In this document: positions 1-41,475 of the stretch, piece after piece
Layout of the letters: the number at the start of each line of letters is the position of its first letter
Position numbering within the stretch: the first letter of the stretch is position 1
DNA from: Persephonella sp.
GTDB taxonomy: Bacteria > Aquificota > Aquificia > Aquificales > Hydrogenothermaceae
Length of the DNA stretch: 41,475 nucleotides
Assembly: GCA_003978565.1 (NCBI GenBank)
Contig: QNZC01000049.1
Coordinates: forward strand, 1 to 41,475
Direction of reading: 5' to 3'
The notes under the pieces: generated by a model
Told to the model about the DNA's origin: nothing
The model's database searches: none
The model's input: the letters and a program-made list of their open reading frames with translations, nothing else
Program-made: the position numbers and the translations under genes

Positions 1-188
1 AAAGTAAAGTCTGCTGGGTAGAAAAACAGGATTGTCCATTTTCCTTCTTCTTTAGCTTTTTTTAAAGAAAATGTTCCAAATTTTCCTGTTTCAGGCTCAT
101 AAGTTTCTAATTCAAAATCTGGAACTTCTTGACCTACTAAGATTACTTCATCACATTTTTCCCTCGCTATTAGAATAGTATCCGACAT
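1..188 (-). CDS. Peroxiredoxin (AhpC/TSA family), N-terminal part
   Basis: This is a partial gene running off the left edge; only the first 62 or so residues are present. The translation begins MSDTILIAREKCDEVILVGQ and reaches F-F-Y-P-A-D-F-T-F, the start of the P-x-D-F-T-F-V-C-P motif that holds the peroxidatic cysteine in AhpC/Prx1/Prx6-type peroxiredoxins; the cysteine itself lies outside the window. Such enzymes reduce H2O2 and alkyl hydroperoxides in the cytoplasm. The start is ATG at 188, with a strong AGGAGG at 195-200 six bases upstream. It is divergent from purD across a 306-base gap. The family is clear; the subfamily (AhpC, Prx6 or other) cannot be settled from this fragment. Confidence 0.85.
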   Translation of the reverse strand, partial: MSDTILIAREKCDEVILVGQEVPDFELETYEPETGKFGTFSLKKAKEEGKWTILFFYPADFT

Positions 189-203
189 CGCAAACCTCCT
201 AAA

Positions 204-237
204 ATTATAATAGTAATTATTAATAAAAATTATTATA
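204..237 (-). promoter_or_regulatory. Possible -10 elements for the peroxiredoxin gene
   Basis: Read on the minus strand, perfect TATAAT hexamers occur at 232-237 and 204-209. The one at 232-237 would give a leader of about 35 bases containing the AGGAGG ribosome site. No good -35 box is seen and the stretch is nearly pure A/T, so chance matches are likely. Confidence 0.25.
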
Positions 238-361
238 AAATATAAAAAAACTTTTTATTAATGAATTTAATCATATGTTATTTAACGCGGTGTAAAATTT
301 CTCGAACTATCTATTGATGTAGAATAACCTGATTTTATAAATTCTTGAGTTTGTTATTTAG

Positions 362-382
362 GTCAATTAGAAACTGATTGAC
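362..382. repeat. Inverted repeat, possible operator between divergent genes
   Basis: The arms are GTCAATTAG and CTGATTGAC around a 3-base AAA centre, with eight of nine positions paired. The right arm overlaps a TTGACA (378-383) on the plus strand and the left arm gives TTGACC on the minus strand. A symmetric site this compact between divergent genes is typical of a dimeric repressor or activator site. The regulator is unknown. Confidence 0.4.
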
Positions 383-453
383 AGAATTTAATTTCAAAAT
401 TGTCATTATTTGCTAAAATTTTTTTTGATAAAATTTTAAATATATATTAATTT

Positions 454-462
454 TGCTATCAT
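454..462 (+). promoter_or_regulatory. purDp: Possible extended -10 promoter for purD
   Basis: TGCTATCAT fits the TGnTATAAT extended -10 pattern. It lies 33 bases ahead of the purD start and upstream of its GAGG ribosome site at 481-484. The expected -35 position is A/T only and poor. Confidence 0.3.
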
Positions 463-467
463 AATAA

Positions 468-1775
<1,308 letters not shown>

Positions 1776-1777
1776 TT

Positions 1778-2212
1778 TTGTCTTTTAAAGGAAAATTTAA
1801 AATATCTAAATTTGATATAGCTTTAGGAGTTGGTGTTTTTCTTTTCGTTGTTTATTTTCTATATATGAAAGGTTATATATTTGCAAATTTTGAAAAAGTT
1901 TCTCCGAAAGAAGCTTATGAAATGATTAAAAATGATAAAGATGTATTAGTTTTAGATGTTAGAACAGAGGAAGAGTATAAAAATGATGGACACATAAAAG
2001 GCTCTATTCTAATACCTTTAAATGAACTACGAAATAGGGTTAGTGAGTTAAAAAAGTATAAAGATAAAAAGATTATTGTCTACTGTAGAAGTGGAAACAG
2101 AAGTGTAGTCGCTTCAAGATTACTCTCTAATTTAGGTTTTAAAGTTTACAATATGAACGGTGGTATTATAGCTTGGAAGGAGGAAGGGCTACCGATTGAA
2201 AAGTGGCCCTAA
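1778..2212 (+). CDS. Membrane-anchored single-domain rhodanese
   Basis: The protein has 144 residues: an N-terminal membrane segment (about residues 13-31) and then one rhodanese domain with the active-site loop C-R-S-G-N-R-S, whose Cys would carry a persulfide. The anchor would probably place the domain on the periplasmic side, but topology is not proven. Such proteins move sulfane sulfur, plausible in a sulfur-metabolising thermophile. The start is TTG at 1778, chosen because AGGAGG at 1765-1770 sits seven bases ahead and no ATG is available near the membrane segment. The gene follows purD by two bases and its last four bases overlap the end of hisF on the other strand. Confidence 0.88.
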
Positions 2213-2970
2213 ACTTCTCTGATAACCACTCCATTTTCTTTTAAATATCTTTTTACATCTGATATTGTAAGTTCTTTAAAATGGAAGAGTGATGCGGCTA
2301 AAGCGGCATCTGCTTTTCCTTCAACAAATGCCTCTAAGAAATGTTCTTTTTTCCCAGCTCCACCTGAAGCTATTACCGGTATAGATACTGCTTCACTTAT
2401 AGCCCTTGTTAGCTCAATGTCATACCCAGATTTAGTTCCGTCTTTATCCATTGATGTTAATAAAATCTCTCCAGCTCCTAAATCTTCCACCTGTCTAGCC
2501 CACTCTACTGCATCTAAACCTGTTGGTGTTCTTCCACCTCTTATATAAACTTCCCACTTGTTTTCACCAACTTTTTTAGCATCTATTGCAACAACTATAG
2601 TAGATGACCCAAATCTTATTGTTGCATCCTTCACTAAAGATGGGTTTTTAACAGCTGAAGTATTTATAGAAACTTTATCCGCCCCACTTTCTAAAAGTTT
2701 TCTTATATCATCTAAAGTTCTAACACCACCACCTACAGTTAAAGGCATAAAAACCGTTTCAGCAGTATGTTTAACAACATCAAGAATTATATTTCTATCT
2801 TCCGCAGATGCAGTAATATCCAGAAAAACTAACTCATCTGCTCCAGCTTCATCGTAAGCTTTAGCTATCTCTACAGGGTCTCCTGCATCCATAAGGTTTA
2901 CAAAATTTACACCTTTAACTACCCTTCCCTTATTTACGTCTAAACATGGAATTATTCTTTTAGCTAGCAT
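2209..2970 (-). CDS. hisF: Imidazole glycerol phosphate synthase, cyclase subunit HisF
   Basis: HisF pairs with HisH. It uses ammonia channelled from HisH to convert PRFAR to imidazole glycerol phosphate and AICAR in histidine synthesis. The 253 residues form a (beta/alpha)8 barrel. The N-terminal [11 protein letters not shown] motif contains the first catalytic Asp (about residue 11) and V-V-A-I-D-A-K contains the second (about 130). Phosphate-binding loops such as T-V-G-G-G-V-R and I-A-S-G-G-A-G are intact. ATG at 2970 is preceded by a GGAGG-type site. No other his genes are nearby, so the pathway is dispersed, as in Aquificota generally. Confidence 0.97.
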
Positions 2971-3014
2971 TTTCCTCCCTAATTTAATAAGTTTTCTTTA
3001 ATTTAGATTTTTAA

Positions 3015-3629
3015 TTAATCCTCTTCCTTTAAAAGTTTATCCAAATTTATATTTATTCCATCAATAATTTCAAACTCATAATTATAATCTACAGTTAACC
3101 AAGGTTTTTTGTCTTCAGCTATCTGTATTTTTTTATACTCTGTAAATATCCAAATGACCTTTTTTACTCCACTCTTTAATAATCTATCAGTTTTTAAGAA
3201 ATAATACTGACTACCTATTTTAGATAAATCTGCTTTTGTATCAACCTCTATTACTACTTCTGGAGGAATTTTCAGGTATGTTCCCTGTGGCTTTTTTAAC
3301 TTCTCTCTACTAACTATTGCTATATCTAAATTTAGCCATTTCTTTGAACGGGATGGTGTATAAAAGTATCCTACTTCGTTATAAAGAAGTTTATACTTTT
3401 TATAATCTAAAAATCTGTGTAAAAATCTAACTATAGTGTCAATAATCCAAGCCTGTAAATCACTACTACCCATTATAGCCTCCGAAGGAAGTTCTCCAGA
3501 CAATACCTTTCTATAATTTTTGTAATAAATCTTCTTGTTATCTAATATCTCGTAAACCAGATAATCTGGTATTTTAGGACGACCCTTTTTTTTCTTTTTA
3601 GTTGTTTTATTTTCTGTTATTGTAGCCAT
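3015..3629 (-). CDS. Uma2-family (DUF820) endonuclease-fold protein, copy 1
   Basis: This belongs to the Uma2/DUF820 family, which has a PD-(D/E)xK restriction-endonuclease-like fold; the cellular role is unknown. Visible landmarks are a Lys-rich N-terminus, W-L-N-L-D-I-A-I (candidate catalytic Asp), P-P-E-V-V-I-E-V-D-T-K-A-D (candidate E-x-K region) and G-V-K-K-V-I-W-I near the C-terminus. I place the start at ATG 3629 (204 aa). The longer TTG start at 3641 is less likely because GGAGG sits between the two and is correctly spaced only for 3629. A clear paralogue lies at 18012-18623. The gene stands between hisF and comM on the same strand, with 44 bases to hisF and 117 from comM. Confidence 0.85.
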   Translation of the reverse strand: MATITENKTTKKKKKGRPKIPDYLVYEILDNKKIYYKNYRKVLSGELPSEAIMGSSDLQAWIIDTIVRFLHRFLDYKKYKLLYNEVGYFYTPSRSKKWLNLDIAIVSREKLKKPQGTYLKIPPEVVIEVDTKADLSKIGSQYYFLKTDRLLKSGVKKVIWIFTEYKKIQIAEDKKPWLTVDYNYEFEIIDGININLDKLLKEED

Positions 3630-3746
3630 ATCATCCTCCAATTATTTTAGAAGTATTTTTATGAATTCTAACTTTTAATTTAAAAATAAAAATATAAGAG
3701 AATTTTAAGCTGTGAAGCTAAAATAAAAAAGTATATTAAATATTTT

Positions 3747-5273
3747 TTAATTTAATAAATTTTCTTCAGAAAGTTTAAAGTTTATAGCCTCTAGAATATG
3801 CTTAAGTTTTACATTATTTGAACCTTCCAAATCAGCAATAGTTCTAGATAGTTTTAAAATTCTATGATAACTCCTAGCAGTTAAATTATACTTCTTTGCA
3901 TACATATTTAAAGTGTTTTCAGCTTTATTATCTAACTCTACATACTTTTCTATCATTGAGGAACTCATCTCACTGTTAAAGTTTATATTAGTGTCCTTAA
4001 ATCTTCTTTTCTGTATCTCTACAGCCTTTATAACCCTTTCTCTTATCTCTTCTGAGCTTTCGCCACTTGATATTTTTGATAAATCTTCAGGGGGAACAGG
4101 GTTTACCCATACATTAATATCAATTCTATCTAATAGAGGTCCCGATATTTTTCCCATATATCTTTTTATTTCTCTTGGAGAGCAACGGCAACTCTTTTTA
4201 GGGTCATTTCTATAACCACAGGGACATGGATTAGCGGCGGCTATTAACTGAAATTTTGCAGGGAATATATACATTCCAGAAGCCCTTGATACAACAACTT
4301 TTCTGTCTTCTAAAGGTTGTCTTAAAACCTCTAATACATTCCTTTTAAATTCTGGTAATTCATCCATAAAGAATGTTCCGTTGTGTGCCAAACTTATCAA
4401 ACCGGGTTTAGGAATATTCCCACCACCAATTATAGAAATATCAGAGGCAGTATGATGAGCTGAAATAAAAGGTCTCTCTTTTATTATAAAATCCTCTAAA
4501 ACACCGGCTACACTGTGTATTTTTGTAGTTTCAATAGCCTCTTCAAAGCTTAAAGGTGGAAGTATAGATGGAAAAGCTTTAGCCATCATTGATTTACCAG
4601 AACCGGGAGAACCTATCATTAATAAATTGTGAAATCCTGCGGCGGCTATCTCTAAAGCCCTTTTTACTAAAGTTTGTCCCTTAATATCCTTAAAATCTAT
4701 ACTGTTTTTATTTTTAACTTTAAATATTTCCCTTCTATCTATTTTTACCTTTTCTTTCTTTAGACTACCATTAAGAAACATAACTATATCTTTTATATTT
4801 TTAAAACCATATACATTTAGTTCATCTACAAGCCCAGCCTCTTTAGAGTTTTCTTCAGGAAGAATTAGATTTTTTATTCCTTCTTCCTTTAATTTTATAG
4901 CTATAGGTAAAGCCCCTTTTATACCTCTCAAATCTCCATTTAAGGCTAACTCTCCAATAAATGCAAAATCTTTTATACTTTCTGTGTCTATCAGCCCATT
5001 TGCAGTAAGTATTCCTATAGACATAGGTAAATCGTATATTGTTCCCTGTTTAACAATATCAGCTGGAGCTAGATTAACAACAATCTTCTTATTTGGGAAC
5101 TTTAGCCCTACATTTGTAATTGCAGATTTAATTCTTTCTTTACTTTCCTTTACTGCGGTGTCAGGTAATCCAACAACTGTGAACTGTGGCAATCCAGATG
5201 ATATGTTAACCTCAACATCAACAATATAACCGTCTATACCTAAAACACCGCCACTTTTGACCACTGAAAGCAT
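3747..5273 (-). CDS. comM: ComM/YifB-family Mg-chelatase-like AAA+ ATPase
   Basis: The protein has 508 residues, usual for YifB/ComM. In naturally transformable bacteria ComM is a hexameric helicase that drives branch migration of incoming DNA. Domains in order are an N-terminal ChlI/Lon-S5-like domain (about 1-170), an AAA+ domain with Walker A G-S-P-G-S-G-K-S (about 219-226) and Walker B-like F-F-M-D-E-L-P, a Cys cluster N-P-C-P-C-G-Y...C-R-C-S-P, and a C-terminal Mg_chelatase_C domain with S-Y-H-R-I-L-K-L-S-R-T-I-A-D-L. ATG at 5273 has GGAGAG upstream. It is divergent from the lolD-like gene. No other competence genes are nearby. Confidence 0.93.
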   Translation of the reverse strand: MLSVVKSGGVLGIDGYIVDVEVNISSGLPQFTVVGLPDTAVKESKERIKSAITNVGLKFPNKKIVVNLAPADIVKQGTIYDLPMSIGILTANGLIDTESIKDFAFIGELALNGDLRGIKGALPIAIKLKEEGIKNLILPEENSKEAGLVDELNVYGFKNIKDIVMFLNGSLKKEKVKIDRREIFKVKNKNSIDFKDIKGQTLVKRALEIAAAGFHNLLMIGSPGSGKSMMAKAFPSILPPLSFEEAIETTKIHSVAGVLEDFIIKERPFISAHHTASDISIIGGGNIPKPGLISLAHNGTFFMDELPEFKRNVLEVLRQPLEDRKVVVSRASGMYIFPAKFQLIAAANPCPCGYRNDPKKSCRCSPREIKRYMGKISGPLLDRIDINVWVNPVPPEDLSKISSGESSEEIRERVIKAVEIQKRRFKDTNINFNSEMSSSMIEKYVELDNKAENTLNMYAKKYNLTARSYHRILKLSRTIADLEGSNNVKLKHILEAINFKLSEENLLN

Positions 5274-5423
5274 AAACTAAATACTCTCCATTAGGAAAAT
5301 TTAAGGAAAGTATAAACAATTTGAATTTTAAAATAAAGATTATACTTATTCTAAAAATCAAAAACAGGAACAGCAGAATAATTTTCTATAATCTTTTAAT
5401 AATTTATTTTTTAGGAGTTAAAA

Positions 5424-6110
5424 ATGTTTATTGTTGGAAAGAATTTATCTAAAGTTTATCAGTTAGAAGGTGGGGAGAAGGTAGAAGCTTTAAAGGGAGT
5501 TAACTTAGAGATAAGAAAAGGAGAAATTGTAGGTCTGATGGGTCCATCAGGTTCAGGAAAAAGCACTCTTTTAAATCTTTTAGGAGGAATAGATAAACCT
5601 ACTAAAGGAGAAGTTCTTATAAATGGAAAAAATATCAATAATCTGAAAGATAGAGAATTAGCAAAATTTAGAAATAAAAATATAGGTTTTGTTTTTCAGT
5701 TCCATTACTTACTTCCAGAATTTACTGCCCTTGAAAATGTTATTATCCCAACCCAGTTTTATAGATATATGAAACCTAAAGATGCGGAAGAAAAAGCTAG
5801 AAACTTATTAAGTAAACTGAATTTAGAGGGAAGAGTTTATCACAGACCATCTCAAATGTCCGGTGGGGAACAGCAAAGGGTTGCCATAGCACGGGCTGTT
5901 ATAAATGAACCAGAAATTATACTTGCTGATGAACCTACCGGAAATTTAGATACCGCCAATACAAAAGTTGTAATGGATATATTTACAGAATTAAATAGGG
6001 AAAAAAATATAACGATAGTCATTGCTACACATGATGATTTTGTGGCAAGCTTTTGCAATAGAATTATTAAATTAAAGGATGGAGTAATAGAAGAAGAAAT
6101 TATCAACTAA
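5424..6110 (+). CDS. lolD: ABC transporter ATPase, LolD/MacB-type
   Basis: This 228-residue ATPase of the LolD/FtsE/MacB group would power release of lipoproteins from the inner membrane, or a related MacB-type mechanotransmission process. Walker A is G-P-S-G-S-G-K-S-T (residues 40-48), the Q-loop is V-F-Q-F-H-Y-L-L-P-E-F (typical of LolD), the signature is M-S-G-G-E-Q-Q-R-V-A-I-A-R-A, and Walker B is I-L-A-D-E-P-T-G-N-L-D. The ribosome site TAGGAG lies just ahead of ATG 5424. The usual LolC/LolE permease partner is not adjacent, so the partner must be encoded elsewhere. The LolD assignment rests on similarity and could be MacB-like instead. Confidence 0.85.
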   Translation: MFIVGKNLSKVYQLEGGEKVEALKGVNLEIRKGEIVGLMGPSGSGKSTLLNLLGGIDKPTKGEVLINGKNINNLKDRELAKFRNKNIGFVFQFHYLLPEFTALENVIIPTQFYRYMKPKDAEEKARNLLSKLNLEGRVYHRPSQMSGGEQQRVAIARAVINEPEIILADEPTGNLDTANTKVVMDIFTELNREKNITIVIATHDDFVASFCNRIIKLKDGVIEEEIIN

Positions 6111-6257
6111 AAAGTTTGTTTTTAATGAACAGATAATAAAATAAGATTTAAAATAAATTTTTGATTTTATGATATATATTAACTTGAAATTTAAATTTTT
6201 TGCATATATTAGCAGTGTCAGAAAATTTGACAAAAACTAACTAAAGGGGTTATTAAG

Positions 6258-8688
6258 ATGTTTGAGAAATTTACAGAAAGGGCAAGAAGAGTAATATTAA
6301 GGGCAAGAGAAATTGCCAATGAATATAGAAACAATTACTTAGGAAGTGAACATCTTCTCTTATCTTTATTAGAGTTAGAAGATATACCAGTTTTAGTTTT
6401 ATCTAGATTTGGTTTAACAGTTGATAAAGTTAAGAAAAGTTTAACATCCCAAATGTCTAAGGGAAATTATAGCGGAGAAATATTATTTGCTCCTGATGCT
6501 AAAAGAGTTTTAGAAAATGCAGTAGAGGAAAGTAAAATACTCCATCATCAGATAGTGGGACCAGAGCATATTTTTATAGGGATAATCAGAGAAAAATCTG
6601 GATTAGGAGGAAGAGTTTTAAGGGGCTTTGGTATAGATGAATACTCCGTCAGAAGGGAGATTTTACAGATATTAGGTGAGATACCTCCACAGGAGAAATT
6701 TAAACAAGTTCCAACTCCAAATATAGATAGATACGGCAGAGATTTAACAGCTTTAGCTAGGGAAGGGAAACTTGACCCTGTTATAGGTAGGGAAAGGGAA
6801 ATAGAGAGGGTTATTCAAATACTCTCAAGAAGAAGAAAGAATAACCCTGTTCTTATAGGAGAACCCGGTGTTGGTAAAACTTCTATTGTTGAAGGATTAG
6901 CACAGAGAATAGCTGAAGGGAAGGTTCCTGAAAATTTACAACAGAAGAGAATTGTTGCATTAGATTTAACTGCATTGGTAGCTGGAACAAAGTATAGAGG
7001 ACAGTTTGAAGAGAGAATTAAAAATATACTTAAAGAGTTAGAAAAAGCTCCTTACATAATTCTGTTTATAGATGAATTACACACACTTGTGGGAGCAGGT
7101 TCAGCTGAAGGTTCTTTAGATGCTTCAAATATGTTAAAGCCTGCTTTAGCTAGAGGTGAGATACAGGTTATAGGAGCTACAACTTTAGATGAGTATAGAA
7201 AACATATAGAAAAGGATGGAGCTTTAGAGAGAAGATTTCAACCTGTGTTAGTTGACCAACCGTCTCCAGAGGACACTGTAAAAATATTAAACGGCTTGAA
7301 GAAAAAGTTTGAAGATTTTCACGAGGTAGAGTATACGAAGGAAGCAATAGAAAAAGCAGTAGAATACTCAACAAAATACATCACTGATAGATATTTACCT
7401 GACAAAGCAGTTGATTTAATAGATGAGGCTGGTGCTTTAGTAAGAATTAGAGAGATGGAATTACCTCCTAAACTTAAAAAGTTAGAAAAACAGATTGAAA
7501 AGTTAGAAAAAGAAAAGGCAGAGGCCGTTAAGGAACAGGATTACGAAAAAGCTGCCGAATTGAGAGATAAGGAATTAAGATTGAGAGCTAAATATGAAAC
7601 TCAAAAGGCAGAATGGAGAGAGAAGAGAAAAGAGAAAAAACCTAAAGTTAAATCTGATGATATAGCACAGGTAGTTTCAAGATGGACAGGAATACCTGTA
7701 GCTAGACTTACAGAAACAGACGCACATAAGCTTTTAAAAATAGAGGAAGAATTACATAAGAGAGTTGTTGACCAAGATGAGGCTATAAAAACTATAGCTA
7801 AAGCTATAAGAAGAAACAGTGTAGGATTAAAAGGAAGACATAGACCAATAGGAGTTTTCCTATTTTTAGGACCTACAGGTGTTGGGAAAACTGAAACTGC
7901 AAAGGCATTAGCAGAATATCTATTTGGAACAGAGGACGCTTTAATAAGATTTGATATGTCTGAGTATATGGAAAAGTTTTCTGCTTCCAGATTAGTAGGA
8001 GCACCTCCCGGATATGTTGGATATGAGGAAGGTGGACAGTTAACAGAGACAGTTAGAAGGAAACCTTACTCTGTGATACTCTTTGATGAGATAGAAAAGG
8101 CACACCCAGATGTCTTTAACATGTTCTTGCAAATATTTGACGATGGAAGATTAACAGACAGTTTAGGAAGAACTGTTGATTTCAGTAATACGATAATAAT
8201 AATGACATCTAACCTTGGTGCTAGACTTATAACAGAAAGTAATAAAATGGGGTTTGAAACTAAAAAGGGGATGATAGATTATGAAGATATGAAGAAAAAT
8301 GTTTTAAGAGAAGTAAAAAGACATTTTACACCAGAATTTTTAAATAGATTAGACGATGTTATAGTATTTAAGCCTCTAGACAGAGATGTTATAAAGGGTA
8401 TAATTGATATTCAATTGAAGGAAATAAATGAAAGGCTGAAAGAATGGGGAATTACATTAAAGCTTTCCAAAAAGTTTGTAGATTACTTAATAGACAAAGA
8501 ATACAAACCGGAATATGGTACAATCACTTGTGGAAGACTTACTAGCAGAAGAAATATTGAAGGGCAAAATAAAGGAAGGTTCTACAGTGGAAATAACCGT
8601 AAAGAGAGATGGCAAAGTTGCATTAAAAGTGAAAAAAGAAAAAAAAGCAAACAAAAAGGAAAAAGAGGAAGCACTTTCTACAAAATAG
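6258..8688 (+). CDS. clpC: ClpC-type AAA+ unfoldase, frameshifted near its 3' end
   Basis: This is a ClpC/ClpA-class Hsp100 chaperone that feeds substrates to the ClpP protease. It shows an N-terminal repeat domain (1-145), D1 with Walker A G-E-P-G-V-G-K-T (201-208), a middle region with a UVR motif (about 420-465), and D2 with Walker A G-P-T-G-V-G-K-T (538-545). After E-Y-G (about 8517-8525) the frame shifts. The ORF continues into bamA, while the expected ClpC tail ([17 protein letters not shown] onward) is in another frame and ends at TAG 8686-8688. A normal ClpC has G-A-R-P-L-K-R-A-I-Q at this point. Loss of 23 bases would explain both the missing residues and the shift. The repaired protein would be 817 aa, a normal length. 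If the lesion is real, D2 lacks its sensor-2 Arg and is probably inactive. Confidence 0.9.
8520..8531 (+). other. Junction of an apparent 23-base deletion in clpC
   Basis: In the clpC frame the translation reads E-Y-G and then T-I-T-C-G-R. Reading CAA at 8527 in another frame restores [11 protein letters not shown]. The eight codons expected between (A-R-P-L-K-R-A-I) are missing apart from one base, which gives a 23-base loss. That shift is exactly the one that puts downstream DNA into the bamA frame, creating an uninterrupted ORF from 6258 to 11054 (1598 codons). Confidence 0.8.
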
Positions 8689-11054
8689 ATAATAAATTTC
8701 TTTTATATTCTTTTCTCTTCTCTATTTTAATTCTTCTTCAAGAAAAATCTTTAGCTGAAGAAAATGATTTCTCAAGAAATCAATCTTTAATAAATACAGA
8801 ACAGGAAGACCAAAAGGTTTACAGACTAAAAAGTATAAAGTTCGCAGGTTTAAAGTATATAAAGCCAGAGATAATTAAACCGTTAATACCATTCGGTAAA
8901 GGAGCAATAATAACTAGAGATACTTTAGTTAACACAATAAGGGATTTGTATAAACTTGGTTATTTTAAAGATATAGAAACTTATGCGAACTTTACTGAGA
9001 ATGGAGTTGATTTAATATTTGTGTTTAAAGAGTTGCCAGTTGTCCAAAAAATAGACTTTGTAGGAAATGAGGAAGTAGATAGTGAAGAGCTACTTAAATA
9101 TCTAGGAATATCCACAAAACAGAGACAGGAAACATCTACATTTCTTCCATTTATGACAATAGGTCCAGAGCTTGCTGAGAAATTAGCATCCATAAAAAAG
9201 GGACTAGGTAGAGTTTTCTCTCCAGATGAAATAGAGAGAATGAAAAAAATTATACAAAAGGTCTATGAGAAAAAAGGTTTTTATAACGTAAAAGTTGATT
9301 ACCATTTTAAAGGAAATATTTTAGTTTTTGATATAAAGGAAGGAACTCAAGCTTATGTTTATAAAATAAGAATAGTCGGAAATAAACAGATGGAAACAGA
9401 TGAAATATTAGATGTAATGGAAACTAAAGAGAGGTGTCTATGGTGCTTCAGATGGCATCCATCTCTAGAAAAGGATACTCTTCTGGACGACATAGAGAGA
9501 ATAAGAGAACTTTATATAGACAAAGGTTTCTTTGATGTAGATATTTCCAAACCTAAAATAGAGTTAAAAAATGGCGAGGAGTATTATATAACGATATATA
9601 TAAAGGAAGGGGAAAGGTATAAGCTCTCATCAATAGATATAGAGGGGAATGATTTATTTACAAGGAGAGAGTTATTTGAAGATTTAAAAGAAAAACCTGA
9701 AATTGGAAAGTATTACAATGGTAAGGTTATAAAAGCCTTAAAGAAAAATATAGCAGAGAAATACACAGACCTAGGATTTGTCTTTACAAGAGTTTACACT
9801 CAAAAGATTAAAAATAAAGAAAAAAAGGAAGTAAAAGTTAAATTTCTAATAGAAAAAGGGGAAAGATATTATACAGATTTAATAGGTATTTCAGGAAATT
9901 ATGAAAGTAGAGATGAAACTATAAGAAGAGAATTAAGACTTGCACCTGGAGACCTTTTTGTAAAAAGATTGATAAAAAAATCCCAATCTAGACTAATGAG
10001 ATTAGGTTTTTACAATTCAGTTAATTTAGAACCTCAATTTAAAGATATTGGATTGCTAGATGTAGATGCTAAAGTTTCAGAAAGATTTACAGGACAGCTT
10101 TCAATAGGATTGGGATACAGTCAGTTTACAGGTTTATCTGTTTTTGGTTCAGTAAAGAAGGGAAACTTTAGGGGAACCGGAGATACACTTTCAGCATCTA
10201 TAAGTGTAGGGACAAGGTATAAGAACAACCAAGTAGGTTATATACACAGATGGGCTTTTTATAAACCGATAGATTTAGGTTTTAATGTGTTTCAAAGGGA
10301 TTTAGATTATTACTCATTTACATCTAAAAAAGTTGGTGGAGATATTACTGCTTCATACGAGTTTTGGGATATATGGAAAGCAGGTTTAACAGTTGGATAC
10401 CAGAGAGTTAAATATCAAGATATTTCCGATACTGCTCCATTGAGAATAAAGGAACAGGCAGGTAGCTACTCCCTACCATACATAGGAAGCTATATAAATA
10501 GATATACATTTGATAACTTCTTGCTTCCCACAGAGGGAACTGATACAACTTTATCTTTTAAAATAGGATTTGGAGATAGAGGTTTTTATAAGTATAACTT
10601 TACATATTCCTTGGCTTTACCAGACAAAATATTCCATACAGATTGGATTTTTAACTTCAAATTCAGATATGGAGAAGTTATAAAAAACGGAAGTAAGATA
10701 CCTCTAGATGAACTTTTCTTTGTAGGTGGTGATTTTACTATAAGGGGATTTGATTATGGTATGGCAGGTTCATTTGATGACAATCTAGACCCTATAGGGA
10801 ACAAAAAGGAGATAATTTTAAACTATCAGTTAAATCATCCAATTACAGACTTCCTATGGGGATATGTCTTTTTAGACCAAGGTAAAGGATTTAATACTGG
10901 AAGTCCATTTAAAGATATGTATTACTCCATTGGTGTAGGTATAAAAGTGATAACTCCTATAGCTCCAATAGACATTTATTATGGAGAGGTGCAAAATCCA
11001 CCTGAAAATGTGGGAAGCAGTAGATTAGGATTTATTTTAGGAACTTTCTTTTAA
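8685..11054 (+). CDS. bamA: Outer membrane protein assembly factor BamA (Omp85)
   Basis: BamA is the core of the BAM machine that folds beta-barrels into the outer membrane. It shows a signal-peptide-like stretch (F-L-L-Y-S-F-L-F-S-I-L-I-L-L then S-L-A), several POTRA repeats (about 8820-10080) and a C-terminal 16-strand-type barrel with the Omp85 R-G-F motif (Arg about residue 687) and a C-terminal Phe. From 8685 the protein is 789 residues, normal for the family. The start is uncertain: no ATG, GTG or TTG exists in frame ahead of the signal peptide. The ATA at 8685 overlaps the clpC stop as ATAG and has GAGGAA at 8665-8670, so I use it provisionally. As sequenced, the frame is also continuous with clpC. 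Confidence 0.9.
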   Translation: MDNKFLLYSFLFSILILLQEKSLAEENDFSRNQSLINTEQEDQKVYRLKSIKFAGLKYIKPEIIKPLIPFGKGAIITRDTLVNTIRDLYKLGYFKDIETYANFTENGVDLIFVFKELPVVQKIDFVGNEEVDSEELLKYLGISTKQRQETSTFLPFMTIGPELAEKLASIKKGLGRVFSPDEIERMKKIIQKVYEKKGFYNVKVDYHFKGNILVFDIKEGTQAYVYKIRIVGNKQMETDEILDVMETKERCLWCFRWHPSLEKDTLLDDIERIRELYIDKGFFDVDISKPKIELKNGEEYYITIYIKEGERYKLSSIDIEGNDLFTRRELFEDLKEKPEIGKYYNGKVIKALKKNIAEKYTDLGFVFTRVYTQKIKNKEKKEVKVKFLIEKGERYYTDLIGISGNYESRDETIRRELRLAPGDLFVKRLIKKSQSRLMRLGFYNSVNLEPQFKDIGLLDVDAKVSERFTGQLSIGLGYSQFTGLSVFGSVKKGNFRGTGDTLSASISVGTRYKNNQVGYIHRWAFYKPIDLGFNVFQRDLDYYSFTSKKVGGDITASYEFWDIWKAGLTVGYQRVKYQDISDTAPLRIKEQAGSYSLPYIGSYINRYTFDNFLLPTEGTDTTLSFKIGFGDRGFYKYNFTYSLALPDKIFHTDWIFNFKFRYGEVIKNGSKIPLDELFFVGGDFTIRGFDYGMAGSFDDNLDPIGNKKEIILNYQLNHPITDFLWGYVFLDQGKGFNTGSPFKDMYYSIGVGIKVITPIAPIDIYYGEVQNPPENVGSSRLGFILGTFF

Positions 11055-11099
11055 ACTTTTAAAGAAATTATAAAGTTGTTGTAGATTTTGATTTAAAGT

Positions 11100-11159
11100 T
11101 TTAATCCTAAAGTTAAACTTTGAGAAATTTCATAAAACTTTAAAAACTTTAGGATTAAA
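11100..11159. repeat. 15-bp perfect inverted repeat between bamA and ribBA
   Basis: TTTAATCCTAAAGTT (11100-11114) pairs perfectly with AACTTTAGGATTAAA (11145-11159) around a 30-base spacer. It lies 45 bases after bamA and 68 before ribBA. No T-run follows, so it is not a standard intrinsic terminator. It could be an mRNA 3' stabilising stem, a Rho-dependent stop, or paired operator half-sites. It does not resemble the FMN (RFN) riboswitch. Confidence 0.6.
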
Positions 11160-11226
11160 CATATCTTTATAAGAGAATAAAACTGTTAAAATAACAAAAA
11201 ATCTATCTTTAGGATGGGAAGTAAAG

Positions 11227-12459
11227 ATGGAAAAATTCAAATTTAACACAATTGAAGAAGCTATAGAAGATATAAAAAAGGGTAAGATGGTAATTGTTGT
11301 AGATGACCCAGATAGAGAAAATGAAGGTGATTTAGTAATTGCCGCAGAAAAGATAACCCCTGAAGCTGTAAACTTTATGGCAAAGGAAGGTCGTGGACTT
11401 ATATGTTTATCTCTACTACCTGATAGATGTAAAGAGTTAGACTTACCATTAATGACAGATAGGAATACAGACCCAAAAGGGACTGCTTTCTGTGTTTCAA
11501 TAGATGCCCATCCTAAATATGGAACTACAACAGGAATATCTGCATATGATAGAGCTATTACTATAAAACTTGCTGTAAGTCCAGAGGCAAAACCACAGGA
11601 TTTTATTAGACCGGGACATATCTTTCCACTTAAAGCTAGACAAGGGGGAGTTTTAGAAAGAACGGGACATACAGAGGCATCTGTAGATTTAGCTAGACTT
11701 GCAGGGCTATATCCAGCAGGAGTTATATGTGAAATAATGAAAGAAGATGGAACTATGGCTAGACTTCCAGATTTAATAGAATTTGCAAAGAAATATAATT
11801 TAAAAATTATAACTATAGCAGATTTAGTTCAGTATAGATTAAAGAAAGAGAAGTTTGTTGTAAGAGAAGCAGAGGCAAATCTTCCAACAAAGTATGGAAC
11901 ATTTAAAATCTACGGTTATAGAAACACACTTGATAACTCTGAGCATGTAGCTTTGGTAATGGGAGAAATAAAGGAAGATGAACCTGTTTTGGTTAGAGTT
12001 CATTCGGAATGTTTAACAGGAGATGTTTTTGGTTCATTAAGATGTGATTGCCAATCTCAACTACATCTAGCTTTACAGAAGATAGCAGAGGAGGGAAAGG
12101 GAGTTTTAGTTTACATGAGAGGGCATGAGGGAAGGGGAATAGGAATAATAAATAAAATAAAAGCTTACAAACTACAGGAAGAGGGATTTGATACAGTAGA
12201 GGCTAATCATAAACTAGGTTTCAATGCAGATTTAAGGGATTTTGGAACTGGAGCCCAGATACTTATAGATATTGGAGTTAGAAAGATGAGACTTATGACA
12301 AACAACCCGAGAAAAATTGTAGCTTTAGAGGGGTTTGGATTAGAGATAGTTGAAAGAATTCCAATAATAACAGAGCCTACCCCTTATAACGTTTGTTATC
12401 TAAAAACCAAAAAAGATGTTTTAGGACATTTTATAGACGAAATAGAAAATAAAAATTAA
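11227..12459 (+). CDS. ribBA: Bifunctional DHBP synthase / GTP cyclohydrolase II
   Basis: RibBA supplies both precursors of riboflavin. The N-terminal half (about 1-205) is 3,4-dihydroxy-2-butanone-4-phosphate synthase, acting on ribulose 5-phosphate. The C-terminal half (about 206-410) is GTP cyclohydrolase II. RibB landmarks are [13 protein letters not shown] (metal-binding acids) and [11 protein letters not shown]. RibA landmarks are the zinc site [25 protein letters not shown] and N-P-R-K. Both active sites look intact. A purine-rich leader precedes ATG 11227. No ribD, ribE or ribH is adjacent, and no FMN riboswitch is visible upstream. Confidence 0.96.
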
Positions 12460-12544
12460 GTTTTATGAAGTTTACTAATAGGGACTATCTCCGAAAAGAT
12501 TGATATATTAATAGATAAGTAAAAGTTTTGGGAGGATTTATATA

Positions 12545-14044
12545 ATGAGAATTGCTGTAATCTCTTTTGACCAAGAGTTCTCTAAAAAAATTAAAGATAG
12601 TCTGGGAGATGAACATCAGGTAAGAATATATATAGATAGTTTAGGAATGTTAAGAGATTTAAAAGAGTTCACACCAGATATGATTATTTACGATGCATCT
12701 GCAGGTGAGTTTGCAATAGATGATTTAAAATTTTTAATGACAAGGGACAAATTAGAAAATATAGAGTTTAAAATTTTCATTTCAAAGATAGAACCGATAA
12801 ATGTTGATGAATTACCTAAAAAAATTCCTAAAGAAATATATTACAAAGGGGAAGATGAGATTAGTAAACTGATAGTTAAACTAAAATCTGCAGGATTGAT
12901 TGAGGAAGATTTAAGTCAAGATTTGCTTTTAAATAATGAAATGGCTTTAGAAACTGAAAAGGAAGAAAAAGGAACTGATTTAGACAGTTTACTCTCCCAA
13001 TCCCCAGAGGATATAGAAGATTTATTAATGGGTGGTGGTATAGAGGAGGAAAAACCAAAAGAAGAAAAACCGAAGAAAAAGGAAAAAGAGGAAACAAAAA
13101 CAGAAACCCCATCAAAACCTCCTTCAGATGAATTATTCAATGAAGATATTCCTCTAGAAGAGATTGAAAGTATATTAGGTGAGTTTTCTTTAGGAGAAGA
13201 AAGTAAAGAAAAGGAAGAAGTTAAACAGGAGGTTAAGAGAAAAGAGGAGAAGAAAGAAGTTAAACAGGAAGGGGAACTAGACTTTAAATCTGAAGACATA
13301 GAAGAGTTATTAGGTTTATCAGAGTTTGAACCTAAAAAGGAAGAAAAAAAGGAAATTTCAAAAGACACTCCAAAAAAAGAGGAAAGAAAGATAAAAAAAG
13401 AGGACTTTTTAGCAGATATAGAGAATTTACTAACTGTTCAGGCTAAAAGTAAAAAAGAGAAAAAAGAAGAAAAAAAAGAAGAGAGAAAAGAAATAAAAGA
13501 AGAGAAGAAAGAGAGAATGTTTAAGACGGAAGATATAGAAGATTTACTTTCAGATATAGGATTGTATAAAGAGGATAAAAAAGATAAAAAAGATGATGTA
13601 GTAGACGAAGATTTAACTCAAGTGGAAGAACCAAAGATTAAGAAGTTTACAGTTGAGGAAACAAGTGAAACACAGATAACTGAAGAACCTACCATAGCTA
13701 AAGCTGTTAGAAAATCTGGAAGCATAAAGTTAGAAATATCCATTTCTGAAGAGGAAATAAAGAGATTAATTGTGAAGGAAACTGTAAATAGAATGGTTGA
13801 AGAGTTAAAAAATGATACAATTTTAAAGGAATTAATAGAAAATATTCAAAAGGATTTTATAGATAGAACTGAAAAAGAGCTAGAAAGTTTAAAAGAGGTT
13901 GTAAAAGTTGAAGCTAAAACGAAATTACTGAAAAAAATAGAGGATGATTTAAAAGACAAAATTAAGGAAAGTATAAAGAAAGATGTAATGGAAATTACAA
14001 CAAAATTGGTAAAATATAAATTAGAACAGATTTTTGGCAAATAA
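12545..14044 (+). CDS. Pseudo-receiver protein with Lys/Glu-rich linker and repeated D-I-E-x-L-L peptides
   Basis: I do not recognise a named family. Residues 1-115 look like a response-regulator receiver fold: a Rossmann-like start (R-I-A-V-I-S-F-D), an acceptor-like D50 in M-I-I-Y-D, and S-K at 80-81. The paired acids after strand 1 are missing, so phosphorylation is doubtful. Residues 140-380 are low complexity, rich in Lys and Glu. They carry six short acidic/hydrophobic peptides: D-L-D-S-L-L (145), E-D-I-E-D-L-L (155), E-E-I-E-S-I-L (205), E-D-I-E-E-L-L (250), A-D-I-E-N-L-L (290) and E-D-I-E-D-L-L (329). Residues 395-499 are predicted helical, probably a coiled coil for oligomerisation. 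The start ATG has GGGAGGA upstream. It is flanked by ribBA and the dksA-like gene and is probably an adaptor or scaffold. Confidence 0.8.
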   Translation: MRIAVISFDQEFSKKIKDSLGDEHQVRIYIDSLGMLRDLKEFTPDMIIYDASAGEFAIDDLKFLMTRDKLENIEFKIFISKIEPINVDELPKKIPKEIYYKGEDEISKLIVKLKSAGLIEEDLSQDLLLNNEMALETEKEEKGTDLDSLLSQSPEDIEDLLMGGGIEEEKPKEEKPKKKEKEETKTETPSKPPSDELFNEDIPLEEIESILGEFSLGEESKEKEEVKQEVKRKEEKKEVKQEGELDFKSEDIEELLGLSEFEPKKEEKKEISKDTPKKEERKIKKEDFLADIENLLTVQAKSKKEKKEEKKEERKEIKEEKKERMFKTEDIEDLLSDIGLYKEDKKDKKDDVVDEDLTQVEEPKIKKFTVEETSETQITEEPTIAKAVRKSGSIKLEISISEEEIKRLIVKETVNRMVEELKNDTILKELIENIQKDFIDRTEKELESLKEVVKVEAKTKLLKKIEDDLKDKIKESIKKDVMEITTKLVKYKLEQIFGK

Positions 14045-14074
14045 ATTAAATTTAGGTATTTAGTTATATAAAAG

Positions 14075-14097
14075 AAAGACTTGTCTTTAGTTTTTTC
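14075..14097 (+). terminator. Candidate intrinsic terminator
   Basis: AAAGAC (14075-14080) and GTCTTT (14083-14088) form a small hairpin, followed by AG and a run of six T. It sits 31 bases after the pseudo-receiver gene and directly before a promoter, which is where a terminator would be expected. The stem is short and AT-rich. Confidence 0.45.
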
Positions 14098-14126
14098 TTG
14101 ACAAATTTATAAAAACAGGCTATTAA
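14098..14126 (+). promoter_or_regulatory. Sigma70-type promoter for the dksA-like/lspA unit
   Basis: A perfect TTGACA -35 (14098-14103) and TATTAA -10 (14121-14126) are separated by 17 bases. The start of transcription would be near 14132, leaving a short leader of about 24 bases that just covers the GGAGG site of the dksA-like gene. This is one of the two best promoters in the window. Confidence 0.65.
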
Positions 14127-14155
14127 GTATTGTCATTTATAAGATGGAGGAAGAT

Positions 14156-14587
14156 ATGGATTTAAACAGGATTAAAGAGGAACTTTTGAAAAAGAAAGCT
14201 GAAATATTAGACAGTTTATCTAAACAAAACACCGATGATTTAAATGAGAAAAGTGGTGTTGAGGATACAGCGGACATAGTAGCAACTGAGTTAACAAGAG
14301 AAACCCTTTATAAATTATCACAGGCAGAGAGAGAAACGTTATTTTTAATAGATATAGCTTTGAAAAAAATAGAGAATGGAACATATGGAATATGTGAGGA
14401 GTGTGGAGAGCCTATAGGGGAGAAAAGATTAGAGGCTATTCCTTGGGTAAGACTTTGTATAAAATGTAGTCAAAATGAAGAAACTATAAAAAGTTTTTCA
14501 AATAGAAATGATGATGTTTCCTACTATCATATAATACCTGACACAACATTTACTGAAGACGAAGATAATAAAAACTTTTCAGGATAA
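14156..14587 (+). CDS. TraR/DksA-family C4 zinc-finger regulator
   Basis: DksA-like proteins enter the RNA polymerase secondary channel and, often with ppGpp, adjust initiation at stable-RNA and amino-acid promoters. The protein has a coiled-coil hairpin with D-T-A-D-I-V-A-T-E at the tip (E. coli DksA has D-P-V-D-R-A-A-Q-E; the tip Ala76 position is Val here). A C4 zinc finger with C-x2-C-x17-C-x2-C spacing follows, then an acidic tail. I choose ATG 14156 (143 aa) because GGAGG at 14146-14150 is correctly spaced for it; the upstream in-frame ATG 14144 has no ribosome site and overlaps that element. The gene is three bases ahead of lspA, and the two clearly form one unit. Confidence 0.9.
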   Translation: MDLNRIKEELLKKKAEILDSLSKQNTDDLNEKSGVEDTADIVATELTRETLYKLSQAERETLFLIDIALKKIENGTYGICEECGEPIGEKRLEAIPWVRLCIKCSQNEETIKSFSNRNDDVSYYHIIPDTTFTEDEDNKNFSG

Positions 14588-14590
14588 TGT

Positions 14591-15085
14591 ATGAAAAAAA
14601 GATTTTTAAAATTTTGGGTAGTTGCTTTTCTTATTTTTATATTAGATTTAATAACAAAAGAATTTGCGGAAAAGTATTTAGCTAACAAAGTTATTCCAAT
14701 TATACCTAATTTTTTTAATCTGGTTTTAGTTTGGAACAAGGGAATGGCTTTTGGTTTGTTAGGAAATGCTCCAGAGATTTTAAGATTTTTAACTCTCATT
14801 ATAGTAACATTTATAATCATTATTATAACTATTTTATATGCCTATAAAAACACAGATAATCTACCTAAACTTCAGTTTTACTCCTTGGCACTTATAACAG
14901 GCGGAGCATTAGGAAATCTATACGATAGACTTTTTATAGGAAAAGTTAGGGATTTTTTAGATTTTTATATTGGAAATTATCACTGGCCTGCTTTCAATAT
15001 AGCTGACAGTTCTATAACAGTTGGAGTTATAATTTTTGTATCTTACGAGATATTTTTTAAAAGGAAAGAGGAATGGTTTAACTAA
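14591..15085 (+). CDS. lspA: Lipoprotein signal peptidase (signal peptidase II)
   Basis: LspA cleaves the signal peptide of diacylglyceryl-modified prolipoproteins in the inner membrane. The 164 residues and four predicted membrane segments are typical. Conserved blocks are V-W-N-K-G-M-A-F-G-L, G-G-A-L-G-N-L-Y-D-R, then V-R-D-F-L-D-F and F-N-I-A-D-S, which supply the two catalytic Asp residues (D121 and D139). It follows the dksA-like gene by three bases and precedes secA by 46. Its likely substrates in this window include the lipoprotein at 32833 and LptE. Confidence 0.96.
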   Translation: MKKRFLKFWVVAFLIFILDLITKEFAEKYLANKVIPIIPNFFNLVLVWNKGMAFGLLGNAPEILRFLTLIIVTFIIIIITILYAYKNTDNLPKLQFYSLALITGGALGNLYDRLFIGKVRDFLDFYIGNYHWPAFNIADSSITVGVIIFVSYEIFFKRKEEWFN

Positions 15086-15131
15086 TAAAACTACATTTAG
15101 AATAAGGGACATCCTTTGGAGGCAATAAAAA

Positions 15132-17996
15132 ATGATTGGGAATTTAATAAAAAAAATATTTGGAACAAAGAATGAGAGGGAAATAAAGAAATTAAAACCT
15201 CTTATTGAAAGAATAAACTCAATTGAAAAGGAATTTAATAATTTAACTAATAAAGAAATCAGAGAAAAAAGTTTGGCTCTAAAAGAGAAAATACAAAGTG
15301 ATAAACATCTAAAAGAGGCTATTATTCAAGGTGAAATCGTAGATGAGCTAATTGAGGCTTTTGCATTAGCGAGGGAAGCTTCCAAAAGAACACTAGGTTT
15401 AAGACCATTTGATGTTCAGTTAATAGGTGCCATTGCTCTACACAAAGGAATGATTGCAGAGATGAAAACTGGTGAAGGTAAAACTTTAGTTGCAACTCTA
15501 TCTGCATACTTTAACGGCTTAACTGGAGATGGAGTTCATTTGGTAACTGTTAACGATTATTTGGCAAAGAGAGATGCGGTATGGATGGGAAGTATCTACA
15601 AATTCTTAGGTTTGGATGTTGGTATAATCAACACTAATAATGTTTCATATATAGTTAAGTGGGTAGATGAGGAAAAGTTTCAAGAGGCTATAGAAAAAGA
15701 CTTAAGAGTTTGGCCAAAAGATTTTGAAGGTTTAATACTACCTTCTGAAAAATACAATATAGAGGCTAGGAAAAATTTCTTTACCACCACTGAAGATGTT
15801 GATAGAAGAAAAGCTTATGAGGCTGACATAACATACGGAACAAACAATGAGTTTGGTTTTGATTATTTAAGGGATAATATGGTTTTCTCAAAAGACCAGA
15901 TAGTTCAAATAAAGGGACATAACTATGCAATAGTTGATGAGGTTGACAGTATATTAATAGATGAAGCAAGAACACCTTTAATTATATCCGGTCCTTCAGG
16001 TGAAGATACATCAATATACTATCAGGCTGATGGTTTTATTAAAGAGCTGATAAACAAAGTAAAATCTGAAAATTTAGACCCTGTAAAAAATGAGTATTAT
16101 GAAGTTGATGAGAAAAATAAAACTGCCGTTTTAGCTGAAAAAGGTGTAGAGGAAGCGGAAAGATACTTTAATATAGAAAACCTATATGACCCTAAAAATA
16201 TAGATTTATTACATGCATTAACCCAATCTTTAAGGGCAAATCTCCTATTCCATAGGGATGTTGATTATGTAGTTAAAAATGGAGAGGTGATAATAGTTGA
16301 TGAATTTACAGGAAGATTAATGCCCGGTAGAAGATGGTCAGATGGTTTACATCAGGCTATTGAGGCTAAAGAGGGAGTTAAAATACAGGCTGAAAATCAA
16401 ACATTAGCATCTATTACATTCCAGAATTACTTCAGAATGTATAAAAAGCTGGCAGGTATGACAGGAACAGCTGAAACAGAGGCTGAAGAGTTTAAAGAGA
16501 TATATAATCTAGATGTTTTGGTTATTCCAACTAACAAACCTATCCAGAGAAAAGACCATCCAGATAGAGTTTACAAAACAAAAAAGGAAAAATTTAATGC
16601 AGTTTTAGATTTAATAGAGGCTGAACATAAGAAGGGAAGACCTATATTAGTTGGGACAGTATCAATAGAAACATCAGAGTATCTTTCAAAGCTTCTCAAA
16701 AAGAGAGGAATTCCACACAATGTTCTAAATGCAAAACATCACGAAAAAGAGGCTGAGATAATAGCTCAAGCTGGAAGATTAGGAGCTGTAACAATAGCTA
16801 CAAATATGGCTGGTAGAGGAACAGATATTCTATTAGGTGGTAATCCTGAATTTTTAGCTAAAGAGATATTAAAGGAAAAGGGAAAAACTCCGGAAGAGGC
16901 AACAGAGGAAGAGTATAAAGAGGCTTTAAAGAAAGCCCAAGAAATAACTGCAAAAGAAAAAGAAGAGGTAAAAAAATTAGGTGGTTTACTTGTAATAGGA
17001 ACAGAGAGACATGAAAGTAGAAGAATTGACAATCAGTTAAGAGGTAGAGCTGGAAGACAGGGAGACCCGGGAGATAGTATATTCTTCTTATCACTGGAAG
17101 ATGATTTATTAAGGCTGTTTGGTGGAGATAAATTAAAAGCTATTATGGATAAACTTAATATTCCAGATGATGAACCTATAGAGAGTGGGTTAGTAAGTAA
17201 ATCTATAGAGAATGCACAGAAAAAGGTTGAGGGACAAAACTTCCAAGCTAGAAAGAGACTTTTAGAGTTTGATGATGTGATGAATAGACAGAGACAGGCT
17301 ATATACTCACTTAGAAGGGAAATTTTAGAGGGAGCTAACATTAAAGATGAGATATGGTTATGGTTGGATGATGTTTTATTGGCTTATCTAGATAGATTTG
17401 CTCCAGCTGAAGAATATCAAGAAAAATGGGATTTAAAAGGACTAGAGAGATTTATCAATGATTGGTTAGGTGTAAGTATTACCATAGATACTGATAAAGA
17501 ATGGGATAGAAAGGAGTTAGAGGAGTATATACTTACAGAGATTGAAAAATTCTATAAGGATAAAGAGGAGAAGTATGGAAATACTTTAATGAGAGAATTT
17601 GAAAGATACATCACTCTACAGGTTTTAGATAATTTATGGAAGGAACATCTACATATGTTAGATAGATTAAGGGAAGCGGTGTATTTAAGAGGATATGCAC
17701 AGAGAGACCCATTAGTTGAATACAAAAGAGAAGCCTTTGACCTATTTGAAGATATGTATTTCAGATTAAAACAGCAAACTTTGGAATATCTGTTTAAAAC
17801 AAATATTCTTACAGAGGAGCAGATAGAAGAGGAAGTAAAGAAACACGACGAAGAAACAGATAAGATTTTAGAGCAGAATAAAAAATCTGAAGAAAGTAAT
17901 GAAGACAATTTAAAAGAGAAGAAAAAGAGAAAGAAAAAAGAGCTTTTAGTAAAGTATAAAACCAGAATGGAGAGAAGGAAAAGAAAGGATAAATAG
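15132..17996 (+). CDS. secA: Protein translocase ATPase SecA
   Basis: SecA is the motor that pushes unfolded preproteins through SecYEG. The 954 residues include nucleotide-binding domain 1 with G-E-G-K-T (114-118) and the V-D-E-V-D-S-I-L-I-D-E-A-R-T-P segment, the preprotein-binding domain, nucleotide-binding domain 2 with G-T-E-R-H-E-S-R-R-I-D-N-Q-L-R-G-R-A-G-R, and the helical scaffold and wing domains. Between residues 171 and 223 there is an insertion of about 50 residues relative to E. coli SecA, just before R-R-K-A-Y-E-A-D-I-T-Y-G. The C-terminus ends in a Lys/Arg-rich tail and lacks the Cys3-His zinc element that binds SecB. The ribosome site TTGGAGG is strong. A Uma2 gene follows after 15 bases. 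Confidence 0.97.
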   Translation: MIGNLIKKIFGTKNEREIKKLKPLIERINSIEKEFNNLTNKEIREKSLALKEKIQSDKHLKEAIIQGEIVDELIEAFALAREASKRTLGLRPFDVQLIGAIALHKGMIAEMKTGEGKTLVATLSAYFNGLTGDGVHLVTVNDYLAKRDAVWMGSIYKFLGLDVGIINTNNVSYIVKWVDEEKFQEAIEKDLRVWPKDFEGLILPSEKYNIEARKNFFTTTEDVDRRKAYEADITYGTNNEFGFDYLRDNMVFSKDQIVQIKGHNYAIVDEVDSILIDEARTPLIISGPSGEDTSIYYQADGFIKELINKVKSENLDPVKNEYYEVDEKNKTAVLAEKGVEEAERYFNIENLYDPKNIDLLHALTQSLRANLLFHRDVDYVVKNGEVIIVDEFTGRLMPGRRWSDGLHQAIEAKEGVKIQAENQTLASITFQNYFRMYKKLAGMTGTAETEAEEFKEIYNLDVLVIPTNKPIQRKDHPDRVYKTKKEKFNAVLDLIEAEHKKGRPILVGTVSIETSEYLSKLLKKRGIPHNVLNAKHHEKEAEIIAQAGRLGAVTIATNMAGRGTDILLGGNPEFLAKEILKEKGKTPEEATEEEYKEALKKAQEITAKEKEEVKKLGGLLVIGTERHESRRIDNQLRGRAGRQGDPGDSIFFLSLEDDLLRLFGGDKLKAIMDKLNIPDDEPIESGLVSKSIENAQKKVEGQNFQARKRLLEFDDVMNRQRQAIYSLRREILEGANIKDEIWLWLDDVLLAYLDRFAPAEEYQEKWDLKGLERFINDWLGVSITIDTDKEWDRKELEEYILTEIEKFYKDKEEKYGNTLMREFERYITLQVLDNLWKEHLHMLDRLREAVYLRGYAQRDPLVEYKREAFDLFEDMYFRLKQQTLEYLFKTNILTEEQIEEEVKKHDEETDKILEQNKKSEESNEDNLKEKKKRKKKELLVKYKTRMERRKRKDK

Positions 17997-18011
17997 ACAG
18001 AGGAGAGTAAG

Positions 18012-18623
18012 ATGAGTGTTGAGATAAAGAAAGTAAAGAAAAAGAAAAAAGGTATTCCAAGAGCTTTGATATATGAAATGAGATATGGCTCTCCAATCTA
18101 CTACAGAGATTACGATAAAGTCCTTACTGGAGAGAAAACATTGGAGGAAGTTATGGGTAGTAGTAAATTACAGGCACTGTTAATATGGCTAATTCTAAAA
18201 TTTTTAACTAAAAACATAGATACAACTAAATATTATGTGTTGACAAACGAAGTAGGATTTCAATGGTCGTCTAGAAGTTGGAGAAATTTGGATATAGCTA
18301 TATTTGAAAAAGATAAACTCTTAAAGGAAGGTATTAACGATAAATATGTAAAAACACCTCCAGAGGTAGTTATAGAGATAGATACAAAAGCTGACTTAAG
18401 AAAGTATGGAGACTTTATGAATTATGCAAGGGAGAAAACACAAGATTTACTAAACGCAGGAGTAAAAAAAGTAATTTGGTATACGACCTTTGACAAAAAG
18501 GTAATGGTGGCTGAAAAGGGAAAAAGATGGTTTATCACAGATTGGAATGATACTATTGAGATTATAGATAATTTAAAACTTAATATAGATAATCTTCTAA
18601 AAGAAGAAGGAATGGAGCTGTAA
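18012..18623 (+). CDS. Uma2-family (DUF820) endonuclease-fold protein, copy 2
   Basis: This paralogue of the gene at 3015-3629 has the same length (203 aa), a Lys-rich N-terminus, a central M-G-S-S-x-L-Q-A block, a N-L-D-I-A-I motif (candidate catalytic Asp), P-P-E-V-V-I-E-I-D-T-K-A-D and G-V-K-K-V-I-W. The fold is PD-(D/E)xK-like; the function is unknown. It begins 15 bases after secA with GAGGAGAG ahead of the ATG, so it is probably transcribed with secA. It ends 10 bases from rfaE1 on the opposite strand. The two copies differ across most of their length, so they diverged some time ago or arrived separately. Confidence 0.85.
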   Translation: MSVEIKKVKKKKKGIPRALIYEMRYGSPIYYRDYDKVLTGEKTLEEVMGSSKLQALLIWLILKFLTKNIDTTKYYVLTNEVGFQWSSRSWRNLDIAIFEKDKLLKEGINDKYVKTPPEVVIEIDTKADLRKYGDFMNYAREKTQDLLNAGVKKVIWYTTFDKKVMVAEKGKRWFITDWNDTIEIIDNLKLNIDNLLKEEGMEL

Positions 18624-18633
18624 AAAAACAAAT

Positions 18634-19593
18634 TCAAAATTTTTTTATTAAACTTAATAATTCCTCTCCTGTGATAGCGGCTGTTCCTATTTCTCCAACT
18701 ACATAACCTCCAGCTAAATTAGAGAGAATTGCACTTTCTAACCAATTTCCTCCTGAAACCTTTGACAATGTTAAAACAGATATTACAGTATCTCCTGCCC
18801 CTGTCACATCAAAGACCTTTTTAGCTTTTGCAGGTATCTTAGTTATACTTTCATTCTCAAATAAAGCCATTCCTTCAGAGCCTAAAGTTATAAGTAATTG
18901 ATTTATTCCTAACCTTTCCATAATCTCTTTACCAACTTCTTCTATAGGATAATCTTTATCCCTTTTTACACATTGATAGGCTTCTTTCTTGTTAGGTGTC
19001 ATAATTGTAATATTTTTGTATAACTCAAAATTTTCAGGTTTAGGGTCAACGAATACATATTTCCCTGTAGCTAGTATATAATCCATTAATTTTTTTGTAA
19101 TAACTCCCTTTCCATAATCGGAGATAATTATTCCATCTATAGAGCTAATTATCTGGTCTATACTTTGAATTAAGTTGTTAATGATTTTATCATCTATCCT
19201 CTTTCTACTTTCCCTATCTATCCTTAAAAGTTGTTGACTTACCGCTAAAACTCTTGTTTTTTCAATTGTAGGTCTTTGAGTATCAACTACAACTAGAGGT
19301 TTTATATTATTTCTCTCTAACATCTCCTTTAAAATCCTTCCGTTTTCATCTCCACCTATCACACCTGCTATATAGACCTCTCCATCTAATTTAGATATAT
19401 TCCAAGCTACATTACAGGCACCACCAAGTTTTAAAATTTCCTCTTTAATATCAACAACAGGAACTGGTGCCTCAGGGGAAATTCTTTCAACTTCTCCCCA
19501 TAGATACTTATCAAGAATTAAATCTCCTACAACTAATATCTTTTTTTCTGGAAATTTAGAGATTATTTCCTTAGCTCTAGAATAATCTATCAT
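18634..19593 (-). CDS. rfaE1: D-glycero-beta-D-manno-heptose-7-phosphate kinase (RfaE1/HldE kinase domain)
   Basis: This is a PfkB/ribokinase-family sugar kinase of 319 residues corresponding to the kinase half of HldE. It phosphorylates heptose 7-phosphate at C1 for ADP-heptose, the LPS inner-core sugar donor. Landmarks are G-D-L-I-L-D-K-Y near the N-terminus, the G-G-A-C-N-V-A block, and the anion-hole/catalytic motif D-V-T-G-A-G-D-T-V near residue 265. The adenylyltransferase half is absent, so a separate RfaE2 is expected elsewhere. It starts three bases after murG ends, making it the last gene of the murD-ftsW-murG-rfaE1 run. Confidence 0.93.
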   Translation of the reverse strand: MIDYSRAKEIISKFPEKKILVVGDLILDKYLWGEVERISPEAPVPVVDIKEEILKLGGACNVAWNISKLDGEVYIAGVIGGDENGRILKEMLERNNIKPLVVVDTQRPTIEKTRVLAVSQQLLRIDRESRKRIDDKIINNLIQSIDQIISSIDGIIISDYGKGVITKKLMDYILATGKYVFVDPKPENFELYKNITIMTPNKKEAYQCVKRDKDYPIEEVGKEIMERLGINQLLITLGSEGMALFENESITKIPAKAKKVFDVTGAGDTVISVLTLSKVSGGNWLESAILSNLAGGYVVGEIGTAAITGEELLSLIKKF

Positions 19594-19596
19594 ATG

Positions 19597-20679
19597 TTAA
19601 ACCGTCCCTAAACTTTCCAACCAGTCAGTAGTAATATTTTCATATATTAACATTTCACTGTTTTGGATTGATACATATTCTAGCTTTTTAGATAAATCTT
19701 CTAAATTCATAGATAAATAGTTATTTATTGCGTTGTTGAGAGTATTAACGTTAAGGTCTTTATCAAGAATTATCTGGGCTAATCCTCTATCCTTAAGCCA
19801 TTTAACATTGTAATACTGATGATTTTTAAATGCATAAGGGTATGGAATAAACACTGTAGGTTTACCATAATAGAGTATTTCTGAAACTGTTCCGGCACCA
19901 GACCTACAGATAACTATATCAGATGCTTTATACAGTAATCCTATTCTTTCTACAAACTCAAAACTTTTTATATTGTCTGTATCTATAACTCCCTTAAAAT
20001 TTTTCCCTGTAATAATAATAAAAAATAAATCTTTTCTTCTTTTAGATATTTCTAATCCTACTTCTGTTATCTTTTTCGCTCCCTGACTTCCACCGAACAT
20101 TAGCACAACAGTTTTATCATGAGGAATATCTAATAACTTTCTTGCCATATTTTTTGAGATAAATTTATCCTGTTTAACTAAACTTCTGAGGGGTAAACCG
20201 GTAAGATTAGTCTTTTTTTTAGGGAAGTGATTGAAAGAGTATTCAAAAGTTATAAATATCTTTCTAGCTAACCTTGAAAGGAGAAGATTTGTAGAAGATG
20301 GTATAGAGTTCTGTTCATGAATATAAAGTCTGGTTCCTGTAAGTTTTACGGCAATTCCAAGAGGGGCTGATGCATATCCTCCGAACACTAATGCAAACTG
20401 TGGTTGTTCTTTTCTTATTATCTTTGATATTTGATATGCAGTCTTTAAAAGTTTAGCTGTATTTTTAATTTTTTCCGATTTAGACTTCCCAACTATACCT
20501 TTTATATCGTAGAGATATTTTTCTCCAAAAGGAAAATCCAGTTTAGCTTCTATACCGTATTTTGTCCCAAAAAAGTAGATTTTATAACCTCTCCTATAAA
20601 ATGTTTCAGCCATTGCAATGGCTGGAAAGTAATGTCCTCCCGTGCCACCGCCGGCCATAAATACCTTTTTATCTAACAT
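19597..20679 (-). CDS. murG: UDP-GlcNAc:lipid I N-acetylglucosaminyltransferase MurG
   Basis: MurG adds GlcNAc to lipid I, making lipid II on the cytoplasmic face of the inner membrane. It is a GT-B enzyme of 360 residues. The N-terminal A-G-G-G-T-G-G-H-Y-F-P-A motif binds the diphosphate and lipid side. The C-terminal domain has F-G-G-S-Q-G-A-K, the R-S-G-A-G-T-V-S-E-I donor-binding motif, and P-Y-P-Y-A...H-Q. Its ATG lies inside the end of ftsW (11-base overlap), indicating translational coupling. Confidence 0.96.
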   Translation of the reverse strand: MLDKKVFMAGGGTGGHYFPAIAMAETFYRRGYKIYFFGTKYGIEAKLDFPFGEKYLYDIKGIVGKSKSEKIKNTAKLLKTAYQISKIIRKEQPQFALVFGGYASAPLGIAVKLTGTRLYIHEQNSIPSSTNLLLSRLARKIFITFEYSFNHFPKKKTNLTGLPLRSLVKQDKFISKNMARKLLDIPHDKTVVLMFGGSQGAKKITEVGLEISKRRKDLFFIIITGKNFKGVIDTDNIKSFEFVERIGLLYKASDIVICRSGAGTVSEILYYGKPTVFIPYPYAFKNHQYYNVKWLKDRGLAQIILDKDLNVNTLNNAINNYLSMNLEDLSKKLEYVSIQNSEMLIYENITTDWLESLGTV

Positions 20680-21808
20680 ATCTTCTCCTACTTCTGCTTT
20701 TTTTCAATACAAATACCTTTTTAGGTTCTTTAGATAATCTTAAGAGGATACCTGCCATTAAGGACATTATTATTAAAGAGGTTCCACCATAACTAACAAA
20801 AGGTAATGTTATACCAGTAGCAGGAAATATATTTAAATTCACTGCAAAATGTAGTAAAGCCTGTAAAACTATAACGTAGGTAATCCCCACTCCTAAAACC
20901 TGAGAAAACTTATCCTCTAAATTTATACTAATTTTAATACCTTTATATAAAATAAATAGGAAAATGGATAAAATAAAGATACATCCTATAACTCCAAATT
21001 CCTCACCTATTAATGCAAAAATGTAATCTGTCTGTATTTCAGGGAGATATTTAAACTTCTGTGAACCAGCACCTAAACCTTCGCCAAACCAACCACCTTT
21101 AACGAAGGATATTAAAGCTTGAACTATCTGATAGCTTATATCTGTTCTATGCTCTAAAGGATTTAAAAAGGCTAATAATCTATACCTTGCATACTCGACA
21201 TTATAAACACTGAAAGCTAAAAGCCCAGCTCCTATGGTAAAGAGAGGAATAATTTTCTTTAAATCAAATTTAAATGACAACATTAACAGTATTGATATTA
21301 AAGCTATAAATATGGCTCCTCCGTTGTGGGGTTCTTTTAAGATTAAATATACAAATATAGATACAACAATTAAAGGAACGGTAATTCCATACCAACTATT
21401 CAAAACTTTTTCTTTCCTAGATATATACTTTGCAAAAAATAGAACAATTGTAAATTTAGCTAACTCTGAAGGCTGAAATCTGACTATCCCCAGATTTAAC
21501 CATCTTCTAACGGATTTTCCCTTTAACTCAACGTAAAAAAAAAGGACTAATATTAAAAGAATTATTGTTATTACTGTTATATAATAGGCATACTTTTTCC
21601 AGAATTCTATCGGTGTTAAATAGGCAACTATCATAACTATAAAGGCAAAAAAGGAAAAGAATAACTCCTTTTTTATGTATATATATGGGTCTTTATTTGA
21701 AAAAATATTTGGGACAGTGGTAGCACTGTAGATTAAAAGCACTCCTATTGATATAAGTAAAATAAAAGCAAAAGCTAAAGATAAATCAAAATGTAAATTT
21801 CTAAGCAT
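20669..21808 (-). CDS. ftsW: Cell-division SEDS glycosyltransferase FtsW
   Basis: FtsW polymerises lipid II into septal glycan with its partner PBP. The 379 residues hold about ten membrane segments. Family blocks are R-W-L-N-L-G-I-V-R-F-Q-P-S-E-L-A-K, a loop with G-G-W-F-G-E-G-L-G-A-G-S-Q-K-F-K-Y-L-P-E and D-Y-I-F-A-L-I-G-E-E-F-G, and F-V-S-Y-G-G-T-S-L near the C-terminus. A basic tail (S-R-S-R-R-R) ends the protein. Placement between murD and murG favours FtsW over RodA. It overlaps murD by eight bases and murG by eleven. Confidence 0.95.
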   Translation of the reverse strand: MLRNLHFDLSLAFAFILLISIGVLLIYSATTVPNIFSNKDPYIYIKKELFFSFFAFIVMIVAYLTPIEFWKKYAYYITVITIILLILVLFFYVELKGKSVRRWLNLGIVRFQPSELAKFTIVLFFAKYISRKEKVLNSWYGITVPLIVVSIFVYLILKEPHNGGAIFIALISILLMLSFKFDLKKIIPLFTIGAGLLAFSVYNVEYARYRLLAFLNPLEHRTDISYQIVQALISFVKGGWFGEGLGAGSQKFKYLPEIQTDYIFALIGEEFGVIGCIFILSIFLFILYKGIKISINLEDKFSQVLGVGITYVIVLQALLHFAVNLNIFPATGITLPFVSYGGTSLIIMSLMAGILLRLSKEPKKVFVLKKSRSRRRYVR

Positions 21809-23057
21809 TTTTTAACTCTTCAAAGATTTTATTAAATTTTTCCCCTCTGTCTTTATAGTTTTTAAACATATCAAAACTTGCACAACCGGGAGAAAATAAA
21901 ATTATATCTCCTTTAGAAGCAAATGAAAAAGCATTTTTTACTGCATCTTCCAAAGTTTCAAACTTATATAGAGGATAACTTCCATATAGAGAGTTAAATA
22001 TCTCTTCCTTGTCTTTACCAATAATAAAAACTGCCCTTATGTTTTTAAACTTTTTTAATCTCGTAAAATCTCCACCTTTATTTATTCCTCCAACTATCAA
22101 TAAAATATTTTTGTCTTTATAACTGGTTATCGCCTTTTCTACAGCTTGAGTTGTTGTTGATTTGGCATCATTTATAAAAGTTATTCCGTTTATCTCTCCT
22201 ATAACTTCCATTCTGTAGGGCAACGGCTTAAATTTCCTTATTCTGTCCTCAATAACTGTATTTTCTATTCCCTTTAAATATCCTACTAAAACAGTAGCCA
22301 TAATATTTTGGATATTATGAATTCCCTTTAAATTAATATCTGATACATCAAAATATACTTCTTTTTTGAAAATTTTTAATATTAATCTGTTATTTCTTAG
22401 GTAAATTCCATTTAAGTTGTCGGGAAGTTTTTCTAAAGAGAAAAAATATTTAACTGCACCAGTTGGCACATTTCTAACATTAATATCATCGTAGTTTAAT
22501 ATAGCAATGTCATTTTGAGACATATTTCTAAAAAGTTTGTATTTGGATAACTTATAGTGGCAAAATTTTTTATGCCAATCTAAATGGTCTGTAGATAGAT
22601 TTAAAAAAACTGCTATATTCGGTTTGAAATTTTTTGTTGAGTATATCTGAAATGATGAAAGTTCTAAAATTGCGGTCTTTTTACTATCTTTTAAAACCAG
22701 TTCAGAGAAAGGTATTCCATAATTACCTCCTATCTGTGATGTATCCTCACCTAAAACTGTATGAATTAGTTTTGTTGTGGTAGACTTCCCATCTGTTCCA
22801 GTTATCGCTATTACATCTCCCTTAAAGTATCTGTATGCAAACTCAATTTCTCCAATAATTGGAATATTTCTTTTTTTTGCATCTTTAAAAACTTTATTAA
22901 AGAATGGAATGCCGGGAGAAACTACTATCTCATTAACGTTATTTAGTAATTCTTCTTTATAATCCTTATCATCAACAATTACAGGGTTTAACCTTAATTC
23001 ATTTGCCAGTTTGAAAGTAGATTGTCCCGTTATACCCTTTCCATAAATTAATAACAT
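21801..23057 (-). CDS. murD: UDP-N-acetylmuramoyl-L-alanine--D-glutamate ligase MurD
   Basis: MurD adds D-glutamate to UDP-MurNAc-L-Ala. The 418 residues comprise the N-terminal UDP-binding domain, a central ATPase with P-loop G-T-D-G-K-S-T-T-T (about 91-99), L-E-L-S-S-F-Q, N-L-S-T-D-H-L-D-W-H, and a C-terminal Glu-binding domain with N-D-A-K-S-T-T and G-G-I-N-K-G-G-D-F. It is slightly shorter than the usual 430-450. ATG 23057 has AGGTG upstream. It leads the operon; mraY, murE, murF and murC are not in the window, so the dcw cluster is split. Confidence 0.95.
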   Translation of the reverse strand: MLLIYGKGITGQSTFKLANELRLNPVIVDDKDYKEELLNNVNEIVVSPGIPFFNKVFKDAKKRNIPIIGEIEFAYRYFKGDVIAITGTDGKSTTTKLIHTVLGEDTSQIGGNYGIPFSELVLKDSKKTAILELSSFQIYSTKNFKPNIAVFLNLSTDHLDWHKKFCHYKLSKYKLFRNMSQNDIAILNYDDINVRNVPTGAVKYFFSLEKLPDNLNGIYLRNNRLILKIFKKEVYFDVSDINLKGIHNIQNIMATVLVGYLKGIENTVIEDRIRKFKPLPYRMEVIGEINGITFINDAKSTTTQAVEKAITSYKDKNILLIVGGINKGGDFTRLKKFKNIRAVFIIGKDKEEIFNSLYGSYPLYKFETLEDAVKNAFSFASKGDIILFSPGCASFDMFKNYKDRGEKFNKIFEELKNA

Positions 23058-23151
23058 AAAACACCTCTTAAAAAAATTTTTTTTAATCTTTAAAATATAT
23101 AAGATTTTTCAACTAATAATAATTTAAATTTCTTAGAGAGGGGAGTTTCAA

Positions 23152-24294
23152 ATGATAAAAAAAGTTTCTTTTTCTATATTTGATACAGGTGAAACAATCT
23201 TAGGAGCAATAGTTTTTTCCGTTTTCTTCCCATTGTATATAACTAAATATATATCTGTGGAAACTTTTACCTTTTTCTATGGCATCGTATTTTTAATATC
23301 ATTTATTATTTCATTACAACTTGGGAAGATTGCAGATGAAAGAAATTTAAGAAAGGGATTTTTTACTTTTTTTACAGTATCTATCTTTCTTTTAACATTA
23401 CTATTAGCTATCGTATCAAATAACTATATTTTATCCTTGTTGATTTTCTTTTTACTTGCTATTACACATCAACAAAACCTAGTCTTTTATAATTCTTTAC
23501 TTACAGATTTTAAAGAAAAAGGTTTCATATCTGGATTAGGTGTAAGTTTAGGTTATATAGGGTCTGCTATTGCATTAATGTTTTTTGCTCAATATTTGGA
23601 AATTCCATATGTGTATATTTTCACAGCTTTAGTATTTATGTTATTAGCTTTACCATCTATTCTTTTTATTGAAAATCCAAATATAAAACCTAAAAAGATA
23701 AACTTAAAGGTAATTTTTTCAGATAAAGAATTTTTACTTATTATTTTATCAATTTTGTTTTTAACAGAAATAGCCAATACTTTAATATCTTTAATGGGTG
23801 TTTATCTCAAGGAAGTTTACAAACTTGAGGACACGGAAATATATAAAGTTATAGGATTTTCATCGGTAGGTGGAATAGTTGGTGGTATAATATGGGGATA
23901 TTTAACAAAGTTTTTTGATATAAAAAATCTTTTTGTTGTTGGCTTTATATTTTGGTTTTCATTCCTGATAATTCTTCCATTTACTCCTAAAGATTTTCTG
24001 CTCGTAGTAGGATTATTTGCAGGTTTCTCATTATCACATTTATGGACAACGTCTAGAGTTTTAATAATAGAGGTTTTTCCTAAAAATGAAGTTTCTACAA
24101 GATTATCATTTCTGTCAATTACAGAGAGAATTTCCTCAAGTTTAGGTTTAATGGTGTGGTCATTCTTACTAACTTTAACAAAAAGTTATCAGTTAACTGT
24201 GCTTTTAATGAGTGTATTTGTAGTTATAGGGTGGCTAATATTTGTATTTAGAAATAAATTAAGTTTGTTATTAATTAAGGAAAAAGGAGTTTAG
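23152..24294 (+). CDS. MFS permease, UMF1-like
   Basis: An integral membrane protein of 380 residues with about 11-12 hydrophobic segments. The loop with G-K-I-A-D-E-R-N-L-R-K-G between segments 2 and 3 is the MFS A-type signature, and the overall pattern fits the UMF1 (ultra-high-MW/Atg22-like) group of the major facilitator superfamily. The substrate is unknown. A GAGAGGGGAG ribosome site precedes ATG 23152. It ends two bases before the V4R gene, so the two are one transcription unit, divergent from murD across 94 bases. Confidence 0.82.
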   Translation: MIKKVSFSIFDTGETILGAIVFSVFFPLYITKYISVETFTFFYGIVFLISFIISLQLGKIADERNLRKGFFTFFTVSIFLLTLLLAIVSNNYILSLLIFFLLAITHQQNLVFYNSLLTDFKEKGFISGLGVSLGYIGSAIALMFFAQYLEIPYVYIFTALVFMLLALPSILFIENPNIKPKKINLKVIFSDKEFLLIILSILFLTEIANTLISLMGVYLKEVYKLEDTEIYKVIGFSSVGGIVGGIIWGYLTKFFDIKNLFVVGFIFWFSFLIILPFTPKDFLLVVGLFAGFSLSHLWTTSRVLIIEVFPKNEVSTRLSFLSITERISSSLGLMVWSFLLTLTKSYQLTVLLMSVFVVIGWLIFVFRNKLSLLLIKEKGV

Positions 24295-24296
24295 CC

Positions 24297-24794
24297 ATGA
24301 CTAGGAAAGATGATGATATTATAAACAAAATTTCAAAAGTAGATAGAAAAAAATTGGGAAGTGATATTCCAATAGAGATATTTAGAGTTTTCAGACATTT
24401 CTCTCAAATTTATGCAGAAGACTTACTTGGAAAAAAGGCCACAGGTATATTGTTTATTAATGCTGGAAAAGAACTAGGTAAAAATATTGGCAAAAAACTG
24501 TATGATAAAGATTTGGAAAAGTATATAAAAAATGTTAAGGAGTTTGTAGAAAAGGAAAAGATTGGCATTTTAAAAGTTGTTGAGGCATCTAACAAAAAAT
24601 TGGTGTTTCAGCTAGATGAGTGTATCACATGTGCTGGAATGGATAATATAGGAAAGAGAATTTGTTTCTTTGAAGTCGGTTTTGTTGCAGGTGTGGTCGA
24701 GGTCTTCCTCGGTAAAAAGGTGATAGCTGAAGAAACAAAATGTAATGCTAATGGGGAAGGAGTTTGTGAGGTAAGTGTATATCTAAATAAGTGA
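24297..24794 (+). CDS. V4R-domain small-molecule-binding protein
   Basis: The C-terminal two thirds of this 165-residue protein match the V4R (4-vinyl reductase) domain. The protein has L-D-E-C-I-T-C-A-G, then I-C-F-F-E-V-G-F-V-A-G-V-V-E, and T-K-C-N-A-N-G-E-G-V-C-E at the end; the conserved Cys residues probably bind zinc or another metal. V4R domains bind hydrophobic small molecules, often as sensors or in bacteriochlorophyll synthesis; a stand-alone copy in a non-phototroph suggests sensing or carrier function. It starts two bases after the permease. Its last 12 bases overlap the end of the ylxQ gene on the opposite strand. Confidence 0.85.
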   Translation: MTRKDDDIINKISKVDRKKLGSDIPIEIFRVFRHFSQIYAEDLLGKKATGILFINAGKELGKNIGKKLYDKDLEKYIKNVKEFVEKEKIGILKVVEASNKKLVFQLDECITCAGMDNIGKRICFFEVGFVAGVVEVFLGKKVIAEETKCNANGEGVCEVSVYLNK

Positions 24795-25106
24795 ATATTT
24801 TGTTATTTTTTCCTTTATCTTTCTTCCAAATTTTGTATCTGGAATAAAAACTATTCCAACTTCCTTCTTTCCTAAAAACCTACCTAAATCTTTCTTTGAA
24901 AATAATTCAAAATACTCTCCATCATATTTGTAGAGAATATTTCTTTTAGTTCTCTTAGAAATATCTCTAGCTAAAATTAAAAAACCTTTTTTTCCAGCCT
25001 TTAGCTCCTTCAATGCTTCATCAAAACCTATTTTTATAATTCTACTTCTCCAACCAAGCTGTAAAAGATTAATTATCCGTTTTTCTAACTGTTTTTTTAC
25101 TTCCAT
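24783..25106 (-). CDS. ylxQ: L7Ae/YlxQ-like RNA-binding domain
   Basis: A 107-residue domain of the L7Ae/L30e/Gadd45 type, with G-F-D-E-A-L-K-E-L-K-A-G-K-K-G-F-L-I-L-A-R-D-I-S and V-G-I-V-F-I-P-D. These proteins bind kink-turn RNA; YlxQ is associated with ribosomes and with nusA operons. Upstream, the same frame stays open and encodes the C-terminal part of YlxR, and there is no clear ribosome site for ATG 25106. I therefore infer a single YlxR-YlxQ fusion protein (about 169 aa from 25291) whose frame is broken at a homopolymer. DUF448-L7Ae fusions are known in other phyla. Confidence 0.8.
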   Translation of the reverse strand: MEVKKQLEKRIINLLQLGWRSRIIKIGFDEALKELKAGKKGFLILARDISKRTKRNILYKYDGEYFELFSKKDLGRFLGKKEVGIVFIPDTKFGRKIKEKITKYSLI

Positions 25107-25291
25107 AGTATCTATATTAAATCTTCTTCTTATTTTTTCTTTTCTTTTAGAAAGACAGGAGGGACATATATAAAAACCTCTCCCTCCATACTCTCTATAA
25201 ACTGGCTTATTATCTTCAAAACTAAATCTTACAAGTTTTTCCTTTTCTGTTTTTTTTTACAGATAACACAACTTCTTATCGGTCTAGCCAT
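25107..25291 (-). pseudogene. ylxR: YlxR (DUF448) domain, broken by a 1-base homopolymer frameshift
   Basis: ATG 25291 overlaps the end of nusA by eight bases and reads M-A-R-P-I-R-S-C-V-I-C-K-K-K, then meets a stop seven codons later. The frame would continue properly as T-E-K-E-K-L-V-R-F-S-F-E-D-N with one extra A in the nine-A run (25250-25258). It then shows the YlxR hallmark G-G-R-G-F-Y-I-C-P-S-C-L and goes straight into the L7Ae domain. YlxR is a small RNA-binding protein of the nusA operon, linked to RNase P in firmicutes. The break is either a read error in the homopolymer, a real mutation, or a slippage site. Confidence 0.8.
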
Positions 25292-26405
25292 TTTTCTCCG
25301 CCAACTGTTGTAATCTGTCAAAATCTTCCTCGCTTAATATGTCTATATGCCAACCTGTAAGCTTATGGGCTAATTTAGCGTTGATACCTCCCTTTCCGAT
25401 AGCTAGAGACAGCTCGTTTTTAGGAACTGCAACTTCTATTCTCTTTTCCTTTTCAAATATTTTCCATTTTTTAGGATGTGCCGGGGATAAAGCCCTAATT
25501 ACAAACTGTGCCGGGTCAGGATGCCACTCTATAACATCTATCTTTTCATCTGAAAGTTCCATTGAAACATTTTGTATTCTTTTTCCCTTTAATCCTACAA
25601 CAACACCTACAGGGTCTATATTCCTATCTTCAGTCCAAACTGCAACTTTAGCCCTATCTCCCGGTTCTCTAGCTACAGCTTTTATCTCTATCTCACCCTC
25701 TTGAACCTCTGGAACCTCTATTTCTATAAGTTTTCTTAAAAGATTTGGATGGGTTCTAGATAGTATTACGAGTGGTTTTTCTTTATCCAAAAGTTTTATA
25801 AATCTCTTTGTTTTTCCCTTCTCATATATAGGATAAACTCCATCCTTTATAACCTTTAGTATTAATGCCCTAACTCTATCTCCTATTTTATACTTTTCCT
25901 TCCTTATCTGTTCCTCTTCTGGTAAAACAGCTTCAACCCTACCTAAATCAACGATTATATCATTCCCTTCAAATCGTCTTACTGTTCCTGTAATAACCCT
26001 TCCTTCTATATCTTTAAACTCTTTAAACAGAATATTTTTCTCAACTCTAGCTATCTTTGAAGATATTACCTCCTTGGCAACATTTAAAGCAATCCTTCCT
26101 ATACTTTCTAAATCTAAAGGAACATAAATATATTTTCCAACTTCAGCTTTAGGGTCTATCTTCTTTGCCTCTGAGATGGAAATATCTCTCTTTGGATTAT
26201 CAACAAAAGGCGTTATCTTTTTCTTTAATAATACCTTTAGTTCATCGTTTTCCCTATCAAACTCAACAAAAACATTGTTTTTATAACCAAATTCTTTTTT
26301 TACAGCAGTTCTTATACCATCTATTAATGCCTTTTCAACTATACTTTCAGGAACATTTTTTTCTTTAGCAACTAGTTCTATAACATTTTTCAGTTTTACC
26401 GACAT
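25284..26405 (-). CDS. nusA: Transcription termination/antitermination factor NusA
   Basis: NusA binds RNA polymerase and the nascent RNA, acting in pausing, termination and antitermination. The 373 residues run as an N-terminal polymerase-binding domain (1-130), S1 domain (about 133-200, with V-E-A-V-L-P-E-E-E), then KH1 and KH2 with V-V-G-L-K-G-K-R-I-Q and A-I-G-K-G-G-I-N-A-K-L-A. There are no C-terminal acidic repeats, as in most bacteria outside gamma-proteobacteria. It follows rimP by 19 bases. Confidence 0.96.
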   Translation of the reverse strand: MSVKLKNVIELVAKEKNVPESIVEKALIDGIRTAVKKEFGYKNNVFVEFDRENDELKVLLKKKITPFVDNPKRDISISEAKKIDPKAEVGKYIYVPLDLESIGRIALNVAKEVISSKIARVEKNILFKEFKDIEGRVITGTVRRFEGNDIIVDLGRVEAVLPEEEQIRKEKYKIGDRVRALILKVIKDGVYPIYEKGKTKRFIKLLDKEKPLVILSRTHPNLLRKLIEIEVPEVQEGEIEIKAVAREPGDRAKVAVWTEDRNIDPVGVVVGLKGKRIQNVSMELSDEKIDVIEWHPDPAQFVIRALSPAHPKKWKIFEKEKRIEVAVPKNELSLAIGKGGINAKLAHKLTGWHIDILSEEDFDRLQQLAEKNG

Positions 26406-26424
26406 TTTCCTTCCCCTTATTTTT

Positions 26425-26880
26425 TTAATCGTCTAATCTTGCTTTAGATATATTTTCTAAATTTATTTTTATAATTTCTTCATTATTTTTAATTAAAACA
26501 TTATCCTCCTCTAAACCTTCTAAAATTCCAGTAAAAACATTTTTTTTATCAATAGGTTCTTTAACAATTATTTTAATATTTCTACCTTTAAAAATTTCAT
26601 ACTCTTCCCTATTTTTTAATTTTCTATTTAACCCCGGTGAGGATATTTCTAATGTATATGAGTATGGAATTAAATCCTCATCATCTAAAAGTTTCCCTAA
26701 TCTTCTACTTACTATTTCACACTGTTTTATCGTTGTTCCATTAGGGTCATATATGTAAACCCTAAGTGTAGGTTTTCCTTCTTTAATAAACTCTATATCA
26801 ACAAGCTTTAGCCCTAAACTTTCTAGTATTGGAGCTACTAACTCTTTAACTTTTTCTACTACATTAATCACCTTTACCAC
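26425..26880 (-). CDS. rimP: Ribosome maturation factor RimP
   Basis: RimP assists late 30S subunit assembly. The 151 residues show the family pattern: L-V-D-I-E-F-I-K-E-G-K-P-T-L-R-V-Y-I-Y-D-P-N-G in the N-terminal alpha/beta domain, Y-T-L-E-I-S-S-P-G-L-N-R-K-L, and a C-terminal SH3-like domain. It leads the rimP-nusA-ylxR/ylxQ set. infB, which usually follows, is not present; the operon ends at a convergent V4R gene. Confidence 0.95.
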   Translation of the reverse strand: MVKVINVVEKVKELVAPILESLGLKLVDIEFIKEGKPTLRVYIYDPNGTTIKQCEIVSRRLGKLLDDEDLIPYSYTLEISSPGLNRKLKNREEYEIFKGRNIKIIVKEPIDKKNVFTGILEGLEEDNVLIKNNEEIIKINLENISKARLDD

Positions 26881-26919
26881 CTCTACTTTTTATTAAGGTT
26901 TTAGATTGTAGGATTTTAG

Positions 26920-26925
26920 ATTATA
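26920..26925 (-). promoter_or_regulatory. Possible -10 for the rimP-nusA operon
   Basis: On the minus strand this is a perfect TATAAT about 40 bases ahead of the rimP ATG. The -35 position holds only A/T-rich sequence without a good TTGACA match, so the call is tentative. Confidence 0.35.
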
Positions 26926-27202
26926 CAACATAAAACTAAAATTTAAGTTAAATCTTTAAAATATGTAGTTCAAGCTGATATTTTATGATTTTTGAAATAA
27001 ACTTTATAAGCTTTTATATATAGATAAATGCTAGTATACATGTCTACATTTCATCTAAACCTGCTTTCTCAAACTATTTATTTTGAAAAATTTTTTTATA
27101 TAAAAAATTATTAAAGGGATTTTTTATATTTAGAAAAAATAAATTCCTTTATTAAATGTGCTATATAACCATTCTTCAATATTATATCTCCTATATGTAT
27201 AG

Positions 27203-27208
27203 TATAAT
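27203..27208 (+). promoter_or_regulatory. Probable -10 of the PqqD / ATP-grasp / decarboxylase cassette
   Basis: A perfect TATAAT lies 33 bases ahead of the PqqD-like ATG, giving a leader of about 27 bases that includes the AAAGG ribosome site. A TTCAAT at 27175-27180 is the nearest -35-like element but sits too far away (22 bases). Confidence 0.45.
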
Positions 27209-27241
27209 TTAAAATAATAAACAAAACTGAAAGGTGTTTTT

Positions 27242-27478
27242 ATGAATAGATTACATCAGTTAGCCGTAAATGATGAAGGGTTTATATTTGACCCTTTAAC
27301 AGGAGAGAGTTTTACAGTTAATAGAACTGGACTGTTTATAATTAACAGATTAAAAGAAGGAAAAAAAGAGGAAGAAATACTACAGGGATTACTTGATGAA
27401 TTTAATGTTTCTAAAGAGGTTGCCGAGAGAGACTTAATAGATTTTTTAGAGAAGTTAAAAAGCTATAGAATTATTTAG
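27242..27478 (+). CDS. PqqD-like protein (stand-alone RRE fold)
   Basis: A 78-residue protein with the PqqD pattern: a short beta-hairpin region (D-E-G-F-I-F-D-P-L-T-G-E-S-F-T-V-N) followed by helices with T-G-L-F-I-I-N-R-L-K-E-G and a C-terminal helix L-I-D-F-L-E-K-L-K. PqqD-type domains (RiPP recognition elements) bind leader peptides and present them to modifying enzymes. Here no radical SAM or lasso enzymes are adjacent; instead an ATP-grasp enzyme starts 38 bases later and a PLP decarboxylase follows. The decarboxylase has a leader-like N-terminus, which could be the binding partner. The fold is called from sequence pattern; the partner is inference. Confidence 0.8.
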   Translation: MNRLHQLAVNDEGFIFDPLTGESFTVNRTGLFIINRLKEGKKEEEILQGLLDEFNVSKEVAERDLIDFLEKLKSYRII

Positions 27479-27516
27479 TTGGTAAGCTTGTTTTTACTAA
27501 CCAGAGAGGTGAAAGA

Positions 27517-28557
27517 ATGGAATTAAAAATAGGAATATCTGGAATAAATGCTGTTGACAATCCGGGACCGGGAGTTGGTGTTGCAAAAAGTATAAAAGAA
27601 GATAGGGAGCTATCGGCTAAAATAGTTGGTTTGTCCTACGATGCTATGGAACCCGGAAACTATATGAAATGGATTATTGATAAATCTTATATTCTTCCGT
27701 ATCCATCTACAGACCATAAAACATATTTAAACAGACTTTACTATATAAGGGAAAATTATGGGCTTGATTTTGTGTTGCCTGTATTAGATGCAGAACTACC
27801 ACTCTATCTTAAATATCAAAAAGAGTTAGAAAAAAACGGTATAAAAACTTTTTTACCTACATTAGAACAGTTTAAATTAAGAGGAAAAGATAAACTAGAA
27901 GAGGTAGCTAAAAACATAGGTATAGAAACTCCTAAATCTGAGGTTGTAAATTCCTACGATGAGTTAGTGAAAGCTGTTGAAAAACTTGGGCTTCCTGTAA
28001 TGGTAAAGGGAGTTTTTTATAAGGCATACAGAGCTTACACAGTTCAAGAGGCAGTAAGTTTCTTTAATAAAATAGTTGCTGAATGGGGTTATCCTGTTAT
28101 TTTACAGCAGGTAGTTTCTGGAGAGGAGATGAATGTTGTTGCCGCTGGAGATGGTGAAGGGAACTCTTTAGGAATGATAGCAATCAAAAAAATGTGGATA
28201 ACAGAGCTTGGAAAAATATGGACTGGTATAACTATTAAAAATGAGGAGTTGTTAAATTCAGCTAAAAGGTTTATAGAAATTTACGGTTGGAAGGGAGCTT
28301 TTGAGCTTGAATGTATAGTTGATTTGAATAACAACAAAATCTATTTAATAGAGATAAATCCTAGATTTCCAGCGTGGTCTTACTTCTCAACTGGAGTTGG
28401 TGTCAACATAGCATCAAATATAGTTAGAAAGGCTTTTGATTTACCAGTAAAGGAGTATAGAGACTATCCTGCAGGGAAACTCTATATAAGATATACAGAT
28501 GACTTTGTTGTTGGTATAGAAACTTTTCAAAAATTAATAACTTTAGGAGAAAATTAG
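27517..28557 (+). CDS. ATP-grasp carboxylate-amine ligase-like enzyme
   Basis: The protein has 346 residues. The N-terminus (1-115) is a pre-ATP-grasp-like domain starting with I-G-I-S-G-I-N. The ATP-grasp domain follows, with V-M-V-K-G-V-F-Y-K-A-Y (ATP-binding Lys), I-L-Q-Q-V-V-S-G-E-E-M-N-V (hinge region) and F-E-L-E-C-I-V-D...Y-L-I-E-I-N-P-R-F-P-A-W, the acidic metal site seen in carbamoyl-phosphate-synthase-like ATP-grasp enzymes. Such enzymes activate a carboxylate as acyl phosphate and join it to an amine. The substrate is unknown. AGAGAGGTG precedes the ATG. It lies one base before the decarboxylase gene, so the two are tightly coupled. Confidence 0.85.
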   Translation: MELKIGISGINAVDNPGPGVGVAKSIKEDRELSAKIVGLSYDAMEPGNYMKWIIDKSYILPYPSTDHKTYLNRLYYIRENYGLDFVLPVLDAELPLYLKYQKELEKNGIKTFLPTLEQFKLRGKDKLEEVAKNIGIETPKSEVVNSYDELVKAVEKLGLPVMVKGVFYKAYRAYTVQEAVSFFNKIVAEWGYPVILQQVVSGEEMNVVAAGDGEGNSLGMIAIKKMWITELGKIWTGITIKNEELLNSAKRFIEIYGWKGAFELECIVDLNNNKIYLIEINPRFPAWSYFSTGVGVNIASNIVRKAFDLPVKEYRDYPAGKLYIRYTDDFVVGIETFQKLITLGEN

Positions 28558-28558
28558 G

Positions 28559-29911
28559 ATGAAGAAAGTATATGAAAAACCGGTTATAGTGAAAGTTGAA
28601 ACAGGGTTTATGAATAAGTTCGGAGAAAGTCCTTTATATCAGAGAAAAGTGAGAACAGATATAGACGGGGTTTCTATCGATGAGCTTGTGAAAAAGTATG
28701 GCTCACCTTTATTTGTAATATCAGAGAAAAAATTAAGGGAAAAATACAGGAATATATATAATGCATTTGCTTCAAGATACCCAAATGTCCAGTTTGGCTG
28801 GTCTTATAAAACAAACTATCTAAAGGCGGTATGTGCTGTTTTACATCAAGAGGGAGCTATAGCTGAAGTTGTTTCTGGGTTTGAGTATGAGAAAGCTAGA
28901 AAATTAGGAATTGAAGGTAAAGATATTATATTTAACGGTCCACATAAAAGACTAGAAGATTTAGAGATAGCTGTTAAGGAAGGTGCAAAGATACATATAG
29001 ACCATTTTGACGAGATAATTGATTTAGAAAAAGTTGCTGATAAGTTAGGAAAAACTGTAAAGGTGGCAATTAGATTAAATATGGATACTGGAATAAGACC
29101 TCAATGGTCTAGGTTTGGTTTCAATTTAGAAACTGGACAGGCTTTAGATGCAGTTAAAAGAATAGCTCAAAGTGGAAAATTAATATTAAACGGATTACAT
29201 GCTCATATAGGAACTTTCATATTAGACCCTAACGCATACGCTAAAGAAGTAGAAAAGATGGTTAAATTTGCCTACGAAATAGAGGATAACTTCGGATTTA
29301 AGATAGAATATATAGATATAGGCGGAGGACTACCATCTAAGAATAAACTGAAGGGAACATACTTACCACCTGATATAGCTGTTCCACCTGTTGATGAGTA
29401 TGCTGAAAAGATAATAGATGCTCTATACTCAAACTTAAGACCGGGAGATTTTCCTAAATTAATACTTGAAACAGGTAGAGCAATAGTAGATGAAGCTGAA
29501 TACTTAATAACAACAGTATTTGCATCTAAAAGGCTACCTGATGGAAGAAAAGCCTATATATGTGATGCAGGGGTAAATCTGCTATTTACTGCTTTTTGGT
29601 ATAAGTTTAATGTTGAGATAGACAGGGAAGTTTACGGAGTTAATGAGCCTTCTGTCCTTTATGGACCTTTATGTATGAATATAGACATTATAGATGATGG
29701 AATACTTCTTCCTCCTTTAGAAAGGGGAACGAGACTTATATTCTCTCCAGTGGGAGCTTACAATAATACCCAGTGGATGCAATTTATAGAGTATAGACCT
29801 AATATAGTTATGATTATGGAAGACGGAACAGTTGAGGTTGTAAGGGAAAGAGAGGATTTAACAGATATTGAGAGAAGAGAGAGGCTACCAGAAAAGTTAA
29901 AAATTAGATAA
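28559..29911 (+). CDS. LysA-fold PLP-dependent decarboxylase with a leader-like N-terminal extension
   Basis: A fold-type III PLP enzyme of 450 residues, related to diaminopimelate decarboxylase. It keeps the PLP lysine (W-S-Y-K-T-N, K84), H-A-H-I-G-T, the phosphate loop D-I-G-G-G-L-P, E-T-G-R and V-G-A-Y-N. It lacks the LysA C-E-S-x-D substrate motif; the equivalent segment is G-P-L-C-M-N-I-D. It is therefore probably not LysA, and a different amino acid or amino-acid adduct is likely the substrate. The first 25 residues precede the enzyme domain and read M-K-K-V-Y-E-K-P-V-I...G-F-M-N-K-F-G, similar to the Tyr-x-x-Pro-x-Leu...Gly leaders bound by PqqD-like proteins. It ends 15 bases inside the 3' end of the L,D-transpeptidase gene. 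Confidence 0.85.
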   Translation: MKKVYEKPVIVKVETGFMNKFGESPLYQRKVRTDIDGVSIDELVKKYGSPLFVISEKKLREKYRNIYNAFASRYPNVQFGWSYKTNYLKAVCAVLHQEGAIAEVVSGFEYEKARKLGIEGKDIIFNGPHKRLEDLEIAVKEGAKIHIDHFDEIIDLEKVADKLGKTVKVAIRLNMDTGIRPQWSRFGFNLETGQALDAVKRIAQSGKLILNGLHAHIGTFILDPNAYAKEVEKMVKFAYEIEDNFGFKIEYIDIGGGLPSKNKLKGTYLPPDIAVPPVDEYAEKIIDALYSNLRPGDFPKLILETGRAIVDEAEYLITTVFASKRLPDGRKAYICDAGVNLLFTAFWYKFNVEIDREVYGVNEPSVLYGPLCMNIDIIDDGILLPPLERGTRLIFSPVGAYNNTQWMQFIEYRPNIVMIMEDGTVEVVREREDLTDIERRERLPEKLKIR

Positions 29912-30994
29912 AGGTATATTTTCCTCTCCAATAATTCTAAATTTACCATCTTCCTCCTTTACATATAAAATCTTTTTTTCCCTTATCTTCCTTTTATCTG
30001 AAAAATACTCAAAATTGAATGCGATAACAAAAATATCTCCAAATAACATAATTCTTCCATACTTAAGAATAGATAGATTTGTAAACATATACTTTTTGTT
30101 TTTATCATTTTTTAGTTTCTCATACTTTTCTTTAATGTATTTAAATTTATTTCCTACTTTAGAAACAAATTTCGGAGAATATAAAAAATACATCTTTATA
30201 GGATTTCCATTAATTGCAGATTTAAAACCTTTCTTCCATTCCATAAAGAAGTTTAACAATCTTTTTTGATACTTATCAAAGCTTTCTCTGTCTATGAACT
30301 CATAATCCTCCGTTATAACTACAGGAGTGTCCTTTATCTTTATATACTTTTTCAGTATAAGAAAATCAGGTTCCTTCATTATTACGCAACCTTTAGAGGA
30401 ATATTTAGAGATATAACTATACCTATCAGATGAATGAAGCCATATTCCTCCTCCCGTTTTTTTAAAAAAGTATCTATCTAAAACATTTGGGTAATTTAAA
30501 GGGAAAGCCCCTGAACCATAAACTTTAGGTAAACCTGTTTTATAGTAAAGGGGAAAATACACTCCATCTGGGGTTTTTTTATCTCCCTTTTCCCACTTAT
30601 TACCTGCCTTCTCACCAGATGTCATTTGATATCTTCTTGCTATAATTGGATGTTTGTTAAAAAATTCCACTAAAACGATTTCTTGTTTAGCTTTACTAAC
30701 TACTAAAACTTTTTTTCTGTCTTCTCTATATATGGTGTTAAAAAGATATTTTTTTTTAGTTTTTTTTAATCTTTGCAGATAATTTAACAATTTTTTAGCT
30801 TTTTTCTTTTCTCCTTCCATTAAATATAAAATTATTTCTAGTTTTAATCTCTCTTTACTATCTAGTTTTCTAGCAAGCCCGTAAGCGGTCTCTAAATCTC
30901 CATTTTCTATTGCATAGATAACACTTTTTAAACTAACTCCGTAAGATATACCAAAGAAAAATAAAAAAACAAAAAGAAATATCTTAAAATTCAT
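29897..30994 (-). CDS. Secreted L,D-transpeptidase (YkuD) with NTF2-like C-terminal domain
   Basis: Residues 1-19 form a signal peptide (M-N-F-K-I-F-L-F-V-F-L-F-F-F-G-I-S-Y-G), followed by a short helical region and the YkuD domain with G-I-W-L-H-S-S-D and S-K-G-C-V-I-M. These supply the His and the catalytic Cys that cross-link peptidoglycan or trim stems. The C-terminal part (about 245-365) resembles the NTF2-like domain of Csd6-type enzymes, which act as carboxypeptidases and set cell shape in Helicobacter. I choose ATG 30994 (365 aa): the longer start at 31069 would overlap bcp and bury the signal peptide. It lies seven bases after bcp. Confidence 0.88.
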   Translation of the reverse strand: MNFKIFLFVFLFFFGISYGVSLKSVIYAIENGDLETAYGLARKLDSKERLKLEIILYLMEGEKKKAKKLLNYLQRLKKTKKKYLFNTIYREDRKKVLVVSKAKQEIVLVEFFNKHPIIARRYQMTSGEKAGNKWEKGDKKTPDGVYFPLYYKTGLPKVYGSGAFPLNYPNVLDRYFFKKTGGGIWLHSSDRYSYISKYSSKGCVIMKEPDFLILKKYIKIKDTPVVITEDYEFIDRESFDKYQKRLLNFFMEWKKGFKSAINGNPIKMYFLYSPKFVSKVGNKFKYIKEKYEKLKNDKNKKYMFTNLSILKYGRIMLFGDIFVIAFNFEYFSDKRKIREKKILYVKEEDGKFRIIGEENIPLSNF

Positions 30995-31001
30995 AAACCT
31001 A

Positions 31002-31490
31002 TTATTTGTTTTCCAATATCTTGTTAAGTGTTTCAACAACCTTTGGAACATGTCCTTTAGCCCTAACATTTCTCCATTTCTTAATTATATTTCCTTCTGG
31101 AGAGATAATATAAGTTGACCTTATAACACCTTTAGTTATTTTTCCATAACTTTTTTTCTCTCCGTAAGCATCATACTGCTCTAAAACATTTTTATCTGGG
31201 TCTGATAGTAAGTAGAAGTTTAAGTTATACTTCTCTTTAAACTTTTTATGGCTTTCTATACTGTCAGGGCTAACTCCAATAACTATAGCTTTATCTGATA
31301 ATATGTTCAGATTGTCTCTGAAATCACATGCTTCAGTTGTGCAACCGGGAGTGTTATCTTTTGGATAGAAGTATAAAATTATATACATTCCTTTATTTAA
31401 TAGCTCTTTTAAACATATTTCCTTTTCTTCCCCCTCTGGTGTTAATCCCATTAAACAGAAATCTGGAGCTTTCATACCCTCTTCTACCAT
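31002..31490 (-). CDS. bcp: Peroxiredoxin of the Bcp/PrxQ type
   Basis: A thiol peroxidase of 162 residues that removes hydroperoxides, usually with thioredoxin as reductant. The motif Y-P-K-D-N-T-P-G-C-T-T-E-A-C-D-F-R gives the peroxidatic C50 and resolving C55 in the C-x4-C spacing of the Bcp/PrxQ subgroup. S-T-Y-I-I-S-P-E-G-N-I is a typical C-terminal block. ATG 31490 is preceded by GGAGG. It is probably co-transcribed with the downstream L,D-transpeptidase. Confidence 0.95.
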   Translation of the reverse strand: MVEEGMKAPDFCLMGLTPEGEEKEICLKELLNKGMYIILYFYPKDNTPGCTTEACDFRDNLNILSDKAIVIGVSPDSIESHKKFKEKYNLNFYLLSDPDKNVLEQYDAYGEKKSYGKITKGVIRSTYIISPEGNIIKKWRNVRAKGHVPKVVETLNKILENK

Positions 31491-31670
31491 TTTAAAACCT
31501 CCATATTTTCAGTGGTAAAATTGATAAATATGATAATTTTAAACTACTTTAGATAAAATGTTTAATTAATCAATCTGTTTTTAATATATTTTAAGAAAGT
31601 TTTTGATAAAACCATACTTAAGAAATACAATTAGCATATGTCTTTTTATTTATTTCCTTTTTATCAAATA

Positions 31671-31688
31671 TTTCATTTCAAAATGAAA
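31671..31688. repeat. 8-bp inverted repeat upstream of the barrel-protein promoter
   Basis: TTTCATTT and AAATGAAA pair perfectly around a CA centre, just before the -35 element. It could be an activator site, though A/T-rich palindromes arise easily by chance. Confidence 0.3.
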
Positions 31689-31693
31689 AATAC

Positions 31694-31720
31694 TTGACTT
31701 GATTTTTTTTTTGATATACT
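31694..31720 (+). promoter_or_regulatory. Promoter of the barrel protein / lipoprotein pair
   Basis: TTGACT (31694-31699) and TATACT (31715-31720) are separated by a short 15 bases. An extended TG sits at 31712-31713 (TGATATACT). Transcription would start near 31727, so the palindrome at 31731-31744 overlaps or closely follows the start point. Confidence 0.55.
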
Positions 31721-31730
31721 TCCAAAATCA

Positions 31731-31744
31731 ATGATTTAAATCAT
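31731..31744. promoter_or_regulatory. 14-bp perfect palindrome, CRP/FNR-like operator candidate
   Basis: ATGATTTAAATCAT is fully symmetric and contains TGA-N6-TCA, the half-site layout of the CRP/FNR family (FNR: TTGAT-N4-ATCAA). Its place just downstream of the -10 would suit repression. The regulator assignment is inferred from sequence pattern only. Confidence 0.4.
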
Positions 31745-31770
31745 AGTGTATAGTAATAGGAGTTATAGAA

Positions 31771-32760
31771 ATGAAGAAAAGGATTTTTCTACAGTTTATT
31801 TTACTTTACACCTTAAATTCCTATTCTGCGTTTGCTTTAAGTTGTAGTAATGGTTCTAATGATAGTTCTTCAACAGGTCAATCAAGTTCAGCACGGACAG
31901 CTTCTGATGTTCAAACAACTATAACTCATGCAACAAAAAGAGATGAGAATAAACAAAAAGTTAGTGGAGTTGGTTTAAGTATCCTTTACAATTCAAAAGT
32001 TATATTGGATACAGAGAAAGGTGATGCAACTGTAAAGCGATTTGATATTACAGACAGAAAAAATAAGAGATATGATGCAGATGTAGAGGCAGGTATATTT
32101 TCATACTCTAAAGATTTAAGAGATAATTTAACTGTGGGAATAATCCTACCTTACAGGAAAATCAAAGTTAAAGACGATGTAAAAACAAAACTTACCACAC
32201 ATAGTATATCCCCGTTTGTAAGTTTTAGAACGATGAAAAAAGGAAAATTTTATAACGATTTAAGTTTCTATGGATTTTTATCATTAAACACATTAAAAAC
32301 TAAATTAGATTTTGACAACAAAAGGGACAAGATAGATTACAAAGAGCTAGGATTTGGTGCTACCGTTAATCCTACGTATAAATTCAACAGTATGCTTACT
32401 GGAGACTTAAGTTTTGGCTACCAATATTCCACTTATATGATAAGGAAATCAGATATTACCCTTACAGATAATTTGGATAAAGATTTTGTAAGAAAAAGCT
32501 TTAAACCTAGGCATTTAATAAACATCGGGACATCTTTAACCGTTTACCCCATAGAAAATAGCAAAGTTATATTAGGTTATATGTATTCCTCAAATGTTCT
32601 AGGTGAACAAAAAATAAAGGAAGAAAGAGCAAACTACTATTACATCAAAGCCTACTATACACTCTGGTTATTCAAGTTTGGTCTTGGTTATAAAAAAACA
32701 GATGATGCAAATAATTATGAAGAGGATACGTATATGATTTCTGCAAGTTTAAATTTTTGA
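31771..32760 (+). CDS. Outer-membrane beta-barrel-like protein
   Basis: I do not recognise a named family. The N-terminus (1-23) is a signal peptide ending S-Y-S-A-F-A-L-S-C. It can be read as signal peptidase I cleavage after A-F-A or as a weak lipobox (A-L-S-C). A Ser/Asn-rich linker (25-50) follows. From residue 60 on, alternating hydrophobic and polar stretches with many aromatic residues and a C-terminal Phe suggest a beta-barrel of roughly 12 strands. It is 72 bases ahead of a lipoprotein gene and likely acts with it at the outer membrane. The GGAG ribosome site precedes ATG 31771. Confidence 0.7.
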   Translation: MKKRIFLQFILLYTLNSYSAFALSCSNGSNDSSSTGQSSSARTASDVQTTITHATKRDENKQKVSGVGLSILYNSKVILDTEKGDATVKRFDITDRKNKRYDADVEAGIFSYSKDLRDNLTVGIILPYRKIKVKDDVKTKLTTHSISPFVSFRTMKKGKFYNDLSFYGFLSLNTLKTKLDFDNKRDKIDYKELGFGATVNPTYKFNSMLTGDLSFGYQYSTYMIRKSDITLTDNLDKDFVRKSFKPRHLINIGTSLTVYPIENSKVILGYMYSSNVLGEQKIKEERANYYYIKAYYTLWLFKFGLGYKKTDDANNYEEDTYMISASLNF

Positions 32761-32832
32761 TAATCAAAAAGTATGTATACAAACTATAAGCAATCGTCTT
32801 TTTTTGAATTATTCTACAATGGAGGATTTGAT

Positions 32833-34344
32833 ATGAAAAAGAAAAAGTTATTTTTAACAGCTCTTTTAACGACAAGTATAGGTCTATTCTCTTGTGGTGG
32901 AGGAAATGATAGTGGTTCATCAAATTCGTATTCTCCTACTGGTTCTGTATATTTACCATACATGGCCAGTCTTGACTTTGTCGACCCTATAACTGGGAGC
33001 GTTGTAAATGTGGAAAGTAAAAAGGTGCTTTATGCAGAAAATTTTATAAAGGCTTTAAAATTTGATAAAAAAAGTTATGAAGTGGAAAATGATTATGTAG
33101 TGTATATAACGGATGAAGGAAATGAAAAAGGTAAGATATTCAAGGTTTCTTTAGCAGAATGTGCTCCCCAACCGGTTCAGATTTCCAATGTAAGTGATGC
33201 CTGTTCTGTTGTAGATAGTTATAATGATAATAATGTTTCCTATTTAATTGTTCAGACTGCTGGGAATGACGGTCAATGTGAAACTTCAGATGATAAGAAC
33301 GTCTTTGTTAACACAAATATGAGTGCTGGAACTAGTCCAATAGATATGTCTCACGTTAAACGTGTTATTGACGATTTTATGGATTATAACAATTTAAAAA
33401 TAACTGGATTTTTAATTTTAAACACAAGTAATAAATTGCAAAAATGCGATACTAATTTACAAAACTGTAGTGATATTTTATCAGCTAATAATAGTAATAG
33501 TGTCGATGATTTAGGACATTATGATATAAATAGAGATGAGTATTACCTATGTGTAAATGATTATTGGTTCAGAATTTTCCCAGATGGGAACTATAGAAAT
33601 ACAAATGCCTCTTGTTCAATACAGTCAGGATGGACAGCAGATAAAGACTACGTATATTTCTACACAGAAGACTTATCTGGTAATAAAACCATAAAAAAAC
33701 TATCTAAAGCTAATGATACAGTTGTATCTTTATACACAACAACGAATACAGTTTATATACAAGGAAACACAATAGATTATGTTATAATAGAGGAACTTAA
33801 CAGTTCAACAGGCACTTACTATCTAAAAGCTATAAATAAATCAAATGGTTCTGTTGTAGATATAAAAAGTTCCAATCAAGATATAAATTCCGTAACAAAT
33901 TATAAGCATTTAGTTTTATATTCTTATTATGACGGCTCTAATCTCCGTGCATGTTATTGGGATGGTGCTACAAACCAGAATAATTGCAATTCTAATAACT
34001 CTTATTGGGGTGGTGGATTTGTAAAAAGAAGTGGAAATATTAGTTTTGATTATAGCGATGGAGAGATGGATATGGAATTAGAACCATATAAATTTATTCT
34101 TGTTGAAAATTATAAAGATATTTATAGTGTTAATCCAGATAATCCTAGTGAAAAAACATTAATAGGAAGTCTTCCTGATAGATACACTGCTCCTGCTGTA
34201 GATGGTCTTGGTAGTTCAGGTTTACTTATGGCTCAAGACAAAAATAATGGCTACAGATACGATATCTTCTTAATAGATGTTGATAAAAAAGTTTTAAAAC
34301 AGATTACAAATACTCCAAATAAAAGTGAAGAGGCCATATGGTAA
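32833..34344 (+). CDS. Predicted lipoprotein, possible beta-propeller
   Basis: The 503-residue protein starts with a short signal peptide and a lipobox (I-G-L-F-S-C), followed by G-G-G and a Ser-rich linker, so it should be lipid-anchored. The rest is rich in Tyr, Asn, Ser and Asp, with repeating blocks such as Y-x-V-Y-I-T-D-E-G, D-Y-V-Y-F-Y-T-E-D and Y-D-I-F-L-I-D-V-D-K-K-V, resembling blades of a TolB-like or WD-like propeller; blade boundaries are unclear. I chose ATG 32833 because GGAGG at 32821-32825 precedes it and it gives a proper signal peptide; the longer start at 32773 does not. Function unknown. Confidence 0.75.
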   Translation: MKKKKLFLTALLTTSIGLFSCGGGNDSGSSNSYSPTGSVYLPYMASLDFVDPITGSVVNVESKKVLYAENFIKALKFDKKSYEVENDYVVYITDEGNEKGKIFKVSLAECAPQPVQISNVSDACSVVDSYNDNNVSYLIVQTAGNDGQCETSDDKNVFVNTNMSAGTSPIDMSHVKRVIDDFMDYNNLKITGFLILNTSNKLQKCDTNLQNCSDILSANNSNSVDDLGHYDINRDEYYLCVNDYWFRIFPDGNYRNTNASCSIQSGWTADKDYVYFYTEDLSGNKTIKKLSKANDTVVSLYTTTNTVYIQGNTIDYVIIEELNSSTGTYYLKAINKSNGSVVDIKSSNQDINSVTNYKHLVLYSYYDGSNLRACYWDGATNQNNCNSNNSYWGGGFVKRSGNISFDYSDGEMDMELEPYKFILVENYKDIYSVNPDNPSEKTLIGSLPDRYTAPAVDGLGSSGLLMAQDKNNGYRYDIFLIDVDKKVLKQITNTPNKSEEAIW

Positions 34345-34471
34345 ATTGGTTTAAGGTTTCTTTTTTATTTTATTTTTTTATGTTGGTTTGTTAGTTCTAT
34401 TTAATCGAAACTTTTTATTTAAGCCAACTATAACGGATTAACTGAATTTAAGCTCCGAATAGATGTTAATT

Positions 34472-35467
34472 TTAAAATAAAAACTTTAAAATAAAACTCT
34501 CTAAACTTTTGTTTATATCTTTGTAAAAAACCTTCTGTTCTATTTCCAACATATACAAATCTTTAATAAGATTTATTAACTCTTCCTTTGAAAGTTTTTT
34601 ATCCTGTTCCTTTAACTGTTTAATTTGAAATGGAAATTTTAATCCAAGTTCTAAAAAAATCTGTTTTTCTGATTTTCTTCCCTTAAGAGTTTTATATAAA
34701 AGAAGTTTATTCCCCTGATATAAAATTAAGCTTTGTATCTCAAAAGGATGATAACCGGTATCTAAAAGAGCTTTTAATATCTTTAAACATTCAATATCTT
34801 TAGTGAAGAATTTATGTATAAAATTAAATATACTTTCCTCTACTTTAGGATAGATTATTCTATCTATATCTTCTTTAGTAATTTTGTTTTTATCTTTAAC
34901 ATACAAAATAAGTTTTTCTATCTCCTGTTTAGCATAGAACAGGTCATTTTTTAATAGACTTGCTAAATAAACCAAAAGCTCATCTGATATTTCTATATTT
35001 TCAGATATAAATTTCTTTTTTAGTGAAATTGCAAATCCCTTCTCTGTTAATGGTGTTGAGACTAAAAAATCTCCTGCATTTTGAAGTGTTTTATAAGGTT
35101 CTTTAGATGGAAGTTTTTCAAGCTTAGACACTAGTATTAATTTATTTCCCTTTGATAATTTAATACAAAAATCTAAAAACCTCTTTAACTCATCCTTTTT
35201 TAACTTTTTTATAAATTCTTCAAAATTTTTTACTACAACAACTGTTTTTGATGAAAATAGAGAATTTGAAGAAAATAGAGATATTAATTTTTCTAGTTCT
35301 AACTCATCTCCCCATAAAATATTAAGATTTTTATAACTTTTCTTTACAATCTGTAGAAACTGCAATTTTAAAAATTCTTCTTTTCCATAAACTAAAATAA
35401 CTTCCTTTAACTTATCTAAATCAGGAGATTTTATTATTTTTACTAGACTTTTACTTGCCATTTTCAA
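34472..35467 (-). CDS. holA: DNA polymerase III delta subunit HolA
   Basis: HolA opens the sliding clamp during clamp loading. The 331 residues fit the family, with an N-terminal I-L-V-Y-G-K-E-E-F region, V-V-V-K-N-F-E-E-F, and a C-terminal helical collar domain; as usual for delta there is no Walker motif. The start shown is TTG 35467, inside the end of lptE. ATG 35461 (two codons later) is an equally good or better choice, and neither has a clear ribosome site, so coupling to lptE is likely. It is the last gene of coaD-lptE-holA. Confidence 0.88.
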   Translation of the reverse strand: MKMASKSLVKIIKSPDLDKLKEVILVYGKEEFLKLQFLQIVKKSYKNLNILWGDELELEKLISLFSSNSLFSSKTVVVVKNFEEFIKKLKKDELKRFLDFCIKLSKGNKLILVSKLEKLPSKEPYKTLQNAGDFLVSTPLTEKGFAISLKKKFISENIEISDELLVYLASLLKNDLFYAKQEIEKLILYVKDKNKITKEDIDRIIYPKVEESIFNFIHKFFTKDIECLKILKALLDTGYHPFEIQSLILYQGNKLLLYKTLKGRKSEKQIFLELGLKFPFQIKQLKEQDKKLSKEELINLIKDLYMLEIEQKVFYKDINKSLESFILKFLF

Positions 35468-35975
35468 TGTTTTCTATATTAGTTATTATTGAAAAAATTC
35501 TTAATCCTAAAAGCTGTCCTATTTCTTCCATTGCATATCTCTTTTCTATATCAGCTCTTAAACCTGAACCAAAGAACTGAGTTGTTTCCGAAATATTTTT
35601 GTTAAGAAGTATCTCCCTTTTCCTATTTTCTACTCTTAAATTTGTGTTTATTATAACCTTATACACAGATGCCCTTAAAGAGCTTGAATAACCTATTGGA
35701 TATGTGTTTATACTGTTTACATACAGTTTTATATATCTGTTCGTATTTTTAGAACATTCCAGCTTATAGCCTGAAGATATAATCGCAGAGGATATATACC
35801 TGTAAAGTGTGTCCGTTAATTTAGCCTCTGGGGAAGATACTTTTATCCTTTCTAAACAAAAAACCTTATCTAATTTTCCAGTTGCTTTCCTCTCTGAAAA
35901 ATCTACCGCCTTATATCCACAGTTCGACAGAAATACTAATAGTAAAACTAAGAAGAAAGTTTTTATACTTCTCAT
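35451..35975 (-). CDS. lptE: LptE-like LPS assembly lipoprotein
   Basis: A 174-residue predicted lipoprotein: an N-terminal hydrophobic segment, then L-S-N-C-G-Y-K as lipobox (Asn at -1 is unusual). The rest fits LptE, which plugs the LptD barrel and helps deliver LPS to the cell surface: G-Y-S-S-S-L-R-A-S-V-Y-K-V and a C-terminal helix with R-Y-A-M-E-E-I-G-Q-L-L. Identity rests partly on context, because lptE-holA adjacency is widespread. Overlaps: 4 bases with coaD, 17 with holA. Confidence 0.8.
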   Translation of the reverse strand: MRSIKTFFLVLLLVFLSNCGYKAVDFSERKATGKLDKVFCLERIKVSSPEAKLTDTLYRYISSAIISSGYKLECSKNTNRYIKLYVNSINTYPIGYSSSLRASVYKVIINTNLRVENRKREILLNKNISETTQFFGSGLRADIEKRYAMEEIGQLLGLRIFSIITNIENIENGK

Positions 35976-36457
35976 ATCTTAAACCTTTCCCTTAATTTTT
36001 TTTCAACATATGGATGAACTAAATTTGATAAATCTCCGTGATGGTATGCAATATCTTTAATAATTGTTGAGCTTATATGTATTAACTCTTGAGAGGGCAT
36101 AAGGAAAAATGTTTCTACCTTGTCTAAATTATAATTTGTCATAGCTATCTGAAGCTCATACTCAAAATCTGTAAAAAGTCTAACACCTCTAACCACTATT
36201 TTAGTATTATACTTTCTCATAAAATTAACAAGTAGACCTTTGAAAGGCTCTATTATTACCCTATCAGAAAACTCATCAATAGACTTTCTAAACATATCAA
36301 CTCTCTCTTCAATTGAAAATAGAGGTTTTTTTTTCGGATTTTCAGCTATCGCTACTATAACATATTCAAATACATTCAAAGCCCTTTTTACTATATCAAT
36401 ATGTCCATAATGGACAGGGTCAAAAGTTCCCGGATATACACATATTTTATTTATCAA
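35972..36457 (-). CDS. coaD: Phosphopantetheine adenylyltransferase
   Basis: CoaD transfers AMP to 4'-phosphopantetheine to form dephospho-CoA. The 161 residues are the usual length. Landmarks are Y-P-G-T-F-D-P-V-H-Y-G-H (nucleotidyltransferase H-x-G-H), V-V-R-G-V-R-L-F-T-D-F-E-Y-E and I-S-S-T-I-I-K-D. It leads the coaD-lptE-holA operon, divergent from malic enzyme across 167 bases. Confidence 0.96.
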   Translation of the reverse strand: MINKICVYPGTFDPVHYGHIDIVKRALNVFEYVIVAIAENPKKKPLFSIEERVDMFRKSIDEFSDRVIIEPFKGLLVNFMRKYNTKIVVRGVRLFTDFEYELQIAMTNYNLDKVETFFLMPSQELIHISSTIIKDIAYHHGDLSNLVHPYVEKKLRERFKI

Positions 36458-36624
36458 TTAAAGCTCCTTTTTTAGAGGAAATTCTATAATTTCTTAAATA
36501 ATTATAAATTGGTATTCTAAATTATAAAATTAAGAAAATTTTTATATGTAAGTTTTAACCTTTACAAAAGTCTTTTAAATCTTAATTTAAGTTTTATATT
36601 TTGAATAAGATTTAGAGGAAACCT

Positions 36625-37935
36625 ATGAAACAGTTAAATAGTCTCCAAATAACAAAGAAGGAAGCTCTAGAGTATCATTCAAAGGATAGGAATGGGAAAA
36701 TAGAGGTTATCCCTACAAAGTCTTTTAAAACTTCATATGATTTAAGTTTAGCTTATACCCCCGGAGTAGCCTATCCCTGTTTAGAAATCCAAAAAAACTC
36801 AGAAAATGCCTATCTATACACTGCAAAATCAAATCTAGTTGCTGTAATTACCAATGGAACAGCAGTTTTAGGATTAGGTAATATAGGAGCTTTAGCAAGT
36901 AAACCTGTAATGGAAGGGAAGGGAATACTATTTAAAAGATTTGCAGATATAGATGTTTTTGATATAGAGGTAGATGAGAAAGACCCTGACAGATTTTGTG
37001 AAATTGTTAAATCTATATATCAAACATTTGGAGGCATAAATCTAGAAGATATAAAAGCCCCTGAATGTTTCTATATAGAGGAAAGATTATCAAATGAGTT
37101 AGATATACCTGTTTTTCACGATGACCAGCATGGAACAGCATTAGTATCAGCTTCTGCATTGTTAAACGCTTTATATTTAGTCGGTAAAAGTTTAAAAGAT
37201 GTAAAAATTGTTATAAACGGAGCTGGTGCATCTGGTATAGCTACAGGCAAAATTTTAAAACTTTTAGGTGCCAAAAATATAATTATGTGTGATAGTAAGG
37301 GAGTTATAACAGCAGATAGAAACGATTTAAATAAGTATAAAAAAGAATTTGCAGTAGATACTGATAAAAAAGAATTGAGAGATGTTATAAAAGATGCTGA
37401 TGTGTTTATAGGTTTATCAAAAGGCGGAGTATTAACAGAAGATATGATTAAAAGTATGGCAACTAATCCTATAATATTCGCTTTAGCAAATCCAACCCCT
37501 GAAATATTTCCAGAGGAAGCTGAAGAAATAAGAGATGATGTAATTATTGCAACAGGCAGAAGTGATTATCCTAACCAGATAAACAATGTTTTAGTATTTC
37601 CCTTTATATTTAGAGGTTCTTTAGATGTTAGAGCTAAAAAGATAACTGAAGATATGAAAATCGCAGTTGTTAAAGAGTTGTCCAAATTAGCTAGAGAGCC
37701 TGTTCCTACACATATAAAGGAGATATATGGAGAAGATTTATACTTTGGAAAAAACTATTTAATCCCAAAACCCTTTGATGAAAGATTATTAATAAATATC
37801 TCAACGGCAGTGGCAAAATCAGCTATACTTTCAGGAGTAAGTCATATTAATATTGAAAATTTTAATGAAGAAGAGTATAAAAAAGTTTTGATTAATAAAC
37901 ACCTAAATAGAATAAAAAATTTCTACAATCGTTAA
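36625..37935 (+). CDS. NAD(P)-dependent malic enzyme
   Basis: This enzyme converts malate to pyruvate and CO2 with reduction of NAD(P)+, or the reverse under high CO2. The 436 residues match the short bacterial form without the phosphotransacetylase domain. Key blocks are L-A-Y-T-P-G-V-A, G-L-G-N-I-G-A-L-A-S-K-P-V-M-E-G-K, F-H-D-D-Q-H-G-T-A, and the Rossmann loop I-N-G-A-G-A-S-G-I-A. The coenzyme cannot be decided by eye. Its last four bases overlap the end of the ketopantoate reductase gene. Confidence 0.94.
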   Translation: MKQLNSLQITKKEALEYHSKDRNGKIEVIPTKSFKTSYDLSLAYTPGVAYPCLEIQKNSENAYLYTAKSNLVAVITNGTAVLGLGNIGALASKPVMEGKGILFKRFADIDVFDIEVDEKDPDRFCEIVKSIYQTFGGINLEDIKAPECFYIEERLSNELDIPVFHDDQHGTALVSASALLNALYLVGKSLKDVKIVINGAGASGIATGKILKLLGAKNIIMCDSKGVITADRNDLNKYKKEFAVDTDKKELRDVIKDADVFIGLSKGGVLTEDMIKSMATNPIIFALANPTPEIFPEEAEEIRDDVIIATGRSDYPNQINNVLVFPFIFRGSLDVRAKKITEDMKIAVVKELSKLAREPVPTHIKEIYGEDLYFGKNYLIPKPFDERLLINISTAVAKSAILSGVSHINIENFNEEEYKKVLINKHLNRIKNFYNR

Positions 37936-38864
37936 CTATCCCTCCTTATCTCTTTAAATTTTATTAAGTTTACAATTGTTTCATTTGTAGGGGCTTTAAT
38001 ACCAACTTTTTCTGCAAGTTTAACTATAGCACCGTTTAACGCATCTATCTCTGTTTTTTTTCCAGTTTGTATGTCGTAATACATAGATGGAAAATGATTT
38101 CGTGTAGGTGGAACAAGTTTATTATAAAAGAAATCTATATACTCCTCTGCATTATCCCAGTTAAGTTGAATATTGTTAAGTTTAGCAACTAGAAATATCT
38201 CCTCTATTATTTTATTCATAATAATTCTACTGTTTTTATTGTCTGCAAGCTCACCATAACTACACTCTAGAATGGCTCCCAAAGGATTTAAAGCACAGTT
38301 ATACAGAATTTTATCCCATAGGATTTTATAAACATCCGGAGAGTATGAGGCAGGAATACCGGATTTATTTATTTTCTCAACAATATCTAATATTATCTTT
38401 TTATCTATAGCATTATCAGGTTGACCTATTCTAACATCATCAGCATTAACAGTTATTCTAACTTTTCCTTTATCTATAACCTTAGCTCCAAAAATTACCC
38501 TTCCTAGTAGAGTATGTTCTTTTCCTATTATCTTAACTGCTAGCTCATAGTTTCCATAACCGTTTTGAGTTAATAAAACTATACTGTTAGGTTTTAAAAT
38601 TTTCTTTATATCATTTAAAGCTTTCTCTGTGTCGTATGACTTAACAGCAAGAATTATTAAATCTAAATCAATATCCTTAAAATCTAAAATGTTATCAGAA
38701 ATACCATCTAACTCTGCAGAGTGTTCTCCCCAAATACCATCTATAAATAAATTTTTGGGAAAGTTTTTATCTTTTACCTTGCCATATACACTATTCCCTC
38801 TTTCCTTTAAAAAAGTTGCAAATGTTATTCCTATAGCCCCTAGACCGTAAACTAGTATATTCAT
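37932..38864 (-). CDS. panE: 2-dehydropantoate 2-reductase (ketopantoate reductase)
   Basis: PanE/ApbA reduces ketopantoate to pantoate with NADPH in pantothenate synthesis. The 310 residues begin with the Rossmann motif Y-G-L-G-A-I-G. L-A-V-K-S-Y-D-T follows, then T-Q-N-G-Y-G-N, the catalytic-Lys region I-L-W-D-K-I-L-Y-N-C-A-L-N-P-L (Lys and Asn), and S-M-Y-Y-D-I-Q-T-G-K-K-T-E-I-D near the end. Together with coaD nearby it contributes to CoA synthesis. Related ApbA-family enzymes act on other 2-oxo acids, so specificity is inferred. Confidence 0.92.
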   Translation of the reverse strand: MNILVYGLGAIGITFATFLKERGNSVYGKVKDKNFPKNLFIDGIWGEHSAELDGISDNILDFKDIDLDLIILAVKSYDTEKALNDIKKILKPNSIVLLTQNGYGNYELAVKIIGKEHTLLGRVIFGAKVIDKGKVRITVNADDVRIGQPDNAIDKKIILDIVEKINKSGIPASYSPDVYKILWDKILYNCALNPLGAILECSYGELADNKNSRIIMNKIIEEIFLVAKLNNIQLNWDNAEEYIDFFYNKLVPPTRNHFPSMYYDIQTGKKTEIDALNGAIVKLAEKVGIKAPTNETIVNLIKFKEIRRDS

Positions 38865-38955
38865 ATGAAAATTTCTCTCATTTTAATGTTTTAAAATAAA
38901 ATTATAGGATAAGAAAAAAATTATAAAAAGGAATAAAAAAGAGACAATTTTCTAA

Positions 38956-39938
38956 TCAATTTTTTACTCTTTCATAGAGAAAGTATCTTTTTAAAGCAAC
39001 TATAGAAAGTATTATTAATAACATTATAGACAATGATATATACGGATACTCAATTGTATATACTAAAGGAGTGAGTAAAGCTCTAACCACAACTCTTAAT
39101 GTTTCATGTTCTCTAATAAACTCAGCTACAGGTGGAGAGTATGTATAGTAAAAGTTAACGAAAACCTTTCCTAATGGATTTGTAAGTAGATATTTATCTC
39201 TAAATTCTCTTAAAACTTTTACATGAGGTTCTAAATAACTTCCATAAGCAGCAGTTGCTATAAAACAACCACCACCACCTCCACCACCTCCTCCCTCAGT
39301 AGAGGAAGTATTACTTGAAGCACATGTTCCAGCTTGATAATTTGCTATTATATTAACTACTGCATCACCTCTTATTGTGTCATCATTTGGAATATTAAGT
39401 TCGGCAAAGTATATATAATTAGCTGTATCTGATGAAGTCAACTTAACCACAATTTCACAACTTTCATTTTGAGATAATACCGTGTTTGAACAGGTATCGG
39501 ATATTATTGAAAACTTATTACTATTTCTCCCTGTTAGATAAGCAGTATTAAAAGTTATATTCTGTAAACCTGTGTTTGTAATAACAACATTTCCTTCACA
39601 TATATTTTTATCAAGATATATCGTATCTGTAGAAAACTTTAAATCTGAAAAAGTTATTTTTAGTTTTGCAGTAGTAGGAGTTGTAGAAGTGTTCTTACCT
39701 AAATATTCTATTTTAATCCCTCTGTATGTATCTAAGAATATTGGATTAGTGTTATCTAAATTTACAAATGAATTATTATATATATTTTTAGAAAATCTTA
39801 TTGTGTTATCATCATATTTACCATTTAATCCGTTGTAGAAATCTTTTGCATAAAATCTTATTTGAATATTATCTTCTGTATCAAAATTTCCAATAGGTTG
39901 TCTAAATTCTATCCAATAGTAGACAGGTTGATTATTTA
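38956..39938 (-). other. C-terminal half of the protease: beta domain, anchor-D domain, Gly9 and CFI-box
   Basis: This segment lies out of frame with the catalytic part as sequenced; an internal ATG at 39450 starts only the last 164 codons. The Gly9 tract is encoded by triplets at 39268-39294, a repeat able to change length without frameshift. The following [10 protein letters not shown] block, about 60 residues, and hydrophobic helix match the CFI-box C-terminal domain seen on secreted proteins of many Gram-negatives, thought to be a sorting or processing signal. Confidence 0.75.
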
Positions 39939-41030
39939 CATTTTTACCAACAGATTAGAACTATCCTCAACAGGTGTAAGACTATAAACCCCGGAAGTAT
40001 TCACATCTATTATCTGTGAATAACTTAACCATCCTGCACTAAATTTCCATATTGTAGAAAAGTGTTCTTTACCCCATCCCATAGTATCTGTTCTATCACC
40101 ATACTCCTCATAGTTAGAGCAATCTCTGTATAAAGGGTCAATTAGATTTTTAGGTAAATATGAGCTGGTAGAGCAATAATAGCTTGATGCATGTGAAAAT
40201 TCAAAGTTATGTCCTAGCTCATGAGAAAATAGAGTAGAAAGATAAGATGCAGGAGAAACTTGGTTTGCATTTATCCATACAACAGATAGATATAGATTTC
40301 CTTCATCAGTTTGAATACTCCATTTTCCTATTGTTCCTAATCCCCACCAACTTGCACCATCTATTTTGTTATATATAAAAATAAGTCTATCATATTGAGT
40401 AAAATCTACTAAAGGGTCTATAGTTTTTATACTATCGTTTAATAAAAGATTTGTATCACTACCATAGTAGCTAATGTTATTCGGTAAAGTAAACCAGTCG
40501 TTAGATGGACTTCCACCAGAAGTATTTTGTAAATAGTTAACTAAAAAATCATTAACTTGATTATATGAATTTTCTTTATAAAACTTTTCTGATGAAGTTG
40601 TATTAAGCTCCAAGTAATTTTGAACATCAGTAAGATTAAATCTGGGGTCAGTTTGGTCATCTTGATAGTTAAACATAGCCACAAGTATTCGTTGCACACC
40701 AGTTTTATTGTTTGTATATGGTTCTACATATTGGTTAGATATATCCAATTGTTTATATCCTTTTATTAAAAAATATGAATTGTTATACTCACCGGTGAAT
40801 ATATACATTCCATTTATCTTAGGTTTTGGAACAGAATTACTTTCAAATTCCACAGATATTAGCTGATTATCTAATGTTTGAATGAAATATTTATACTGTG
40901 TATAAATCTGTTTTGTGTTTGGGTCTATACTATCAATGGCAGTTGCTATAAATCTACCTTTTAACTCTTCAGCAAAGGTAAAGAATGAGATAATAAGAAA
41001 AATAACAATAGAAAATTTAAATCTTTCCAT
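38956..41030 (-). pseudogene. Secreted M11-like metalloprotease with CFI-box C-terminus, broken by a 1-base frameshift
   Basis: A signal peptide (1-20) leads a gametolysin-like (M11) zinc protease: H-E-L-G-H-N-F-E-F-S-H (H270, E271, H274, H280) and a Met-turn-like D-T-M-G-W-G (M317). The frame stops after L-V-K-M at 39936-39938, at a five-A run (39941-39945). Adding one A restores [12 protein letters not shown] and an open frame to 38956, giving 691 residues. The restored part has a beta domain, then a choice-of-anchor-D/ASH-like repeat with C[11 protein letters not shown], nine Gly codons, and [11 protein letters not shown] membrane helix and short basic tail end the protein. It is probably exported and then processed or anchored at the surface. 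A read error is as likely as a real mutation. Confidence 0.82.
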
Positions 41031-41212
41031 TTTATAAACCTTTAAATTTTAATTTTTACTTTTATTTTATACTTTAATTTAAAAATAGTCTGTTAATTAA
41101 ATATTAATTCTAAAAACTTTTTGAGAAAACTGTCTTTTGTTATTTTTGGCTTTGAGAAAGCTATAAATCTTGAAAAACATTTAACTTTAATCAAAGTAAA
41201 AAAATGAAAGAG

Positions 41213-41224
41213 GGCTATAAAAAG
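41213..41224 (-). terminator. Weak hairpin after the FadL-like gene
   Basis: On the minus strand, GGCT and AGCC pair around a four-base loop, followed within 15 bases by a T-rich tract. The stem is only four pairs, so it is a tentative terminator for the FadL-like gene. Confidence 0.25.
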
Positions 41225-41236
41225 CCATTTAAACTG

Positions 41237-41475
41237 TTAGAAATTCCAATCTAAAGATATTCCTATAGAATGTTGAGAGTTTTTAGCTCCTGCATAAGCA
41301 CCACCCACACCTGTGGCTTCTACCTTATTTTCAACAGCATATACGTAAGACATATTCATCGTAAAATGTTCTGTAAAGTGATAGCCAAAACCCATAGTTA
41401 TATGGTGTTCTGTGATAGCTGGAAAACCTATAAGATTAAAGTAGGCAACATTAAAGTCAGGAAAAGGGGCTGTTA
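41237..41475 (-). CDS. FadL/OmpP1-like outer membrane protein, C-terminal part
   Basis: Partial: only the last 79 or so residues lie in the window; the gene enters from the right edge. The translation includes P-F-P-D-F-N, G-F-P-A-I-T-E-H-H-I-T-M-G-F-G-Y-H-F and I-G-I-S-L-D-W-N-F-stop. The pattern of beta strands, the H-H-x-T-x-G-x-G-Y region and the C-terminal Phe match FadL/OmpP1/TodX hydrocarbon and fatty-acid porins. The stop is at 41237-41239. Confidence 0.8.
   Translation of the reverse strand, partial: TAPFPDFNVAYFNLIGFPAITEHHITMGFGYHFTEHFTMNMSYVYAVENKVEATGVGGAYAGAKNSQHSIGISLDWNF

Follow-up and report, generated by a model that had tools for sequence, protein, structure and literature searches.

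The three genes studied here probably form the cytoplasmic core of an undescribed pathway in which a RiPP recognition element (RRE) would scaffold ligation followed by decarboxylation, with an envelope-linked product. This is the best overall explanation we can offer, and judged jointly with it, at the same somewhat better than even level of confidence, the cassette would be the core of a mobile or repeatedly lost system, mostly of six genes. The genes encode a PqqD-like protein, an ATP-grasp ligase and a decarboxylase, and they lie on the same strand of a 41,475-nucleotide stretch of DNA from the heat-loving bacterium Persephonella sp. (contig QNZC01000049.1), hereafter the window (Table 1). 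Most likely, the small RRE grips a tag at the front end of the decarboxylase rather than a separate peptide.

Table 1. Features of the cassette (positions in the window)
Feature	Position	Strand	Basis
TATAAT hexamer, possible -10 element	27203..27208	+	sequence only, weak
PqqD-like gene	27242-27478	+	78 aa ORF
PqqD Asn27 codon	27320..27322	+	aligned to LppB Asn33, Pro-kink residue
PqqD Asp64 codon	27431..27433	+	aligned to LppB Asp70, leader-Tyr H-bond residue
ATP-grasp gene	27517-28557	+	346 aa ORF
Decarboxylase gene	28559-29911	+	450 aa ORF
Decarboxylase tail, residues 1-30	28559..28648	+	leader-like, predicted disordered, conserved
YEKPVI, RRE recognition motif YxxPx[L/V/I]	28571..28588	+	motif match, conservation
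NKFG, second conserved tail motif	28613..28624	+	conservation tally

Distribution of the cassette and its partner genes

A check of the open reading frames found the three genes, and the gaps of 38 and 1 bases between them, exactly where the original prediction had placed them. The single TATAAT said to precede them is also present, but it is a weak candidate for a promoter element: the sigma-70 scan gave no promoter-like pair that includes this hexamer, and sigma-70-like pairs were no commoner than in shuffled sequence. An Rfam search returned nothing useful, and there is no tRNA in the window.

With the ATP-grasp protein alone as the query, we collected 80 loci, whose record titles span many phyla. 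The RRE, ATP-grasp and decarboxylase genes occur together in 70 of them, a recurrence far beyond chance. Two genomes (L106 and L120) carry the ligase without the decarboxylase. The usual order is RRE, ATP-grasp and tailed decarboxylase, followed by a urea-transporter/M23-peptidase fusion (UT-M23), a beta-barrel-like protein and a TPR protein. UT-M23 is found in 48 of the 51 loci that have the decarboxylase and more than 4.2 kb of downstream sequence, whereas the TPR and barrel genes are found in 41 and 34, respectively, of the 47 loci with more than 6.2 kb. Among the relatives surveyed, the fusion occurs almost only in cassette genomes, which now gives it a putative context. The cassette is real and much bigger than the three genes seen in the window.

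In two independent surveys, the genomes with the ATP-grasp gene were precisely those with the decarboxylase gene: 18 of 61 at the order level and, for the phylum that includes Thermodesulfobacterium, 10 of 198. This co-occurrence statistic is inflated by operon inheritance except where the genes are dispersed. One genome (G040) has kept the RRE, ligase, decarboxylase, UT-M23 and TPR genes dispersed on five contigs. In another (G038), the ligase is broken, the decarboxylase is missing, only a fragment of UT is left and TPR is detected only at 8.5e-5; to judge from these sequences, this genome appears to have lost the cassette genes jointly.

These findings are in agreement with the original prediction that the three genes act as one system, as they are conserved neighbours in loci whose record titles span many phyla and the presence of ligase and decarboxylase is identical in both surveys; the neighbourhood search proposed at the time finds the three families side by side in relatives. 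The accompanying claim that no protease or exporter is adjacent holds for this genome, in which UT-M23 is on contig C46 and the barrel and TPR genes are on C35, all unlinked to the cassette, but not for relatives, where UT-M23 lies directly downstream.

The PqqD-like protein and the tail of the decarboxylase

The PqqD-like protein matches PF05402 (PqqD), a sequence profile of the PqqD-type winged-helix domain, at 1.9e-15. A profile built from 30 members of its family had the lasso RREs TfuB1 (1e-10) and TbiB1 (2.2e-9) as its best matches in the PDB and reached PqqD of the PQQ system at only 0.0025. On these scores, the 78-residue protein appears to be a discrete RRE nearest to the lasso B1 proteins. 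Asn33 of LppB fixes the kink that the leader makes at its Pro, and Asp70 is hydrogen-bonded to the leader Tyr (PMC13381572). A sequence alignment via PbaB1 9x90 maps Asn27 and Asp64 onto these residues, and the two positions are Asn in 28 and Asp in 29 of the 30 members, so that the protein keeps its predicted Pro-kink- and Tyr-binding residues. It also scores above the cut-off of TIGR04353, the PqqD protein of the HPr-rel-A system (40.5 bits, cut-off 35), but membership in that system was rejected, as its HprK_rel_A kinase (TIGR04352) is above cut-off in none of nine cassette genomes.

The decarboxylase family carries an N-terminal tail of about 30 residues with the consensus YEKPVIxK(L/V)xxGxMNKFG. 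In the predicted structure, the pLDDT of the tail is 40-53 versus about 95 from residue 31 onward. The mean entropy of residues 5-22 is 1.01 bits, on par with the 0.95 bits of the enzyme body. The Tyr and Pro are invariant in 48 sequences, and I10 is conserved in at least 90%; in a tally of 62 sequences, the positions of NKFG are N in 60, K in 59, F or Y in 59 and G in 58. The tail motif is retained even in loci where the ligase is merely 35-44% identical. Lasso-peptide RREs bind the motif [Y/W]xxPx[L/V/I/F/A] (PMC13381572), which YEKPVI fits at the level of sequence. The original prediction had the PqqD protein presenting a carrier or substrate; instead, the recognition sequence appears to sit on the decarboxylase itself, and the searches brought up no separate precursor or carrier.

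An unlikely alternative is that the tail is itself a built-in carrier or substrate, which the RRE would present to the ligase for loading with an amino acid or acyl group, for instance at Lys20 of NKFG, before the enzyme's own active site decarboxylates it in the manner of a swinging arm. NKFG matches the RRE motif in its conservation, the tail is predicted to be flexible, one divergent locus (L145) has two tandem ligases, and BtrK decarboxylates a carrier-bound glutamate (PMC7857480). However, the tail residues offer no known carrier chemistry, and Lys20 is no obligatory attachment site everywhere, because a few members lack it (L071 has NT, L078 has NP, and L118 and L119 have LREKK).

Slightly more doubtful is a true RiPP pathway with the precursor encoded elsewhere, in which the tail would mimic a leader and the enzyme and precursor would share the RRE. 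The status of RRE domains as a RiPP hallmark and the lasso type of the motif speak for this, but no small ORF bearing the tail motif is present in the cassette loci examined, and the tail profile finds the decarboxylase alone in nine tail-bearing genomes, the next matches being at E of at least 0.05. A precursor peptide may have escaped these searches through shortness or divergence. The tail was also rejected as a known leader family: it has no match in NCBIfam, its only Pfam match, DUF5972, is sub-threshold (0.025 and 0.059), and its sole match in the PDB, PRP22, is by chance.

Enzymes can bear conserved N-terminal arms, and the tail might be such an arm, with a structural or regulatory role and no connection to PqqD, in which case the three genes would make a dedicated metabolite whose intermediates simply diffuse. 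We consider this improbable. The alignments with solved homologues all begin at about residue 24, the tail is predicted to be disordered in the monomer, and its motif matches the specificity of the very class of RRE that is encoded two genes upstream with conserved binding residues. Binding of the tail by the RRE could, on the other hand, serve regulation of the enzyme alone.

The two enzymes and the proposed pathway

By sequence and fold, the ATP-grasp protein belongs to the PRK12767/CPSase-like group. Its AlphaFold model has a pLDDT of 90 with 2pn1 as the best Foldseek match, and Lys124, Lys164, Glu265, Glu279, Asn281 and Arg283 are invariant in 46 of 46 sequences. The protein has the ATP-grasp fold, and its ATP/Mg residues are intact.

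The decarboxylase has the Orn/DAP/Arg decarboxylase fold (PF02784, 7.9e-34, and PF00278), and its PLP lysine Lys84 and catalytic Cys372 are present in 48 of 48 sequences; Arg307 is also invariant. FigC is its best match by sequence and by fold, and the nearest solved relative is the N-citrylornithine decarboxylase 7kh2 (Foldseek TM 0.82). From model scores, a fold search and pocket residues, the protein is predicted to be a PLP-dependent decarboxylase of the alanine-racemase fold. It is not FigC/FslC itself, as it scores 236.6 bits against NF041039 (cut-off 500) and the citrate-binding residues R387 and H357 of FigC are replaced by Gln405 and Ile375. The similarity to FigC is no guide to the substrate.

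A role for the cassette in lysine or polyamine synthesis, with the enzyme as an additional DAP, ornithine, lysine or arginine decarboxylase, is very improbable: the fold is the same and the LysA model TIGR01048 gives 224.8 bits, but this is under the cut-off of 297.9, a separate LysA with DAP-type motifs is encoded on contig C3 before fabI, and the LysA-specific residues, namely the Arg that binds the DAP carboxylate and the acidic residue that follows the catalytic Cys (PMC7857480), are replaced throughout by Thr344 (48/48) and Met373 (47/48). The gene on C3 also answers the original question of whether this genome has another lysA. The earlier argument from LysA to D-amino-acid centres need not apply, since the decarboxylase resembles FigC/FslC and BtrK, which act on conjugated amino acids.

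In the pathway we favour, the discrete RRE would take up the YEKPxI tail as an additional beta-strand in its cleft, in the way that leaders are bound by lasso B1 proteins, and through this contact it would link the decarboxylase with the ATP-grasp ligase. The latter would convert a carboxylate into an acyl phosphate and attach an amino acid to it, and the decarboxylase would strip the alpha-carboxylate from the conjugate, as FigC, SbnH, AcsE, MccE and BtrK do with theirs. The remaining amine-ended product may be passed on directly inside the complex, and the membrane UT-M23 and the envelope proteins may export it or make use of it at the cell wall. In its broadest form, to which we give an even chance, this would be a widespread RRE pathway without a precursor: the recognition sequence would have moved onto the enzyme, the RRE would be an enzyme-enzyme coupler or the loader of a built-in carrier tail, and ligation followed by decarboxylation would supply a machine for envelope export or remodelling (UT-M23, barrel and TPR).

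Comparison with known systems

RREs serve as a class-independent marker in RiPP genome mining, and matches to them are usually taken to imply a peptide. Here, in a conserved RRE family found in many phyla by record titles, no peptide was found, and it is an enzyme that carries the matching recognition sequence. If this holds, the roles of RREs are broader and automatic RiPP calls require caution; there would also be a new pathway, with a decarboxylated conjugate as its predicted product, in lineages that include Aquificota, Thermodesulfobacteriota and cyanobacteria. No description of a cassette of such composition was found in the searchable literature, a scope that leaves out subscription journals and preprints, and there is no mention of one in the RRE surveys, the graspetide survey or the daptide paper.

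The lasso RREs TfuB1/FusB1, TbiB1 and PbaB1, together with LppB, share with the cassette the RRE fold family, the Asn and Asp residues and the motif YxxPx[L/V/I]. Here, however, the motif is on a 450-residue decarboxylase, and the recurrent neighbours (UT-M23, barrel and TPR) include no lasso cyclase or leader peptidase. The cassette was hence rejected as a lasso locus and, with no precursor found in the loci and genomes searched, as a RiPP locus of any kind, graspetides included.

BtrJ is an ATP-grasp ligase, and the butirosin carrier is a phosphopantetheine protein. The BtrJ/BtrI/BtrK system resembles the cassette in combining such a ligase with a decarboxylase that acts on a bound amino acid, but it is not known to contain an RRE, and BtrK is only the 35th Foldseek match of the cassette decarboxylase. 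In graspetide systems, too, an ATP-grasp ligase operates in a context of peptide recognition, whereas the ligase here is of the CPSase-like type in both sequence and fold; the survey of graspetides names PqqD twice but no decarboxylase (PMC8939145). In the daptide pathway (MpaB/MpaC), an RRE brings the substrate to a decarboxylating enzyme, but that enzyme is of another, oxidative kind and acts on the C-terminal Thr of a precursor, and the named core set is without an ATP-grasp protein (PMC10036551).

Rhizoferrin synthesis by FigA/FigC (FslA/FslC) is alike in that ATP-dependent ligation is followed by the action of an alanine-racemase-fold decarboxylase on the conjugate (PMC7857480). Apart from the two replaced citrate residues, it differs in that no RRE is described there and that FigA is an NIS synthetase rather than an ATP-grasp enzyme, and the alignment of the cassette decarboxylase with FigC starts past the tail.

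Gene content and conservation of the cassette

The three ORFs lie exactly where the original prediction placed them, separated by 38 bases and by 1 base, and its assignment of PqqD-like, ATP-grasp and PLP-decarboxylase families is upheld by Pfam and NCBIfam. A purine-rich Shine-Dalgarno-like stretch lies 5' of every gene. As to the single TATAAT proposed before the cassette, the hexamer is present at 27203, and its promoter status is putative only. The decarboxylase gene and a convergent YkuD L,D-transpeptidase gene (29897-31069) overlap at their 3' ends by 15 bases (29897-29911).

Cassette genes and their family assignments
Gene	Position	Basis
PqqD-like	27242-27478	Pfam and NCBIfam family match
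ATP-grasp	27517-28557	Pfam and NCBIfam family match
Decarboxylase	28559-29911	Pfam and NCBIfam family match

An alignment of the ATP-grasp ligase alone was used to scan 84,980 species genomes; it found 115 relatives, with 80 loci retained for counts. The PqqD gene lies upstream of the ligase in 76 of these and the decarboxylase downstream in 72. The complete trio is present at 70 loci with titles of many phyla, which bears out the expected conservation of the neighbourhood. Record titles name Aquificota, Thermodesulfobacteriota, Ignavibacteria/Kapabacteria, Calditrichota, Gemmatimonadota, Verrucomicrobiota, Planctomycetota, Cyanobacteria and others, a phylum count that is inexact because some titles are plainly wrong. 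The locus titled Klebsiella pneumoniae (L079) groups with Verrucomicrobia-labelled loci; a closely similar one titled Akkermansia (L089) is also of verrucomicrobial type, both titles being at odds with the closest relatives; and the contig titled gammaproteobacterium (L115) is Aquificales, matching as does the Aquificales-order genome G048. The trio is also found in named isolates, among them Thermodesulfobacterium hydrogeniphilum (L100), Thermodesulfatator autotrophicus (L105) and Brasilonema bromeliae (L121). In a divergent cassette (L145, 1759-3923), the PqqD gene is followed by two tandem ATP-grasp genes and then by a tailed decarboxylase; each ligase is about 35% identical to the Thermodesulfobacterium enzyme.

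The genes also tend to be present or absent together. The ligase occurs in 18 of 61 order-level relatives and the decarboxylase in the identical 18; the profile of the PqqD-like protein, a discrete RiPP recognition element (RRE), finds the same 18 plus G034, where the match is situated at a contig end, and G038. The cassette of G038 (L021) is decaying: the PqqD gene is intact, the ligase is interrupted by stops and the decarboxylase is absent. Of 198 genomes in the Thermodesulfobacterium phylum, the 10 with the ligase are also the 10 with the decarboxylase. Common operon inheritance accounts for part of this co-occurrence. In family f3 the genes are scattered yet retained jointly, and genome G040 carries the RRE on contig C8, ligase on C20 and decarboxylase on C12. 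Marinobacterium jannaschii (L106) retains a PqqD/ATP-grasp pair adjoined by an apparently shortened TPR gene, and Oscillatoriales USR001 (L120) has an ATP-grasp without adjoining PqqD; the cassette decarboxylase is missing from both genomes, and we read the two as decaying or repurposed copies.

Active sites of the two enzymes

The ATP-grasp has a CPSase-like fold and an intact active site. The decarboxylase retains PLP Lys84, Cys372, Arg307 and the remaining catalytic set. Its nearest solved relative, by sequence and fold, is N-citrylornithine decarboxylase (FigC), whose group (including SbnH, AcsE, MccE and BtrK) acts on conjugated amino acids and is thought to serve specialised metabolites (PMC7857480). 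The LysA arginine for the second DAP carboxylate is replaced by Thr344 and the acidic residue after the cysteine by Met373, while FigC R387 and H357 correspond to Gln405 and Ile375. Because these binding residues are replaced, DAP and a citryl conjugate are both unlikely substrates. Trp347 and Gln408 are invariant in the same pocket region, and we infer that the substrate partner is a neutral, amide-like group. The objection that the genome might have no other lysA does not apply: in the window's genome as searched (1.12 Mb, 69% complete), contig C3 encodes one further decarboxylase, 28% identical, which bears the DAP-type motifs NDLIRP and CETGD and is followed by an enoyl-reductase-like gene.

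The decarboxylase tail and the RRE

Family decarboxylases start with an extension N-terminal to where solved homologues begin aligning, with the consensus M-K-K-x-Y-E-K-P-V-I-x-K-L-x-x-G-x-M-N-K-F-G. All 48 aligned sequences carry Tyr5 and Pro8, an invariance partly built in as the set, like that for the residue tally of the tail, was chosen by the Y..P pattern; in the unfiltered locus listing, almost all loci show this start too. Tails reading YEKPFITRHHGGIINKFG, YEKPILVKYQNGWSDKFG and YEKPTIVRNLLKSVNKYAG persist at loci where ligase identity to the Thermodesulfobacterium enzyme falls to 35-44%. AlphaFold scores the first 30 residues at pLDDT 40-53, against about 95 from residue 31 onward. 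Mean entropy for residues 5-22, at 1.01 bits, is level with that of the enzyme body (0.95), and it is 1.94 for residues 23-30. This constrained tail, predicted to be disordered, appears to resemble a docking peptide.

Discrete lasso RREs recognise [Y/W]xxPx[L/V/I/F/A] (PMC13381572), to which the tail segment YEKPVI conforms. The best matches of the PqqD-family profile are the lasso RREs TfuB1 and TbiB1, far above PQQ PqqD. LppB uses Asp70 to bind the leader Tyr and Asn33 to hold the kink at Pro, and the N33A substitution all but abolishes binding (PMC13381572). Mapped via the PbaB1 alignment (offset 15) by sequence alignment and manual counting, these residues correspond to Asp64 (conserved 29/30) and Asn27 (28/30); cleft residues Ile33, Phe68, Leu72 and Leu77 are conserved too. 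The cassette RRE shares profile and Tyr/Pro-binding residues with lasso RREs, but its matching motif lies on the decarboxylase instead. Among nine tail-bearing genomes the tail is found solely on the decarboxylase (remaining profile matches, E about 0.05 or more), and at the loci examined no small ORFs carried the motif besides decarboxylase pieces and chance matches.

Downstream genes and the proposed pathway

In most relatives the decarboxylase is followed by UT-M23, a fusion of ~690 aa with urea-transporter (PF03253, 215 bits) and Peptidase_M23 domains, then a ~300-aa protein without Pfam match, whose sequence reads like an outer-membrane barrel, then a TPR protein. UT-M23 is present in all 18 ligase-bearing order-level genomes; the only others with it are G050 and G036, the latter with a fragment at a contig end. 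The window's genome has it on C46, with barrel and TPR genes side by side on C35; G040 has UT-M23 on C7 and TPR on C22; and G038 keeps a UT remnant of 79 residues and a marginal TPR match. At a Nitrospinia-labelled locus (L064), a ThiF/MoeB-like E1-type protein takes the usual place of UT-M23, offset about +2569 from the ATP-grasp ORF.

Gene content, conservation, tail and conserved binding residues are what the sequences show, and they are best read as an RRE-scaffolded pathway of ligation followed by decarboxylation, linked to the envelope via UT-M23, barrel and TPR. The RRE would contact the decarboxylase tail, ligation would precede decarboxylation, and the product may be exported. The main rival casts the tail as the acceptor; since a few members have lost Lys20, obligatory attachment to that lysine is disfavoured. 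The defining tests applied for RiPP, lasso, HPr-rel-A, LysA and citrylornithine systems all come out negative for the cassette. A search of the open literature, which takes in only a minority of subscription journals and preprints, turned up no described system of the same composition. We rate the cassette as categorically new as a system, assembled from known protein families.

Elsewhere in the window, a V4R-domain protein with partial DUF2507 similarity (24297-24794) immediately follows an MFS transporter gene (23152-24294). A single 1598-aa ORF (6258-11054) encodes ClpC-type AAA domains followed by POTRA/Omp85 (BamA) domains, with basic nonsense sequence starting once the ClpC C-terminus passes '...EYKPEYG'; it looks like a clpC frameshift, an assembly error or real, running into bamA rather than a true fusion.
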